61,759 nt of DNA. Origin: Parvularculales bacterium. GTDB taxonomy: Bacteria > Pseudomonadota > Alphaproteobacteria > JAPOUT01 > JBAJNM01. The position numbers and the translations under genes are program-made. Positions within the stretch are counted from its first letter, which is position 1. Every line of letters starts with the position of its first letter. Below are positions 1 through 61,759 of the stretch, piece by piece. The notes below the pieces were generated by a model. The model had not been told where the DNA came from. It did no database searches and was given only the letters and a program-made list of their open reading frames with translations. The stretch spans positions 1 to 61,759 of the forward strand of contig JBAJNM010000008.1 in assembly GCA_036881865.1 (NCBI GenBank). Direction: 5' to 3'.

Positions 1-197
1 TCCTTCTGTAGACGCTTCAGCTCGCGCAACTGGTCCGTCCCCATCCCGCCATACTGCTTCCGCCAGCGATAGTATGTCTGTTCCGTGACCCCGACCTGGC
101 GGATTGCGTCAACACGACCTCTCCCCTGGCCGACCAGAACCTCAATCTGGCGTAGTTTGCTAACGATCTCTTCGGGTTTGTGCCATCTCTTTCCCAT
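1..197 (-). CDS. IS3-family transposase OrfA, N-terminal part (runs off the window)
   Basis: This reverse-strand frame starts with ATG at 197 and codes for about 65 residues before the window edge. The protein begins MGKRWHKPEEIVSKLRQ and contains GVTEQTYYRWRKQYGG, the helix-turn-helix signature of IS3-family OrfA proteins. It continues into a leucine- and lysine-containing stretch that would start the usual leucine zipper. GAGGAG lies just upstream of the ATG (about 6 bases) as a ribosome site. OrfA normally binds the IS ends and is fused to the catalytic OrfB by a -1 frameshift; OrfB would lie outside the window. It is divergent from the island ORF at 285. Confidence 0.85.
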   Translation of the reverse strand, partial: MGKRWHKPEEIVSKLRQIEVLVGQGRGRVDAIRQVGVTEQTYYRWRKQYGGMGTDQLRELKRLQK

Positions 198-246
198 ACT
201 GGTACTCCTCCTGTTTCATATATTTACTAACATTCAGGGTGGACCA
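1..246. mobile_element. End of an IS3-family insertion sequence (partial)
   Basis: The left edge of the window lies inside an insertion sequence. Its OrfA reading frame points left, so the terminal inverted repeat should lie upstream of that gene. The sequence TTCAGGGTGGACCA ends at 246; read inward on the reverse strand it starts TGGTCCACCCTGAA, and the terminal TG/CA is typical of IS3 elements. The exact end is inferred. The other end and the target duplication are outside the window, so the group within the family cannot be fixed. Confidence 0.7.
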
Positions 247-284
247 GTTAATAGGGGGAAGGTCAGAATGTAACGGAATTTCCT

Positions 285-1589
285 ATGAAAGAAGAACCGC
301 CGCATGATCAAGAATTATGTGAGATGTTGATCAACGCTGATAGGCAAGGGAAATTGATAACTCAGTTATGTAATTTTGATCGCCGTGGCGTGTCCAGCAT
401 CACTGAAATAATATCTAATCTAAATAATGATGGGAAAATCGCGTTACTTGCAACAAGGAATTTGGATGCCATAAAAAATCTTAGACATGATGATTTTTGG
501 TCAATTCAAAATTCTCTGTCCGAGATCATTCCAACATTAAAATGCGAGACAACAGCACTTCTCCATTTTGTGAGGACTATGGTCGAAAAGGCAGGAAACG
601 ACCTAGCGGCATATTCGCCTGTATCATCGCTCACAAAATGGTGTAGCCATAACTCTGCACAGGCGTATGAAATCATAGAAGGCTCAAGGCAGTCGGACGA
701 ACTGTGTCTGCAATATTGTGTTTGCGCATTAGAGGGATTGGGAAATTTTAAACTAATCAGAGAATTTGCCAGCAATGATGATACGGCTTTATCAATAATT
801 GGAATAAGAGCCATGGGGCTATTGGGTAATGAATTACCAGTGATATCAGCCAAAGAATCTATAAAAAAATGTCTTGAAACGTTGAATAATTTAGATAACG
901 GCGAAGCCAGACTCACATCTATAGAAAGCGCATTCCGAATTTGGAATGAGAATAAGAAGATAGGCCATTACTTACAAACCCCATTTATCAAAGCGGTCAC
1001 CGCCTCTAACGTCGATGAGGAACGACAAATGCTGGTATATTGCCTGTATCGTTATGTTGGTGGGCTCACAGAAAAGTCCATAGAGTCAATTCTTAAACAT
1101 GCAACTAACAATTCAGAAAATTCTGAGGCGTTACTACGGATGCTAGATCAGGCGTTAGGTGGTTTTGATGAGCGCTGGAATTTTGAGCAGGTTGTAGACG
1201 TTTTTAACTCTCATATGCCACATGTATCAGATAACTTTGATATACGCGACTTATCCTATTTCTTCGATATGGTTTGGAACGCTCCAAGTAATACATCCTA
1301 TGTGTTTTCATCCTGGCTTTATCTCGGAGATATACAACAATGTACAAAATTAGCATATGCGATTGATGAAAAAGGTGGTAACGACGTCACCTTATCATTT
1401 CTTAAACAACATGTCCCAGAATATGCCAATGATCAAATATTCATAGCGAAAAAATGCATTGGATTTCTTTGGAAGAATGAAGTTACAGCTGCTTCAATAC
1501 TACTATCCCTATATAAATACAGCTCAAAGGAAGCGCAAACAGTTATTGAGGAATTATTATTTGATCCATTGTTAGTAAGCTATAATTAA
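285..1589 (+). CDS. Hypothetical alpha-helical (HEAT-like) protein, first part of an interrupted gene
   Basis: This ORF codes for 434 residues with no family I recognise. The sequence is almost entirely predicted helix: runs such as LCLQYCVCALEGLGNFKLI and SIIGIRAMGLLGNEL have the spacing of HEAT-like solenoid repeats. There is no signal peptide or membrane segment. Base composition is clearly more A+T rich than the core genes from 3954 on. An in-frame TAG at 252 lies only 6 bases inside from the IS end, so the 5' end may have been trimmed by the insertion. No good ribosome site precedes ATG 285. The frame ends at TAA 1587-1589 but stays open after it in the same phase (codons for ELRDY, then ATG 1605), so it was probably one gene with the next ORF. 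The ending DPLLVSYN looks like the inside of a domain. Confidence 0.6.
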   Translation: MKEEPPHDQELCEMLINADRQGKLITQLCNFDRRGVSSITEIISNLNNDGKIALLATRNLDAIKNLRHDDFWSIQNSLSEIIPTLKCETTALLHFVRTMVEKAGNDLAAYSPVSSLTKWCSHNSAQAYEIIEGSRQSDELCLQYCVCALEGLGNFKLIREFASNDDTALSIIGIRAMGLLGNELPVISAKESIKKCLETLNNLDNGEARLTSIESAFRIWNENKKIGHYLQTPFIKAVTASNVDEERQMLVYCLYRYVGGLTEKSIESILKHATNNSENSEALLRMLDQALGGFDERWNFEQVVDVFNSHMPHVSDNFDIRDLSYFFDMVWNAPSNTSYVFSSWLYLGDIQQCTKLAYAIDEKGGNDVTLSFLKQHVPEYANDQIFIAKKCIGFLWKNEVTAASILLSLYKYSSKEAQTVIEELLFDPLLVSYN

Positions 1590-1604
1590 GAACTACGCGA
1601 CTAT

Positions 1605-2021
1605 ATGGAAACTCAAAGAACCAGTCGACCTAAACATGTTGGTGCCCTTGTTGGGCGAGTTTTGAATCGACAAGATGATTATCTTAAGGGAATAAGACCG
1701 TCCGACGATCTTGTAGAGTTTTATCCATCTACAGAACAACGACGTGCAGCTGCCCTCAAAGATCAAGAACGAAATAGAGAAATTCAAAAGATGGCTCGTG
1801 AGCAATCTATGTTTGCTGTTATTGCATCAACTGAGACTTTGCTTTATGGGCGTATGGCATTTACGACCGTACACCGCGAGGATGGCAAAACTTCTTCAAG
1901 GGTAGCACCATTACGTGAAATATCCGTCACCACTGAATTACCACGACTGATGGTAGTTGAACCCGCAAGATTCCAGCAGATGATTTCATCGTTTAGAGTT
2001 GAAAAAAGAGTCCCACAATGA
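1605..2021 (+). CDS. Hypothetical protein, probable C-terminal part of the gene at 285
   Basis: This ORF codes for 138 residues and is not recognised. It is in the same reading phase as the ORF ending at 1589, separated only by TAA and five sense codons. I infer that the two were a single protein of about 578 residues. The segment has a charged helix around residues 44-67 (STEQRRAAALKDQERNREIQ) and then an alpha/beta part ending MVVEPARFQQMISSFRVEKR. No Shine-Dalgarno sequence precedes ATG 1605, which fits an internal methionine better than a true start. Its stop overlaps the start of the next gene as ATGA (2018-2021), so the two are translationally coupled. Confidence 0.55.
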   Translation: METQRTSRPKHVGALVGRVLNRQDDYLKGIRPSDDLVEFYPSTEQRRAAALKDQERNREIQKMAREQSMFAVIASTETLLYGRMAFTTVHREDGKTSSRVAPLREISVTTELPRLMVVEPARFQQMISSFRVEKRVPQ

Positions 2022-3730
2022 AAATAATATTGAAAGAATATCTGGCTTCGCTAAGAGAGCGTGGTGATCTTGATCATGCTGTTCTACCTAATCTGCTGTC
2101 TGAACTTGGCCTAACGGTTTTGAATACACCAATGATTGGTACACGCCAGAACGGTGTAGACATAGCGGCAGTAGGAAAAATAAGAGGGGAGGATGATAAG
2201 AAATGTCTATATCTATTTTGTATAAAAGCCGGAAATATATCAAGAAACGATTGGTCAGCTAGTCCGCAATCCGTTTATCAGGAATTAAATCAGATAAGGG
2301 ATGTTTATATACGCAGCAATGTCTCCAGTGAACACACAGATTTGCCAATAAAAATCTGTCTGTGTTGTGGTGGAGAGCTAGAAGAAACAATTCTCATGGA
2401 CTGGGCTGGATACACTGAAAACTACTCAAGTAATAAAATTAATTTTGAGTTATGGAACGGAGACAGATTAGCAGAATATATGATGAAAGTCTTTCTAGCA
2501 CGGGAATTATTGGAGGACGATTTGCGCAGCAATTTTCAAAAAGCCGTTGCGACTGTCACTGAACCCAGTACTTGCTACGCCTATGCCTTTAGGTTTTTGA
2601 AAGCGCTATTATCTCTAGAGTTTGATAACATCAAACAAAGGCTATTTAAACTCAGGCAGGCATATATCTGTATTCATACTATCAATGGCTGGGCAATTGA
2701 AGCTGGCAACTTAGAAAGCATTTACACAATTTCAGAGTTGGGCTTATTACTCAGTTGGGATGTCATACGAAAGGAAAAAATTCCTAATAGAAGAACTAAA
2801 CATTATAATGAGCTTGTAACTATTCAATTGCAGTTTATTCATCTCTATATTCAAATGTCTGAAAAATATTTCAGAAAAACCACTTACCCATATGCAGATA
2901 AACTACATGCTTTATCAGTGGCGGTAAAGTCACGCGAACCTGTTGATGTCAATTTGGCGATGTTTGAATTAGTTGGCAGGTTGGCTATACGCGGTATTTG
3001 GGCCAACCGTCTTGCAAAATTGATACAAGATGAAAATGAAGAAACCACAAAACATCTCACTGATTTAATTCAAAAATCTATTGATACAATCGTTGATGTA
3101 ATCAACAATAACCCAATTTTGAATAGCCCGTTAAAAGACGATCACATGATTGAAATGGCATTAATTATGATGCTTGCTCAACAAACCAATATGGTCGACA
3201 GGTTTTTGGGCTGGCTTCATAATGTCGGAATCCTTACTTCCGGGGCGCTACTTACGAACGGGCCATATCCTACATGTATTAGAGATTACGCTGACCTTTT
3301 ATCGCACCCAGTTGATGCGAGTGAGGATTATCGCAAGGAGGCATGCGCGGGCAGCATTCTTTATCCATTTTTGTTTCTCTGGTTACACAACATTAACAAA
3401 GAATCAGATATTGCTACATTTGTCTCTAGACTATCAGATAGTATTCCTGATTGTACACATCAAGCATGGTTGCCAGATGAGAAAACAGACGACCAGTTGT
3501 GGTCCGGTGGAACAAATCACGGTGTCTGTATAATAGGGCTGAATCCAAAAATAGGACGGGAGAAGATGTCTGAGGCGTTAAATAATGCCTACGACAAGTA
3601 TAATGCGATTAGTGAAATAAGCGCAATGAAACGCAACTTGTACCCGTTACTGTTAACCGCCTGCAGGCACTACAGAATGCCAGTACCTCCCACATTTTGG
3701 TTCAGTGGACCGCTTTCATTGTTCCGATAG
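2018..3730 (+). CDS. Hypothetical protein with PD-(D/E)XK nuclease-like N-terminal domain
   Basis: This protein has 570 residues. The first 80 or so look like a restriction-endonuclease fold: an N-terminal helix with Glu29 (LLSELGL), a GTRQNGVDIAAVG turn carrying Asp48, then a strand LYLFCIKAG with Lys70. Mrr-like and other PD-(D/E)XK nucleases have the same order, G-x-x-x-G-x-D followed by (E/Q)-x-K. Here the middle acidic or Gln position is Cys68, so activity is uncertain. The remaining 490 or so residues are helical and not recognised; they include a hydrophobic stretch ILYPFLFLWL near residue 445. It overlaps the upstream ORF by four bases (ATGA). Location beside an IS, low G+C and a nuclease-like domain suggest a mobile defence gene, but that role is inferred. 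Confidence 0.6.
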   Translation: MKIILKEYLASLRERGDLDHAVLPNLLSELGLTVLNTPMIGTRQNGVDIAAVGKIRGEDDKKCLYLFCIKAGNISRNDWSASPQSVYQELNQIRDVYIRSNVSSEHTDLPIKICLCCGGELEETILMDWAGYTENYSSNKINFELWNGDRLAEYMMKVFLARELLEDDLRSNFQKAVATVTEPSTCYAYAFRFLKALLSLEFDNIKQRLFKLRQAYICIHTINGWAIEAGNLESIYTISELGLLLSWDVIRKEKIPNRRTKHYNELVTIQLQFIHLYIQMSEKYFRKTTYPYADKLHALSVAVKSREPVDVNLAMFELVGRLAIRGIWANRLAKLIQDENEETTKHLTDLIQKSIDTIVDVINNNPILNSPLKDDHMIEMALIMMLAQQTNMVDRFLGWLHNVGILTSGALLTNGPYPTCIRDYADLLSHPVDASEDYRKEACAGSILYPFLFLWLHNINKESDIATFVSRLSDSIPDCTHQAWLPDEKTDDQLWSGGTNHGVCIIGLNPKIGREKMSEALNNAYDKYNAISEISAMKRNLYPLLLTACRHYRMPVPPTFWFSGPLSLFR

Positions 3731-3739
3731 CGATATTCG

Positions 3740-3760
3740 GGGAGAGCTGTATCCTCTCCC
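3740..3760 (+). terminator. Hairpin after the island operon
   Basis: GGGAGAG (3740-3746) and CTCTCCC (3754-3760) form a perfect 7-bp stem with a 7-base loop, starting 9 bases after the stop at 3730. No T-run follows, so this may only stabilise the transcript end. Confidence 0.4.
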
Positions 3761-3875
3761 GGCGTTCTCGTACACTTGACAAGTACGTCAATTAACTAAC
3801 TAACTGCGGAGTAGAAATTTATAAATGATTCTTTACATCATCCGTCCATAGCTGTCTGTGTTCATCATCAAAAAT

Positions 3876-3950
3876 GGCTCTCTATGGCGGAATCGAAGTA
3901 CCCACATGCGGATTTAAGGCAGATTGCAATCCGCCGGACTCAAACTCCAT
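3876..3950. other. Intergenic stretch with a hairpin and weak tRNA-Leu-like sequence
   Basis: The forward strand contains TGGCGGAATCG followed by GCGGATTTAAGG, which recalls the D-arm and anticodon arm of a tRNA-Leu, but no acceptor or T-arm pairs. Within it GCGGATT (3908-3914) and AATCCGC (3928-3934) form a 7-bp stem. It may be a tRNA remnant, an attachment-site scar at the island boundary, or chance. No gene is seen between 3731 and 3953. Confidence 0.2.
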
Positions 3951-3953
3951 TTA

Positions 3954-4436
3954 TCACTTAGTTTTTTTGCCTTTACCCTTGGAAAGAGGCACACCATAGA
4001 GTTCCAGACGATGGTCCATAAGGCGGTAGCCTAATTTGCGGGCAACCTCCTTTTGCAATTCCTCAATCGTGTCATCGCGAAACTCGACAACCTTACCCGA
4101 CTGCAAATCAATCAGATGGTCATGATGCTCGTCGGGTATGGCTTCATAACGCGACCTGCCATCGCGAAAATCATGGCGTTCCAGAATCCCCACCTCTTCA
4201 AACAGACGCACGGCCCGGTAAACGGTCGCCAGAGAAATCCGGCTATCCAAAACGCTCGCCCGCCGGTGCAGTTCTTCTACGTCAGGGTGATCGTCAGCCT
4301 CAGACAACACCTGCGCTACAATCCGGCGCTGGCCGGTCATGCGCAACCCTCTGGCAACGCACCGTTCTTCCAGAGACAGTTTGCCCGCTTTGTTCTTCTG
4401 GTTTTTTTCTTTTTCTGCTTTTACGTTTTTTACCAT
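3954..4436 (-). CDS. fur: Fur-family metal-responsive repressor (Fur/Mur type)
   Basis: This 160-residue protein is a winged-helix Fur-family regulator that binds DNA when loaded with iron or manganese. It has an N-terminal lysine-rich tail of about 20 residues, GLRMTGQRRIV at 30-40, the recognition helix ISLATVYRAVRLFEEVG at 67-83 and the dimerisation-domain metal site HHDHLIDL at 104-111. Glu118 and His142 are at the expected positions. The structural zinc CxxC pairs of gamma-proteobacterial Fur are missing, as is usual in alphaproteobacterial Fur/Mur, and the Irr HHH haem motif is absent. Its start overlaps the tsaB stop by 7 bases, so it is the last gene of the nfu-rutE-tsaB-fur operon. 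In many relatives miaB follows fur; here the A+T-rich island does. Iron versus manganese specificity cannot be told from sequence. Confidence 0.9.
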   Translation of the reverse strand: MVKNVKAEKEKNQKNKAGKLSLEERCVARGLRMTGQRRIVAQVLSEADDHPDVEELHRRASVLDSRISLATVYRAVRLFEEVGILERHDFRDGRSRYEAIPDEHHDHLIDLQSGKVVEFRDDTIEELQKEVARKLGYRLMDHRLELYGVPLSKGKGKKTK

Positions 4437-5212
4437 CCGCTCACCCTCTGCGGTAACCGCGCATCAGGAGGACGCAAATAAAGCGGCGACGCACTTTCTT
4501 CACTCTCCTCATTACCCGCAACGCGCCGTTGGAACAGATCATAATTGGATGCCATAACACGGGTATCGGGCACACCGGACGCTTCGGAAAGGGTAATATA
4601 TCCCTCCCGCAGCCACTCTGCCACCCTGTCCGGCACTCCATCCGCCGATATGATTCGCAGGCGCTCAACGCCCTCGCCTACCAAAACGGTGCCACGCTTA
4701 AGAAGATCCGTCACCTCCTGCGGGCTTGCCATGAAAGGAGCCTGCGCCCCACTTTCAACGCTCTTTTCAGAAGAGGGCTGGTACGGAAAAAGCTGAGCAT
4801 AAAGAGCGCCCCTCGGGGCATTCAACAGAACCATAATATGTTCTTCGTGAGCCCTTGGTTCGTAATCATAATCATGATCAACAGACCCATAATGAACCTT
4901 GTGGCCGACAAGGATGGCCTCAAACACGCTGACTCCCCTTACGGGTATATCGTGTGCCAGCGCCAACCCGCGCGCGGCGGCAAGGCCAACGCGCACTCCG
5001 GCAAATGTCCCCGGTCCGCGAGTGACGACGATGGATTCAAGATCGTCATAGGCCACCGCCGCCTCTGTCATGACATCCTGCACCATGGGAAGAAGCGCCT
5101 CGGCGTGACCGCGCCGCATCGGGGTGTTGCGGTAAATCAGGGAGCCGTTCTCTCCCTTGCACAGGGCTACGGAACACGCCCCTCCGCAACTTTCTAACGC
5201 CAGAATGTTCAT
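4430..5212 (-). CDS. tsaB: tRNA threonylcarbamoyladenosine biosynthesis protein TsaB
   Basis: This 260-residue cytoplasmic protein belongs to the ASKHA-fold TsaB family. TsaB is the partner of TsaD in making the t6A modification at position 37 of ANN-decoding tRNAs. The N-terminus MNILALESC and the motifs GHAEALLPMV (35-44) and GPGTFAGVRVG (66-76) are diagnostic. The C-terminal half is poorly conserved, as usual. It lies 36 bases after the nitroreductase gene and overlaps fur. Many relatives carry rimI between tsaB and fur; here there is none. Confidence 0.93.
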   Translation of the reverse strand: MNILALESCGGACSVALCKGENGSLIYRNTPMRRGHAEALLPMVQDVMTEAAVAYDDLESIVVTRGPGTFAGVRVGLAAARGLALAHDIPVRGVSVFEAILVGHKVHYGSVDHDYDYEPRAHEEHIMVLLNAPRGALYAQLFPYQPSSEKSVESGAQAPFMASPQEVTDLLKRGTVLVGEGVERLRIISADGVPDRVAEWLREGYITLSEASGVPDTRVMASNYDLFQRRVAGNEESEESASPLYLRPPDARLPQRVSGW

Positions 5213-5248
5213 GCTGTTACGTACAGGAAAATGCCAAACGAATTGGCG

Positions 5249-5842
5249 TCAAACGATCTGGCAAGCTTTTTCAAAATCAAGCCGGGGCGAACGGGGATGT
5301 ATCCCCTCGGGGTCGCCGTATCCTATATTGCACAGGAAGTTTGCCGTGAAGCGGCCATCGGGAAAATATGCCTTGTCCACCGCTGCGGAGTCAAAACCCG
5401 ACATGGGGCCGCAATCAAGACCCAAGGCGCGCGCCGCCAGTATGAAATATCCCCCCTGAATGGAACTGTTGCGAAAGGCCGTCTGTTCGGCAAAGTCTTC
5501 ATTGCCTGAAAACAGAGCATCCACACCCTCCATAGCGGGAAAGATATCAGGCAAGTGTTCATAAAAGCGCTTATCGTAAGCCACAATGACGGTTGCCGGA
5601 GCGGCCATGCTTTTTTCCTGATTGGTCTCCATCAGCATGGGGCGCAGGCGTTCTTTTTCCATTTTTGTCACGACAAAGACCAGCCGCGCCGGAGAGCAGT
5701 TGAAACTTGTCGGCGGCCACTTCATCAAATCATAAAGGGCGCGCATCGTTTTTTCAGTAATCCGGTCAGACGTCCATCCGTTATGGGTGTGCGCCCCGCT
5801 AAACAACTGTTCCCGCGCCGCTTCAGAAAGGGGTTCAGCCAT
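5249..5842 (-). CDS. RutE/HadB-type nitroreductase (putative malonic semialdehyde reductase)
   Basis: The 197-residue protein matches the RutE-like branch of the FMN nitroreductase family along its length: HNGW near residue 20, LMKWPPTSFNCSPAR near 39-53, FRNSS near 128, GLDCGPMSGFD near 145 and NIGYGDPEG near 172. RutE reduces malonic semialdehyde or similar aldehydes with NAD(P)H during pyrimidine breakdown, but no other rut genes are nearby. A general nitro or enone reductase role is therefore equally possible. Its ATG directly follows the nfu stop (TGAATG), so it is co-translated in the operon with nfu, tsaB and fur. Confidence 0.85.
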   Translation of the reverse strand: MAEPLSEAAREQLFSGAHTHNGWTSDRITEKTMRALYDLMKWPPTSFNCSPARLVFVVTKMEKERLRPMLMETNQEKSMAAPATVIVAYDKRFYEHLPDIFPAMEGVDALFSGNEDFAEQTAFRNSSIQGGYFILAARALGLDCGPMSGFDSAAVDKAYFPDGRFTANFLCNIGYGDPEGIHPRSPRLDFEKACQIV

Positions 5843-6403
5843 TCAGACGGCCCGTACTTCGGTTACTTCAGGGACGAAATGGCGCAACAGATTTTCAATG
5901 CCATGTTTCAGGGTCTCGGTCGCACTGGGACAGCCCGCACACGCGCCCTGCATGTGAAGATAGACGACGCCCTCCTCAAAGCCATGAAAGAGAACATCAC
6001 CGCCATCCTGAGCGACGGCGGGACGTATTCTGGTATCCAGTATTTCCTGAATGGCGGTGGCGGTTTCAGAATCGGCCCCGCCATGCTCGGCATGAGCACT
6101 GCGCGCTTCATCGTCCAGCAAAAGAGGCTGCCCGGCCGAGAAATGGTCAACAATCGCCATCAAGACGGCCGGCTTGAGTTGTTGCCAGTCATCCCCCGAC
6201 TCAGGCGCTTTCGTCACGGTGATGAAGTCGGCGCCAAAGAAAACACCGGTAACGCCATCAATGGCGAATAATCTTTCGGCCAAAGGGGAACGGCGGGCCG
6301 CTTCTGGATCAGGGAAATCCGCCGCGCCGGAGCCCAGGACTTCACAGCCCGGCAAGAACTTCAATGTCGCCGGATTAGGCGTGGATTCGGTCTGCACAAA
6401 CAT
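5843..6403 (-). CDS. NifU-like iron-sulfur cluster carrier (Nfu family)
   Basis: This 186-residue protein has the two-domain layout of Nfu scaffold/carrier proteins. The N-terminal Nfu_N domain begins MFVQTESTPNPATLKFLPG. The C-terminal NifU domain carries AQDGGDV near 131 and the cluster-binding CAGC at 155-158. Nfu proteins receive Fe-S clusters from the assembly scaffold and pass them to client enzymes in the cytoplasm. It is the first gene of a four-gene operon ending in fur, which links cluster supply and iron regulation. The start is fixed by the conserved N-terminus; GGGAG lies 8 bases upstream. An overlapping ATG at 6410 is out of frame. Confidence 0.92.
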   Translation of the reverse strand: MFVQTESTPNPATLKFLPGCEVLGSGAADFPDPEAARRSPLAERLFAIDGVTGVFFGADFITVTKAPESGDDWQQLKPAVLMAIVDHFSAGQPLLLDDEARSAHAEHGGADSETATAIQEILDTRIRPAVAQDGGDVLFHGFEEGVVYLHMQGACAGCPSATETLKHGIENLLRHFVPEVTEVRAV

Positions 6404-6729
6404 GGGGCATACTCCCTAACGGGTTAAAACATAAGGCTCTTGAATGGCATTCACGGATGGCATCATCGTACCTGATTGGCCGAATTTCTTCAACGGGATA
6501 TTTGTGCGGGGTGATGGAGCACCTTCGATGATGGCGGATATCTAACAAATTTGTGACCTGTAATTGATGTGGTCACACCATGATTATGGGATAATGTAAT
6601 AATCACAGATGTGCCGGGTCTATGGCATCCGGCACTAATCCAGAAGGAGGCCGGATCACCGCAGGCGCGCCTGTGGCATGGTCAGAAGCCAGCCTGTCTT
6701 CTATAGAAGTAAACAAATGGAGAAAGAAC
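6404..6729. promoter_or_regulatory. Divergent intergenic region with inverted repeats
   Basis: This gap holds the promoter region of the nfu operon (leftward) and of the small secreted protein at 6730 (rightward). TGTGACC (6552-6558) and GGTCACA (6571-6577) form a perfect 7-bp inverted repeat with a 12-base spacer, a possible operator. It is too widely spaced for a CRP/FNR site. A GATAAT -10-like box lies near 6590. GTGCCGG (6611-6617) and CCGGCAC (6629-6635) form a strong hairpin in the likely leader of the 6730 gene. CAGGCGCGCCTG near 6663-6672 is palindromic. Confidence 0.4.
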
Positions 6730-6978
6730 ATGAAAACCTTAACAGCTATTGCTTTTGCGCTTACGATGGCTTTTGCTTTCGGAAGCCCCGCTCATGCCAA
6801 TGATAATTTCTGGTGCAACGTCGAATATAACTGGACCGGAGGTGGAGATTGTGCACCCGGCAGCCAACTGCTTGGAGAGCTGAGCCTGATCACCCCTGCT
6901 CATGCCGGTGACCAGCTACCATCATGGGACTGTTTTGTTGACGGCTGGTCTGACCCTGACCCCGCCAGTTGCCGGTAA
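6730..6978 (+). CDS. Small secreted protein with two Trp/Cys modules and a second AHA motif
   Basis: The 82-residue product is not a family I know. I start it at ATG 6730 because GGAGAAAG lies just upstream and the protein then begins with a clear signal peptide, MKTLTAIAFALTMAFAFG, ending in SPAHA. An open frame back to 6622 exists but would bury that signal. After cleavage, module 1 is rich in Trp and Cys (FWCNVEYNWTGGGDC). The sequence ELSLITPAHAG follows, then module 2 (SWDCFVDGWSDPDPASC). Each module has two Cys and two Trp, which suggests an old internal duplication. The same arrangement, with GVITPAHA in the middle, occurs in the protein at 12401-12736. Its role is unknown. A terminator follows at 7029. 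Confidence 0.65.
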   Translation: MKTLTAIAFALTMAFAFGSPAHANDNFWCNVEYNWTGGGDCAPGSQLLGELSLITPAHAGDQLPSWDCFVDGWSDPDPASCR

Positions 6979-7028
6979 AGCAGAATTGGAGGTTAAACGG
7001 CCTCTCATTCAAGAGAGTTAACACCACT

Positions 7029-7061
7029 AACGGCGGGCCGGATTTTCCGGTCTGCCGTTTT
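7029..7061 (+). terminator. Rho-independent terminator, likely bidirectional
   Basis: AACGGC (7029-7034) and GCCGTT (7054-7059) pair outside an inner GGCCGGA/TCCGGTC stem with an ATTT-type loop, followed by TTTTAGTTT on the forward strand. It lies between the small secreted protein and the convergent acyl-CoA dehydrogenase, whose stop it overlaps, and can serve both. Confidence 0.75.
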
Positions 7062-8361
7062 AGTTTGCCGCCGGTTGAGACTTCCCTGAAGGACGCGGGC
7101 CCGTGAAGCCAAACAGATGCCCTGCCACGCGGCGCATCTGAATTTCTTCCGACCCTTCGGTAATTCTGTACCGCCGGTGATGGCGGTAGATGTGCTCGAA
7201 AGGCATGTGACGCGAGTACCCCATGCCGCCGTGCACCTGCATGGCCGTATCGGCGGCCTGACAGACCAACCGGTTGGCACGGTAGTTACACATGGAGACC
7301 TTGTCGGACAGGTTGACCGCTACGTCCTTTTTTTCCATGTGGTCCATCTGCCAGGCGGTCTTGTATATCAGCGTGCGCAATAATTCGCATTCGGTGTGCA
7401 GTTCCACAAGGGGAAACTGGATTGCCTGATTGGCCGCCAACGGTTTGCCGAACGGTTTGCGGGCGCGGGCATAGGCGACGCTCTCGTTGATGCAATATTG
7501 CGCCGCTCCCACTCCGGACGCGGCCTGACGGATGCGGTTTTCATGAACAAAATGCTGCGCCAAGGCAAGCCCTCCGCCGGGCCGGCCGAACACGGCGTCC
7601 TCCGGCACCCATACATCCGTCAGCGAGATGCGCGGATGGTCTGTCGGCATGTTGAATGTCCAGAGATATTCCTCAATTTTAAATCCCGGGGTGCCGGTCG
7701 GCGTGAGCAAGCATGTTATGCCGGAAGCATCACCCGGAGCGCCACCGGTGCGGGCGAAAATCATATCGTGGGTGGCGACATGAAGCCCCGTGTTCCACAT
7801 TTTCTCGCCATTAATCAGCCAGCCATCGACTCCGTTGCGCTGTTCCGGCACGGCGGCGGTTTCCATCCATGTGGCATCGGACCCGTGGGCGGGTTCGGTC
7901 AACCCGAAAGCCACGCGGTGGGTGCCCGCCAACATGCCGCCGATGAACTCTTCTTTCTGGGCGGGCGTGCCGAAATCACGGAACATCAAAACCTGCGGGA
8001 AATTACCGACAATAGAACTCTCGTTTTGCAAATCATTGTGCAGGCCCAGTCCTTTGGCCGCGAGGTGTTCACGAATGACCGCCATGGCAAGGTTAGACCC
8101 ATTTTGGCCGCCATATTCCACGGGCAAGGCAAAGCGCAAATGACCCGCCGCATCGGCGCGGCGACGCATCTCGGCCAGCAAGGCCTCCCAGTCCTCATGC
8201 GGCAAGCCGCCCTTATCCCAATCCGTGCGGGCGTATTCCCGGCGATGGTCAAAGAAGCGGATATTGTCGTCCTGCTGCTCAAGAGGTTTAATCTCGCGGG
8301 CGATGAACTCATCCAACTCCGCAAGATAGGTCTTAATTTCCGAAGGTATTGTGAAATCCAT
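7060..8361 (-). CDS. Acyl-CoA dehydrogenase family protein
   Basis: This 433-residue flavoprotein belongs to the acyl-CoA dehydrogenase superfamily, which introduces the alpha,beta double bond into acyl-CoA using FAD and passes electrons to ETF. It shows the N-terminal helical domain, the FAD/substrate strand region VAFGLTEPAHGSDA, WLINGEKMWNTG in the middle domain, and the C-terminal helical domain with FGKPLAANQAIQF. MQVHGGMGYSRHMPFE and the ending YRITEGSEEIQ follow; Glu in TEGSEE is the likely catalytic base. Length fits the family. Chain-length specificity cannot be read from sequence. It stands alone, convergent to the small secreted protein. Confidence 0.9.
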   Translation of the reverse strand: MDFTIPSEIKTYLAELDEFIAREIKPLEQQDDNIRFFDHRREYARTDWDKGGLPHEDWEALLAEMRRRADAAGHLRFALPVEYGGQNGSNLAMAVIREHLAAKGLGLHNDLQNESSIVGNFPQVLMFRDFGTPAQKEEFIGGMLAGTHRVAFGLTEPAHGSDATWMETAAVPEQRNGVDGWLINGEKMWNTGLHVATHDMIFARTGGAPGDASGITCLLTPTGTPGFKIEEYLWTFNMPTDHPRISLTDVWVPEDAVFGRPGGGLALAQHFVHENRIRQAASGVGAAQYCINESVAYARARKPFGKPLAANQAIQFPLVELHTECELLRTLIYKTAWQMDHMEKKDVAVNLSDKVSMCNYRANRLVCQAADTAMQVHGGMGYSRHMPFEHIYRHHRRYRITEGSEEIQMRRVAGHLFGFTGPRPSGKSQPAAN

Positions 8362-8695
8362 AAATGTTGCCCGCTCTCCGCTCTCTACTTTTCATGACGT
8401 GACCGGCCACTCGCCGTGAGCCGCTCCCCGTGAGCCACTACCGCAATTATTATGGGAGCAAGCCCCGTCCGCGTCACTTTGTTTTTTTCCCCTGTTTTTG
8501 GCCTGTCAAAACGCCTCCCGAAGAGGGTAGTCTATATGTATAAAACATTGATAAGGCACAATATTTAGTAGTGAACAAAGGACGAAACCAGGCCTGAACT
8601 GATTCGTACACTGTTTATTCTCCATAGGTTCACCCTGGAGGGGTATTCTCAAGAGCCATTGCCGTTAGCCGTTTTTCCCTGTAGAGATTATTGCC
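8362..8695. other. Divergent intergenic region, no gene seen
   Basis: This 334-base gap separates the acyl-CoA dehydrogenase (leftward) from the TerB-like gene (rightward) and must hold both promoters. The short words CCGTGAGCC occur twice near 8415 and 8429, and A+T-rich sequence that could hold -10 boxes lies at 8530-8575. I see no open frame with a ribosome site and no recognisable RNA. Confidence 0.4.
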
Positions 8696-9166
8696 ATGCT
8701 AAACAAACTTCGTGATCTATTCCGCCAGACACCTCCTGTTGAGGCCGATAACGACCCCTCCGAGGTTCATCTGGCCTGTGTGTGCCTGATGATCAGGGCG
8801 GCACGTATTGACGGCGATTATACAGACCGTGAGCAGGCGAGCGTGCGCGATGCGGCACACACCCTAACCGGCCTGACTGACGATGACCTGCACGACCTCA
8901 TCGCCAGAGCCGAGAAGGATGAACATGATGCCAGCGATTTATACCGCTGGACCCGCCACATCAACCGGGCTTTCACGGAAGAGGAAAAAATCCACCTCCT
9001 TGAGGGCCTATGGCAAATTGCGGTCAGCGAGGGGGGTATTCATCATTATGAAGCAAACCTATTGCGGCGGGTTACAGGACTGATATACATTCCTGATCGT
9101 GAGTCGGGCGTAGCGCGGCAGCGGGTTATGGCGCGTCTTGGCAAAGCCGATGTGATGCCTACATAA
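8696..9166 (+). CDS. TerB-like (tellurite resistance/co-chaperone DjlA N-terminal) domain protein
   Basis: The 156-residue protein is a single all-helical TerB-type domain. It shows the typical opening [21 protein letters not shown] near 27-47, the acid motif DGDYTDRE being the likely metal-binding helix hairpin. The second half has [23 protein letters not shown] and the ending [16 protein letters not shown]. No transmembrane segment is present, so it is probably cytoplasmic. Proteins of this type are common beside core genes in alphaproteobacteria and their function is not established. The TerB name does not imply tellurite resistance here. It precedes fdxA by 56 bases. Confidence 0.8.
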
Positions 9167-9180
9167 TAGTATGCTACTAT
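9166..9180. promoter_or_regulatory. Inverted repeat upstream of fdxA
   Basis: ATAGTA and TACTAT flank TGC, giving a 15-base near-palindrome 42 bases upstream of the fdxA start, in an A+T-rich stretch suited to a promoter. It could be an operator. It does not match the Irr, RirA or Fur box consensus I know. Confidence 0.25.
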
Positions 9181-9222
9181 AAATATACCAATTACAGACC
9201 GGCTGACACCGGCAGGGAGATC

Positions 9223-9561
9223 ATGACCTATATCGTTACGGAGAATTGCATCAAGTGCAAATACATGGACTGTGTGGAAGTCTGCCCCGTGGATTGCTTT
9301 TATGAAGGCGAGAACATGCTGGTTATTCACCCGGATGAATGTATTGACTGCGGGGTGTGCGAGCCGGAATGTCCGGCGGAGGCTATCAAGGCCGATACCG
9401 AGCCAGGTCTTGAGGAATGGCTGGCCATAAACACCGAATATGCGAGCCGGTGGCCTAACATTTCCGTGTCACGGGAGCCTCCGGCGGATGGCGAGCAGTA
9501 TGACGGGGTTGCTGATAAATATAAACGCTTTTTCAGTGCGGAGCCGGGCGATGGGGACTAG
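9223..9561 (+). CDS. fdxA: Seven-iron ferredoxin FdxA
   Basis: This 112-residue protein is an FdxA-type 7Fe-8S ferredoxin, a small cytoplasmic electron carrier. The N-terminus [17 protein letters not shown] with [10 protein letters not shown] provides the 3Fe-4S-type ligands. [15 protein letters not shown] provides the 4Fe-4S ligands. The C-terminal extension with [17 protein letters not shown] is characteristic of FdxA. The order fdxA-carD-rpoH-like, seen here, recurs in alphaproteobacteria. AGGGAGATC just before the ATG is the ribosome site. The redox partner is unknown. Confidence 0.95.
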
Positions 9562-9636
9562 CGTTTAACGCAAACCTGTGATACTGTGGCATTTTCCGGG
9601 CGAGGGGTTCAGGAAAAACAGGTGTAATCGGGTGCG

Positions 9637-10878
9637 GTGTCGGGCATGGTCCGTAAAATCGGGGTAAAAACAACCAAGGGAAGCGCCAAAACCCCTAAGG
9701 GGAAGGTAGCGTCCGGCAGCAAGGGCGGAGGCGGCAAGGCGTCCGTATCCTCCAAATCCGTGCGCAAAAAGCCAACCACAAAGAAGAAAGTCATGGCCAA
9801 AAAAACAGCGGCTAAAAAGCCGATCGCTAAAAAAGCGGCCGTGAAAAAGGCCGTCACGAAGACATCTGCCGCTAAAAAAGCGGCGGTGAAATCCACGGCT
9901 AAAAAAACAGCGGCTAAAAAAACCGTAGCCAAAAAGGCGGTTGCCAAAAAAACGGCCCCTAAAAAGGTAGCCACCAAAAAAGCCGTAACCAAGAAGGCCG
10001 CGAAGACCGCCAAGAACCCGGCGGTGAAAAAGGCTGCCGCCAAGACATCTGCCACTAAAAAAGCGGCGGTGAAATCTGCCTCTAAAAAAACAGCGGCTAA
10101 AAAAACCGTAGCCAAAAAGGCGGTTGCCAAAAAAACGGCCGCTAAAAAAGTAGCCGCAAAAAAAACACCGGCCAAAAAAGCCACATCAAAAAAGACAGCA
10201 CCCAAAACAGCAGCCAAAAATGTTGCGGCGAAAACAACAGATGCCAAAACACAAACCCGGAAAGCGCCGCCTCAAGCAGCCGCCAAGCCCAAGACCACTC
10301 CCCCAGCCGCGCAAGATAGCGAACAGAGGTTCACCGCTCAGGAGCATATCGTCTACCCAGCCCATGGTGTCGGGCAGATTATCAACATCGACAATAAGGA
10401 GATTGCGGGCATCAAACTGGAATTTTACGTCGTTAATTTTGAGCGTGACAAAATGACATTGCACATTCCCACCGGCAAGGCGGTTCAGGCGGGAATGCGT
10501 AAACTGGCAAACCCCGAGACCGTGAAGGCGGCTGAGACCAAACTGCAAGGACGGGCCCGCATCAAGCGCACCATGTGGAGCCGCCGTGCTCAAGGATATG
10601 AAGCCAAAATCAATTCGGGCAATTTGCTTGCCATTTCTGAAGTGGTGCGCGATTTATTCCGCTCCGACAGCCAGCCCGAGCAGTCTTATTCCGAGCGCCA
10701 GCTTTATGAGGCGGCCCTCAACCGCATGGCTTGCGAGATAGCGGTTATCAAGGATATGACCGTTGAGGAAGCCGTTGAGTATCTGGAGGGTATTTTAGGC
10801 CGTGCCAGCGAGGTGGCCGAAAATGCGGAAAAAAAAGCGGCCGATGGTGCGGCATCCACCGATAAGGCCAAGACGTAG
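9637..10878 (+). CDS. CarD-family transcription regulator with histone-H1-like N-terminal tail
   Basis: The 413-residue protein has two unlike halves. Residues 1 to about 225 are almost pure Lys/Ala/Thr/Pro in KKTAAKK-type repeats, like the tail of histone H1 and bacterial H1-like proteins. From about 232 (FTAQEHIVYPAHGVGQI) to 395 it is a full CarD/CdnL domain, with the RNA-polymerase-interacting Tudor-like part and the helical DNA-binding part (MWSRRAQGYEAKINSG). CarD proteins bind the RNA polymerase beta subunit and stabilise the open promoter complex. The tail should bind DNA nonspecifically, but that is inference. The start is GTG 9637 or ATG 9646; neither has a strong ribosome site. The gene sits between fdxA and the sigma factor, as in relatives. 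The tail region holds a 114-bp direct repeat. Confidence 0.9.
   Translation: MSGMVRKIGVKTTKGSAKTPKGKVASGSKGGGGKASVSSKSVRKKPTTKKKVMAKKTAAKKPIAKKAAVKKAVTKTSAAKKAAVKSTAKKTAAKKTVAKKAVAKKTAPKKVATKKAVTKKAAKTAKNPAVKKAAAKTSATKKAAVKSASKKTAAKKTVAKKAVAKKTAAKKVAAKKTPAKKATSKKTAPKTAAKNVAAKTTDAKTQTRKAPPQAAAKPKTTPPAAQDSEQRFTAQEHIVYPAHGVGQIINIDNKEIAGIKLEFYVVNFERDKMTLHIPTGKAVQAGMRKLANPETVKAAETKLQGRARIKRTMWSRRAQGYEAKINSGNLLAISEVVRDLFRSDSQPEQSYSERQLYEAALNRMACEIAVIKDMTVEEAVEYLEGILGRASEVAENAEKKAADGAASTDKAKT
9859..9972 (+). repeat. 114-bp direct repeat in the carD tail, copy 1
   Basis: This stretch, starting AAGACATCTGCC, recurs almost unchanged at 10042-10155 (183 bases later, a multiple of three). It codes for the KTSAAKKAAV to KKVA block of the lysine-rich tail and points to expansion by in-frame duplication. 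Confidence 0.85.
10042..10155 (+). repeat. 114-bp direct repeat in the carD tail, copy 2
   Basis: This is the second copy of the repeat at 9859-9972, differing at only a few positions. Because both are in frame, recombination between them would change tail length by 61 residues without breaking the CarD domain. Confidence 0.85.
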
Positions 10879-10918
10879 ATTAGTCACAAAGTAGATTAAT
10901 CATAAACCAGACTCTATA

Positions 10919-11782
10919 ATGATCCGGTTACGAGTGAGCGGACACATGGTGAGTGAAGAAGCAAATATCTGGCGTAGTTGCCGTTTTTTAATCAGACGTG
11001 CAACCCAGGCGTCTATCCTGACTCCCTACCGAGAGAGGGAACTGGCCCGCCTGTGGATTACGGAGCAAGACGAAACCGCTCTTCACGAGCTGGTCAATTC
11101 TTATTTGCGCCTTGCTATCGCCATGGCTAAGCGTTTTCGACATTATGGTTTGCCCGTTAGTGATCTGGTGCAGGAAGCCAGCGTGGGTTTGATGCAGGCG
11201 GCGCAACGTTTTGAGCCGGACCGCGGCGTGCGATTTTCGGTTTATGCGGGTCTGTGGATTCGCTCTACGATTCAGGATTACGTGTTGCGTAACTGGTCTA
11301 TCGTACGCACCGGTACGACAAAAGCGCATAGAGCGTTGTTTTTTAACCTCAATCGTCTGAAGGCTCTTCTAAACGAGACCGGCGATATGCCTCTTAGTCT
11401 GCAAAACAGGCAGGAGATTGCGCGCCGGTTACAGGTGCCTCCGGCTGAGGTGGATGCGATGGAGGCGCGCCTTTCAGCACGGGACCAGTCGCTGGATACC
11501 CATCAGGATATTTTGCATTGCCCACAGCCTCTGCCGGAAGAGACCGCCATCGAAAACCACGACAGAGCCGTATGGCGTGACTGGTTGTATTCGGCTCTCA
11601 AGCAGCTGAGCGAGCGGGAGCAGATTGTCATACGCTTGCGGCGTCTTCAGGAGGAGACCGTCACTCTGGAACGTCTGGGAGAATATCTGGGCGTTTCAAA
11701 ACAGCGTGTGCGTCAGATTGAGCAACGGGCGCTGGACAAACTGTGTGCAGCTTTGCCCCAATATTTAACCGCCGGACTTTGA
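10919..11782 (+). CDS. RpoH-type alternative sigma factor (sigma-32 family)
   Basis: The 287-residue protein is a group 3/RpoH-like sigma factor. Region 2 is YLRLAIAMAKRFRHYGLPVSDLVQEASVGL through RFSVYAGLWIRSTIQDYVLRNWS. The RpoH box follows as VRTGTTKAHRALFFNLNRLK. Region 4 has LSEREQIVIRLRRLQ and the helix-turn-helix LERLGEYLGVSKQRVRQIEQ. RpoH2-type factors in alphaproteobacteria direct oxidative and heat stress genes. Its position just after carD and near fdxA matches that kind of locus. ATG 10919 has no clear ribosome site; ATG 10946 or GTG 10949 are possible starts that would remove 9 or 10 residues. No anti-sigma gene is visible next to it. Confidence 0.88.
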   Translation: MIRLRVSGHMVSEEANIWRSCRFLIRRATQASILTPYRERELARLWITEQDETALHELVNSYLRLAIAMAKRFRHYGLPVSDLVQEASVGLMQAAQRFEPDRGVRFSVYAGLWIRSTIQDYVLRNWSIVRTGTTKAHRALFFNLNRLKALLNETGDMPLSLQNRQEIARRLQVPPAEVDAMEARLSARDQSLDTHQDILHCPQPLPEETAIENHDRAVWRDWLYSALKQLSEREQIVIRLRRLQEETVTLERLGEYLGVSKQRVRQIEQRALDKLCAALPQYLTAGL

Positions 11783-11862
11783 TCTCCTTGTACGTAACAG
11801 GGAATATAGTTCCGGATGGTAAACACAAAGGACAGATAGCAAAAATAATTTTTGTTTATCTT

Positions 11863-12012
11863 ATGGCGAGTTATAAACAACATAACCCCAGCGGTTTGAT
11901 TGCCTCCTGTTACGTGTTAGACCATGAACACGGGGAAAAGATATCCGCCCTCATTTCCTGGCCGGTTGAAAGCCTTATGATAGCAGAGGGTTCAAAGGTT
12001 TCGATGAATTGA
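11863..12012 (+). CDS. Possible 49-residue hypothetical protein (doubtful)
   Basis: An ATG-started frame beginning MASYKQHNPSGLIAS lies in the gap between the sigma factor and the zinc-ribbon protein. There is no visible ribosome site, the sequence matches nothing I know, and an alternative longer frame would overlap the sigma gene. It may be a chance ORF. Confidence 0.2.
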   Translation: MASYKQHNPSGLIASCYVLDHEHGEKISALISWPVESLMIAEGSKVSMN

Positions 12013-12087
12013 CGCGTAAGGAACAGGATGAAATGAAAACGAGAGTTATAAGAATTACATTTAATACGCCAAAAGAGGGGGGTTTTT

Positions 12088-12282
12088 ATGACCAAACTCT
12101 TTGAATGTCCGGCATGTGAAAAGCCGGTGAAGCCGGACGGAGAGACCTGCCCTAACTGCGGGGCAGCGCTGGAACTACCACCAGAATTTTTGAAACAACA
12201 GAATGATCCGACAATGCTTATCGGCTGCTTTGGAATAGCCTTTTTAACGGTTCTTGCCCTTATTGTGGGTGTAGCGGTTTAA
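12088..12282 (+). CDS. Small zinc-ribbon membrane protein
   Basis: The 64-residue product has an N-terminal zinc ribbon, FECPACEKPV plus ETCPNCGAAL, giving two CxxC pairs about 16 residues apart. A short linker and one hydrophobic C-terminal helix (LIGCFGIAFLTVLALIVGVAV) follow. A ribosome site AGAGGGGGG lies just upstream of the ATG. It is probably an inner-membrane protein with the zinc ribbon in the cytoplasm. The function is unknown. Small zinc-ribbon/TM proteins like this are widespread and poorly characterised. Confidence 0.65.
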   Translation: MTKLFECPACEKPVKPDGETCPNCGAALELPPEFLKQQNDPTMLIGCFGIAFLTVLALIVGVAV

Positions 12283-12337
12283 CCCGGCTTCAAAAAAAGG
12301 AAAAGTGACCGGCTGTTTTCGGCATGCCGGAAGACAT

Positions 12338-12374
12338 AAAAAAAGGCGACACTGCTAACGCAGAGCCGCCTTTT
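12338..12374 (-). terminator. Rho-independent terminator for the gene at 12401
   Basis: On the reverse strand AAAAGGCG (from 12374) pairs with CGCCTTTT (to 12341) around an 18-base loop and is followed by a seven-T run. It lies 27 bases after the stop of the repeat protein. The same hairpin could also stop transcription arriving from the zinc-ribbon gene. Confidence 0.85.
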
Positions 12375-12400
12375 CTCAAATTATATAACCGCTTTTAGGG

Positions 12401-12736
12401 TTACCGGGCACCCTCGACTTCTTCGAGGTCTTCAATCAGGCGGTTAAGCTGTCCGCCGTCGTCCCACCAATTCTCAATGGTGTTGCCCCAGGATTCAAAC
12501 TCACTTTTGAATCCAGCTCCAACGTGGGTGGCATGAGCAGGCGTAATAACACCCAGACTGCCAATCTCGTCGAGGTCTTCAATCAGGCGGTTAAGCTGTC
12601 CGCCGTCGTCCCACCAGTTTTCAATGGTGTTGCCCCAGGATTCAAACTCATTTTTGAACCCGGTTCCAACGTGGGTGGCATGGGCCGTTGAGGCCGTAAA
12701 CGCCATTACAAAAGCAATTGAAAGTAATGTTTTCAT
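12401..12736 (-). CDS. Small secreted protein of two near-identical 36-residue modules
   Basis: The 111-residue product begins with a signal peptide (MKTLLSIAFVMAFTASTAHA). The mature part is two almost identical units, each THVGxGFKxEFESWGNTIEN followed by WWDDGGQLNRLIEDL. They are separated by DEIGSLGVITPAHA. The middle ITPAHA repeats the cleavage-like AHA that ends the signal peptide, so each unit follows an AHA. The protein at 6730 shares the signal type and an ITPAHA between its two modules. No family is recognised. It could be a precursor cut into two amphipathic, acidic, Trp-rich peptides, or simply a duplicated exported domain. A strong ribosome site (AAAGGAG) precedes the ATG and a terminator follows. 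Confidence 0.75.
   Translation of the reverse strand: MKTLLSIAFVMAFTASTAHATHVGTGFKNEFESWGNTIENWWDDGGQLNRLIEDLDEIGSLGVITPAHATHVGAGFKSEFESWGNTIENWWDDGGQLNRLIEDLEEVEGAR
12423..12535 (-). repeat. 113-bp direct repeat in the secreted repeat protein, copy 2 (C-terminal)
   Basis: This copy codes for the second THVGAGFKSEF module. It matches 12570-12682 with only a few differences, mostly near the FKSEF codons. The period is 147 bp (49 codons), so the duplication is in frame and recent. Confidence 0.85.
12570..12682 (-). repeat. 113-bp direct repeat in the secreted repeat protein, copy 1 (N-terminal)
   Basis: This copy codes for the first THVGTGFKNEF module immediately after the signal peptide and extends into the AHA codons of the signal peptide itself. 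That explains why a second AHA appears before the other copy. Confidence 0.85.
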
Positions 12737-13044
12737 GATTAGAGACTCCTTTAGTCCTAGTTAGCTAAACCGGAAAATCCGGCTGATTTCCATATTACCA
12801 CCTTAATCCATAACACAACATCAAACCGCTTCACAATTCGGTTATATAGTTGTTATCACCCCCAGTTCTCCAGAGGGGACGGTGCTGATTCACGTCACAA
12901 CAACAAGAGAAATCAGTAAAAGGATGAAAATATCCAGAGATTCTCCAGAGTTAGAATAGAGCTTCTATTTGTTTGATTATTTTAAGTATTTGGTCATTCT
13001 ACACTTTAGTAACCAACCCGAAATCCCTTGATTCAACCTTATTT
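12737..13044 (-). promoter_or_regulatory. Leader/promoter region of the secreted repeat protein
   Basis: This 308-base gap lies upstream of the repeat protein and downstream of the ankyrin gene, both leftward. CCGGA (12770-12774) and TCCGG (12778-12782) form a short hairpin in the probable 5' leader, about 34 bases before the ATG. The core GCCGGATTTTCCGG also appears in the terminator at 7029. No further gene is seen. Confidence 0.35.
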
Positions 13045-13518
13045 TTAACGGTGTTGAGCCTCTTTAAGGCGCTGGAAAACTTCAGTATTTTTGAGAGCCT
13101 CATTGATCCTGGCATAATAAAAAGGTGTGTACCCCGCTGAATCACGCGCCGCGCCATCGGCCCCACGGTTCAGTAACGCTTCCACTACCGCCGGTGTTTT
13201 GCTAAAGCGCCCCGCAACATGCAGAGGCGTTAACCCATTAACCTTATCACGAGCCTCTATATCAGCCCCATGGTCCAGCAACAGTTCCACCACTGCCGGC
13301 GTCTGGCTGACCGCTGCGGCCCCGTGAAGGGGCGTTAAACCATTCTTATTGCGTCCATTGATATCAGCGCCCCGGCCGAGAGCGGTCTCTACATCGGCCG
13401 CCGTGGCCGTCTTCCAAAATGATATATCCAGCAACGCATTGTCTTGCGCCCAGAGGTGGGAGTGTGAGACCGCTAACAATAACAGACACCCCAAAAAGAT
13501 ACTCGCTTTTGTTTTCAT
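13045..13518 (-). CDS. Secreted ankyrin-repeat protein (short paralogue)
   Basis: The 157-residue product starts with a signal peptide (MKTKASIFLGCLLLLAVSHS ending near WAQ). A partial repeat follows (FWKTATAADVETALGRGADI), then ankyrin repeats with the LTPLHGAA and LTPLHVAG cores and a degenerate capping repeat (YTPFYYARINEAL). The signal peptide, linker and cap closely match the larger protein at 33299-34183, so the two are paralogues. Exported ankyrin proteins usually bind other proteins in the periplasm or outside the cell; the partner here is unknown. It ends in QRLKEAQHR, like the paralogue ending RLNEAQY. Confidence 0.88.
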   Translation of the reverse strand: MKTKASIFLGCLLLLAVSHSHLWAQDNALLDISFWKTATAADVETALGRGADINGRNKNGLTPLHGAAAVSQTPAVVELLLDHGADIEARDKVNGLTPLHVAGRFSKTPAVVEALLNRGADGAARDSAGYTPFYYARINEALKNTEVFQRLKEAQHR

Positions 13519-13802
13519 GTCGAATTCCTTGCCTTACATCTCTCAACGGGATCTATCATATTAGATCTCCCAGCTTTGTTAATACCAATATCACCGTCGG
13601 GCGATGTTGTAACCGGCTTCCGACTCCGCCCCGGCAATCCCGAGAGTAGCCCTGACGGGCGCACCCCGGCAGGCCCACAACATTAGGGCTCACCATGAGC
13701 TTTTACGGAAAGATTGCAGCATAAACAATAAGTGTGGTGGATGTCCACGGAGTTGCTCCTGTTTTGTTTTACCATCTCCGCTATTATACATTTCACTAAC
13801 GA

Positions 13803-13879
13803 GGCCCCGTAGCTCAGCAGGATAGAGCGACGGATTCCTAATCCGTAGGTCACAGGTTCGAATCCTGTCGGGGTCACCA
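13803..13879 (+). tRNA. tRNA-Arg (anticodon CCU)
   Basis: The 77-base sequence folds as a complete cloverleaf: acceptor GGCCCCG/CGGGGTC with one G-T pair, D-arm GCTC/GAGC, anticodon stem ACGGA/TCCGT with loop TTCCTAA, T-arm ACAGG/CCTGT with loop TTCGAAT, discriminator A and an encoded CCA. The anticodon CCT reads AGG. A GCGCC/GGCGC hairpin at 13883-13898 follows but has no T-run. Confidence 0.97.
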
Positions 13880-13902
13880 CCAGCGCCCTCTCCGGCGCAT
13901 TG

Positions 13903-15522
13903 TCATTGCATTGTGATGTGGCTGTAACCTTCTGCCACAGCGGCCTCCAGAAACTCTCTGTACCGGGGAGCGCCGCCCCAATAGGCGTGGTAGCGAACTT
14001 TTCCCTCTTCACGGCCTTCTATGTTGGTGTTATAGCCAGTGAACCAGCCTTTGCTTTTGCCGAAGGGCATTCTTTTCTGGGCAGCTATGACGTGTCTTAC
14101 CCATTGATCTTCGGCCTGCTTCCGAGCCTCAATATAAGTGTATCCTTTATCAAACACATGAGTGAGCAGGTTGGTTATCCAATCAACGCCTACTTCAATG
14201 GCGCGGGGATAATTCGTGGAGCCCGACACGCTTTGCGGACCGGCAACCATCAACATGTTGGGAAAGCCGTGGGTCATCACTCCAATATAAGTGCGGGGGT
14301 TATCGCGCCATTTTTCACCCAGAGTTTCTCCGTTTGCGCCGGTAATCGTTATGCGATCAAACGCGCCGGTGATGGCATCAAATCCGGTGGCGTAAATGAT
14401 AAGATCCAAATCATAATGAGAAGCAGACGTCTCAATTCCTTTGGCAGTTACGCGCTCTATAGGCGTTTCACTTAAATCTACAAGATGCACATTGTCGCGG
14501 TTGTAGGCTTCAAAATAATTGGTCTCAAGAGGTAAACGCTGCATTCCGAAGCCGTGATCTCTGGGGATGAGCTTTTCTGCAACCTGAGGGTCTTTGACGC
14601 GTTGGCGGATGCGGTCGGCGACATAGTCTCCTAAATCTTTGTTGGCCTGTTTATCCAGATATGTTTCGGGAAAGTTTGCCAGTAGCAGGGCGAACCCGGG
14701 TGTTTCGTAGAGTTTATCCCATGTGGCGTGGCGCTCTTCTTCCGTGAGGTCCCAATATCCCCGCCGGTCGGGCAGATGTTCAAAGCCGCCCATAGATTGA
14801 TTGCAATTTGCGAATATCTCGTCAAAGCGTTGGCGGATTTTTTCCATGTCCGCATCGGTGATGGGAGCATTATTGAGAGGGACACTCCAGTTGGGGCGGC
14901 GTTGAAAGACGGTAAGACTGCCCACCTTACCGGCAATATCGGCGATAATCTGAATGCCTGTCGCGCCGGTTCCGACAATGCCCACCTGCCGACCCCCCAG
15001 AGGTGTTGTTTCATGGGGCCACCAATAGCTATGAAAAGCCTCGCCCTCAAAGGTATCCATGCCCTCAAATTGAGGGAGGACGGGAATAGAAAGAACACCG
15101 ATGCTGGTGATGACAAAGCGGGTCGTAACAGTATCGCCTTCCTCCAGTGTCAGAGTCCAGAGGCGGGTATCATCGTCCCATGCCATTGTTTTGACGGGAG
15201 CGTTAAAGCGCATGTGGCGGCGCAGATCAAACTTATCGGTTACAAAGTTGAGGTACTTCAGATTTTCTGGCTGGGAGGAGAATAATTCTTTCCAGTGCCA
15301 TTCATTCAGCACTTCTTTTGAGAAAGAATAGCCGTAGGTATAGCTTTCGGAGTCAAAACGTGCTCCCGGGTAGCGGTTGCGGTACCATGTACCGCCTAAA
15401 TCTTTGTCGGCTTCCAGCACGAGGGCTTTTACGCCCATATCCACCAGTCGTTTGATCTGGTAGATACCGGCCACGCCCGCTCCGATAACAACCACGTCAA
15501 GATGTTGACTGTCTTTTGCCAC
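13903..15522 (-). CDS. Flavin-containing monooxygenase, Baeyer-Villiger type
   Basis: The protein of about 539 residues has a first Rossmann motif (VIGAGVAGIYQIKRL), a GGTWYRNRYPGARFD segment, the Baeyer-Villiger fingerprint FEGEAFHSYWWP (F-x-G-x3-H-x3-W-P) and a second Rossmann motif GTGATGIQ for NADPH. Class B enzymes of this type insert oxygen next to a ketone to give an ester or lactone, as in cyclohexanone or phenylacetone monooxygenase. The substrate cannot be read from sequence. AAGGAG lies 8 bases before GTG 15522, which I take as the start; TTG 15528 would add two residues. Nearby esterases and acyl-CoA synthetases would fit processing of the products. Confidence 0.9.
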   Translation of the reverse strand: MAKDSQHLDVVVIGAGVAGIYQIKRLVDMGVKALVLEADKDLGGTWYRNRYPGARFDSESYTYGYSFSKEVLNEWHWKELFSSQPENLKYLNFVTDKFDLRRHMRFNAPVKTMAWDDDTRLWTLTLEEGDTVTTRFVITSIGVLSIPVLPQFEGMDTFEGEAFHSYWWPHETTPLGGRQVGIVGTGATGIQIIADIAGKVGSLTVFQRRPNWSVPLNNAPITDADMEKIRQRFDEIFANCNQSMGGFEHLPDRRGYWDLTEEERHATWDKLYETPGFALLLANFPETYLDKQANKDLGDYVADRIRQRVKDPQVAEKLIPRDHGFGMQRLPLETNYFEAYNRDNVHLVDLSETPIERVTAKGIETSASHYDLDLIIYATGFDAITGAFDRITITGANGETLGEKWRDNPRTYIGVMTHGFPNMLMVAGPQSVSGSTNYPRAIEVGVDWITNLLTHVFDKGYTYIEARKQAEDQWVRHVIAAQKRMPFGKSKGWFTGYNTNIEGREEGKVRYHAYWGGAPRYREFLEAAVAEGYSHITMQ

Positions 15523-15584
15523 TCTCAATGCTCCTTAACTTTTTGCACATTCTAGCACGAAAAAATTATAAGGCTTCTTATGGG

Positions 15585-17111
15585 TTATCTGACGACGTTT
15601 TTATCTGCGGCAGACGTATCCCCAAACCACGCCTCTACCGCACCCCTGCCGGTATCACTCAGCGTCAACGCCATACGCGTGCGGCGGTTGAGAAAATCAT
15701 CCGCCCTCTTCACACCCTCCTGCGCCCACGCATAACACAACTCCGCCTCCGGAACACCCTCAGCAATTTCTCCTAACGGTCCCGCACCCAAGACAGCACG
15801 CGCCCGCGACCCATACGTAAAACACCAACGCCGCCATACCCCGGAGGCAACCCCCTCAGGCACACAAGCAGCCTCTTCCTCCAACGCCACACGCGCCAAC
15901 TCCCCACCCGGAAACACGCCCCGTGCCGTCCATGACTCGCCAACCTCCAGACCCATACGGCCCAAGACTTTCATCAGCTTCTCCGCCAACGCCCGATGAG
16001 TCGTCAGTTTGCCCCCATAAACAGAAACCAGCCCACCACGCCCGTTCCGCTCAACCTCAAAACGATAATCCCGACTAACCGTGCGCACCTCCGCCCGCCC
16101 GTCGTCCAGCAAAGGTCTCACCCCCGACCACGATGACACGATATCTCCCGCCCCCATATCGCCATGAGGCCACCGAAAAAAATAATTACTCATTCCCAAA
16201 AGATAATCCCGCTCCTCCTCAGAACAATACGCCTCCGCCGGGTCACCCTCCTCAACAATTTCCGTCGTGCCAATAATCAAAAACCTGCCCCCCAACCAGG
16301 GCAACATAAAAATCACCCGCCGGTCAGAACCCTGTAACGTCCACGCCACCCTATCCACTAGCCCTAAAGCCCCCTCATCAAAAGGCATCTCAACAACAAT
16401 ATGGCTACCACGAACCAAACGAACAGACCGCTTTGCCGGAACGCCCCGAACACGCTCCAGAATATCGTTCACCCACGGCCCCGCCGCATTCACAACAAAA
16501 CGGGCGGTTATCTCCTGCCTGCCTGAAGCATACGTATACGCCACCCGCCAACCATCAGGTACCGGACGCACACTATTAACATCTCTATAATTACCAACAT
16601 CGGCACCATGCGCCCGGGCATCCATAAGCAACTCTACGACCAGACGCGCATCGTTTCCCCAACAGTCCGCATAATGCAAAACCCGTCCCAAACCGGAACG
16701 CCTTAAATAAGGTAAACCTGCAACCTCATCAGACCCCAAAGCACCGGAGGCCTCCAGACCATCACCAAAAGACAAGCCGTCATACAAGCCCAAACCAAGA
16801 CGCACCATCCACGCCGGACGCGGCGAATCCGCATAAAGAGGCATCAAAAACCGCAAAGGCCATACCAGATGAGGCGCGTTTGCCAGCAAAATCTGCCGCT
16901 CCCGCAAAGATTCCCGAACCAGACGCACATTAAATTGCTCCAGATACCGCAAACCGCCATGTATCAATTTTGAAGACGTCGAGGACGTTGCCGCCGCATA
17001 ATCATCCCGCTCAGCTAAAAAAACCCGCAAACCACGACCCGCCGCATCGCGCGCCACAGCCGCCCCGTTAATGCCACCACCTACAACGGCTATATCAAAA
17101 TCATGAGTCAC
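15585..17111 (-). CDS. glpD: Glycerol-3-phosphate dehydrogenase (aerobic, FAD)
   Basis: The 508-residue flavoprotein matches GlpD along its length: FAD-binding VVGGGINGAAVARDAAGRG at the N-terminus, ATSSTSSKLIHGGLRYLEQ near 41-59, VNAAGPWVN near 207 and GGKLTTHR near 353. GlpD oxidises glycerol-3-phosphate to dihydroxyacetone phosphate at the inner membrane and feeds electrons to quinone. The start is GTG 17111 with AGAGGCGG upstream. No glpK or glpF is adjacent, so glycerol-3-phosphate may come from lipid turnover. It is upstream of the monooxygenase in the same direction. Confidence 0.95.
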   Translation of the reverse strand: MTHDFDIAVVGGGINGAAVARDAAGRGLRVFLAERDDYAAATSSTSSKLIHGGLRYLEQFNVRLVRESLRERQILLANAPHLVWPLRFLMPLYADSPRPAWMVRLGLGLYDGLSFGDGLEASGALGSDEVAGLPYLRRSGLGRVLHYADCWGNDARLVVELLMDARAHGADVGNYRDVNSVRPVPDGWRVAYTYASGRQEITARFVVNAAGPWVNDILERVRGVPAKRSVRLVRGSHIVVEMPFDEGALGLVDRVAWTLQGSDRRVIFMLPWLGGRFLIIGTTEIVEEGDPAEAYCSEEERDYLLGMSNYFFRWPHGDMGAGDIVSSWSGVRPLLDDGRAEVRTVSRDYRFEVERNGRGGLVSVYGGKLTTHRALAEKLMKVLGRMGLEVGESWTARGVFPGGELARVALEEEAACVPEGVASGVWRRWCFTYGSRARAVLGAGPLGEIAEGVPEAELCYAWAQEGVKRADDFLNRRTRMALTLSDTGRGAVEAWFGDTSAADKNVVR

Positions 17112-17171
17112 GATACCGCCTCTAACGGTTTAGACAGGGCCCCTGACCTCCAGCCTGCGACCCCCAGCTTC

Positions 17172-17576
17172 CTACTTACTATAATCCCAGTAGGATTTCT
17201 CCTCCACAATGTCTGAATTAAGCAGTTGGTTTATTTCTTTCTTCAAGGCCGTCCGCTTATCATTGTGATGATAAACGCTGCGTGCCAGTTTTATAAAACT
17301 CTCACCAAAATCACACCGCGCTTCGTGGTCACGAATATCATCCTCAATATCCCACAACGCCTCATTGACCGAGCGTAATGCTGCAACCAAATCATCTAAC
17401 TGCGACGAAGAGATAACAGCATCCCTACGTACGCCCTCCAACAAGGCCAACTCATGAGCAATATGAGTCTACGCCGCTCCCTTTATGCGTACCGCCTTAA
17501 TTTCAAGAATGGTTATTTTATCCAGTAACTCTCCCGGCCCCACCGGAACCTGTATGACCGGAGAAGCGGCAACCAT
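17172..17576 (-). pseudogene. DUF6165-family protein with in-frame amber stop
   Basis: A reading frame of 134 codons runs from ATG 17576 to the stop at 17172 and resembles DUF6165 proteins throughout. It opens with PVGPGELLDKITILEIKA, then HELALLEGV, LRSVNEALWDIEDDIRDHE and FIKLARSVYHHNDKRTALKK, ending VEEKSYWDY. Codon 36 is TAG (17469-17471), between RIKGAA and THIAHELALL, where relatives have a sense codon. A single base change from AAG or CAG explains it. The rest is intact, so the loss is recent, or it is a sequence error or a suppressed stop. The open part 17172-17450 with a TTG start would make a truncated 92-residue protein without the conserved N-terminus. Its function is unknown. The ATG lies 5 bases after the upstream hydrolase stop. 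Confidence 0.75.
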
Positions 17577-17581
17577 CAGGC

Positions 17582-18481
17582 CTAAACAGCCATGGCCCGC
17601 GCAGCATGGTCAGCAATCGCACCGGTAATCTGCTCATTCAGTTGAGGGGGTAAATTATGACCCATGCCGTCAATCTCTAAAATTTCGGCATGGCCAATAA
17701 CTGCCGCCGTATCCCGGCCGCCCTCAACCTTCACCAGCGGATCGTCAACCCCGTGAATAACCAGAGTCGGCGCACTGACAGACTTCAACCGTTTTCTGCG
17801 GTCACCATCGGCCAAAATTGCCGCCATCTGCCTCACCATGCCCTGAGGATAAAATCCGCGCCTGAAAGCCGTCTCAACCAAATCACGCAAGTCTGTCTCC
17901 AGCACGTCAAACCCCGGAGAGCCAATTGCCCGCAACGTATCAATACCCCGCGCAACCGCACCCTCATAGTCCTCCTCCGGATTAATGGCCGGAGCCATCA
18001 ACGCACCCATTGCCTCCGGCGTGCCGGGCGGTAAATCCGAATTGCCTGTCGTGGACATGATAGACGTCAAAGACAAAACCTTACCGCCATGCTCAACCGC
18101 CACCAGCTGGGCAATCATACCCCCCATAGACGCCCCCACAACATGAGCCTTATCAATGCCCAGAGCCGTCAACAACCCCGCCGCATCTGCCGCCATATCA
18201 GATAAAGAATAATCACTCGTTACATGTTCACCCGCCTGACTCTTCGTCACCATCTCCATCATGTCCGGCACGGGAAAATCATCCATCCGCGACGACATGC
18301 CAACGTCACGATTATCAAAACGAATGACAAAAAAACCTTTATCCGCCAGCATCTGACAAAAAGGTTCGCGCCACGCAATCATTTGCGCCCCCAACCCCAT
18401 AACAAGAAGGATCGCAGGGTCCGCCTTGTTACCAAACGTCTCATACTCCAGAGTAAGTGAACCAACCTTGATTGCCGTCAT
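17582..18481 (-). CDS. Alpha/beta hydrolase
   Basis: The 299-residue protein is an alpha/beta-hydrolase-fold enzyme. The oxyanion region is VMGLGAQ, the nucleophile elbow is GASMGG with the catalytic Ser near 117, the acid lies in VIHGVDDPLV and the catalytic His in GMGHNLPP near the C-terminus. Such proteins include esterases, lactonases and haloperoxidase-like hydrolases. The DNRDVGMSSR segment recalls aclacinomycin methylesterase-like members. The substrate is unknown. It lies in a leftward run with the DUF6165 gene (5-base gap) and may act on esters formed by the neighbouring monooxygenase. Confidence 0.88.
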   Translation of the reverse strand: MTAIKVGSLTLEYETFGNKADPAILLVMGLGAQMIAWREPFCQMLADKGFFVIRFDNRDVGMSSRMDDFPVPDMMEMVTKSQAGEHVTSDYSLSDMAADAAGLLTALGIDKAHVVGASMGGMIAQLVAVEHGGKVLSLTSIMSTTGNSDLPPGTPEAMGALMAPAINPEEDYEGAVARGIDTLRAIGSPGFDVLETDLRDLVETAFRRGFYPQGMVRQMAAILADGDRRKRLKSVSAPTLVIHGVDDPLVKVEGGRDTAAVIGHAEILEIDGMGHNLPPQLNEQITGAIADHAARAMAV

Positions 18482-18542
18482 AATATTTCTCCTGTCTGCC
18501 CTATTATTATCTCTACTCTATTCTACTCTGTTGCTCTCCACC

Positions 18543-19484
18543 CTATCGTAAAGCATCCGTCAAAACCAACGCCGCATCACGAGCGCCCTCGCGAGCCGCC
18601 GCAACAGCGCCCTGAAAAAATAAAAACCCATGAACAAGGCCCTCACACACCCGATATTCAACAGTAACACCAGCCTCCTTTAGAGCATCCGCATAGGCCT
18701 TACCTTCATCCAGCAACATATCATGGCTCGCCGTAACAATACAGGCAGGCGGTAAATTGCTAAGGTCCTCCGCTAACAAAGGAGACGCTGCCGGATCAGA
18801 CCTATCTTTCTCGTCAGGCAGATATTGTGATACGAACCACTCCATAGTCTGAGAGTCCAGATAAAAACCCTCCGAAAATGTTTCATAAGACGCGCGTCGA
18901 TTAACTACATCCGTAGAAGGATAAAACAACAACTGAAACGCTAACCGAGGCCCACCCATATCACGCACACGACGCGCTACAACAGCCGCCAAATTACCTC
19001 CCGAAGAATCCCCCGCAACCGCAATACGGCCCGGATCAATATCCAGAGTGCTCGCATTGTCTTCTACCCAAACGGCTGCAGCATAGGCATCATCTACCGC
19101 CGCCGGAAAGGAATGCTCCGGTGCGCGGCGGTAACCGACCCCTATCACCCGGCTCCCGCTGTCATTTGCCAGTGTCCGGTAAATCCGGTCATGAGTGTCA
19201 AGACTACCCAAACTCCACCCGCCCCCATGATAATAAACAACTGCCGAAGACCGTGCCCCCGCCGCAACAGGGACATAAAGCCGTGCCGGAATAACACCCG
19301 CCGGGCCTTCTATCTCAAGCTCTTCAACCCGCCCGATGGCTACATCATCAGCGGCAAAATGCTTTAACCTCTCTCTGTATAAGTGTCTGGCTATTTCCGG
19401 CGTTACATCCTCTGGTACAGGCTCTACGTCACGTGCCAGCCCGTCCAAGAGAGCACGCATCTGCTCATCAAGAGATTTCATCAT
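18543..19484 (-). CDS. Alpha/beta hydrolase, hormone-sensitive-lipase (acetyl esterase) family
   Basis: The 313-residue protein carries the HSL-family motifs: oxyanion YYHGGGWSLGS near 82-92, nucleophile GDSSGGN near 157, the acid region ASHDMLLDEG and the catalytic His in GLVHGFLFF. The PEHSFPAAVDDAYAA segment is also typical. These enzymes hydrolyse short and medium acyl esters in the cytoplasm. ATG 19484 is followed by a second ATG three bases on. It is a distant homologue of the esterase at 31805-32719. It follows the DUF924 gene by 18 bases in the same direction. Confidence 0.92.
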   Translation of the reverse strand: MMKSLDEQMRALLDGLARDVEPVPEDVTPEIARHLYRERLKHFAADDVAIGRVEELEIEGPAGVIPARLYVPVAAGARSSAVVYYHGGGWSLGSLDTHDRIYRTLANDSGSRVIGVGYRRAPEHSFPAAVDDAYAAAVWVEDNASTLDIDPGRIAVAGDSSGGNLAAVVARRVRDMGGPRLAFQLLFYPSTDVVNRRASYETFSEGFYLDSQTMEWFVSQYLPDEKDRSDPAASPLLAEDLSNLPPACIVTASHDMLLDEGKAYADALKEAGVTVEYRVCEGLVHGFLFFQGAVAAAREGARDAALVLTDALR

Positions 19485-19502
19485 CGCTTCATTACCCCTG
19501 CA

Positions 19503-20054
19503 CTACCGGCCACTAAATCCACCCATTTCCAGAAACTCAACCTCGCCTTTTGTTGATGTCCGCCCCAATATCATGTTGCGATGAGGAAAACGTCCAAACT
19601 TTCGAATAATATCACAATGACCCTTCGCATACTCTAACGTTTCCCCGCTATCCAAACGCTGCTCACAATAACCAACACAACGCTCCTGAATCTCAATATC
19701 TTCAGCATGCATAAACGGCATATAAAACCACCTGCGCATCACATCCGGTACCTCAAAATCAAAGTGCCGCTCAATCGCACGCTCCGCAACACCAAGCGCT
19801 AAAGCATCACTTTCATAGGCCTGCGGTGTGTCGCGAAACATGTTACGCGGAAACTGATCAAGGGTAATCACCAGCGCCAAGGCACCTTCCACATTCTCTT
19901 CCCATGCATTCAGATATCTGGCCTTTGCCTGCTCATACAAAGAGGCGAATTTGTCTTTCACCTGCGCATCAAACGTCTCATCAGGAGAAAACCAGCGTTC
20001 CGGACCCGCCCCAACCCAGAAGTTCAACACATCACGAGATGTTAATGCCTCCAT
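19503..20054 (-). CDS. DUF924 family protein
   Basis: The protein is about 183 residues if it starts at ATG 20054 (MEALTSRDVLNFW), the usual family start. An open frame back to 20123 would overlap the synthetase gene by 41 bases. DUF924 signatures are LDQFPRNMFRDTP in the middle, WFYMPFMHAED after it and HCDIIRKFGRFPHRN near the C-terminus. The fold is an all-helical TPR-like domain and the biochemical function is not established. It lies just downstream of an acyl-CoA synthetase gene. Confidence 0.9.
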   Translation of the reverse strand: MEALTSRDVLNFWVGAGPERWFSPDETFDAQVKDKFASLYEQAKARYLNAWEENVEGALALVITLDQFPRNMFRDTPQAYESDALALGVAERAIERHFDFEVPDVMRRWFYMPFMHAEDIEIQERCVGYCEQRLDSGETLEYAKGHCDIIRKFGRFPHRNMILGRTSTKGEVEFLEMGGFSGR

Positions 20055-20082
20055 GAACGTGTGAGTGTTTGCCCCGATGTGC

Positions 20083-21651
20083 TCAACTGACCTGACGGTC
20101 ATGCCCTTCCCAATAAGGTGCACGCAACTCCCGACGCAAGACCTTACCGGTTGGATTGCGAGGCAGCATCTCTACGAAATCAATACTCTTCGGGATTTTA
20201 TATCCGGCAATATGAGTCCGAGCGAACTCAATAATATCCGCCTCCGTTGCAGACTCTTCCGGCTTAAGAACAACAAATGCCTTAACCGCCTCGCCCCACT
20301 TTTCATCCGGCACACCAACAACCGCAACATCAGCAATAGAAGGATGAGAAAACAGAGCATTCTCCACCTCTGCGGGATATATATTCTCACCGCCAGAAAC
20401 AATCATATCTTTGACCCGATCATGAATATAGAGATATCCATCATCGTCAAAATATCCCGCATCGCCAGTATAAAACCAGCCATCGCGAATAGCGTCTTTG
20501 GTAGCATCGGGACGATTCCAATAGCCTTTCATGACACATTTCGCCCGCAAAACAATCTCGCCGACTTCATCGACCCCTGTAGTCTTGCCATCTTCATCCA
20601 CCGTGCGTATCTCAATCCCCGGGCTAACCTTGCCACAAGAGCGCAACTTACCCCGGGCCGGATCATGATCTTCCGGCGGCAAAAAAGTAGCCCCACCAGT
20701 GGTTTCGGTTAACCCGTAAACCTGAATAAAATCACATTTGAAAATTTCCTGGGCCTTAAGCAACAGATCTTCGGCAATAGGAGAGGCACCATAAATCACC
20801 ACCCGCACACTGGATAGATCAGCCTTGTCAATATCCGGAAGCATCGTCACAAACAAAATCACTGCAGGGACCATAAACAAAATGCCAATTTTGTATGTTT
20901 CCACAAGGCGTATAATTTCAGCAGGATCTACCTCTTTCATCACAACGTTCTTGCACCCATGAGCGAAACCTATAACACCTACGTTAACGCCCGCCACATG
21001 AAAAATCGGCATACAAACAAGGTTGCCTTCGTCTACTTCCCAATCACCCCATCCGGCGGCCACCGCCTGCTTGAGTACCTCTACGTAGTTATGATTGGTC
21101 AGCTGGACGCCCTTAGGATACCCTGTCGTACCACTCGTGTAGAGTTGGATAACGTCATTTTCCGGTGCCTGAGATAAGTCAGGAGCCTTTGCCTCATGAC
21201 TATCGCGCCACTCCTTATAAGAAGGCCAGGCGGCGTGACCACCATCCATGGCGATAATCGTCCGCAAATCAGGGCAGCCGCCCTTTATTCCCTCGATCAA
21301 TTCATAATACTCAGCGCCGACAAACAAGATTTCCGCTTTGGCATCCTTGAGCACATAGGCCACTTCCTTTGGGGCCAAACGCCAGTTCACCCCGACAATG
21401 ACCGTATTAGAAAGAGCAGACCCCGCCAATACCTCAAAGTAAGAGTCCGAATTCTTGCCCATGAACCCGACACGGGTATCCGGCTTGCACCCCTCGGCTA
21501 TCATTCCCTGAGCAACCCGACACCCATAATCATAGAGTTCTTTGTAGGTCGTCTCCTGCCCCTCAAAAATCTGAGCAATAGCATCGGGGTTTTTATCCGC
21601 CTGCACGCGAAAAATATCTGCTACGGAATGCACTCGGTCAAAGTCAATCAT
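20083..21651 (-). CDS. Acyl-CoA synthetase (AMP-forming)
   Basis: The 522-residue enzyme belongs to the ANL superfamily. The P-loop YTSGTTGYPKG lies near 171-181, the A5 motif VYGLTETTGG near 315, the A7/A8 region WFYTGDAGYFDDDGYLYI with DRVKDMIVSGGENIYPAEVE near 392-425, and the catalytic Lys sits in NPTGKVLRRE near the end. Such enzymes form an acyl-adenylate from a carboxylic acid and transfer it to CoA. The FadD/long-chain type is the closest guess. It heads the leftward run that goes on to DUF924 and two hydrolases. A divergent luciferase-like monooxygenase starts 257 bases away. Confidence 0.93.
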   Translation of the reverse strand: MIDFDRVHSVADIFRVQADKNPDAIAQIFEGQETTYKELYDYGCRVAQGMIAEGCKPDTRVGFMGKNSDSYFEVLAGSALSNTVIVGVNWRLAPKEVAYVLKDAKAEILFVGAEYYELIEGIKGGCPDLRTIIAMDGGHAAWPSYKEWRDSHEAKAPDLSQAPENDVIQLYTSGTTGYPKGVQLTNHNYVEVLKQAVAAGWGDWEVDEGNLVCMPIFHVAGVNVGVIGFAHGCKNVVMKEVDPAEIIRLVETYKIGILFMVPAVILFVTMLPDIDKADLSSVRVVIYGASPIAEDLLLKAQEIFKCDFIQVYGLTETTGGATFLPPEDHDPARGKLRSCGKVSPGIEIRTVDEDGKTTGVDEVGEIVLRAKCVMKGYWNRPDATKDAIRDGWFYTGDAGYFDDDGYLYIHDRVKDMIVSGGENIYPAEVENALFSHPSIADVAVVGVPDEKWGEAVKAFVVLKPEESATEADIIEFARTHIAGYKIPKSIDFVEMLPRNPTGKVLRRELRAPYWEGHDRQVS

Positions 21652-21907
21652 GAAGCCCTCTCCTCTTTAGCTTACCTCTTTGGCTTTAAGTTTACCCAGA
21701 TTGAAGCGTCTGACAAGCATGGACTGTGATTGTAAAGACTCCCGCGACGTAAAGCGCACTTTTTCGCGCATTGTCTGAATTATTACATAAAGCACTGCCA
21801 TAATAATAACCGGCCAGAAACAAATTCCCGCACGACATTTGATCTCGCTACACCCAAAGTTTATGATCTCCAATCAGACCTGTACGCCACAAGACAAGGA
21901 CACAACC

Positions 21908-23140
21908 ATGACCGCTTACCGGAACAAACTACGCTTTGGCGCTTTTATCGCACCCTTCCATGCTCTTGATGAAAACCCAACTCTCGCCATGGAACGCGAT
22001 ATGCAGCTGGTTGAGTGGATGGATACGCTAGGCTACGACGAAGCGTGGATTGGCGAACATCATTCCGCCGGTTTTGAGACCATTGCCTCGCCGGAAGTGT
22101 TTATCGCAGCGGGGGCCGAGCGCACACGTCATATTCGCCTTGGCACGGGTGTTTCTTCATTGCCCTATCACCATCCCCTCATACTGGCGGACCGCATTAA
22201 CCAACTCGACCACATGACACGCGGACGCACCATGTTTGGCGTCGGGCCCGGCGCTCTGCCATCAGATGCCTTTATGATGGGTATAGACGTACAAAAACAG
22301 CGCGACATGATGGATGAAGCCATTCGGGTTCTGGTGCCTCTCTTGCGGGGCGAGACGGTCACCGCAAAAACCGACTGGTTTGAACTCAAGGAAGCCCGTC
22401 TTCAGATGACGCCCTACAGCCGTCCGCATATAGAAATAGCAGTTGCCAGCATGGTTTCTCCCTCCGGTGCGCGGGCAGCCGGCCATTTTGGTCTTGGGCT
22501 TTTGTCAATCGGCGCTACCACCGCAGGCGGCTTTAACGCGTTGGCCTCTAACTGGAACATCGCCGAAGACATGGCAAAAGAAAATGCCGCGGCCATGGAT
22601 CGTAACGCATGGCGTCTTGTGGGGCCCGTGCATATTGCGGAAAGCAACGAACAGGCACGAAAAAATGTGCGTTTTGGTCTGGAAAAATGGTTGGCCTACT
22701 TCCGCGATGTGGCAGCCCTGCCTCTGGCTCCCACCGATGGTGACGACCCGATAGATGCTCTGATTGAGTCGGGCCTAGCAGTGATTGGTACGCCGGATGA
22801 TTGCATAGCCCAGCTTAAGCGGTTGGAAGAAGCATCCGGCGGCTTTGGGTGTTTTCTCCAGATGAGCCATAATTGGGCGGACTTTGAGGCCACCAAACGC
22901 TCCTACGAACTCATTGCACGTTATGTCATGCCGGCCTTCCAGTCGCAAAATGACACCCGGCAAGCCAGTTACAACTGGGCAGGAGAAAATCACGACACCT
23001 TCACAGGGGCCGCCATGACGGCCATCGGGGCGCAGATTGAGAAGCACATTCAGGAAAAAGGCGAAGGCGATATCAATCCCGATATTCTGGCAGCGCGAGC
23101 GGCCATGGCGGGCGACAAAAAGTCCGACGCCGCCGAATAG
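21908..23140 (+). CDS. Luciferase-like (F420/FMN) monooxygenase
   Basis: The protein has 410 residues from ATG 21908, preceded by AAGGA; an open frame back to 21839 lacks a ribosome site. It is a bacterial-luciferase-like TIM-barrel monooxygenase: FGAFIAPFHALDENPTLAME at the N-terminus, YDEAWIGEHHSAGFE near 43-57, IRLGTGVSSLPYHHPLILADR and MTRGRTMFGVGPGALPSDA. The YDEAWIGEHH type is close to alkanal or long-chain alkane monooxygenases that use reduced FMN. The substrate is unknown. It lies between two acyl-CoA synthetases, so oxidation of a long-chain compound to an acid is a reasonable idea, but inferred. Confidence 0.9.
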   Translation: MTAYRNKLRFGAFIAPFHALDENPTLAMERDMQLVEWMDTLGYDEAWIGEHHSAGFETIASPEVFIAAGAERTRHIRLGTGVSSLPYHHPLILADRINQLDHMTRGRTMFGVGPGALPSDAFMMGIDVQKQRDMMDEAIRVLVPLLRGETVTAKTDWFELKEARLQMTPYSRPHIEIAVASMVSPSGARAAGHFGLGLLSIGATTAGGFNALASNWNIAEDMAKENAAAMDRNAWRLVGPVHIAESNEQARKNVRFGLEKWLAYFRDVAALPLAPTDGDDPIDALIESGLAVIGTPDDCIAQLKRLEEASGGFGCFLQMSHNWADFEATKRSYELIARYVMPAFQSQNDTRQASYNWAGENHDTFTGAAMTAIGAQIEKHIQEKGEGDINPDILAARAAMAGDKKSDAAE

Positions 23141-23156
23141 ATGGTGCTGCTAAAAA

Positions 23157-24959
23157 CTAAAGCCGGATATCACCCCGGGTGATGCGGCCGTGAAGTGCGG
23201 TATCCAGGGGTATGAACTTGTCTGTTTCGGGATCCCTAAAATAAAGCGGGTCGCTGATATTTTCCGGATCATACCCCTCGGCTACCAAATCTACCTTGCG
23301 ATGCTTAAACGTACCGGTAACGCCTATCTGTTTTTGTAGCCTCAAGAAAACAGGGCGCGCGTAAGAGGCCAACTCACGGTTAAGATGGTCCTGCAAAGCA
23401 GTAAAATCCGGATTACTCTCCACAACAAGAGAGACCATACCGGCACGCCCATCAGCACCCGGCACTTCAACACCGTAGACATTAGCCTCCTGCACACCGG
23501 GGAACACTGATAAGACTTCCGCTACTTCAGAAGTGGCCACATTCTCACCTTTCCAACGGAAAGTATCTCCAATGCGATCAACAAAATAAAAATAACCCCG
23601 CTCATCCTGCTGCAACAAATCGCCGGTGCGAAACCACATATCGCCCTCTTGAAAGACGTTGCGTAAAATCTTGCGCTCCGTCGCTTCACTATCGGCGTAT
23701 CCCTCAAAGCGAGTGGTGGGGTCATCCGGATCTTTGTCAATCTGACCGATCATCTCTCCTACCTCATTAGGTTCGCACCGTATGCAGAATCCGTCCACAC
23801 CGCGAACAGGCGTCTCAGTCTCAATATCAAAACGAACAATGTCTACATTAGAAGCCTTGCTCGCCCAACGCGGAATCCGACCCACCGCCCCAGGTGAACC
23901 ATCCTGATTAAATAGCGCTACATTGCCCTCGGTTGCGCCGTAAAACTCAACAACTTTAGGTATCCTAAACCGCTTCTTAAAATCCTCCCAGATATCAGGC
24001 CGCAAACCATTACCCACCGCAAGACGGATTTGATGCAGGTTTTCATTGAAATTCTGCGGCCCGTTGAGTAAATAACGGCATAATTCACCAATATATTGAA
24101 ACAATGTGGCCTCAAAGCGCACCGCATCCTCCCAAAATGACGAGACCGAAAAACGCTGCCGAATAATCACAGATCCACCCGCCATAAATGCTATCCCCAC
24201 GGCACACACGCCTCCCGCCGAATGATACAGGGGCAACACAATCATCATCCTGTCTTTTGCTTTGGCGTTGGTCAGGGCAGCAAACCCTATCATCATATTT
24301 TTAATCCGACGGTGAGTGATATTGGCCGCTTTAGGGTTACCTGTCGTGCCGCTGGTGTATATGTAGAGGCATTTATCATCCATAGTTACAGCGGCGCGAA
24401 CCTCCGGACCAAGAGGCGCACCGGACATGCTCTCCAAAGCCTCATCAAGATCGTGAGACCCCTGCACCTTGCCGCCGGTAGCCCACACCTCGATGGGTGA
24501 GTCAAGTTGATCAACCGCCGTTGCATAATTTTCTGCCAACTCCGCCCCTAACACGATATAACGCGCACCGGAGATGCCTAAAGAATAGGCCAACTGCTGT
24601 GACGACAAATTCGTGTTAATCAATGCTGCTATACCTCCCACCTTAATAATACCAAGCCACGCTATGAGATATTCCGGGCGATTTTCCATCATGAGGGCTA
24701 CCACATCGCCCCGGCCAATACCTTGCGACTGTGCCCAACGTGCATATTGATTAGCAGCGGCATTAAATTCGCCGTATGTCCACGTGCGATTATCAAAAAT
24801 AATAGCCGGACTATCCGGTGTCTTGCGGGCAAACTCTTCAACGATATCTACAATGGTGCGATCCCCCTCTTCCGTCGCCGCCTTTCTCACGCGCCGTAAC
24901 ACCCTGACTGTGCCGTAAAGAAAAGCCGCATCCGCACGTATCCGCTGCAAAAGTCCCAT
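23157..24959 (-). CDS. FATP-type very-long-chain acyl-CoA synthetase
   Basis: The 600-residue ANL enzyme is of the SLC27/FATP-like branch. It has an N-terminal amphipathic segment (LLQRIRADAAFLYGTVR), YTSGTTGNPKAANITH near 206, the FATP-typical YIGELCRYLLNGP and GNGLRPDIWEDFKKRFRIP followed by EFYGATEGN. It continues with FYFVDRIGDTFRWKGENVAT and a C-terminal TGTFKHRKVDL with the catalytic Lys. These enzymes activate long- and very-long-chain or steroid-like acids at the membrane. It converges on the luciferase-like gene with a 16-base gap. Confidence 0.92.
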   Translation of the reverse strand: MGLLQRIRADAAFLYGTVRVLRRVRKAATEEGDRTIVDIVEEFARKTPDSPAIIFDNRTWTYGEFNAAANQYARWAQSQGIGRGDVVALMMENRPEYLIAWLGIIKVGGIAALINTNLSSQQLAYSLGISGARYIVLGAELAENYATAVDQLDSPIEVWATGGKVQGSHDLDEALESMSGAPLGPEVRAAVTMDDKCLYIYTSGTTGNPKAANITHRRIKNMMIGFAALTNAKAKDRMMIVLPLYHSAGGVCAVGIAFMAGGSVIIRQRFSVSSFWEDAVRFEATLFQYIGELCRYLLNGPQNFNENLHQIRLAVGNGLRPDIWEDFKKRFRIPKVVEFYGATEGNVALFNQDGSPGAVGRIPRWASKASNVDIVRFDIETETPVRGVDGFCIRCEPNEVGEMIGQIDKDPDDPTTRFEGYADSEATERKILRNVFQEGDMWFRTGDLLQQDERGYFYFVDRIGDTFRWKGENVATSEVAEVLSVFPGVQEANVYGVEVPGADGRAGMVSLVVESNPDFTALQDHLNRELASYARPVFLRLQKQIGVTGTFKHRKVDLVAEGYDPENISDPLYFRDPETDKFIPLDTALHGRITRGDIRL

Positions 24960-25171
24960 CTTTATTCCCTCTCTACTTTTTTGGCTATGGACCGCCTATG
25001 ACAACCGTCTATTACAAAGGCCCCGCCCGAGATTATGCGCAAAAAACTACCGGGCAACAAGCCCTCTTAAGACAGGGTATGACTATCAACACTACCAACC
25101 CCTGAATAAACTTGTGAAAAGAGAGTGAAACGCCTAGAGTTGCGGAAATATTTACCAAGCGAGAGATCCTC

Positions 25172-26194
25172 ATGACCCTTAAAGTTGCTGTTGTCGGTGC
25201 TACAGGAAATGTCGGCCATGAAATGCTGAACATTCTGTCTGAACGTAACTTTCCAGCGGAAGTGGTAGCTCTTGCCTCGCGCCGTTCTCAAGGACGGGAG
25301 GTCTCTTTCGGCGAAGACCACACCCTCAAAGTTAGGGCTCTTGAAAATTATGATTTTTCCGAAACAGACATAGCCCTGTTCTCTGCCGGTTCCGCCGTAG
25401 CCAAAGAATGGGGACCAAAGGTTGCCGATGCCGGTGCTGTGGTGATTGATAATTCATCCTGCTTTCGCACAGACCCCGATGTGCCTCTTGTGGTTCCGGA
25501 AGTCAACGGAGAGGCTCTGGCAGGCTATGCCAACAAAAATATTATCGCCAACCCTAACTGCTCTACGGCCCAGTTGGTGGTAGCCCTTAAGCCTCTGCAT
25601 GACCGTGCCTGTATTCGCCGTGTAGTGGTCGCAACGTATCAATCGGTTTCCGGCAGCGGACGGGCTGCAATGGATGAATTGTTCTCCCAGACGCGCGGGA
25701 TTTTCGTTAATGACCCGCCGGAATCCAAAGAGTTCACCAAGCAGATAGCGTTTAATGTCATCCCCCACTGCGGTGACTTTACCGATGACGGTGTCACCAT
25801 GGAGGAATGGAAAATGATGGCCGAGGTGGAAAAAATACTAGATCCCGGTATTCGCCTAACGGCTACCTGTGTGCGGGTTCCCGTATTTGTGGGTCATTCG
25901 GAGGCTGTCAACATCGAGTTTGCCGAACCTCTTGACCCCGATGAGGCCCGTGAGATTTTGCGGGAGGCTCCAGGTTGTCTGGTGGTAGACAAGCAGGAGG
26001 ATGGGGGATATGTCACCCCTGTTGAGTGTATTGGTGAATATGCCACGTTCATTTCACGTATTCGTCTTGACCCGACCATTGAGAATGGATTGAACTTGTG
26101 GGTGGTATCCGACAATCTGCGCAAGGGAGCGGCTCTTAATGCTATACAGATTGCCGAGATGCTCAATGCTAACTATCTAAAACAGGCGGCTTAG
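25172..26194 (+). CDS. asd: Aspartate-semialdehyde dehydrogenase
   Basis: The 340-residue enzyme makes aspartate semialdehyde from aspartyl phosphate with NADPH, the branch point to lysine/diaminopimelate, threonine and methionine. The NADP fold is VAVVGATGNVGHEML at 4-18. The catalytic Cys lies in NPNCSTAQLV near 132, QSVSGSGRAAMDEL follows, and the active-site His region is RVPVFVGHSEAVNIEF near 231. AGCGAGAGATC precedes the ATG. The dapD and dapE genes of the same pathway are about 23 kb away in this window. Confidence 0.96.
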   Translation: MTLKVAVVGATGNVGHEMLNILSERNFPAEVVALASRRSQGREVSFGEDHTLKVRALENYDFSETDIALFSAGSAVAKEWGPKVADAGAVVIDNSSCFRTDPDVPLVVPEVNGEALAGYANKNIIANPNCSTAQLVVALKPLHDRACIRRVVVATYQSVSGSGRAAMDELFSQTRGIFVNDPPESKEFTKQIAFNVIPHCGDFTDDGVTMEEWKMMAEVEKILDPGIRLTATCVRVPVFVGHSEAVNIEFAEPLDPDEAREILREAPGCLVVDKQEDGGYVTPVECIGEYATFISRIRLDPTIENGLNLWVVSDNLRKGAALNAIQIAEMLNANYLKQAA

Positions 26195-26199
26195 CAGTC

Positions 26200-27066
26200 A
26201 TGGATTTTTTACGTTGGACCATTGGTGATGTAACCATTACCAAAATTGTGGAGATGGAGATAAAAGCAGGCGGACTGGATGCCCTGCTACCGGATGCCAC
26301 ACCGGAAGCTCTTAAGCCTATTTCATGGCTTCATCCCCATTTTGTTGATGATGAGGGTCATTTACTGATGAGCATTCACGGTCTTGTGGTTGAAACGCCC
26401 TCCAAGCGCATCATGGTGGATACCTGCATTGGTAACGACAAGAAAGACCGCATATTGAACTGGAGTAATTTGCAGACTGGTTTTATGGATGATATGCACG
26501 CTGCCGGATTTCCACCGGAGTCCATTGATATTGTGCTTTGCACCCATCTTCATGTTGACCATGTAGGCTGGAATACGCGTCTGGTGGAGGGCCAATGGGT
26601 ACCTACTTTCCCCAATGCGCGTTATCTCATGGCGGACTCCGAATTCACCCACTGGCGCGATCAGGAAGAAGATGACGGAAGCCGTCAGGTGTTTGCCGAT
26701 TCCGTACAACCGGTTTTTGAAGCCGGTCTTGTAGATTTAGTCGCACCGGACCATAAAATCTGCAAAGAGGTATGCCTCATCCCAACCCATGGTCACACAC
26801 CCGGTCATGTAAGCGTGGTGATCCGCTCAAAAGGTGAAGAAGCCATAATTACCGGAGATTTCATTCACCACCCCTGCCAACTGGCTCGCGTGCACTGGTC
26901 CAGTATTGCAGATACGGACCCTGATGCGGCGGTGATTACAAGACGTCGGGTGTTTGAGAATTATGCGGGTAAATCCGCTCTTATGATTGGCACACACTTT
27001 CCCTATCCCACGGCGGGCACTATTGAGCGCGATGGGGACGGGTTTCTTTTGAAGACAAACAATTAA
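26200..27066 (+). CDS. MBL-fold metallohydrolase
   Basis: The 288-residue protein is a metallo-beta-lactamase-fold hydrolase with the metal motifs in order: CTHLHVDHVGWNT near 115, GHTPGHVSV near 200, ITGDFIHHP near 219 and a late His in GTHFPYP near 270. It lies 5 bases after asd and may be co-transcribed. Members of this subgroup hydrolyse lactones, esters or thioesters with two zinc or iron ions. No closer function can be assigned. Confidence 0.92.
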   Translation: MDFLRWTIGDVTITKIVEMEIKAGGLDALLPDATPEALKPISWLHPHFVDDEGHLLMSIHGLVVETPSKRIMVDTCIGNDKKDRILNWSNLQTGFMDDMHAAGFPPESIDIVLCTHLHVDHVGWNTRLVEGQWVPTFPNARYLMADSEFTHWRDQEEDDGSRQVFADSVQPVFEAGLVDLVAPDHKICKEVCLIPTHGHTPGHVSVVIRSKGEEAIITGDFIHHPCQLARVHWSSIADTDPDAAVITRRRVFENYAGKSALMIGTHFPYPTAGTIERDGDGFLLKTNN

Positions 27067-27092
27067 GGGAGCGTTTGCACCTCTTTTAGGTC

Positions 27093-28253
27093 TTAAGAGG
27101 CGGCCGACACCTCCCGGACGGCCTCAAGACGTCTCCGACGAGCGCCGAGTTTCAGGCTCGCGCTTTTCAGTTGACCGCAAGCGGCCATAATATCGCGTCC
27201 GCGCGGGGTCCGCACAGGGCTGGCATACCCCGCTCTGCTAATCACATCAGCAAAGTTTTTAATACGCGTTTTCGACGAGCACTCATACGGCGCACCGGGC
27301 CATGGGTTAAACGGTATGAGATTAATTTTTGCCGGTATACCTTTCAGCAACCGCACCAACTCCCGTGCATCCGCAACGCTGTCGTTGACATCCTGCAACA
27401 TGACATATTCAAACGTAATCCGCCGTGCATTGGAAAGGCCCGGATACGCCCGACAGGCCTCCAGAACATCAGCAATCGGATATTTTCGGTTTAAGGGTAC
27501 CAGTTCGTCACGCAAATCATCTCGCACCGCATGGAGGGAAATAGCCAACATAACCTCGGCTTCCCGCCCAATCCACGGTATCACCGGCACCACCCCCGCC
27601 GTAGAAAGCGTAATACGCCGACGAGATATAGCCAGACCATCACCATCGGCGGCAATCCGGAGCGCATCTCTTACATTTTCCGCATTATAAAGGGGCTCCC
27701 CCATGCCCATCATAACAATGTTAGATATTTTCCGATTGTCTGTTGGTCTGGGCCATTCTCCCAAAACATCACGGGCAACCAAAATCTGTCCTACGATCTC
27801 CGCTACCGTTAGATTGCGCACCAGCTTTTGCGTACCCGTATGACAAAAGCGACAAGTAAGAGTGCAACCTACCTGACTAGATAAACACAACGTCCCCCGC
27901 GTCTCTTCGGGGATATAAACCGTCTCAATCTCCCGGCCATCATTGACGCGCAACAACCATTTTATAGTGCCATCTTCCGATCGCTGCTCATGAACAATCT
28001 CCGGACGCTCAATGACAAACTGCTCTACCAGTTCAGCCCGCAACCCCTTGGAGAGGGTGGTAATGTCATCAATAGACCGCCAGCCCCTAATATAAAGCCC
28101 ATTCCATATTTGATCACGGCGCATAGAGCGGCTGCGGGGCGCTATGGTCGTAGCCTCAAGGGCTGTGGCCAATTGCTCCCGCGTTAAACCCGTAAGATTC
28201 TCCCCTTCCGGTTGAACCGTCAAAGAAGTAACCAAATCAGCGACAGGCATCAT
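27093..28253 (-). CDS. rlmN: 23S rRNA/tRNA adenine-C2 methyltransferase RlmN
   Basis: RlmN is a radical-SAM enzyme that methylates A2503 of 23S rRNA and A37 of some tRNAs. The radical-SAM cluster motif is [11 protein letters not shown] near 126-136, preceded by [39 protein letters not shown] and the C-terminal MAACGQLK with the methyl-carrying Cys are all present. I use ATG 28253 (386 residues); the frame is open to TTG 28265. Its start overlaps the 3' end of the IalB-like gene by 17 bases, so the two are coupled. Convergent with the MBL hydrolase. Confidence 0.96.
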
Positions 28254-28803
28254 CAATCGCAGCAATAGCCCGTGATATACCGGAAAGAGAATAACGATCT
28301 GTAGTTAGAGTTCCCCGGCTCGATGTACCCTTTACGGTCAAACTGCTGCCTTTCTTCATGGCAGTGATAAGATTTTTTTCAACTTTCAAATCTTGCACCC
28401 ACGCCCAATGAGCCCGCTCTCCGCCATCTCTAACGCCTGTGAAAAGCTGATAAGATTTATTTCCAACGCTGGCATAAGGACGACTGGTTTTCTTGTAGAT
28501 ATAACCCGCCCGAACACTCACCTCATTGCGTACGCCTTCTGCCGGACGATTGGCAACCATCAAAGCCACCTCACCCCGGTTCACTCGTGCAGGCCGCATA
28601 TCAATAGGCTCGGAAAGAGCATAGCAGATCTTGTTGCCTGCCTCACCATCAACATAGACTTTCCAGTCCTGAAACGTATTGACCAACTCAGGTTCGGCCG
28701 CAACGGGAGAAATCATAAACCCAAAAACCAGAAAGGTTGCGCTCAACATAAGCCACAGTCTGCCTTGCTCTATTACTCTACGCCTGATTTTAGTGGGACT
28801 CAT
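28237..28803 (-). CDS. Invasion-associated locus B (IalB)-like exported protein
   Basis: The 188-residue protein starts at ATG 28803, which has AGGAA six bases upstream. It has an arginine-rich N-terminus (KIRRR) and a hydrophobic signal segment ([21 protein letters not shown]). The mature part shows the IalB-like pattern, [20 protein letters not shown] near the start, a [13 protein letters not shown] strand, and a single late Cys in IDDACR. IalB-like proteins are periplasmic beta-rich proteins found across alphaproteobacteria; the invasion name comes from Bartonella and does not imply pathogenicity. The placement upstream of rlmN recurs in the class. Confidence 0.85.
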
Positions 28804-28999
28804 GGGTGTTTCCTGCTTATTGTTCATGACTGCCAATATTATAACCCAAATTGTATGGCTATGTCAGCATGAAGCCAAGCGCCCCCGACCGAATTTCTAC
28901 CGGACTATTGGAGTAAAACCGCACCTGTGCTAAACATAATTATAGTAGAGATAGCATCACAAGAGAGATGACAACGGGTCGCCAGAGGAGAAAACTCTC

Positions 29000-30004
29000 A
29001 TGAAAGCAGTTTTATGTAAAGAATACGGCCCTCCTGACGCTTTAGTAGTGGAGGATATTCCCACCCCTGAGCCCGGGCCGGATCAGGTGTTGCTTAAGGT
29101 CCATGCGGCAGCGGTTAATTTTCCTGATGTCCTAATAATACAGAATAAATATCAGTTTAGCCACGAGACACCTTTTACGCCGGGTAGCGAGGTAGCGGGC
29201 GAGGTTATCCAATGTGGGGAAAATGTCAAAAACCTGAAAGTCGGTGACAGGATTCTGGGGTCCAGCGGGGTCGGCGGCTTTGCCGAGCAGATTGTCATGG
29301 ATGGTGCACGGATGTTGAAGATTCCTGACGCTATGGATTTTATTTCCGCATCCGCATTTTTGTTAACCTATGGTACGTCTCACCACGCCCTGAAAGACAG
29401 AGCCGCCATCAAACCGGGCGAGACCCTTCTGGTGTTAGGCGCTGCGGGGGGCGTAGGCTTAGCAGCAGTGGAGTTGGGCAAGGCTATGGGGGCGCGAGTT
29501 ATTGCGGCGGCCTCGACGGAGGAAAAACTGGAGATCACCCGACAACATGGCGCTGACGATGCCATACTTTATTCATCGGGAGATTTGGACAGGGATCAAC
29601 AAAAAGAATTCTCAAATGCCATTAAAGAGAAAACCGGCGGTCAAGGTGCCGATGTTGTTTATGATCCGGTAGGTGGCGCTTATGCCGAACCGGCCTTACG
29701 GGCTACGAACTGGGAAGGGCGATATCTTGTTATCGGTTTTGCGGCAGGAGATATCCCCCGTATTCCCCTTAACCTTGCTCTCCTTAAGGGATGCCAAATT
29801 GTTGGTGTGTTCTGGGGTGCTTTTGTGGGACGTGACCCAGTCGGTCATGCAAAAAATTGCGAGGAACTGATGGCTCTTTATCTTGACGGCAAGATAAAAC
29901 CTCACGTATCTGTAACCTATCCACTGGAGAAAACGGCACAAGCGCTCAACGATATGGCAGCCCGCAAAGTTATCGGAAAAATAGTCGTGGTCCCCGGTTC
30001 GTGA
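29000..30004 (+). CDS. NADPH:quinone oxidoreductase, zinc-free MDR family
   Basis: The 334-residue protein is a medium-chain dehydrogenase/reductase of the quinone-oxidoreductase type. It shows KAVLCKEYGPPDAL at the start, VNFPDVLIIQNKYQF near 39, PFTPGSEVAGEV near 58, YGTSHHALKDRA near 124 and the NADPH motif LGAAGGVGLAAVELGKAMGA near 148. No zinc-ligand cysteines are present. Such enzymes reduce quinones or the double bond of enones or enoyl groups. GAGGAGAA precedes the ATG. It is followed by the EamA transporter, SDR and esterase genes in one direction. Confidence 0.92.
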   Translation: MKAVLCKEYGPPDALVVEDIPTPEPGPDQVLLKVHAAAVNFPDVLIIQNKYQFSHETPFTPGSEVAGEVIQCGENVKNLKVGDRILGSSGVGGFAEQIVMDGARMLKIPDAMDFISASAFLLTYGTSHHALKDRAAIKPGETLLVLGAAGGVGLAAVELGKAMGARVIAAASTEEKLEITRQHGADDAILYSSGDLDRDQQKEFSNAIKEKTGGQGADVVYDPVGGAYAEPALRATNWEGRYLVIGFAAGDIPRIPLNLALLKGCQIVGVFWGAFVGRDPVGHAKNCEELMALYLDGKIKPHVSVTYPLEKTAQALNDMAARKVIGKIVVVPGS

Positions 30005-30023
30005 ATACTCACTGCGAAGCACC

Positions 30024-31007
30024 ATGAGTGCAAAAGGTGCACGCCTTTCACTCAGGTTACGTATAGGTCGCCGCGCCTTTGAAAAACTTCCCGGTAACGT
30101 AAGAGGTGCAATCTGGCTTCTAATGTCTGCCGTTTTGTTTACGGTGATGACAATCCTAGTAAAACATATCGGTGGGCGGTTGGGTGTTTTTCAAGTTGCT
30201 TTTTTTCGTGCCCTGTTTAGCCTTCTGGTCATCCTTCCTTTTTTGATACGCGTCGGATTTGCAGACGGTGGTATTCGTACCCATTATCCGGTATTGCAAA
30301 TTGTTCGTGGCATTGTCGGTAGCGTCGGCATGATATGTGGGTTTTACGCCGTTATTCATTTGCCTCTCGCCGATGCCCAAGCGTTTAGTTTTGCCCGTGC
30401 ATTATTTGTGGTGCCTTTGGCCTGGCTCATCCTCAGAGAAGTAGCCGGACTACCACGCATTGCAGCAACGCTGGTAGGGTTCGCCGGCGTCCTTATCATG
30501 TTGCGTCCCGGTACCGAAACAATCACGGACCCCGCAGCACCGGTTGCAGTAGGTGGAGCAGCGTTGGTAGCCCTAGCCGTTATTCTTGTGAAAATTGTAT
30601 CGCACCGCGATCAACCGGTAACCCTTATGTTTTATACAGGTGTGGTGGGATCTCTCGTTACCATCGGCCCCGCTCTTTGGGCGTGGGTGGCACCTACTAT
30701 TTGGGAGTTGGTATTGCTTTTGGCGATGGGGACTGTAGCGGCGGGGGCTCATAATTGTTTTATTCGCGCTTACAGGGCGGGAGAGCCTACGGCCATTGCG
30801 CCATTTGATTATACGCGGCTTTTATTTGCAGCAATTGCAGGATATTTTTTCTTTTCTACCTTCCCGGACTTCTGGATTGTTTCCGGTGCCTGTCTTATTG
30901 TAGGCTCTACGTTCTACATTGTGCGCCACGAGGCGCAAACAGCCACTCAGAACACACAACCCCCAACAGACAAACAGAGAGAGGATACCCATCATGAAAT
31001 TAGATAA
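30024..31007 (+). CDS. EamA/DMT-family transporter
   Basis: The 327-residue inner-membrane protein has about ten hydrophobic segments in two EamA halves, for example IWLLMSAVLFTVMTILVKHI near 30, VFQVAFFRALFSLLVILPFLI near 55, and the second half from VGGAALVALAVILVKIV near 176 to FWIVSGACLIVGSTFYIV near 287. Members export amino acids, nucleobases or other metabolites; the S-adenosylmethionine-transporter-like FSFARALFVVPLAWLIL pattern is common in the group. The substrate is unknown. Its end overlaps the SDR start by 14 bases. Confidence 0.9.
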   Translation: MSAKGARLSLRLRIGRRAFEKLPGNVRGAIWLLMSAVLFTVMTILVKHIGGRLGVFQVAFFRALFSLLVILPFLIRVGFADGGIRTHYPVLQIVRGIVGSVGMICGFYAVIHLPLADAQAFSFARALFVVPLAWLILREVAGLPRIAATLVGFAGVLIMLRPGTETITDPAAPVAVGGAALVALAVILVKIVSHRDQPVTLMFYTGVVGSLVTIGPALWAWVAPTIWELVLLLAMGTVAAGAHNCFIRAYRAGEPTAIAPFDYTRLLFAAIAGYFFFSTFPDFWIVSGACLIVGSTFYIVRHEAQTATQNTQPPTDKQREDTHHEIR

Positions 31008-31779
31008 CAGCATCGGCGCAGTGATAACAGGGGGGGCATCGGGGTTGGGAGAAGCCACCGCCCGCGAGTTGGCAGCCCATGGGGTCAAAGTGGCATTGTT
31101 TGATTTGAACGGCGATTTAGGTGAGAAAACCGCCAAGGATATTGGTGGCGTTTTTTGTGAGGTCAATGTTACGGATGAAGCCAGTGTGGATGCGGGTTTT
31201 AAAAAAGCACGTGCGGCAATCGGTCAAGAGCGCATTCTTGTGAGTTGTGCCGGTACGGGTATTGCGGTCAAGACAGCCTCCCGCGACAAAGAAACCGGCG
31301 AAATTAAGGTTCATCCTCTGGAACATTTTGACCGTATCATTCAAATTAATCTTGTGGGTTCTTTCCGTTGCCTAGCTAAATCTGCGGCAGGCATGATGTC
31401 TCTGGGTCCCGTAACGCCCGATGGTGGACGCGGCGTTATTATCAACACGGCTTCTGTAGCGGCCCAAGACGGACAGATCGGTCAGGCGGCTTATTCTGCC
31501 TCTAAGGGTGGTATTGTGGGCATGACGTTGCCCATCGCCCGTGATTTATCCCGTGAGGGCATTCGCGTTAACACAATTTTGCCAGGATTATTTAACACGC
31601 CTTTGTTTGCAGGGGCTTCTGACAAAGTTAAGCAAGCGCTGGGCGCTCAGGTTCCCTTTCCACCGCGGTTGGGTCATCCCCCGGAGTATGCTTTGCTGGC
31701 CCGCCAGATTTGTGAAAATGATATGTTAAATGGTGAGTCCATCCGTCTGGATGGCGCTATTCGCATGGCACCTCGTTAA
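30994..31779 (+). CDS. Short-chain dehydrogenase, 3-hydroxyacyl-CoA dehydrogenase type II-like
   Basis: The 261-residue SDR begins at ATG 30994, with GAGAGGATA upstream; the frame is open further back but only overlaps the transporter gene. The NAD-binding ITGGASGLGEATARELAAHG is at 11-30. The acidic residue after strand 2 is in LFDLNG, giving NAD preference. The catalytic Ser lies in NTASVAAQDGQ and the active site is YSASKGG near 168. The region VSCAGTGIAVKT and the ending MLNGESIRLDGAIRMAPR match the HSD17B10-like type II 3-hydroxyacyl-CoA dehydrogenases, suggesting beta-oxidation of short or branched acyl-CoA. Confidence 0.92.
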   Translation: MKLDNSIGAVITGGASGLGEATARELAAHGVKVALFDLNGDLGEKTAKDIGGVFCEVNVTDEASVDAGFKKARAAIGQERILVSCAGTGIAVKTASRDKETGEIKVHPLEHFDRIIQINLVGSFRCLAKSAAGMMSLGPVTPDGGRGVIINTASVAAQDGQIGQAAYSASKGGIVGMTLPIARDLSREGIRVNTILPGLFNTPLFAGASDKVKQALGAQVPFPPRLGHPPEYALLARQICENDMLNGESIRLDGAIRMAPR

Positions 31780-31804
31780 GATAAAAACCTATAGGAGAAG
31801 TATC

Positions 31805-32719
31805 ATGAAACCCATTGAACAAGTCCTCGCTTTTTTAGCAGAAAATCAACCCACCAATCCCAACGAAACGCCGCAAGAACGCCGCGCTGGCATGGAAGAG
31901 GCGCTCGGTGCTTTTCCCGTTCCCGACGGAGTGAGCATCACGCCGGTTGATGCAGACGGTGTGTCAGCGGAATGGGTGGCTGCTCCCGGCGTAGCCGAAG
32001 ACCGGGTGATTTTATATCTCCACGGAGGAGGTTATGTGATTGGTTCTCCCAAAACCCACCGAACACTTACTGCCAAACTTTCCGAGACGGCCGGAGCACG
32101 TGTCCTCGCGATTGATTATCGTCTGGCACCGGAGCATCCCTTTCCGGCAGCTGTAGAAGACGCCCTCACGGCATGGCAATGGCTATTGGGTCAGGGGCTT
32201 TCGTCCCGCTCTATGGGTATAAGCGGCGATTCTGCCGGTGGGGGGCTAACCATGGCCCTTTTGCTGGAGGCACGGGATAAAGGAGTAAGCCTTCCTGCAG
32301 CGGCAGCACCTATCAGCCCGTGGGTGGATTTAACCGGTGAGGCTGCCAGCATAGAAACCCGAGCAGATGCCGACCCCATGATCTCACGTGAACCCCTACT
32401 GGAGATGGCAGCCCATTACACAGGCGCAAGCGGCGATGCGCGGCATCCTCTGGTCTCGCCCATATTTGCTGACCTTACCGGCCTACCTCCCCTGCTTATT
32501 CATGTGGGTGATGCGGAAGTGCTGCTAGACGACAGCCTGACACTTCACGATAATGCACTAAAGGCAAATGTTCCCTCACGCCTAAAGGTATGGGATGAGA
32601 TGATTCATGTCTTTCAGGTCTTCCACTCTATATTGCCGGAAGGCGTTGACTCTCTCAATGAAATAGGACAGTTCTTCTGCACTGAATGGGGCAAAGCCAA
32701 GGCCCGCAACGCCGCCTAA
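31805..32719 (+). CDS. Alpha/beta hydrolase, hormone-sensitive-lipase family esterase
   Basis: The 304-residue enzyme starts at ATG 31805, preceded by AGGAGAAG. HSL motifs are [16 protein letters not shown] near 74, [18 protein letters not shown] near 105, nucleophile GDSAGGGL near 143, the acid in [11 protein letters not shown] and the His in MIHVFQVFH near 270. It lies 25 bases after the SDR and belongs to the same rightward run. The stop overlaps that of the convergent pterin dehydratase gene. Its substrates are probably short-chain esters. Confidence 0.93.
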
Positions 32720-33048
32720 TCTGAACCTTCCGGCTTGCGTCTATCGTGACGGCCGGCAGAACCGGCAAGGCGGTCCATTGCGCGGGCAAGGGCAATATCC
32801 TTCTCGCTCACACCGCCCGTATCATGGGTGGTGAGAACAACGTCCACCGTGCGATAAACATTAAACCATTCAGGATGATGGTCCATCTTCTCGGCAATCA
32901 TGGCGATGCGGCTCATCCATCCAAAGGCTTCATTGAAATTTTTGAACTGATAGGTTTTTTCAATGGCCTCCCGCCCCTTTACCTTGCGCCATCCCGTAAG
33001 GGAAGTCAGCGCCTTTTTCCGCATAGCAGAACCAGATTTTTCCATCAT
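32716..33048 (-). CDS. Pterin-4a-carbinolamine dehydratase
   Basis: The 110-residue protein carries the PCD/DCoH signature [19 protein letters not shown] near 54-72 and [19 protein letters not shown] near 73-91. The family dehydrates 4a-hydroxy-tetrahydropterin after aromatic hydroxylation or acts as a stand-alone protein in pterin or molybdopterin metabolism. No phenylalanine hydroxylase gene is seen in the window, so its partner is elsewhere or its role differs. AGGAGAA is placed well before ATG 33048. The gene ends convergently with the esterase. Confidence 0.93.
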
Positions 33049-33298
33049 GGGTTTCTCCTTGCCTCTATCAATACCGCATCCAGAACTGTCATAAAATCAA
33101 TCCCCGCGCAACCCAAACTATTTTTTCATAGCTCTTACTTATCGCCACCCCCAAAAGAGGCTACATTATAATAGTGCCCAAAAGCCGGAATCAAACACCG
33201 TGGCGTAACCATGGTTTACACCTCCGTGATTTTTGGTTAGATGCCATCATGGCAGATATGATAGCTCTCATTGAAGAGCGTAACTCAAGGAATAGGAT

Positions 33299-34183
33299 AT
33301 GAGAACAAAAGTGAGTATCTTTCTGGGGTGTCTGCTTTTATTGTCTGTCTTGGTATACCTCCTTCAGGCGCAAGATGATAATGCGTGGTTGGGAACTTTT
33401 TGGCGTACGGCCACGGTGGCGGATGTTGAAGCCGTTCTTGAGGGTGGAGCGAATATCAACGCCCGCGATGAGGCTGGATGGACGCCGCTGCATTGGGCAG
33501 CTGTCGCGAGCCAAACACCAGTGGTGGTGAAACTGTTGCTGGATCACGGGGCCGATATAGAAGCCCGTGACAAGGATGGCGTAACGCCCTTGCATTGGGC
33601 AGCGGCAGCTATCTTTAACCAAACACCAGCGGTGGTGAAACTACTGCTGGATCACGGGGCCGATATAGAGGCCCGTGATGCGGGTGGAGAAACACCCCTG
33701 CATGTGGCAGCCAATAACGCAACACCAATGATGGTGAAAGTATTACTGGATTATGGAGCCGATATAGAGGCCCGTGATAAGAATGGCTTAACGCCCCTGC
33801 ATTCGGCGCATGTGGCGGCTAGTAACGCAACACCAGTGATGGTAAAAGTATTACTGGATCATGGAGCCGATATAGAGGCCCGCAGTAAAAATGGCTCAAC
33901 ACCCCTACATCAGGCGGCAGCTAATAGCGAAACACCGGCGGTGGTGGAAATGTTACTGGATTATGGGGCCGACATAGAGGCCCATGATAAGAATAACTCA
34001 ACGCCCCTGCATATAGCAGCGCTCAAGAGCAAAACATCGACAGTAGTGGAGGTGTTACTGGACCATGGGGCAGATGGCACGGCGCGGGATAAAGATGGAA
34101 AAACACCTTTTGATCTCATTCAGGACAATGAGACTCTTAAGGATACCAAAGCCTATTGGCGGCTTAACGAGGCTCAATATTGA
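33299..34183 (+). CDS. Secreted ankyrin-repeat protein (long paralogue)
   Basis: The 294-residue product starts with a signal peptide (MRTKVSIFLGCLLLLSVLVY, cut near LQAQ). A half repeat (FWRTATVADVEAVLEGGANI) leads into six full ankyrin repeats and a capping repeat (KTPFDLI). The repeats are unusually alike, with LLLDHGADIEARDK and TPLHWAA cores. One unit has an extra two residues before the helix (AAAAIFNQTP), another two (SAHVAASNATP). Signal peptide, first half repeat and C-terminal cap match the protein at 13045-13518. It is expected to act outside the cytoplasm as a binding protein. It stands alone between the pterin dehydratase and the PQQ-type dehydrogenase; CAAGGA precedes the ATG. 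Confidence 0.92.
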   Translation: MRTKVSIFLGCLLLLSVLVYLLQAQDDNAWLGTFWRTATVADVEAVLEGGANINARDEAGWTPLHWAAVASQTPVVVKLLLDHGADIEARDKDGVTPLHWAAAAIFNQTPAVVKLLLDHGADIEARDAGGETPLHVAANNATPMMVKVLLDYGADIEARDKNGLTPLHSAHVAASNATPVMVKVLLDHGADIEARSKNGSTPLHQAAANSETPAVVEMLLDYGADIEAHDKNNSTPLHIAALKSKTSTVVEVLLDHGADGTARDKDGKTPFDLIQDNETLKDTKAYWRLNEAQY

Positions 34184-34331
34184 TAAGATTCACCATAAGG
34201 AATGGGGATGAGTAAAGAAGACCAGCGCGGAGTTTTTAGTTTATTCTGAGCGGCATTATTATATTAACCCCCAAAAAAGAGTATAAGAGAAGTGTTTATG
34301 CGACCCCCCTTAACTCTGTGAAGGACCCTCC

Positions 34332-35843
34332 ATGCTTATGAAAATCATTCTTGGCACTCTTGCTATTATCGTGATTGCCATCGGTGGATGTACAATTTTT
34401 CTGCCGGAACGATTTGCCGTCAACGCACCGATTATGAACTCTCTGTTTGGCTGGGGAGCTGAACTTGAACCGGCAGATGTTTTGCAAACCCGCCTCATGC
34501 TACCAGACGGGTATGACTTTAATGTTTATGCCGAGGGCCTTGGTCACGCACGCATCATGCGCTGGACCAAAGGCGGAGATTTGCTTTTATCAACCCCGCG
34601 CACCGGTGAGATTAAAATTATACGGGCCGGAGCCTCCGGCAGTGAGCGCGGCGGAGCGGTGGAGGTTCTTATTGATGGGCTTAACCGTCCTCATGGCGTC
34701 GAGATTGTAGGGGATTATCTTTATATCGGAGAGACAGACGCTATCTTGCACATACCTTTTGATAACGCCCGGGGCATACTTACCGGAGAGGCCGAGTATA
34801 TCGTCACGGACCTGCCCGGCGGTGGTAATCACTGGACACGTACTGTCAAACAAGGGCCAGACGGCTGGTTGTATGTTAATATCGGCTCATCGTGCAATGT
34901 GTGCCTTGAGGATGATGAGCGTCGTAGCACTTTGATGCGCTTCAGGCCCGATGGCAGCGATATTGAAATTTTCGCCGAGGGTTTGCGTAACACGGTAGGC
35001 TGGGACTGGCAGCCGGGAACAGGCAACCTCTACGGCGTGGATAATGGCCGCGACCTGCTGGGTGATAATGAGCCACCCGAAGAGGTTAATCTTATCCGCA
35101 GGGGTGGATTTTACGGATGGCCATTCCTGAACGGCTTCAACAAACCCGACCCGGATTTCGGCGATATATCCGACCCGCGCATTAAAGACGCCATTGAACC
35201 GGCATACGGGATGACCGCTCATATAGCACCTCTGGCCATCACGTTTATGGGGAACGATGCTCCGCCGGGATTGGAAGGAGCCGCTCTTGTAACCCAACAC
35301 GGATCATGGAACCGCACCCGCAAGGCAGGTTACAAGGTTATCTCTCTTCATTGGAGGACAGATGGTTCTATTGAGGATCGTGATTTTTTCACCGGATTTG
35401 AAAAAGACGAAGACGTCATCGGCCGCCCCGTGGATGTTACCATTGGTCCCGATGGCGCTATATATGTTTCTGATGATTATGCAGGCGCCATATACCGCAT
35501 TACCCACGAGAGTATGGAATCCGCCCACGGCACTGCAAGCCCAACCAAAACCACCCGCCATACAACACCGGCCTCTGCTAAACCGGAACGGCCAATAGCA
35601 CTCACGGCGGATTTAATACGCACAGGAGCTAAACTATGGCAAGACAACATGTGTGCCGTCTGCCATAGCCTGTCAGAAGCCTCAACGGACATAGCCTATG
35701 TTCGTCTTGATAATCTGTCCACCCGCTATAACATTGACGATATTGTCAGTATTCTCAAAGTGCCACCAGGCAACATGCCTGCCCCTCCCATCAGCGATGC
35801 AGAGCGCGAAGCGTTAGCCTATTATGTTCTTGACCGTTTTTAG
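34332..35843 (+). CDS. PQQ-type aldose/sorbosone dehydrogenase with C-terminal cytochrome c domain
   Basis: The 503-residue protein begins with a hydrophobic segment (IILGTLAIIVIAIGGC) that could be a lipoprotein signal with Cys20, or an anchor. Residues from about 45 to 390 form a six-bladed propeller like the sorbosone/aldose sugar dehydrogenases: LNRPHGVEIVGDYLYIGET, GPDGWLYVNIGSSCNVC, LRNTVGWDWQPGTGNLYGVD and QHGSWNRTRKAGYKV, ending DGAIYVSDDYAGAIYRI. A Thr/Pro-rich linker follows. Then a c-type cytochrome has the haem site CAVCH near 439 and a Met ligand probably in PPGNMPAPPISDAE. It would oxidise a sugar or aldehyde in the periplasm and pass electrons on through its own haem. The substrate is unknown. 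Confidence 0.88.
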   Translation: MLMKIILGTLAIIVIAIGGCTIFLPERFAVNAPIMNSLFGWGAELEPADVLQTRLMLPDGYDFNVYAEGLGHARIMRWTKGGDLLLSTPRTGEIKIIRAGASGSERGGAVEVLIDGLNRPHGVEIVGDYLYIGETDAILHIPFDNARGILTGEAEYIVTDLPGGGNHWTRTVKQGPDGWLYVNIGSSCNVCLEDDERRSTLMRFRPDGSDIEIFAEGLRNTVGWDWQPGTGNLYGVDNGRDLLGDNEPPEEVNLIRRGGFYGWPFLNGFNKPDPDFGDISDPRIKDAIEPAYGMTAHIAPLAITFMGNDAPPGLEGAALVTQHGSWNRTRKAGYKVISLHWRTDGSIEDRDFFTGFEKDEDVIGRPVDVTIGPDGAIYVSDDYAGAIYRITHESMESAHGTASPTKTTRHTTPASAKPERPIALTADLIRTGAKLWQDNMCAVCHSLSEASTDIAYVRLDNLSTRYNIDDIVSILKVPPGNMPAPPISDAEREALAYYVLDRF

Positions 35844-35849
35844 TTCCGG

Positions 35850-37289
35850 ATGAGTGCGGGTTTCTCTCCCCTATCTCTCAAGTGCGGCGGCTTAATTGCA
35901 GAACTGCCTTTTGCTGACCCCCTTACCCTTTTTGCACCATTTGCTGACCAGCCTTTTGCACTGCTTTTAGAGTCTGCCCGCGCCCACGACCCGCAGGGCG
36001 GGCGCTGGAGCTTTATTCTAACAGCTCCACGCTCCCGCATTATTGTACCCGCCGGAGAATCTCATAGCAGGCGGCCCTTTGATTCCTTGCGTGCCATGTG
36101 TGCTCCCGACCCTCACATGATAGAATTTGCTGCGGCCATAACCCAGACCTTCAAGGAACGGTTAAATACCCCGCCCCCTCCCTTTGTGGGAGGTGTAGCA
36201 GGCCTGTTTGGATATGAACTGGGTCATGCCTTAGAGCGTTTGCCGATAGTAGAAGGTGGTGTCTCCACGCCTGATATGGCGGTTGGTTTTTATACCAGAG
36301 TCATAGCCTTTGACCATAAAACCTACCGCGCTTTTTTATTGAGCGCTGACGGCAACTCGGACGATGCGGATTTCTTGCAAGCACAGCCAGAGGCAAGCCC
36401 CACCATCAATCCTCAAGTCCATAATGCTGATGTGTTTGCCGTGCCGGATTGTATGAATTCAAACTTCACACGGACGGATTATGAAAACGCCATTGCCCGC
36501 ATTATTGAGCACATCAGAGCCGGAGATATTTTTCAGGCTAACCTCTCACAACGGTTCGAAACCCCCCTTATGCCGGATGACACACCTTTGGCTGTCTATG
36601 CCCGGCTAAGGCGAATTTCTCCGGCTCCCTTTGCAGGATTTTTCAATTTAGGCGAGGTCTCTATTCTCTCTTCATCACCGGAGCGGTTTGTTTCCTGCAG
36701 GGATGGTGTTGTAGAGACCCGCCCCATAAAAGGAACCCGTCCTCGTGGCAAAACACCCGCTCAGGATAAAGCGCTTGCAGAAGAGCTAAAAACCAACTCC
36801 AAAGACAGAGCAGAAAACATCATGATTGTGGATTTGTTGCGCAATGATTTATCAAAAGTGTGCACAAACTATTCTGTCAAAACAGAAAAATTGTGCGCTC
36901 ATGAAGCGTATCCCTCTGTGCATCATCTGGTTTCTACCATCAGTGGACGTCTGCGGTCAGGGTTAGGGCCGGTAGATTTATTGACGGCGTGTTTCCCCGG
37001 TGGTTCTATTACCGGAGCTCCAAAAATACGCGCTATGGAAATTATTACCAGTTCGGAAAATAGCAGACGAGGCGCTTATTGCGGAGCACTTGGTTATATT
37101 GGCGTTGACGGCACGATGGATACCAACATTGCCATCCGCACCATAACCATCGAGGGGCAACGTGCGTTTTTTCAGGCCGGTGGAGGCATCACTGCAGCCT
37201 CTGATCCCACCGCCGAATATGAAGAAACTCTGGTCAAGGCCGCCCCTATGGCACAAGCCTTAACTCTGCCTAGCACTCACGAAGAGTAG
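35850..37289 (+). CDS. pabB: Aminodeoxychorismate synthase component I
   Basis: The 479-residue chorismate-binding enzyme joins ammonia to chorismate to make 4-amino-4-deoxychorismate for folate. IRAGDIFQANLSQRFETPL, SILSSSPERFVSC, and GGSITGAPKIRAMEII near 385 place it in the family. PIKGTRPRG, with Lys at the PabB-specific position (TrpE has Ala), separates it from anthranilate synthase. NIMIVDLLRNDLSKVC is also typical. It begins six bases after the dehydrogenase stop and is followed by pabA and pabC, so the three form an operon. Confidence 0.95.
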   Translation: MSAGFSPLSLKCGGLIAELPFADPLTLFAPFADQPFALLLESARAHDPQGGRWSFILTAPRSRIIVPAGESHSRRPFDSLRAMCAPDPHMIEFAAAITQTFKERLNTPPPPFVGGVAGLFGYELGHALERLPIVEGGVSTPDMAVGFYTRVIAFDHKTYRAFLLSADGNSDDADFLQAQPEASPTINPQVHNADVFAVPDCMNSNFTRTDYENAIARIIEHIRAGDIFQANLSQRFETPLMPDDTPLAVYARLRRISPAPFAGFFNLGEVSILSSSPERFVSCRDGVVETRPIKGTRPRGKTPAQDKALAEELKTNSKDRAENIMIVDLLRNDLSKVCTNYSVKTEKLCAHEAYPSVHHLVSTISGRLRSGLGPVDLLTACFPGGSITGAPKIRAMEIITSSENSRRGAYCGALGYIGVDGTMDTNIAIRTITIEGQRAFFQAGGGITAASDPTAEYEETLVKAAPMAQALTLPSTHEE

Positions 37290-37295
37290 TGCTGC

Positions 37296-37862
37296 ATGAT
37301 TTTGCTCGTAGATTATTACGATTCTTTTGTCTACACGCTAGCACGTTATGTAGAGGAGTTAGGGTTCGCCACCTGCGTAATGCGTCATGACGATGTTGAT
37401 GAGTCGCTTATTGAAAACCTTAGGCCTAGCGCTCTTATTTTATCTCCCGGCCCGGGAGCGCCTGAGGACACCCCCACCTCTCTTGATCTTGTGCGTCATT
37501 TTGGGGCGTCCCTACCCATGCTTGGTATTTGCCTTGGTCATCAAATTATCGCACGAGCTTATGGAGCACGTGTGCTACGCGTTGAGCCCGCACACGGCAT
37601 ATCCACCGCCCTTTCTCATGATGGTATCGGATTGTTTACGGGTCTCCCTTCTCCTTTGATGGCCGCCCGTTATCATTCCCTAGCCATAGATTTACCTGAC
37701 CACACCCCTCTGATGCCTCTTGCCTGTAGTATGGACAACATCATCATGGCTTTTCGCCACCGGACACACCCTCTTTACGGAGTTCAGTTTCACCCTGAGT
37801 CTGTTATCAGTGAGGGCGGACATCAACTCCTGAGTAATTTTCTGCATGAGACAGGGCTATGA
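37296..37862 (+). CDS. pabA: Aminodeoxychorismate synthase component II (glutamine amidotransferase)
   Basis: The 188-residue class-I glutamine amidotransferase supplies ammonia to PabB. It has the N-terminal LVDYYDSFVYTLARYVEELG, the LSPGPGAPED oxyanion strand near 50, the nucleophile Cys in LGICLGHQIIARAYGA near 76-91, and the His-Glu pair in YGVQFHPESVISEGG near 165. The stop overlaps the pabC start as ATGA, showing coupling. A trpG role is less likely given pabB and pabC on either side. Confidence 0.95.
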   Translation: MILLVDYYDSFVYTLARYVEELGFATCVMRHDDVDESLIENLRPSALILSPGPGAPEDTPTSLDLVRHFGASLPMLGICLGHQIIARAYGARVLRVEPAHGISTALSHDGIGLFTGLPSPLMAARYHSLAIDLPDHTPLMPLACSMDNIIMAFRHRTHPLYGVQFHPESVISEGGHQLLSNFLHETGL

Positions 37863-38704
37863 CACATTCTTTCTGGTATAACGGAGCGCTCGTACCCACA
37901 ACAACCTCTCTTGATCCAGCCGATAGAGGCTTTTTGCTCGCTCACGGCGTCTTTGAAACTCTGCTCACCATTGACGGAAAAATTATATGGGGAGAAGAGC
38001 ATATCAGGCGCCTTTTTCATGGGGCACTCACACTGGGCATACCCACACCCTATTCACAAGACGATTTGCTGACCGCTTGTAGCGATGTTATAGAAGCGAA
38101 CAAAGCCAAAAACTACCAAGGAATACGTATCACTCTTACCCGTGGTGCCGGTCCACGTGGTCTGGCTCCTCCGCCTGATGATGTCTCTCCCACACTTCTC
38201 ATCACAACGGCGGAAGTTGGACCCATGCCTACACCTCCTTCCCTCATCACGGCACACACTACCACCCGAAACGAAAAAAACCCCACAGCCCAACTTAAGA
38301 CCCTTTCCTATACAGACAACATTATCGCACGCCAAGAGGCCATTACCGCTGACTCCGATGATGCCTTAATGCTAAACACGGCAGGAAATTTGGCGTGTGC
38401 TACCACCGCCAATGTTTTTATATGGATTGATAATACACTTCTGACTCCGCCCTGCCATGACGGTTGTCTGCCCGGCATAACACGACGCCATTTTATAGAT
38501 GCCGCTCACAAATCCGGCATTCAGTATCAAGAAACATCCATCGCATCATCACAGTTGGAACAATGCACTGCCATAGTGCTAACTAATTCTCTCACTGGTG
38601 CGGTATTTGCCAAAAGCTGTAATGGTCATTCCTTGCAACAGCCAGATTCTCTTTCGGGTCTTCTCCGGAACTTCAACACTTTGTTTTATGCAACCAGCCA
38701 ATAG
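37859..38704 (+). CDS. pabC: Aminodeoxychorismate lyase (class IV PLP enzyme)
   Basis: The 281-residue fold-type IV PLP enzyme converts aminodeoxychorismate to p-aminobenzoate and pyruvate. DRGFLLAHGVFETLLTIDGKI lies near 22-42 and the PLP Lys is in LKTLSYTDNIIARQEA near 145-160. ANVFIWIDNTLLTPP and CLPGITRRHFIDAA near 205 follow. As pabB and pabA precede it with tight spacing, PabC is preferred over a D-amino acid or branched-chain aminotransferase. Its end overlaps the convergent marC gene by 19 bases. Confidence 0.9.
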   Translation: MTHSFWYNGALVPTTTSLDPADRGFLLAHGVFETLLTIDGKIIWGEEHIRRLFHGALTLGIPTPYSQDDLLTACSDVIEANKAKNYQGIRITLTRGAGPRGLAPPPDDVSPTLLITTAEVGPMPTPPSLITAHTTTRNEKNPTAQLKTLSYTDNIIARQEAITADSDDALMLNTAGNLACATTANVFIWIDNTLLTPPCHDGCLPGITRRHFIDAAHKSGIQYQETSIASSQLEQCTAIVLTNSLTGAVFAKSCNGHSLQQPDSLSGLLRNFNTLFYATSQ

Positions 38705-39321
38705 GCCCGAAGACCATCCAAAACATATTGTGTGGCCAGAGCTGCCAGAATAATTCCCGAAACACGCGATATGACCTTGCTTATAGTCTCCCCGATAATT
38801 TTCTGTATAAAATCAGACAACCGAAACAAAATATAGCACAGCAACAAAACGACAATGCCAATAGACAAAATAACTCCCTGTGCTACGACATCACCGACCT
38901 GAGCGTTCATTAGTAGTAATATGGTAGCAACCGCCCCCGGTCCGGTGATCATGGGTATAGCCAACGGAAAAACCGAAATATCATAATCAAACTCCGTCTG
39001 TGCTTCTTCAACAGACCGCTTGCGTCGCTCAGTACGCCGCCCAAACAACATCTCAACAGCAATCAAAAACAAAAGAGTCCCCCCCGCAATCCGAAAAGCG
39101 GGCAAGCCAACACCTATGGCTTTAAGAAATGGTGTTCCCAACAGGCCGAAAAACATCAAGACACCCACAGAAACAACAATGGTGCGTATTGCAACAATAC
39201 GTTTCTTCGCCGCATCAGCATCCTGAGTCAAAGACACAAAGACCGGCAACATACCTATAGGGTCAATAACGATAAATAACGTAACAAATGTTGGTAGAAC
39301 GATAGTCCAGAAAATATCCAT
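38686..39321 (-). CDS. MarC-family integral membrane protein
   Basis: The 211-residue inner-membrane protein has about six hydrophobic helices: TIVLPTFVTLFIVIDPIGMLPVF near 6, IVVSVGVLMFFGLLG, GGTLLFLIAVEMLFG near 80, the conserved FPLAIPMITGPGAVATILL near 117, VILSIGIVVLLLCYILF and a last helix. The pattern ending VISRVSGIILAALATQYVLDGL matches MarC/YchE. MarC is not actually an antibiotic-resistance protein and its transported substrate, if any, is unknown. Confidence 0.92.
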   Translation of the reverse strand: MDIFWTIVLPTFVTLFIVIDPIGMLPVFVSLTQDADAAKKRIVAIRTIVVSVGVLMFFGLLGTPFLKAIGVGLPAFRIAGGTLLFLIAVEMLFGRRTERRKRSVEEAQTEFDYDISVFPLAIPMITGPGAVATILLLMNAQVGDVVAQGVILSIGIVVLLLCYILFRLSDFIQKIIGETISKVISRVSGIILAALATQYVLDGLRAYWLVA

Positions 39322-39416
39322 GACTTATCTCTCTGTGCCGTTGTTTGGATTTGTTACCGAAACCGGTACGGCCGATCTCCTCTTAATGAGAGGAAAGCCA
39401 CAGCACTCACCCCTAA

Positions 39417-39599
39417 TTACTCTCCCTGAGGCTGCAAAACCTGCCGCCCGCGGTACATACCACTCTTTAAATCAATATGATGAGGGCGATGCAACTCTCC
39501 GCTATCCGGGTTTTCTACATAGGCCGGACGCTTAAGAGCCTGAGAAGCACGACGCATACCGCGCTTGGATGGGGTTACTTTTCTTTTTGGAACGGCCAT
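39417..39599 (-). CDS. rpmF: 50S ribosomal protein L32
   Basis: The 60-residue protein starts at ATG 39599, with AGGAGAAA upstream, and begins [18 protein letters not shown]. It continues with [20 protein letters not shown] and MYRGRQVL, as in alphaproteobacterial L32. The longer open frame to 39701 adds an unrelated N-terminus. The zinc-type CxxC pairs are absent, as in related L32 proteins. It is transcribed divergently from kdsB; the usual partner plsX is not adjacent. Confidence 0.96.
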
Positions 39600-39749
39600 T
39601 GGGGGTTTCTCCTGTCGGAAATATATGAAGGTTTTTATAGCCGAAATGGTGGCCTCCGTCCACCATTTGTCTACATACCCTCCTTCTGCGCTCCGAAGCA
39701 TGCTATAAGTTCAGCAGAAATCCTCAAGAAAGCCCCGCGAAACCTTACA

Positions 39750-40487
39750 ATGAATCCGATTATTGTTATTCCCGCTCGTATGGAGTCTCAACGTCTACCA
39801 GACAAACCTCTCGCAGACATCCATGGAACCCCCATGATTGTTCATGTCTGGCGACAGGCTATGAAGGCAAAATGTGGTCCTGTGGTAGTAGCCGCCAGCG
39901 CTGAGGCCATAGCACAAGCGGTGCGGAAGGCTGGAGGGAAAGCCATTGTGGAAAACGGCTCCCATGCCTCCGGCTCTGACAGAATAGCCGCAACCCTAGC
40001 CCATCTTGACCCTGAAGAGCGCTATGATCCGGTAATAAATCTGCAAGGAGACATGCCAACTTTAGACCCTGCCCTTGTGCAGGCGGTCATGGAGCCTTTT
40101 ACTGAGGCATACAGCGAGGTGTGCGATATATCAACCTTGGCAGCCCCCCTAACAGATCCCTCAGAGTTGGATAACTCCGCCGTTGTAAAAGCCGTGGTAT
40201 CTTTTCAAGAGGGAGACGATTGGGGCAAAGCCCTTTACTTCACCCGCGCTACTGCTCCATGGGGTGAGGGGCCTTATTATCATCACATCGGCCTTTACGG
40301 CTATCGACGCGCTGCCCTCAAAAAATTTGTGACTACCCCGCCCTCACCTTTGGAGCAGCGTGAAAAGCTTGAGCAGTTGCGCGCTCTAGAAGCCGGATTA
40401 AAGATCATAGTGCGCCGCGTCGCACAAACAGCCCTCGGCGTTGATACTTCCGATGATCTTGAGAAGATACGCTCAATGATGGCATAA
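39750..40487 (+). CDS. kdsB: 3-deoxy-manno-octulosonate cytidylyltransferase
   Basis: The 245-residue enzyme makes CMP-Kdo for lipopolysaccharide. From ATG 39750 it begins IIVIPARMESQRLPDKPLAD, with the nucleotide-binding motif, then VENGSHASGSDRIAATL near 72 and INLQGDMPTLDP near 99. YFTRATAPWGEGPYYHHIGLYGYRR and EQREKLEQLRALE follow. The frame is open back to 39477 but that part overlaps rpmF and has no family similarity. It shows the organism makes Kdo-type LPS. pheA follows 39 bases later. Confidence 0.95.
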   Translation: MNPIIVIPARMESQRLPDKPLADIHGTPMIVHVWRQAMKAKCGPVVVAASAEAIAQAVRKAGGKAIVENGSHASGSDRIAATLAHLDPEERYDPVINLQGDMPTLDPALVQAVMEPFTEAYSEVCDISTLAAPLTDPSELDNSAVVKAVVSFQEGDDWGKALYFTRATAPWGEGPYYHHIGLYGYRRAALKKFVTTPPSPLEQREKLEQLRALEAGLKIIVRRVAQTALGVDTSDDLEKIRSMMA

Positions 40488-40526
40488 ATACCATCAGGTG
40501 CACAATCACACCCATTGAAAACCAAT

Positions 40527-41384
40527 ATGACAAACGTTACCAACAACAATATCGTCTTTCAGGGCGAGCAAGGGGCCAACTCTCACATTGCCTGTCAGGC
40601 AGTTTTTCCGGATATGACCCCTGTGCCATGCCGCACCTTTGAAGATACTCTAACGGCGGTTTCTTCCGGTACAGCACAACTTGGTATGATTCCTATTGAA
40701 AACTCTCTTGCCGGGCGAGTAGCCGATATTCATCACCTCATGCCCCGTTCGGATTTGTTCATTGTGGGAGAGCATTTCCTTAAGGTGCACCATCAATTAC
40801 TAACTCTGCCTAATGCACCCGTTGAGAAATTAAAGAGTGTGCAAAGTCACGAACAAGCGTTGAGCCAATGCCGCGATATCATCCAAGAGATGGATTTAGA
40901 GCCCATACCGGCAGCTGACACGGCAGGCTCTGCCCGTGAGATAGCAGAAAAAGGCGACAAATCATGCGCAGCTATTGCAACCGAACTGGCTGCTTCATTA
41001 TATGGCCTTCAGATTGTACGCACCAACATAGAAGATGCCAGTCACAACACAACACGCTTTATTATTGTTGCTAACCAACCCAATAAAGCCAACGTCACCG
41101 ACGGGCCGATTATTACCAGCCTCGTGTTTCAGGTGCGCAACGTGCCCGCTGCCCTCTACAAAGCACTAGGGGGTTTTGCTACCAACGGTGTTAACATAAC
41201 CAAGCTGGAAAGCTATCAGTTGGAAGGCAGTTTTAACGCCACTCAATTCTATGCAGATATTGAAGGACACCCCGAAGATCGCTCTGTTCAGCTGGCTTTA
41301 GAGGACCTTTCTTTTTTTACGTCCAGATTGCGCATTCTGGGCGTCTACAAAGCTTCTCCCCTGCGCCAAGAATTCAGCTCATAA
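40527..41384 (+). CDS. pheA: Prephenate dehydratase
   Basis: The 285-residue enzyme converts prephenate to phenylpyruvate for phenylalanine. It has FQGEQGANSHIACQAVFP at the start, IPIENSLAGRVADIHHLM near 54, a CAAIATELAASLYGL segment near 150 and the catalytic Thr in NTTRF near 177. An ACT regulatory domain from about 195 carries GVNITKLESYQL, the phenylalanine-binding region. There is no chorismate mutase domain. ATG 40527 is preferred; TTG 40515 would add four residues. It follows kdsB and is convergent with nudC. Confidence 0.95.
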   Translation: MTNVTNNNIVFQGEQGANSHIACQAVFPDMTPVPCRTFEDTLTAVSSGTAQLGMIPIENSLAGRVADIHHLMPRSDLFIVGEHFLKVHHQLLTLPNAPVEKLKSVQSHEQALSQCRDIIQEMDLEPIPAADTAGSAREIAEKGDKSCAAIATELAASLYGLQIVRTNIEDASHNTTRFIIVANQPNKANVTDGPIITSLVFQVRNVPAALYKALGGFATNGVNITKLESYQLEGSFNATQFYADIEGHPEDRSVQLALEDLSFFTSRLRILGVYKASPLRQEFSS

Positions 41385-41388
41385 GGTG

Positions 41389-42366
41389 TTATTCATCCAC
41401 CAAAGCTTTGATAATCTGATGCGCTATCGCCATAGGCGGAGGGGCCATCAATCCACCCTCGTTCGCTTCCGGATCTGCACGGCGGTTTATCATCTCTCGA
41501 AGTTCGGCCTGCTCAAACCACCGGCCTTCTTCAAGCTCCACCCCGTCAATATAAATTTCCTCCGAGACTGCATCGGCAAAACAGCCAATCATTAAAGAGG
41601 ACGGCCACGGCCATGGTTGCGTGGAATGATACCGCACCGAACTAATCTCAAGACCGGCTTCTTCATGGAGTTCTCGCGCAACCGCCTCTTCAATGGTCTC
41701 GCCTGGCTCCATAAAACCCGCTAACGCTGAAAACATACCCGGTGGCCAGCCACTTTGACGCCCCAAAAAGCACCGCCCCTGATGAAGAGCCGCCATAATC
41801 ACCACGGGGTCCGTGCGTGGAAAATGCTCCGCACCACAAGCCTCACAGTGTCTTTTATAGCCCCCCTCCACAACGATGGTAGCCCCCCCACAAACCGCAC
41901 AAAAACCATGCCGCCGATGCCACTCTAACATGCCTCTGGCCTGCGCCATAATGGCTAACTCACCTGAGGGCATATCTCCCGCCATAGCCAGTTCCCGCAA
42001 ATCTTCAAAGCGTCCCATGCCACTAACAGGACCTTCATTCTCCGGATCTCTCGCATGGCTAATATCCAACGCAAATAAAGCCTTGCCTCGGCGGTTGATA
42101 CCAAGGAAAACAAACAAGGATTCCGGCAAGAACATGCTTTCCAACAAAGTAAACGGTAGCCAGCCAGTATCCCGTCCAGCCCCCGGGGTGTGCTCCGGCA
42201 AAACAAGAGGCATAAGATGCCAAAGCGGAACCACCAACGTTTCCGGCTCACAACGCTTGCCCTCAAGCCATGCCGCATCGCCCCGTTTGTGGCCCATGCG
42301 GTCCAGTGGATTATTGGCAAATATGTTGGGATTACGGGTTAAGACCATGGTCTCCATGCTTGCCAT
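41389..42366 (-). CDS. nudC: NAD+ diphosphatase (Nudix) NudC
   Basis: The 325-residue protein has a variable N-terminal domain, then a zinc ribbon (CAVCGG and CEACGAEHFPR near 157-183). The Nudix box GFMEPGETIEEAVARELHEE lies near 217-236, and the NudC-specific SQPWPWPSSLMIGCF (SQPWPFPxS type) follows. It splits NAD(H) to NMN(H) and AMP and can remove NAD caps from RNA. The order kdsB-pheA-nudC is known from other alphaproteobacteria. The gene is separated by only 4 bases from the pheA stop, so both transcripts overlap. Confidence 0.95.
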   Translation of the reverse strand: MASMETMVLTRNPNIFANNPLDRMGHKRGDAAWLEGKRCEPETLVVPLWHLMPLVLPEHTPGAGRDTGWLPFTLLESMFLPESLFVFLGINRRGKALFALDISHARDPENEGPVSGMGRFEDLRELAMAGDMPSGELAIMAQARGMLEWHRRHGFCAVCGGATIVVEGGYKRHCEACGAEHFPRTDPVVIMAALHQGRCFLGRQSGWPPGMFSALAGFMEPGETIEEAVARELHEEAGLEISSVRYHSTQPWPWPSSLMIGCFADAVSEEIYIDGVELEEGRWFEQAELREMINRRADPEANEGGLMAPPPMAIAHQIIKALVDE

Positions 42367-42466
42367 GAATGGAAATGATAGGCAAGGGATTTACCCAGAC
42401 GGCCCTAAGGTGCTCCAAGGCGTAGGCGGATGTGCTTTCCCTTGCCAGAGTCGGTAGCGCCAATGA

Positions 42467-42472
42467 TATACT
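42467..42472 (+). promoter_or_regulatory. Putative -10 box of the SRP RNA gene
   Basis: TATACT lies just before the predicted 5' end of the SRP RNA; a possible -35, TTGCCA, is at 42442-42447 with a long 19-base spacer. The assignment rests on position and consensus only. Confidence 0.35.
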
Positions 42473-42475
42473 CCC

Positions 42476-42570
42476 GGCTGGAAGGTTGGCGGTGGACGCA
42501 TCCCCCGCCCATCGGGTCAGGTCCGGAAGGAAGCAGCCCAGACGGGTGTGGTGCGGGTTGCTGTTCAGCC
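42476..42570 (+). ncRNA. ffs: Bacterial small signal recognition particle RNA (4.5S type)
   Basis: The tip of the SRP hairpin is diagnostic: GTCAGGTCCGGAAGGAAGCAG near 42518-42538, matching the Ffh-binding helix 8 with its GGAA tetraloop. Outer arms pair as one long hairpin, GGCTG at 42476-42480 with CAGCC at 42566-42570. The size is about 95 bases. It lies directly upstream of dnaX, the standard location. The RNA with Ffh targets membrane proteins to the translocon. Ends are estimated from pairing and may be a few bases off. Confidence 0.9.
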
Positions 42571-42610
42571 TTCCGCCTTTGTTCTTTTTTCATTGACCAT
42601 AAACCATACC

Positions 42611-44413
42611 GTGACAGATAGCACACCTGATACCACTTCGAGTCTTGTTCCTGACGTTGAACCCAATCAAGAGGGGTTTAACCTCGGCACACCAGAAACC
42701 CCCGCCACCCAATCCGATGGCGGTTACAGAGTGCTGGCGCGCAAATATCGACCTCTCTCGTTTGACGACCTCATCGGCCAAGATGCTATGGTGCGCACTC
42801 TTGATAACGCGTTTGCTACCGGACGCATTGCCCATGCTTTTATGCTGACCGGAGTGCGTGGAGTTGGCAAGACGACCACCGCCCGTATTTTAGCCCGCGC
42901 TCTTAATTATGAAGACCCGTCAGGAGACAAGGAAAGCGGGCCGACACTCACCATGCCTACCTTTGGATCTCATTGCGAAGCCATAATGGAATCCCGCCAC
43001 ATGGATGTTCTGGAGATGGATGCCGCCTCTCATACCGGCATTGCTGACATTCGCGAGATTCTCGACACCGTGCGCTATCTGCCGGTTTCAGCGCGTTACA
43101 AAGTTTATATTATTGACGAGGTTCACATGCTCTCTACAGCGGCTTTCAATGGCTTGCTAAAAACGCTGGAGGAACCCCCACCCTATGTAAAGTTTATCTT
43201 TGCTACCACGGAAATTCGCAAAGTGCCGGTGACAGTGCTCTCTCGGTGTCAGCGGTTTGATTTACGGCGTTTAGGCATGGATGATATTAGTCGTCTTTTG
43301 ACGTCTGTTGCCAAGAGCGAAGATGTGTCCATTACAGAAGGCGCGTTACGTCTTATCGCCCGGGCAGCAGATGGTTCAGCGCGGGATGCTTTATCGCTTT
43401 TAGATCAAGCCATTGTTCAGGGAGATGGAATCATTGAAGAAGCACCGGTGCATCACATGTTGGGCCTTGCCGACAGAGCCCGCATGGTGGATTTGTTTGA
43501 TAGTTTGATGCAGGGCGATATAAATGCTGCCCTTGATGAGTTGAGAGAGCAGTATAATGCCGGTGCTGTTCCGGTGGCGATTATGAGCGATTTGGCAACC
43601 ATCACCCATTGGGTAACGCGGGTAAGGTTGGGGGGAGCCGGTGAAGAGATGACCTTAGCCGGTTTAGAGGAGCAACGTGCACAAGCCATGGCGGATCAAT
43701 TTTCTCTAGGCGCTTTAACCCGTGCCTGGCAGATGCTGCTTAAGGGCCTTCTAGAGGTACAAAATGCGCCGTGGCCTGTTATAGCCGCCGAGATGGCACT
43801 TATACGTTTGGCTCATGGGGCTACCATGCCAACCCCTGACGATATTATACGGCAACTCTCTGAAACACCTGAAGGGTCTATACCATCCGGGGGAGATAAT
43901 AGTACTCCACCCCCTTCTCCAAGAGAAAATCCACACGCTCAAAATTTATCTACTCAAAAAATTACCTCTCCAACAAAAGTAGCATCACACCAAAAAATTC
44001 AGAGACCTGCTCCTGACACGCCTTTATCTCCCTCACCGGAAACGTTTGATGCTCTTGTGGCGCTGGTAAAAGAAAAGCGTGATATTCGTCTTAGCACGGC
44101 GCTGGAAAGAAATATCCATCTGGTCTCTTTTGCTCCGAGAACTATGACGGTACGGGTGAAAGATTTATCCAGACGGGATGACTTCATTTGCACCCTTATT
44201 ACCCGCTTACACGAATGGACCGGCGAGCAATGGAATATTCACCTCTCAGAAGAAGCCGGTGCACCTACGATCCATGAACAAAACAAGGCCCGTGAAGCGC
44301 AATTATGGGAGGCTGCCCACAAGGCACCCCTTGTTACCCGCGTTATGGATATATTTCCCGGCGCACAAATCAAGGCCGTGCGTCCCGCATCTGACTCGAC
44401 TGGTCAATCCTGA
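42611..44413 (+). CDS. dnaX: DNA polymerase III subunit gamma/tau
   Basis: The protein has about 600 residues from GTG 42611; the frame runs back to 42548 but that is within the SRP RNA. The clamp-loader AAA+ domain has [20 protein letters not shown] near 39, Walker [11 protein letters not shown] at 81-90, Walker B YIIDEVHM near 166 and the sensor/SRC motif [13 protein letters not shown] Ser/Pro/Thr-rich linker (about 430-490) leads to a C-terminal tau-like domain. The zinc module between Walker A and B is degenerate: usual ligands CG-x-C-x2-C read FGSHCEAI, and the first Cys is Tyr100 (LNYED). Only Cys122 remains. The gene overlaps recR by one base (TGATG). Confidence 0.94.
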
Positions 44414-45045
44414 TGGCGCCACGGGGCTTGTCTGCCGGATCTGACGTTGAACGTCTCATTCAACTTCTCGCACGCTTACCGGGGTTAGGGCCGCGCTCTG
44501 CTCGCAGGGCAGCGCTGGCTCTTATCCGCCGCCGTGATACTCTAATGGCACCTTTGGGAGATGCGATACATGCGGTTCTGGAGACCATCACAGAGTGTCA
44601 AGAATGCGGCAATGTAGACAGCCAAAACCCCTGCACTATCTGCACCAACGGTGAGCGTGATAACCAACTGATTTGTGTGGTGGAATCAGTCGCCGATTTA
44701 TGGGCGCTGGAGAGAGCGGGAGCTATTCAGGGTCACTATCATGTTCTAGGGGGCGCACTGTCGGCCATTGATGGCGTGGGGCCGGATGATTTGCGTATTC
44801 CCGACCTTGTAAGACGTGCAGCACGCGCCCGCGAGGTTATTCTTGCCTTAAGTGCCACGGTGGACGGTCAAACAACGGCTCATTATATTGCCGATAGTTT
44901 GGAGGAAAGTAATGTCGTCCTCTCGCGTCTGGCCCACGGCGTACCGGTGGGCGGTGAGTTGGATTATATGGATGAAGGAACTCTAACCACTGCCATCCGG
45001 GCCCGCCGCCCCATGAATGGTGGGACGGGTGTCAACGCGGAGTAA
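44413..45045 (+). CDS. recR: Recombination mediator RecR
   Basis: The 210-residue protein has the N-terminal helix-hairpin-helix ([17 protein letters not shown] near 20-36), a four-Cys zinc finger ([19 protein letters not shown] near 62-80) and the Toprim domain ([32 protein letters not shown]). RecR works with RecO and RecF to load RecA on gapped DNA. It starts inside the dnaX stop. In many bacteria ybaB separates dnaX from recR; it is missing here. Confidence 0.96.
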
Positions 45046-45048
45046 TCC

Positions 45049-46053
45049 TTACTCACCCGTAATAGAGGGAGGCGGGGTTTCCTCCATATCCAAAGCCTGT
45101 ATTTTTTCGCCCCGCCGGATAATTTTTTCAGCAGACGTCTCAATCTGTCTCACATCATCCTCTGCCTGATTAAAATGACGCTTTAGATTGCTGGCACGTT
45201 TAGCAAGCCGCTCTACGTCATCCATCAATCTTGCCACCTCCTGTTGAATAAGTCCCGCCTGTTCACGCATCTTTACATCTCGCAAAACGGCGCGGATAGT
45301 ATTCAACGTTGCCATCAAAGTTGTGGGCGATACAATCCACACCCGCGTTTGATAAGAAGATTCTACAACATTAGGGTGATTGGCATGAAGCTCCGCATAA
45401 ACCGCTTCAGAAGGCAAAAACATTAGAGCTGATTCCGCCGTCTCACCCGGAATAATATACCGCTCAGCAATAGCAGACACGTGTTTGCCTATATCGCCGG
45501 CAAATTGCCGCTCAGCCTGTTTGCGATCCATCTCATCTTCAGCATTACGCAAGGCATGATATGCCTCTAGCGGAAACTTAGCATCAATCACAATAGGTCC
45601 AGGCGGATACGGCAAGCGTATAAGACAATCCGCACGCTTGCCGTTACTCAAACCAGCCTGAAAATCATATGCCTGCTCCGGCAACGCATTGCGTACGATG
45701 TTCTCTAACTGCACCTCACCAAAAGCACCCCGCGCTTGCTTGTTGTCCAGAATATCCTGAAGTCCTAAGACCTGACTGGATAAATCCGTCAATTTTTTTT
45801 GAGCCTCGTCAATGACATTAAGACGCGTGGTGATGGATCCCAACGTTTCAGCTGTCTCTTTTGCCGATTGACTCATCTGCTGATTTAAGGCCGTCTGCAT
45901 AGAAGCCTGATTGGTGGTCAAGGTTTGCACCTGCCCCACCAACTGCTGCAAACTTTCTACCGTCTTCTGATCCGATAGGCGCCTCACAAAGAAAAACGCA
46001 GTCCCTACAAGCAGAATAACCGCTAACGCAATAACCAAGATAAAAATATCCAT
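45049..46053 (-). CDS. rmuC: DNA recombination protein RmuC
   Basis: The 334-residue protein has one N-terminal membrane helix (FILVIALAVILLVGTAFFFV), a coiled-coil region rich in Gln and Leu (about 30-105) and the RmuC domain. That domain carries GAFGEVQLENIVRNALPEQ near 112, IVIDAKFPLEAYHAL near 155 and AVYAELHANHPNVVE near 220, followed by RVWIVSPTTLMATLNTIRAV. It is at the short end for the family. RmuC is proposed to limit inversions at short repeats and has a nuclease-like fold. It is divergent from def-fmt-truA. Confidence 0.93.
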   Translation of the reverse strand: MDIFILVIALAVILLVGTAFFFVRRLSDQKTVESLQQLVGQVQTLTTNQASMQTALNQQMSQSAKETAETLGSITTRLNVIDEAQKKLTDLSSQVLGLQDILDNKQARGAFGEVQLENIVRNALPEQAYDFQAGLSNGKRADCLIRLPYPPGPIVIDAKFPLEAYHALRNAEDEMDRKQAERQFAGDIGKHVSAIAERYIIPGETAESALMFLPSEAVYAELHANHPNVVESSYQTRVWIVSPTTLMATLNTIRAVLRDVKMREQAGLIQQEVARLMDDVERLAKRASNLKRHFNQAEDDVRQIETSAEKIIRRGEKIQALDMEETPPPSITGE

Positions 46054-46202
46054 AAAAACACAACCCAGAAAGACAGCGCAAAATAATGTGGTGCGAGCCT
46101 ACACTACCCGTTAATCTATGGTAAAAGATGACTGTGACACACTCAAGATGCCGCGTCAAAATGGCTCTTGACGCAGGAGCACTCAATACTTAGGTAACAG
46201 AC

Positions 46203-46802
46203 ATGGCAATAAGAGAAATTCTTGTAGCACCCGACCCCCGATTACGGCAGGTCAGCACGCCGGTAGAGACAGTGGACGATGACATACGCTCCCTGATGGA
46301 TGACATGGTAGAAACCATGAACCATGCCGATGGTGTTGGGTTAACGGCAATCCAGATTAACGTGCCCAAGCGGATTGTTGTCATGAACATGGCCTACGGC
46401 GAACCTCTGGATGAGGCCGAAGCAGATAAGAGCACAGAAGAGGAAGACTTCAGGGATCGGCCAAGATCTGAACCGGAGCCACATTTTTTTATTAATCCGG
46501 AGATTCTGGATATCTCACCGGAGATGTCTATCCGTAAAGAGGGCTGTCTTTCAGTGCCCGGAGTTTATGAGGAGATTGAACGCCACGCCACCTGTCGGGT
46601 GCAGTATCTGGATCGCGAAGGCACGTCCCAAGAGATGGAATGCCAAGGGTTGATGTCCGTCTGTATGCAACATGAAGTTGATCACATGAATGGCGTTTTG
46701 TTTGTGGATCATTTATCCCGATTAAAGAGGGACATGATCTTAAAACGTCTGGCTAAGGAAAAGCGACAGAACGACTCTGATAATAACGCCGTGCAGGCAT
46801 AG
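46203..46802 (+). CDS. def: Peptide deformylase
   Basis: The 199-residue metalloenzyme removes the formyl group from new proteins. Its three motifs are GVGLTAIQ (I, with Thr where Ala is common), EGCLSVPG (II, metal Cys) and QHEVDHMNG (III, two His and the catalytic Glu). Between I and II is an acidic insert (about residues 70-90, DEAEADKSTEEEDFRD) longer than usual. AGGTAA precedes the ATG. def is followed by fmt after 6 bases, the classic pairing. Confidence 0.94.
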   Translation: MAIREILVAPDPRLRQVSTPVETVDDDIRSLMDDMVETMNHADGVGLTAIQINVPKRIVVMNMAYGEPLDEAEADKSTEEEDFRDRPRSEPEPHFFINPEILDISPEMSIRKEGCLSVPGVYEEIERHATCRVQYLDREGTSQEMECQGLMSVCMQHEVDHMNGVLFVDHLSRLKRDMILKRLAKEKRQNDSDNNAVQA

Positions 46803-46808
46803 TCTCTT

Positions 46809-47732
46809 ATGGCCCTACGGATTGCCTTTATGGGAACGCCCAAATTTGCCGTCCCCACCCTTGAGAAAGTAATAGAAGCAGGCCATGATGTAGCCGCCGT
46901 TTATGTACGCCCTGCCCGACCCGCCGGACGCTCTCTTAAAATAACCCCCTCTCCGGTTGAGCAAACAGCGCAAATTCATGGGTTACCCCTTAAGGCTCCC
47001 TATAATTTCAAGTCAGAAGAAACTCACAAAGAGTTCGCCGCTCTAAATGTGGACGCGACCGTGGTCGTAGCCTATGGATGTCTTTTACCATCTGCTATTT
47101 TACATCAACCTAATTTTGGATGTTTGAATCTGCACCCCTCCCTGCTACCACGCTGGCGGGGAGCGGCTCCGGTTGAGCGAGCCTTAATGGCAGGAGATGA
47201 AATCACAGGTGTTAACATTATGAAGATGGATGAGGGGTTGGATACGGGGCCTGTTTTATTGTCTGAGTCTGTTTCTATTGACCGTCAGGAAAATGCAGAA
47301 CAGTTGCGGGCGCGCCTAGCCGAGTGCGGAGCGCTTTTGATGGTGCAAGCGTTGTCAGATCTTGAGGGAGGGAGTCTCAAGACCCGGCCTCAATCAGAGA
47401 ACGATGCTTTATATGCGCGGCGCATTGAAAAGTCCGAGACTCGTCTGGATTGGAGTCGCCCCGCACAAGACTTATGGTATCACGTGCGGGGTTTGGCACC
47501 CGCACCCGGGGCGTGGTTTGAGATGAATGATGGCGAACGGGTTCGGGTACTACGGGCACAACCTGTTGAGAGTGCGGGGGTATGCGGTGAAGTCCTAGAT
47601 GACGCTGCAACCATTGCCTGTGGCCAGGGAGCATTGCAACTTCTGGAAGTTCAACGTGCCGGACGCAAAGCCATGACAGTGGATGTGTTTTTGCGGGGCG
47701 CACGTTTGAGGTGCGGCACACACCTTACGTAA
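46809..47732 (+). CDS. fmt: Methionyl-tRNA formyltransferase
   Basis: The 307-residue enzyme formylates initiator Met-tRNA. It has the N-terminal FMGTPKFAVPTLEKVIEAGH, VVVAYGCLLPSAILHQPNFG near 77, the catalytic LNLHPSLLPRWRGAAPVERA near 99-118 and the Asp in MKMDEGLDTGPVL near 138. The C-terminal domain has WSRPAQDLWYHVRGLAPAPG. It lies in the def-fmt-truA operon with 6 bases to def and 14 to truA. Confidence 0.96.
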   Translation: MALRIAFMGTPKFAVPTLEKVIEAGHDVAAVYVRPARPAGRSLKITPSPVEQTAQIHGLPLKAPYNFKSEETHKEFAALNVDATVVVAYGCLLPSAILHQPNFGCLNLHPSLLPRWRGAAPVERALMAGDEITGVNIMKMDEGLDTGPVLLSESVSIDRQENAEQLRARLAECGALLMVQALSDLEGGSLKTRPQSENDALYARRIEKSETRLDWSRPAQDLWYHVRGLAPAPGAWFEMNDGERVRVLRAQPVESAGVCGEVLDDAATIACGQGALQLLEVQRAGRKAMTVDVFLRGARLRCGTHLT

Positions 47733-47746
47733 GGCGTAACAATTAC

Positions 47747-48508
47747 ATGGCGCGCTACAAGTTAACAATTGAATATGATGGCAGTGCGTTTTGCGGTTGG
47801 CAATCTCAAGCCAACGGCGGTGCGGTACAGGACGCTCTCACAAATGCTATTGAGGCTTTTTGCGGCGAGCGAGTTGTCGTCTATGGAGCCGGACGTACCG
47901 ATGCCGGTGTTCACGCCCTTGGTCAAACGGCCCATATTGACTTAACCCGCAGGCATAACCCGGACGTTATTCGAGAGGCCGTAAACTTTCACAGCCGTCC
48001 TTTACCTGTTAGCGTTTTATCCGTAACCCCTACAGCAGATGATTTTGATGCCCGTTTTAGTGCCCGACGGCGCGACTATCGCTATCGCATTATCAATCGC
48101 CGTGCGCGGCTTTCAGTAGAGCTGGGGCAGGCGTGGCATGTAAGCACTCCCCTTGATATCAACGTCATGAATAGTGCCGCGCAATGTTTGGTGGGACAGC
48201 ATGATTTCACAACGTTTCGTTCTAGCTGTTGTCAGGCACGCTCGCCCGTGAAAACTCTGGATGCCATTACGGTGCAGCAAACAAACGACAGTATTGTTAT
48301 TGAATGTCAAGCGCGGTCTTTTTTGCACCATCAAGTGCGCTCCATGGTGGGTAGTTTGAAGATGGTAGGCTCCGGAAAATGGCCGGAAGCCACATTGGCA
48401 CAAGCTCTTAAGGTACAAGATCGCACAGCCTGTGGACCGGTAGCTCCGGCGGAAGGATTATATTTGGTGGCCGTTTCTTATGGGGATGTTTCCGCTCCCG
48501 CGAAATAA
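47747..48508 (+). CDS. truA: tRNA pseudouridine synthase A
   Basis: The 253-residue enzyme makes pseudouridine at positions 38-40 of tRNAs. From ATG 47747 it starts MARYKLTIEYDGSAFCGWQ. The catalytic Asp is in YGAGRTDAGVHALGQ near 49-63, then SARRRDYRYRI near 104, HDFTTFRSSCCQARSPVKT and FLHHQVRSMVGSL near 198. A longer frame from 47711 overlaps fmt and adds nothing conserved. Its last 31 bases overlap the convergent dapE gene. Confidence 0.96.
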   Translation: MARYKLTIEYDGSAFCGWQSQANGGAVQDALTNAIEAFCGERVVVYGAGRTDAGVHALGQTAHIDLTRRHNPDVIREAVNFHSRPLPVSVLSVTPTADDFDARFSARRRDYRYRIINRRARLSVELGQAWHVSTPLDINVMNSAAQCLVGQHDFTTFRSSCCQARSPVKTLDAITVQQTNDSIVIECQARSFLHHQVRSMVGSLKMVGSGKWPEATLAQALKVQDRTACGPVAPAEGLYLVAVSYGDVSAPAK

Positions 48509-49674
48509 TCGTCCAATATTTTACCATAAACACGGGCCAGAGCGGTTAAGTCCTCCACGGCTATGCTTTCATTTTTTTTGTGCATAGTTTGACCCACCAA
48601 GCCAAACTCAAGAACGCGGGCATAATCTTTTATAAAACGTGCGTCAGATGTACCACCACCGGTGGAAAGCACGGGCATACGTCCAATTGTCTCATGAATA
48701 GCGTCCTTGACTAAGTCAATAAAAGGACCGGGCGGCGTTAAAAATGCCTCTCCACTGACGGTGAAATCTAACTTGTAGCGGCCACCGGTCTTAGCTACCA
48801 CCTCATCAAGCAAAGCGCGTATTTGTTTTTCCAGATCAGAGGAAGAATGTGTGTCATTGAAACGTATATTAAACCGCACCTGAACACTCGCCGGTATGAC
48901 ATTAGATGCATCATTGCCCGTATCAATACTGGTGAGTTCCAAATTGCTCGGTTCAAAATGATCCGTACCCTCATCAAGATGCAAAGATGTCAGCGCGCTT
49001 AACATAGAGGCAAGGTGAGTTAACGGATTTTCTGCTAAATGGGGGTAGGCTACATGACCCTGCGTACCATACACCATCAGTACGGCGTTCATACTTCCCC
49101 GGCGGCCAATTTTAATGACATCACCTAATGCATCTTTGCTGCTTGGTTCACCCACAAGGCAATCGTCGATAGTTTCACCATCTGCGGCGAGAGACATCAG
49201 CGTTTTTCGGGTGCCATTAACGGCAGGGCCTTCTTCATCTCCGGTAATCAGCAGACTAACGGAGCCACGGGGGTTGCCTGCACGCTCGCGGTAGGCGGCA
49301 ACGGCAGCAACAAAAGCCGCAATGCCACCTTTCATATCTGCCGCGCCCCGGCCATAAAGCATGCCATCGCGGACGGTAGCCGCAAAAGGATCACTCCCCC
49401 ACTCGGATGTATCTCCCGGCGGCACTACGTCCATGTGGCCTGCAAAGCACAAATGAGGAGCGTCAGAGCCAAGACGTCCGTAAAGATTATCAACGTCCGA
49501 CTGCCCCGCTTCAGAAAAAACCATGCGGCGGCATGAAAAGCCCAACGTCTCAAGCCACGACTGCAATACATCCAGACCTGTTGTGACATCCGGCGTGACG
49601 CTGGGGCACGCTATGAGCGCCGTTACCAACTCAACGGGGTCATGAAGACCATCACCGGAAACAGGTGTGGTCAT
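48478..49674 (-). CDS. dapE: Succinyl-diaminopimelate desuccinylase
   Basis: The 398-residue M20 metalloenzyme hydrolyses N-succinyl-LL-diaminopimelate in lysine and peptidoglycan synthesis. Metal and catalytic motifs are [14 protein letters not shown] near 75, [18 protein letters not shown] near 107-124, [15 protein letters not shown] near 142 and GEPSSKD near 175; VRFNIRFND and [14 protein letters not shown] follow. Start ATG overlaps the dapD stop by four bases, so dapD-dapE is one operon. Confidence 0.95.
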
Positions 49675-50528
49675 TGCACGGGAGTCTCCCGCAGTAAATC
49701 ATTAACGGAAGTTTTAGCACGGGTTTGAGCATCCACCGTTTTAACAATAACGGCACAGGCTAACCCGGGCCCGGGCTCTCCATTCCCGTTGGGCAAGGGT
49801 TTACCCGGCAGAGTGCCAGATACCACCACGGAGCCTGACGGTACATATCCTTGATGGGTTTCTCCCGTAGCACGGTCTATAATTTTTGTAGATGCTGTCA
49901 AAAAGACACCCGTTGCCAGCACTGACCCGGCACCCAAAATAACGCCTTCGGCAACCTCTGAACGTGCGCCAATAAAGCAATCGTCCTCAATGATGACAGG
50001 GTTGGCTTGCAGAGGTTCCAACACTCCCCCGATACCGACACCACCGGAAATGTGAACGTTTTTGCCAATTTGCGCGCAAGAACCTACCGTTGACCATGTA
50101 TCTATCATGGTCCCGCTATCAACCCTCGCACCTATATTAATGAAGCAAGGCATCATCACCACGCCCGGTGCAATATAAGCGGAGTGGCGCACGATAGCCC
50201 CCGGTACAGCACGAAATCCGGCAGCGTTGAACTCTGTCTCTCCCCAGCCCTCAAACTTGAGGGAAACTTTATCCCACCATTGCGCCTTGCGGCCCGGTGC
50301 TCCATCAATGCCGGTCATATCGTTGAGTCGAAAAGACAGCAGAACGGCTTTTTTGAGCCATTGATGAGTTATCCACTCATTCCCTCTTTTTTCGGCGACC
50401 CGTAGCTGCCCATCATCTAGACCATTTAGTGCTACATTAACAGCATCACGTACTGGCCCTTGAGTTTCAGGTGTAATAGTATTTATGTTATCAAACGCCT
50501 GATTGATGATTGTCTCATGATTGTCCAT
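49671..50528 (-). CDS. dapD: Tetrahydrodipicolinate N-succinyltransferase
   Basis: The 285-residue enzyme succinylates tetrahydrodipicolinate using succinyl-CoA, two steps before DapE. It has an N-terminal helical domain and then a left-handed beta-helix of hexapeptide repeats from about 100: [38 protein letters not shown] and [20 protein letters not shown], followed by [19 protein letters not shown]. It shows the succinylase branch of the lysine pathway is used. It is first in the dapD-dapE operon, divergent from the thermonuclease gene. Confidence 0.96.
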
Positions 50529-50701
50529 GGTCTCTATGGTTAAAGCAATTTCCTAAAAAGTCAAAAAGTAAAGTATTCCAGAAAAGAATATCGGAGTTGA
50601 AACGTCACCCCTTAAACGGTTTTCTTATAGATTGACCCTATAACCGGAGCGGTGATGAGCATAAGTGCCGTTTTGCTTTATAAGAAAGAAAACCAGAAAC
50701 C

Positions 50702-51217
50702 ATGCAGCGCATTATCCTCATAACTTTATCTCTATTAACGGCTACCCTTGCCGTTATTGCCAGCCTGTCCGCTCAGCCAAAAGAGGAGCCTCGCATTACA
50801 GGGCACGCACAAATTGTTGATGGCGACGACCTCATCATCAATGGTGAACAGATAAGACTTCGCGGTATAGATGCACTCGAAATGCAACAACTCTGCAATG
50901 ATAATGAGGGAGAATTTCCGTGTGGCCAAATAGCAGCACAAGCTCTTGAAACCTTCATCAACAACCGCCCCGTCACTTGCCATGCAGAAGGGCGCGACAA
51001 TTATAACCGCCTGTTAGCCAGCTGCACCGTAGAAGGCGAGGACATAGGCGCATGGTCTGTTCGCCATGGCTGGGCCGTTGCTTATCGCCGCTACAGTGAC
51101 AAATATATTGAGCAAGAACGTGAAGCCCAAAAAGGAGACCAAGGGGTCTGGGGATGGGCCTTCACCTATCCGGAAGTATGGCGCAGAAAAAACCGCGAAG
51201 AAACCCCCCAACGCTAA
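50702..51217 (+). CDS. Exported thermonuclease (SNase)-like protein
   Basis: The 171-residue protein has an N-terminal signal segment (MQRIILITLSLLTATLAVIA) and one staphylococcal-nuclease OB-fold domain. It carries AQIVDGDDLIINGEQIRLRG near 36-55, with the active-site Arg in RLRGIDALE. GREDNYNRL-like residues (GRDNYNRLLASC) come near 100, then the W-A-Y tail (HGWAVAYRRYSDKY). The second SNase Arg is retained in NYNRL. Four Cys may form disulfides, fitting export. It may be a periplasmic or secreted nuclease, though some family members lack activity. Its end overlaps the convergent DUF1036 gene by four bases. Confidence 0.85.
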   Translation: MQRIILITLSLLTATLAVIASLSAQPKEEPRITGHAQIVDGDDLIINGEQIRLRGIDALEMQQLCNDNEGEFPCGQIAAQALETFINNRPVTCHAEGRDNYNRLLASCTVEGEDIGAWSVRHGWAVAYRRYSDKYIEQEREAQKGDQGVWGWAFTYPEVWRRKNREETPQR

Positions 51218-52311
51218 TTCTTACTTCCCTCGCTCAAAGTCATGGTGATGCCCGGCTTTCCCTTGCTTTCAACAGCCCTAAAACCCTGATACTCAAACCC
51301 GCGTGCAAGACAATTATCCTGACCGCGAATAATAAAACGTGTCGGCTTAACACACAATGACCGTTCGCCCCACCACGCAAGTGGACCATCCTCACCATGA
51401 ATCACCAAACCCTGCTCATCTACAGCCTCGGCGAATATATAATAATTGTCCTGCCCCAATGAATCACGCACCACCTTCAAACAATCACCCGGCTCAATCA
51501 TCATCCAGCCACGGGTGATAAAATTATCCTCCCCCTCAATGCCAACCGCACTCCAGACCTGATATTGCGTTGTATTGCACAACTTAAGCCCATAATCACT
51601 GCGAATTTTTTCAGCCTCAATGAGGAGTACCTCAAAAAGCGCCTCGGAGATACTATCCTCGACAGCCATGTCCTGAACACGCTGAAATGCCTTAATGGTC
51701 CGCATCGTATACCGACCCTTATAGCCATCCACCCGGATTTTTCTATTACCCCTCTCTACAAGTAACCGCTGAATGCCCGCAACTTTTGCACGCTGCAGGC
51801 TGTATCCTTCAGCTTCCGCAAAATTCGTCGTCCAATCATCTCCGTCAACATCAGCCGCACGAAAAGACACCACCTCCAACCCTCTTTGGGAGCAATTAAC
51901 ACCATCACCTACGATGGCTACCGCATTCTCAATGTCAAAACTCCCCTCCCCTACACAGAAAGGATGCTCCCCCACAAACTGGCCTACACCCCCATGATAA
52001 ACATCAAACGTGCGGGCATAGACATAATAACGTTTCCCTTCCCTATAGACTTCATTTTCTGAAAGCCCACCACCAAGAGAATCAGGTAAAACCTCCCGGC
52101 AATCCCCCGGGAATATATCAAACCAACCACGAGAACGAGCTAATCCTCCATCGACCACAACAATGGCACTCTTGAGGACGTAACTTGTCTCATTGCACAA
52201 CCGATAACCGCCCTGCGCCGTTGCGCCTTGCGCTACAAGCATCCCCAAAAAAGAAATCACCCACACCCCAAGAGATCCAAGTCTTAAAAAAATACCCACC
52301 CCAAACCTCAA
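51214..52311 (-). CDS. Exported protein with two DUF1036 domains around a peptidoglycan-binding-like segment
   Basis: The 365-residue protein begins with a signal peptide (GVWVISFLGMLVAQGATA). The first DUF1036 domain runs from GYRLCNETSYVLKSAIVV near 34 to about 160. A middle part (AKVAGIQRLLVERG to TMRTIKAFQRVQ) looks like a PG_binding_1 helical unit. A second DUF1036 domain begins LKLCNTTQYQVWSAVGIE near 245. Both DUF1036 units keep the paired Cys, the GWxxIxPGDC motif (GWFDIFPGDC, GWMMIEPGDC) and the YYVYA/YYIFA strand. The function is unknown; envelope location is likely. The start is TTG 52311, overlapping the argB stop, or a GTG four codons on. Confidence 0.8.
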   Translation of the reverse strand: MRFGVGIFLRLGSLGVWVISFLGMLVAQGATAQGGYRLCNETSYVLKSAIVVVDGGLARSRGWFDIFPGDCREVLPDSLGGGLSENEVYREGKRYYVYARTFDVYHGGVGQFVGEHPFCVGEGSFDIENAVAIVGDGVNCSQRGLEVVSFRAADVDGDDWTTNFAEAEGYSLQRAKVAGIQRLLVERGNRKIRVDGYKGRYTMRTIKAFQRVQDMAVEDSISEALFEVLLIEAEKIRSDYGLKLCNTTQYQVWSAVGIEGEDNFITRGWMMIEPGDCLKVVRDSLGQDNYYIFAEAVDEQGLVIHGEDGPLAWWGERSLCVKPTRFIIRGQDNCLARGFEYQGFRAVESKGKPGITMTLSEGSKN

Positions 52312-53228
52312 GATGCGCTTATCAACGTTCCTGCACCATGATTAGTCAGTAATTCCAGCAAAACGGCATGGGGTTGCCGACCGTCCAATATCGCCACCGC
52401 CTCAACACCCTCCTCCAAAGCCCGAATAGACGTCTGCATTTTAGGTATCATACCGCCTGTAATAATCTGTTTTTCAATCATGGTACGCGCCTCGGTACAA
52501 TTCAGCGCCGGAACAAGCGCTCCATCCTCCCCCAATACGCCGGAAACATCTGTTAACAAAAGCAAACGCCTCGCCTGCATCGCTACCGCTATGGCCCCGG
52601 CCGCCGTATCCGCGTTAATGTTATACGTATCCCCCCCATCACACGCCGCAATAGGCGCAATAACCGGAATTAATCCAGCCTCCAAAACAGACCACACCAT
52701 CTCCGTGTCAATCCGCGCCGGTTCTCCAACAAAACCAAGATCAACCCCCCCCTCATGAACCAATTTACGCGCTACCATCAAGCCTCCATCCTTGCCACAC
52801 AACCCAACCGCACGCGCACCCGCCTGTGTTATCGCATTCACAATATGCTTGTTGATAGACCCTGCTAAAACCATCTCAACAACCTTGATGGTTTTAGAAT
52901 CTGTTACCCGCAAGCCATCCTCAAAACGAGTATCAATACCAAGCTCCCTCAACATGGTGCCAATCTGAGGAGCACCACCATGCACCACAACAGGATAAAC
53001 ACCACTTTGCCTTAACAAGGCAATGTCCCGTGCGCACGAAGCCGCTAAGCCCTCGTCGCTCATCACCTGACCGCCGTACTTGATAAGCACGACCTCGCCC
53101 TCATAGCGCTGCATAAAAGGTAACGCCTCTACAAGAGCATCAGCCTTCTCCAACCAGAGCGGATGCACATCATTATCATCGGCATTTTCACCACTTGCAT
53201 CTGTTTTCGCTTTGTCAGGCATCACCAT
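52308..53228 (-). CDS. argB: Acetylglutamate kinase
   Basis: The 306-residue amino-acid kinase phosphorylates N-acetylglutamate in arginine synthesis. It has VLIKYGGQVM near 47, VVHGGAPQIGTMLRELGI near 78, the GRxxT-type region LRVTDSKTIKVVEMVLAGSI near 105, INADTAAGAIAVAM near 206 and MIPKMQTSIRALEEG near 263. An N-terminal extension of about 25 residues is acidic and not conserved. It follows engB by 7 bases, in the order rpmH-rnpA-yidC-engB-argB common in the class. Confidence 0.95.
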   Translation of the reverse strand: MVMPDKAKTDASGENADDNDVHPLWLEKADALVEALPFMQRYEGEVVLIKYGGQVMSDEGLAASCARDIALLRQSGVYPVVVHGGAPQIGTMLRELGIDTRFEDGLRVTDSKTIKVVEMVLAGSINKHIVNAITQAGARAVGLCGKDGGLMVARKLVHEGGVDLGFVGEPARIDTEMVWSVLEAGLIPVIAPIAACDGGDTYNINADTAAGAIAVAMQARRLLLLTDVSGVLGEDGALVPALNCTEARTMIEKQIITGGMIPKMQTSIRALEEGVEAVAILDGRQPHAVLLELLTNHGAGTLISAS

Positions 53229-53235
53229 GGCCTTG

Positions 53236-53907
53236 CTAACCTGTTAATCCAGAATGCGGGTTATACCCCATCACCTCCAAATTAGCCAACGTAGCAACCT
53301 CACGGCGGGCTTCATCCATACCTGCACCCGTCCGGCCAGAAGTCGCCAACACCTCCGGATGCGCCGCTCCATGGCACAATAATTCAGCACCCACCTCCTC
53401 AAGCCGCGCCTCTAACTCACCCGTTTTTAGACAATCTATCTTGGTCAAAACCAATTGAAAAGATACCGCCACCTCGTCCATCATCTCCATGAAAGACCGG
53501 TCAACATTCATAATACCCCGCCGCGCATCCACCAGAAGAAATATCCGAACCAACGACGCACGCCCCTGAACATACGTTCGACTTAAAGACGTCCAACGGC
53601 GCACCTCCTCCCGGCCCGCACGGGCATGGCCATAGCCCGGCATATCGACCATATAAAGGGCGGGCTTATCAATCTCAGGCGCAAAATAATTCAACTGCCG
53701 CGTACGCCCGGGCGTTACCGAAACAATCGCCAACTTACGCCGCCCCGTAAGACCGTTTAGAAAACTGGATTTACCGCAGTTGGAGCGTCCAATAAAAGCA
53801 ACCTCCGGCCGATCACCTTCCGGCAGCCCATCCAATGAGGCAACGCCACGCACAAACACAAATGGACGAGCGAATAGCCACTCTCCCCTATCATTGTCTC
53901 CCGTCAT
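53236..53907 (-). CDS. engB: Ribosome biogenesis GTPase EngB (YihA/YsxC)
   Basis: The 223-residue GTPase helps assemble the 50S subunit. G1 is GRSNCGKSSFLNGL near 40-53, the G2 switch is SVTPGRTRQLNYF, G3 is DMPGYGHA, G4 is TKIDCLK and G5 is TSGRTGAG. The first 17 bases overlap the yidC 3' end, so translation is likely coupled. The protein reaches the expected length. Confidence 0.95.
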   Translation of the reverse strand: MTGDNDRGEWLFARPFVFVRGVASLDGLPEGDRPEVAFIGRSNCGKSSFLNGLTGRRKLAIVSVTPGRTRQLNYFAPEIDKPALYMVDMPGYGHARAGREEVRRWTSLSRTYVQGRASLVRIFLLVDARRGIMNVDRSFMEMMDEVAVSFQLVLTKIDCLKTGELEARLEEVGAELLCHGAAHPEVLATSGRTGAGMDEARREVATLANLEVMGYNPHSGLTG

Positions 53908-55720
53908 CCGGCTTACTCTCTGACCCGGCGCTATCTGATTTTGTTTCCGTCATCCAACTGGGGCGCAGATTATCAAACAGTTCAATCGGAACTCCCTGTC
54001 GGCGCATAATCACGCCTTGCTGAATAATGGACAGTAAATTATTCCACGCCCAGTAAATAACAAGACCCGCCGGAAAACTCGCTAGCAAAAACACGAAAAA
54101 GACCGGCATCCATGTGAAAATCTTTTGCTGTATGGGGTCCGGAGGCGCGGGGTTCATTTTCATCTGTATCATCATGGTGACTCCCATGATAAGCGGCCAC
54201 ACACCTATAATCAGGAACCCCGGGGGAGTCCATGGGATAAGCCCGAACAGATTAAAAATCGTTGTGGGGTCAGGAGCGGAAAGGTCATGTACCCAGCCAA
54301 AAAAAGGGGCATGGCGCATTTCAATCGTGACAAACAACACTTTATACAAGGCAAAAAACACCGGTATCTGAATCAAAATCGGCAAACACCCCGCCGCCGG
54401 ATTAACCTTTTCTTTGCGATACAACTCCATCAATTTCTGCTGTTGCTGCATTTTGTCATCCTGATAGACCTCGCGCAAACGCATCATCTCGGGTTGTAGC
54501 TTTTTCATCCGGCTCATGGCCACGTAAGAACGATTGGCCAATGGAAAAAACACCAGCTTAATAGCAATCGTCACCAACAAAATGGCAATGCCAAAATTGC
54601 CCGCCAACCGATAGAGAAAATCAAGAGCCTGAAACAACGGCTTGGTTAAAAAATAAAACCAACCCCAATCAATCAGTAAATCAAAATTCAATATACCCAA
54701 GCGGGTTTCATACTCATCAATAACTGAAACCTCTTTTGCACCAGCAAACAGATAATTAGTCACTATAGCGGTGTTATTAGACCTTATGGTAACAGCATCC
54801 CGCAGATAATCCGCCTGATAAATATTATCATTGTTGACGGGACCGGTGAAACTACCCCGAAAAGAGGCTGTCTGCTCCGGCACCAAAACAGCACTCCAAT
54901 ATTTATCCGTAATGCCGAGCCAACCACCCATCGAGCGGTGCGATTGCGGTGACGTATCATGAAGATCATCATAATCAATTTCCTGAAGGCCTGCTCCGTC
55001 AAAGACTCCGATCAACCCCTCATGCAAAATCCAAAAGCCCGTTGTTGGTGGTGCACCATGACGGGAGATACGGCCATAAGGAAATAACGTAACTTCCCCA
55101 CCAGTATTGTTTTCAACAGACTGCTTAATAGTGAACATATAATGTTCATCCACCATTATAATTCGCTTAAACAGCAGACCCTTGCCGTTATCCCACGAGA
55201 GCGTCACAGGGGTTTCCGGTGTCAGGGCTGCATCCGAGGAAACGCTCCATATTGTTTCCGGCCCCGGCAAATTACTTCGCGCCGTTTCCGCTGCCGTCCA
55301 GCCAAACTCGGCAAAATAAGTATGGTGCACACCCCCCGGAGACAACAACACAATATCAGGACTAGTGGGTGCTACCGTCTCCCGATAACGATTCAAGGTC
55401 AAATCATCAAAGCGCCCGCCTTTAAGAGCAATAGAGCCTTGTATATCGGGAGTGATAATTTTAAGCCGCTGACCACCGGCAGAAAGCACCTCGGCCCGGG
55501 TTACCCCCGGCGTGCCTATAGGACCTGTGCGCGGCGTTACATCCGATACCTGCGGCACTCTATCGGCTTCCTTACTCTCATCAGAATCCCGTTGCGCTTG
55601 TACAGCCTCCTGACGCGCCCGCTCGGCCTCCATCTGTGGCCCCGCCACAAAATACTGCCAGCCAACCAGAACCAACATGCACAAAACTGCAGCAACAATA
55701 AAATTACGGCTGTCATCCAT
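53891..55720 (-). CDS. yidC: Membrane protein insertase YidC
   Basis: The 609-residue protein is the Oxa1/YidC insertase of the inner membrane. From ATG 55720, with AGGAG eight bases upstream, it starts MDDSRNFIVAAVLCMLVLVG, the first membrane helix. A large periplasmic beta domain spans about 60-350. The conserved five-helix core starts near WGWFYFLTKPLF and includes AIKLVFFPLANRSYVAMSRM, AAGCLPILIQIPVFFALYKV and FVFLLASFPAGLVIYWAWNN. The cytoplasmic tail is short. It overlaps rnpA by 8 bases and engB by 17. In many relatives yidD lies between rnpA and yidC; it is absent here. Confidence 0.96.
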   Translation of the reverse strand: MDDSRNFIVAAVLCMLVLVGWQYFVAGPQMEAERARQEAVQAQRDSDESKEADRVPQVSDVTPRTGPIGTPGVTRAEVLSAGGQRLKIITPDIQGSIALKGGRFDDLTLNRYRETVAPTSPDIVLLSPGGVHHTYFAEFGWTAAETARSNLPGPETIWSVSSDAALTPETPVTLSWDNGKGLLFKRIIMVDEHYMFTIKQSVENNTGGEVTLFPYGRISRHGAPPTTGFWILHEGLIGVFDGAGLQEIDYDDLHDTSPQSHRSMGGWLGITDKYWSAVLVPEQTASFRGSFTGPVNNDNIYQADYLRDAVTIRSNNTAIVTNYLFAGAKEVSVIDEYETRLGILNFDLLIDWGWFYFLTKPLFQALDFLYRLAGNFGIAILLVTIAIKLVFFPLANRSYVAMSRMKKLQPEMMRLREVYQDDKMQQQQKLMELYRKEKVNPAAGCLPILIQIPVFFALYKVLFVTIEMRHAPFFGWVHDLSAPDPTTIFNLFGLIPWTPPGFLIIGVWPLIMGVTMMIQMKMNPAPPDPIQQKIFTWMPVFFVFLLASFPAGLVIYWAWNNLLSIIQQGVIMRRQGVPIELFDNLRPSWMTETKSDSAGSESKPDDGRQ

Positions 55721-56072
55721 AACCGCGACTCCTGTGGCCACCACCATGAAGACGAGAAAGCGCCCACTTTAAATCATGGGTTAACTGAGCATAAGACCTG
55801 TGCATAGTAGATAAGCGGCCAATCAATACATAATCACATCCCTCCCGGGCCAAGCCGGGAAGGACCTCCCGGGCGACCGCCCGCAACCGTCTGCGCACCC
55901 GATTGCGTACCACGGCCTTGCCTATTTTACGTGTCACCGTAAAACCGGCCCGAAAAGCACCCGCTTCACCGCGCTCACGCATCTGAATTACAATACCGGG
56001 TGTTACCCATTTGCTGCCACTCTTAGCCGCCGCCAAAAAATCCGTGCGCTTTTTGATGTGTTCAACGGCCAT
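55713..56072 (-). CDS. rnpA: Ribonuclease P protein component
   Basis: The 119-residue basic protein is the RNase P cofactor for tRNA 5' maturation. From ATG 56072 it starts MAVEHIKKRTDFLAAAKSGS, and carries the RNR signature VVRNRVRRRLRAVAREV near 63-79. The frame is open to TTG 56117, which overlaps the rpmH stop (TTGA) and would add 15 residues. The internal ATG fits family lengths better, but the choice is not certain. The C-terminal Gly/Arg-rich tail is normal. Confidence 0.93.
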   Translation of the reverse strand: MAVEHIKKRTDFLAAAKSGSKWVTPGIVIQMRERGEAGAFRAGFTVTRKIGKAVVRNRVRRRLRAVAREVLPGLAREGCDYVLIGRLSTMHRSYAQLTHDLKWALSRLHGGGHRSRGYG

Positions 56073-56113
56073 AGCAACAAATCCGGACGCTTCTGCTTCA
56101 ACGCCCGGCCACG

Positions 56114-56248
56114 TCAAGCTGACAGACGCTTGCGTCCTCTAGCGCGGCGACGCGCCAAAACCCTAAGACCGCCAACCGTGCGCTTGCGCGCCCGAAACCC
56201 ATGACGGCGTTTGCGAACCAAAGTGCTGGGTTGAAAAGGTCTTTTCAA
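56114..56248 (-). CDS. rpmH: 50S ribosomal protein L34
   Basis: The 44-residue protein reads [20 protein letters not shown] and continues to [11 protein letters not shown], the full L34 sequence. The first codon is TTG 56248, where most relatives have ATG; GGAG nine bases upstream supports it. An upstream ATG at 56317 would add 23 residues unlike L34. The T-to-P at position 4 (KRPFQ for KRTFQ) is unusual but tolerated elsewhere in the family. It is the first gene of the rpmH-rnpA-yidC-engB-argB run. Confidence 0.93.
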
Positions 56249-56503
56249 GAGAGTGGTCTCCGCTAATAGATACAGGGGCCAAAAATACAGAGACTTGTAT
56301 AAGCAAAGCTGACCCATAAGTCAATTCTGGCTTTGGGCCAACCCTGAACTAACCTGAGGGTAGGGTGAGCCCGTGTGGTAGCTAAGAGCAAAGACATATA
56401 TCCTCCCACAAAATCAGGACAAAAAACCCTCAATGCTGCTAAACTTGAGGTTAATATCGTGAGTGCCATCTTCCGTAAGATGAAAAATACGAAAGAAACA
56501 TAC

Positions 56504-57334
56504 ATGACGGACCAACAAACGCCACAAAATACATCCCGCCGCCGGAGCACAATTAAACGCCTCGCCCCCCTCGTGGTTATTATTATCGCTATGACTATCG
56601 TTTTCCAACAGGGATGGCATCATTATCTCACATTTGAAAACATCGCCGCTAACCGCAACGCATTGTTTGATTTTGTTAACACGAATTATATCCTCGCTCT
56701 TGCCGTTTACATGGGCATTTATATTGTGACGGTAGCCTTATCCTTACCCGGCGGGGCCTTAATGACAATCACCGGCGGGTTTTTGTTCGGATGGCAAGTG
56801 GGCGGATCAGTAACCGTCATTGCAGCCACTCTTGGTGCTACCGTGATTTTTCTTGTGGCAAGAACCTCACTTGGCGAACCTATGGCCGCCCGCGCCGGAC
56901 CATGGCTTGGCAAATTGCGCGACGGATTTCAAAAAGACGCTCTCAATTATCTCTTGTTCTTACGGCTGGTGCCGGCCTTTCCCTTCTGGCTTGTAAACCT
57001 TGCCCCTGCCTTGCTGGGAGTGCCTTTGCGCACTTATGTTATAGGAACCTCCTTTGGTATTATTCCCGGCACTTTCGCCTTTTCTTTTCTAGGGCCCGGA
57101 CTGGACAGCATCATCGCAACGGAGCAGGAAAAGTTCAACGCCTGTCTGGCAACCCAACAAGAAAGTGCCGTCGGTGCAATCCCCGGAGAGGTTATGGATG
57201 AGATTGTCTGCGACTTAACGCTCTCCCCCGGCTCCCTTATCACCATGGAGTTGTTAATCGCCTTCGCCGCCCTTGGCATCGTAGCCCTCATCCCCGTCAT
57301 CATAAAAAGAATACAGGCCCGCCGGGCAACCTAA
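56504..57334 (+). CDS. TVP38/TMEM64-family (VTT domain) membrane protein
   Basis: The 276-residue inner-membrane protein starts at ATG 56504; the frame is open to 56375 without conservation. It has an N-terminal helix (LAPLVVIIIAMTIVFQQ) and VTT/SNARE-associated domain motifs: LSLPGGALMTITGGFLFGW near 79-97, LLFLRLVPAFPFWLVNLAPA near 150-169 and IGTSFGIIPGTFAFSFLG. A C-terminal helix pair follows. DedA/VTT proteins are linked to lipid flipping or proton-coupled transport. The next gene codes for a flavin disulfide reductase, and this pairing is common in proteobacteria and cyanobacteria. Confidence 0.9.
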   Translation: MTDQQTPQNTSRRRSTIKRLAPLVVIIIAMTIVFQQGWHHYLTFENIAANRNALFDFVNTNYILALAVYMGIYIVTVALSLPGGALMTITGGFLFGWQVGGSVTVIAATLGATVIFLVARTSLGEPMAARAGPWLGKLRDGFQKDALNYLLFLRLVPAFPFWLVNLAPALLGVPLRTYVIGTSFGIIPGTFAFSFLGPGLDSIIATEQEKFNACLATQQESAVGAIPGEVMDEIVCDLTLSPGSLITMELLIAFAALGIVALIPVIIKRIQARRAT

Positions 57335-57373
57335 AACCCCGCAACAACCAAGATAAAACAGAGTAAAACCCTG

Positions 57374-58801
57374 ATGACCAAAACAATAAAATGCGACATA
57401 TGTGTTATCGGTGGCGGGTCCGGTGGCCTGTCCGTTGCCGCAGGGGCAACTCAAATGGGCGCTCAGACAGTTTTGATTGAAAAGGGCCGCATGGGAGGTG
57501 ACTGCCTGAATTACGGATGCGTCCCCTCTAAAGCCCTCATCGCTGCCGGCAAGCATGCCCATGCCATGACGTCCGGCGAACCGTTTGGCGTTATCCCTCA
57601 AAGCCCTCAAGTAGATTTTTCCCGTGTTCACAACCACGTCCACAGCGTGATTGGAGCTATTGCCCCCCATGATTCCGTTGAACGCTTTGAAGGATTGGGC
57701 GTTCAGGTCATTCAGGAAACCGCACGGTTTACCGGACCCAAAACCGTTCAGGCAGGCTATTATGAAATTCGCGCACGCCGGTTTGTGATTGCTACCGGCT
57801 CGTCAGCACGTGTGCCGCCCATTCCCGGGTTAAGTGATGTATCTTATTTCACCAACGAAACTATTTTTGATAACAAAACCATCCCCGGCCATTTGATTAC
57901 CATTGGAGCCGGCCCCATCGGGTGTGAATTATCACAAGCCTACAAACGATTAGGTGCTCAGGTAAGTCTGCTTGACGCTGTGAAGGCGTTACCTAAAGAT
58001 GACCCGGAACTCACAACATTTGTGCTGGATAGTCTGCGTTGTGATGGTATTTCCATAATGGAGAGCGTTGCTATCAATAAGGTCGAAAAAACTAGTGAAG
58101 GCATTCGCATCATGTGCACCCACCAAAACAAAGAGCATATTATTGACGGCTCACATGTTCTGGTGGCGGCCGGACGCAAACCTAACATAGATGGTTTAGA
58201 TTTAGAGGCCGCCGGAATTAACTATACCCCCACGGGTATCAAGGTGGATGCGCGTCTGCGCACCACAAACCGCCGCGTCTTTGCCATTGGCGATGTAGCC
58301 GGCGGATTGCAGTTTACCCATGTGGCGAGCTATCATGCCGGCATTGTTATACGAAACGCCTTGTTTCGCCTTCCTGCCAAAGCGAACCATGATACCGTGC
58401 CATGGGTCACCTATACGGACCCGGAGTTGGCCCATGTGGGCCTTACGGAAGCTCAGGCCAACGATGCCGGACACAAAAACATCAACGTATTGCGCTGGCC
58501 TTATGAAGAAAACGACCGTGCGCGAGCTGAGCGTGCAACAGAGGGTCTGGTTAAAGTCGTAACCGGCTCCAAAGGCCGCATTCTGGGAGTTTCCATCGTA
58601 GGCACTCAGGCCGGAGAACTTATTCAGCCCTGGGTTCTGGCCCTGACAAACAAGCTTGGTATTCGCGCTATGGCCGGATTTATCTCCCCCTATCCAACCC
58701 TTGGTGAGGTCAACAAACGTATCGCCGGGTCATATTACACTCCCACCCTCTACAGCCCCCGCACAAAACGCGTTGTTAAAATGCTGGGGCGGTTGGGTTA
58801 A
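57374..58801 (+). CDS. FAD-dependent pyridine nucleotide-disulfide oxidoreductase
   Basis: The 475-residue class-I flavoprotein has CVIGGGSGGLSVAAGATQMG at the N-terminus and the redox-active disulfide in MGGDCLNYGCVPSKALI near 40-56. The NAD(P) motif is TIGAGPIGCELSQAYKRLGA near 178 and the second FAD motif VFAIGDVAGGLQFTHVA near 299. The C-terminal catalytic region reads FISPYPTLGEVNKR; dihydrolipoamide dehydrogenases have HAHPT there, so the active-site His is a Tyr. This matches mercuric-reductase-like or YkgC-like relatives found beside TVP38 proteins rather than a true E3. It lies 39 bases after the VTT gene; its real substrate is unknown. Confidence 0.88.
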   Translation: MTKTIKCDICVIGGGSGGLSVAAGATQMGAQTVLIEKGRMGGDCLNYGCVPSKALIAAGKHAHAMTSGEPFGVIPQSPQVDFSRVHNHVHSVIGAIAPHDSVERFEGLGVQVIQETARFTGPKTVQAGYYEIRARRFVIATGSSARVPPIPGLSDVSYFTNETIFDNKTIPGHLITIGAGPIGCELSQAYKRLGAQVSLLDAVKALPKDDPELTTFVLDSLRCDGISIMESVAINKVEKTSEGIRIMCTHQNKEHIIDGSHVLVAAGRKPNIDGLDLEAAGINYTPTGIKVDARLRTTNRRVFAIGDVAGGLQFTHVASYHAGIVIRNALFRLPAKANHDTVPWVTYTDPELAHVGLTEAQANDAGHKNINVLRWPYEENDRARAERATEGLVKVVTGSKGRILGVSIVGTQAGELIQPWVLALTNKLGIRAMAGFISPYPTLGEVNKRIAGSYYTPTLYSPRTKRVVKMLGRLG

Positions 58802-58818
58802 CCTGTCTTTCCTTTTTC

Positions 58819-60252
58819 ATGACAGCCCTTCGCATGACAGAGCAGAGTTCAGCACCAAAAAGCCTCAATGACCGGGAATTCAGCCTTTCGGTAAAATTGT
58901 TGCTGGTCACGCTTGCTTTTGTCACGTTGGGAGTGTTACTGACTTTCCCGCCCTTGATATCCGGTTTTCGCACGGCATGGTTCGAACGACATCTTGACGC
59001 TGGGCAATTAGCCACTTTAGCACTTGAGGCCACACCGGATAATATTGTCTCTTACGATCTGGAGCAGGAACTACTCGCCAACGCCGGTGTGGTTTCCGTT
59101 GTGTTGGTGCGCAATGACAATCGCCAACTCATTTTATATCAGCAAACACCGCTTCCTATTTCCAACACTTTTGATTTGCGCTCCGAAGGGTGGTTATCAA
59201 GCATTGCCCACTCCTTTGTTCTTCTTTTTTCCTCAGGCGATGACGCTTATCGTATTATCGGCATTCCCCGCCATGCCGGCGGGGGAGTGGTGGAGGTAGT
59301 TATCCCCGCAATGCCCCTGCGCCTTGCCATGGAAGATTATGCCGGAGAGGTTATTGCTATAGGGTTTTTTGTAGCCCTGATTGCAGCGCTGGTTTTGTTT
59401 TTCTCATTGCGTTACATGTTCGTTGTTCCTATGCAGAGACTAACGATCAACATGGTGGGCTTTCGCCAGCAACCAGAGAACGCAAACAGTGTAATGAAAC
59501 CCTCAAAACGGCGGGATGAAATTGGCAATGCAGAACGGGAACTCTCCGTTATGCAGTTAGGTATCAGGGCAACTTTAGGCCAAAGATCGCGACTGGCAGC
59601 ACTTGGCGAAGCGGTGAGCAAAATAAACCATGATTTGCGCAACATATTAACAACCGCCCAACTCATCGGTGATCGGCTAAGCGATGCGGAAGACCCGACC
59701 GTTAAGAGATTATCTCCCCTGTTGCTGTCTTCCGTTGACCGCGCCATTGCTTTATGCACAAGCACCTTGAGCTATGGTCAGGCAGGCGAAACACCACCTG
59801 AGCGTAAATCCGTAAATCTTGCCGCTTTGATATCGGACGTAAGCCAGTCCGTAGGTCTTGAACCGGAGACTGACATCCGTTGGTGTAACGACGTACCACC
59901 GGACATGATAATTAACATCGACCCTGACCAGTTTTTTCGGGTGTTACTCAACCTTGGACGCAACGCTGTGCAAGCTCTTCAAGAGGAGAAGAAGAGCGGC
60001 ACTATAACAATCTCGGCAACCTCCGATGAAACCGACACCAAAGTACGCTTAAGAGATAATGGTCCGGGGATTCCCGATCATATCCGTGATAATCTTTTCA
60101 AAGCCTTTACCCGTGGAACGCGTCATAACAGTTTAGGGTTGGGGCTTTCTATTGCCAATGAACTGGTGCGTGGCCATGGCGGGCATATAGAACTGGAAAG
60201 CACCGGCCCTGAAGGTACGGTTTTTTGCATAAACCTGCCCCATCATGAGTAG
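58819..60252 (+). CDS. Membrane sensor histidine kinase (orphan)
   Basis: The 477-residue kinase has one helix near 24-44 (LLLVTLAFVTLGVLLTF), a periplasmic sensor region (about 45-180) and a second helix (IAIGFFVALIAALVLFFSL near 185). A HAMP-like linker follows, with the dimerisation/phosphoacceptor helix containing SKINHDLRNILTT near 268. The ATPase domain has the N box NLGRNAVQAL near 379, G1 DNGPGIPD and G2 GLGLSIANELVRGHGG. It is likely active. No response regulator is next to it. It begins 18 bases after the flavoprotein gene and its stop overlaps the upstream frame of the next gene. Confidence 0.92.
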   Translation: MTALRMTEQSSAPKSLNDREFSLSVKLLLVTLAFVTLGVLLTFPPLISGFRTAWFERHLDAGQLATLALEATPDNIVSYDLEQELLANAGVVSVVLVRNDNRQLILYQQTPLPISNTFDLRSEGWLSSIAHSFVLLFSSGDDAYRIIGIPRHAGGGVVEVVIPAMPLRLAMEDYAGEVIAIGFFVALIAALVLFFSLRYMFVVPMQRLTINMVGFRQQPENANSVMKPSKRRDEIGNAERELSVMQLGIRATLGQRSRLAALGEAVSKINHDLRNILTTAQLIGDRLSDAEDPTVKRLSPLLLSSVDRAIALCTSTLSYGQAGETPPERKSVNLAALISDVSQSVGLEPETDIRWCNDVPPDMIINIDPDQFFRVLLNLGRNAVQALQEEKKSGTITISATSDETDTKVRLRDNGPGIPDHIRDNLFKAFTRGTRHNSLGLGLSIANELVRGHGGHIELESTGPEGTVFCINLPHHE

Positions 60253-60265
60253 GAGCATTTGTTTC

Positions 60266-61108
60266 ATGGCTCACTCTGACGCTCCTCAACCGGTCCAAAC
60301 AACATCACATATGAATTGGAATGCCGGACATTACCTGAAGTTTGGAGGAGAGCGGTTACGCCCGGCCATAGAATTGTTAGGGCGCATACCGGAACCTTCC
60401 CGCCCTCCTGAGAGGATCATTGATTTAGGATGCGGGCCGGGAAACTCAACTACGCTTCTGGCATCCCGTTGGCCCCGTGCCAACATAACCGGATTGGATA
60501 ACTCGCCGCCCATGATTGAACGGGCTCATCAGGATGGGCCCCCGGGTGTTGATTGGCGCGAGGGAAATATATCGGCATGGGCAGAAGAGGACAGTGCGCC
60601 GCAGGATATCATATATGCTAATGCGGCCCTGCATTGGTGTCCTAACCATAACCGCCTTTTTGAGTGCCTGATGAAACGGTTGAGTGAAGGAGGCGTGTTG
60701 GCCGCTCAGATGCCGCGCAATTTTTCAGCCCCCTCTCATACAATTCTTCATGGGCTCGCCGAAGAACAGCTCTGGAGAGACAAATGGAACGCAAGCGGAA
60801 CGGCAAGTGTTCGCGACCCCTCCCCTGTCGCCACACCCGATACTTATTATGACATGCTGTCTCCCATCGCCGACACTCTTGATATATGGGAGACCACCTA
60901 CCTCCATGTTCTGGATGGCGAAGATGCCGTATTACGCTGGACGTCCGGTACAGCTCTGTTGCCCTATGTGCAGGCTCTTTCTGATGAAAATGCGGAAACT
61001 TTTCGGGCGGAATATGGAAAACGGTTGCGCAAGGCTTATCCTCAACGTGCCGACGGACATACATTATTTCCATTCAAGCGCGTATTCATTGTGGCCACGG
61101 CCAGATAA
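60266..61108 (+). CDS. Trans-aconitate 2-methyltransferase-like SAM methyltransferase
   Basis: The 280-residue class-I methyltransferase resembles Tam: MNWNAGHYLKFGGERLRPAI near 17-36 (Tam has W-x-x-x-x-YLKF-x-x-ER-x-RPA). The SAM motif is IIDLGCGPGNST near 54, then TGLDNSPPMIERA. IIYANAALHWCPNH near 120 and LAAQMPRNFSAPSH follow. Tam methylates trans-aconitate that forms from the TCA intermediate. I start at ATG 60266 because AGGAG lies 10 bases upstream; ATG 60245 would overlap the kinase. Confidence 0.88.
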   Translation: MAHSDAPQPVQTTSHMNWNAGHYLKFGGERLRPAIELLGRIPEPSRPPERIIDLGCGPGNSTTLLASRWPRANITGLDNSPPMIERAHQDGPPGVDWREGNISAWAEEDSAPQDIIYANAALHWCPNHNRLFECLMKRLSEGGVLAAQMPRNFSAPSHTILHGLAEEQLWRDKWNASGTASVRDPSPVATPDTYYDMLSPIADTLDIWETTYLHVLDGEDAVLRWTSGTALLPYVQALSDENAETFRAEYGKRLRKAYPQRADGHTLFPFKRVFIVATAR

Positions 61109-61113
61109 TACAC

Positions 61114-61759
61114 ATGCAACCCGGTCCACATAATCTCATTACAGATGTTGATGGCATATCCGTCGGCAATGCCGAAGATAGCCATGTAGCAACCGGGGTT
61201 ACGGTTATTCTGCCGGAGGGGCGGGCGGTTGCAGCAGTTGATAGCCGCGGCGGCGGCCCCGGGACCCGGGAGACAGATGCCCTTGATCCGGTTTGTCTTG
61301 TGGACGAGATAGACGGAATTGTTTTATCGGGCGGATCATCCTATGGGCTGGAGGCTGCCAGCACGGTTGCCACCCGCCTTGGGGCTTTAGGACGCGGCTT
61401 TGCCATGCGGTCCGAAGGGCCGGTCTCTCCGGTTGTACCGGCGGCCATTCTTTATGACCTTGCCAATGGCGGCGATAAGCAGTGGGACGCCGCCCCGCCT
61501 TATGGCCGTCTTGGAGACGAAGCTCTTGAAGCGGCAATAAAGGCCGAACAAGCAGGTGACAAGATGTTTACTCTGGGCAATGCCGGCGCCGGATATGGCG
61601 CCAGTGCCGGTAATCTTAAAGGCGGGCTGGGGAGTACGTCTTTTGTATGCGGTGACGGATTGCAAATCGGCGCACTGGTCGCCACCAACCCCTTTGGCGC
61701 CGTCGTCATGCCGAACACCACAACTTTATGGGCAGCACCATGGGAGATAGGTGACGAAA
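61114..61759 (+). CDS. P1-family peptidase (DmpA/L-aminopeptidase-D-esterase), 5' part
   Basis: The frame opens at ATG 61114 and runs off the window after 215 residues. It begins HNLITDVDGISVGNAED and carries VDSRGGGPGTRETDALDP near 42-59, IDGIVLSGGSSYGLEAAS near 66 and GNAGAGYGASAGNLKGG near 153. ALVATNPFGAVVMPNTT follows. These match the P1/S58 family of self-processing N-terminal-nucleophile peptidases. The nucleophile region should be in the missing 3' part. It lies 5 bases after the Tam-like gene and may be co-transcribed. Confidence 0.88.
   Translation, partial: MQPGPHNLITDVDGISVGNAEDSHVATGVTVILPEGRAVAAVDSRGGGPGTRETDALDPVCLVDEIDGIVLSGGSSYGLEAASTVATRLGALGRGFAMRSEGPVSPVVPAAILYDLANGGDKQWDAAPPYGRLGDEALEAAIKAEQAGDKMFTLGNAGAGYGASAGNLKGGLGSTSFVCGDGLQIGALVATNPFGAVVMPNTTTLWAAPWEIGDE

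Follow-up and report, generated by a model that had tools for sequence, protein, structure and literature searches.

Olokun is a described two-gene anti-phage system, which published work on E. coli and Pseudomonas islands includes in its lists of defence systems (PMC10121019, PMC12629846). A 2026 review names the system and gives its mechanism as unknown (PMC12926258). A literature search for a stated Olokun mechanism found none in the papers covered. The two proteins, OloA and OloB, are represented in PADLOC as PDLC03925/PDLC03926. Shedu SduA (PF14082), a defence nuclease of the PD-(D/E)XK type, forms a single-gene system.

The window, that is the whole stretch of 61,759 nucleotides that was analysed, contained three consecutive plus-strand open reading frames near its start (285–1589, 1605–2021 and 2018–3730). 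The first two lay in one frame with a read-through of about 578 codons, confirming the view in the preliminary description that the three frames are likely two genes. Three separate genes were ruled out by the frame and by the OloA of relatives, which identified the first two frames as one interrupted gene. The ATGA overlap said to tie the genes together was present and was also kept in relatives. The GC content was 39.5% at positions 268–3730 and 51.6% from position 3954 to the window end, so the reported difference in base composition from the neighbours was reproduced. Upstream, the end of an IS3-like insertion sequence occupied about positions 1–267, with the start of its orfA at 3–197 as a minus-strand open reading frame. 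Other copies in the same genome stopped matching at query positions 265–269, placing the end of the element at about position 267, approximately 18 bp before the oloA start codon. The contig stops within this element. Downstream of oloB, the opposite strand encoded a FUR regulator, a TsaD-family protein, a nitroreductase and NifU, which are ordinary chromosomal genes. The locus had been called IS-flanked, which holds for the upstream side but not for the downstream side. No RNA families were found at window positions 1–5000.

Elsewhere in the window, a CarD-family transcription factor (9637–10878, plus strand; CarD_C, 6.8e-22) had a roughly 210-residue Lys/Ala-rich N-terminal tail resembling histone H1/HC2 (HC2, 3.4e-16). 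The fusion of CarD with an HC2-like tail looks unusual. A sigma-70-type factor (10919–11782) adjoined this gene. A further plus-strand open reading frame (33299–34183) contained tandem repeats of roughly 100 bp, with a unit resembling ankyrin repeats.

Profile searches with Pfam and NCBIfam gave no model for either protein of the operon, in agreement with the earlier statement that they match no recognised family; PADLOC, however, has models for both. OloB matched the PADLOC OloB profile at 2.8e-163, with residues 1–562 aligning to profile positions 1–551 of 556. Both OloA pieces matched PADLOC OloA (7.1e-38, profile positions 39–455; 7.1e-23, positions 473–594), together spanned positions 39–594 of 596, and adjoined oloB. 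The proposed defence module was thus recognised as an anti-phage system, but not as an undescribed one; a new system was ruled out by the OloA and OloB matches. Since oloA did not encode one intact protein, the locus is, as judged from sequence, a decayed member of the Olokun system.

Relatives were scattered sporadically over phyla and plasmids. Plasmids searched by tblastn yielded 34 records, each covering at least 80% of OloB, and 72 loci, some in MAGs, came from GTDB genomes scanned with the help of a profile. The GTDB loci spanned Proteobacteria, Cyanobacteria, Bacteroidota, Acidobacteria, Verrucomicrobia and others. The genome scan with a single sequence as the query returned no relatives. 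Within the class of the window, 4 of 385 genomes matched, one of them marginally, and full-length OloB was present in 3/385, including the window's own genome; the other genomes of the same order (n = 3) had no OloB match. The nearest full-length relatives had an OloB 57–59% identical to that of the locus. In nearly all of 73 relatives, oloA was directly upstream of oloB with a short, mostly ATGA overlap. The preliminary description had held that consistently core, non-mobile homologues would speak against its proposal; the relatives were instead often on plasmids, and their sporadic distribution ruled out a core gene. A phage-borne origin was rejected as well, with no match in the phage collection and one matching record in the viral contigs.

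The plasmid neighbours of relatives included a CD-NTase with a ThiF protein, TIR, SIR2, AbiEii, NACHT, TA and IS genes, and CBASS-type and restriction-modification genes were also found nearby. PADLOC scans of the neighbours matched retrons, type I specificity subunits, methyltransferases and AbiE, as a listing of the families present around relatives and not as an enrichment figure. Horizontal acquisition of the operon is part of the explanation that we consider best. A divergent enterobacterial form of Olokun (L004 at 4096–6674, L015 and L081–L083) had an OloA of only 300 aa, the counterpart of the C-terminal half in the common form, and covering only profile positions 313–589.

The intact oloB gene (2018–3730, plus strand) encoded 570 aa. 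Its AlphaFold model had a mean pLDDT of 93.3 and a predicted core in the order alpha-beta-beta-beta-alpha-beta, as in restriction endonucleases (helix 17–29, strands 32–36, 49–53 and 63–70, helix 86–100, strand 111–117). In this model, D48 directly preceded the second strand and K70 ended the third. The absence of a restriction-endonuclease core had been named as evidence against a nuclease; such a core was predicted. In an hhalign comparison, OloB residues 1–165 (2018–2512) aligned with 30 Mrr_cat domains with a probability of 85.9 (E 5.2e-6), the 86% link to Mrr being one pairwise comparison. Mrr against UPF0102, a known relative of Mrr, gave a similar value (83.7), while a thioredoxin control gave 3.7 and the C-terminal part of OloB against Mrr 0.15. 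Against the UPF0102 and Shedu profiles, OloB gave no hhalign signal. The alignment paired D48 with the Mrr Asp, K70 with the Mrr Lys, C68 with the Mrr Gln and D19 with the first-helix Glu of Mrr, and set the OloB stretch WNGDRLA on the IDGxxLA stretch of Mrr. These results suggest that OloB starts with a predicted Mrr-like PD-(D/E)XK domain, in accordance with the PD-(D/E)XK-type start with D48 and K70 that had been proposed. No nuclease family exceeded the Pfam curated cut-off in any of 67 members. The remaining approximately 400 residues (166–570; 2513–3727) were modelled as a helical superhelix with no assigned family, matching the earlier picture of a nuclease-like start fused to helical residues. 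Foldseek with the full OloB model found no nuclease because the helices dominated; only helical repeat proteins were retrieved, none with E ≤ 0.001.

Column counts showed E14, D19, D48 (the motif II Asp), K70 (the motif III Lys), G72 and R76 to be invariant in 67/67 OloB sequences, from a relative set that was partly seeded on the GVD motif, so that D48 was partly selected for. Sets free of this seeding (a 14-sequence tblastn set and two profile-found relatives) agreed. Position 68 was occupied by Ser (22), Thr (17), Val (14), Cys (8), Ile (3), Leu (2) or Ala (1), and never by an acid, Gln or Asn; across the family, OloB thus has no Glu, Asp or Gln two residues before the Lys. Cys68 had been thought to weaken the nuclease assignment, but it does not do so in the way supposed: none of the 67 relatives has an acidic residue there, and all of them keep D48 and K70. 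For the same reason, Cys68 is, by the aligned sequences, a family trait and not decay of this copy. A domain without the usual E/Q-x-K residue could be catalytically dead, or could bind nucleic acid without cutting. Olokun may be an Mrr-clade nuclease system that lost the motif III Glu/Gln family-wide, with D19 and/or E14 substituting and a fast-evolving HEAT sensor in control; we regard this as slightly less likely than not. It is unlikely that the N-terminal domain of OloB is instead a dead, DNA-binding PD-(D/E)XK fold, with OloAB blocking phage by binding rather than cutting: the motif III position never holds E, Q, D or N, as such a fold would allow, but the invariance of D48, K70, E14, D19 and R76 is more than pure binding would need.

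For OloA, the AlphaFold model of the protein from relative L016 (pLDDT 88.3) matched the PP2A PR65 scaffold in Foldseek (E about 5e-4), and HEAT_2 was detected in 11/60 members (best 2.3e-6). The model and these profile hits indicate that OloA is a HEAT solenoid, as the preliminary description had recognised. Pairwise identity decreased from OloB residues 1–165 (51%) through the rest of OloB (32%) and the OloA C-half (27%) to the OloA N-half (22%), and in 99.9% of 1,485 pairs OloB was the better conserved of the two proteins.

In homologues, oloA was a single open reading frame of about 565–580 aa. At the locus, the corresponding frame (285–2021, plus strand) contained one TAA (1587–1589), which splits the gene into 434 and about 143 codons. 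In all eight of the nearest relatives, one uninterrupted OloA frame aligned across the position of the stop. The cut-off OloA would lack the C-terminal 143 residues, including the conserved LLYG and ELPRL stretches. The simplest reading of the stop is recent inactivation. The operon promoter was probably lost too, with the IS lying 18 bp upstream of the oloA start, and the closeness of the IS3-like element to oloA makes it likely that this copy is silent or dead. It is improbable that the Olokun copy is intact and the stop a mere error of sequencing or assembly. The interruption is a lone one of the substitution type, the frame is otherwise open and the draft genome is in 89 contigs, as an error would have it; the OloA of the locus, however, was 34–40% identical to relatives whose OloB was 57–63% identical, which is slightly under the 47% average for such pairs and would fit relaxed constraint. 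It is very doubtful that the 434-aa and C-terminal OloA pieces are made separately and reassemble into a working system, since OloA is one protein in every near relative, the IS lies directly upstream and no clear ribosome site was seen by eye ahead of the in-frame ATG shortly after the stop, even if that ATG, the intact oloB and the otherwise uninterrupted oloA would permit it. In L054, L061, L075, L084, L011 and L023, oloA or oloB was likewise shortened or interrupted, in L011 by an IS3 element; Olokun decay may be common among relatives.

Together, we consider it probable, with moderate confidence, that the locus is an acquired Olokun operon that was recently disabled by the oloA stop and probably also by the IS, and that in intact copies OloA would be a sensor or adaptor and OloB an Mrr-like nuclease effector. 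The fast-evolving HEAT-repeat solenoid of OloA may face a variable phage trigger with its N-half, while the C-half, the sole part that the short OloA of enterobacteria retains, would hold OloB. The active site of the OloB nuclease domain would comprise D48, K70 and probably D19 and/or E14, and its helical superhelix would dock OloA. On meeting a product or a DNA intermediate of the phage, OloA may release or assemble OloB, upon which nucleic acid would be cut. We infer the complex formation, trigger, substrate and cleavage of this scheme. An Mrr-like domain in OloB would be a first clue to the mode of action of Olokun, and its combination of named invariant residues with a variable HEAT partner yields a specific hypothesis that could be tested with a handful of point mutants. 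The locus contributes a further Olokun copy, which is disabled; of more use is the comparison across the family, where the Mrr link and the general loss of the motif III acid are the points of interest.

The locus agrees with Olokun in both proteins, gene order, overlap and lengths, and in OloB over the full length. Unlike the usual Olokun, its oloA has an in-frame stop and an IS end directly upstream. The Mrr catalytic domain (PF04471) aligns with OloB 1–165 at the Asp and Lys positions and at the C-terminal G-x-x-L-A stretch. In contrast to Mrr, OloB has no Gln/Glu at the second position ahead of the Lys, falls below the Pfam threshold, and adds a 400-residue helical part and the OloA partner. 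Shedu SduA is likewise a defence nuclease of the PD-(D/E)XK type, but it has no profile similarity to OloB in hhalign, and Shedu consists of a single gene whereas Olokun consists of two.
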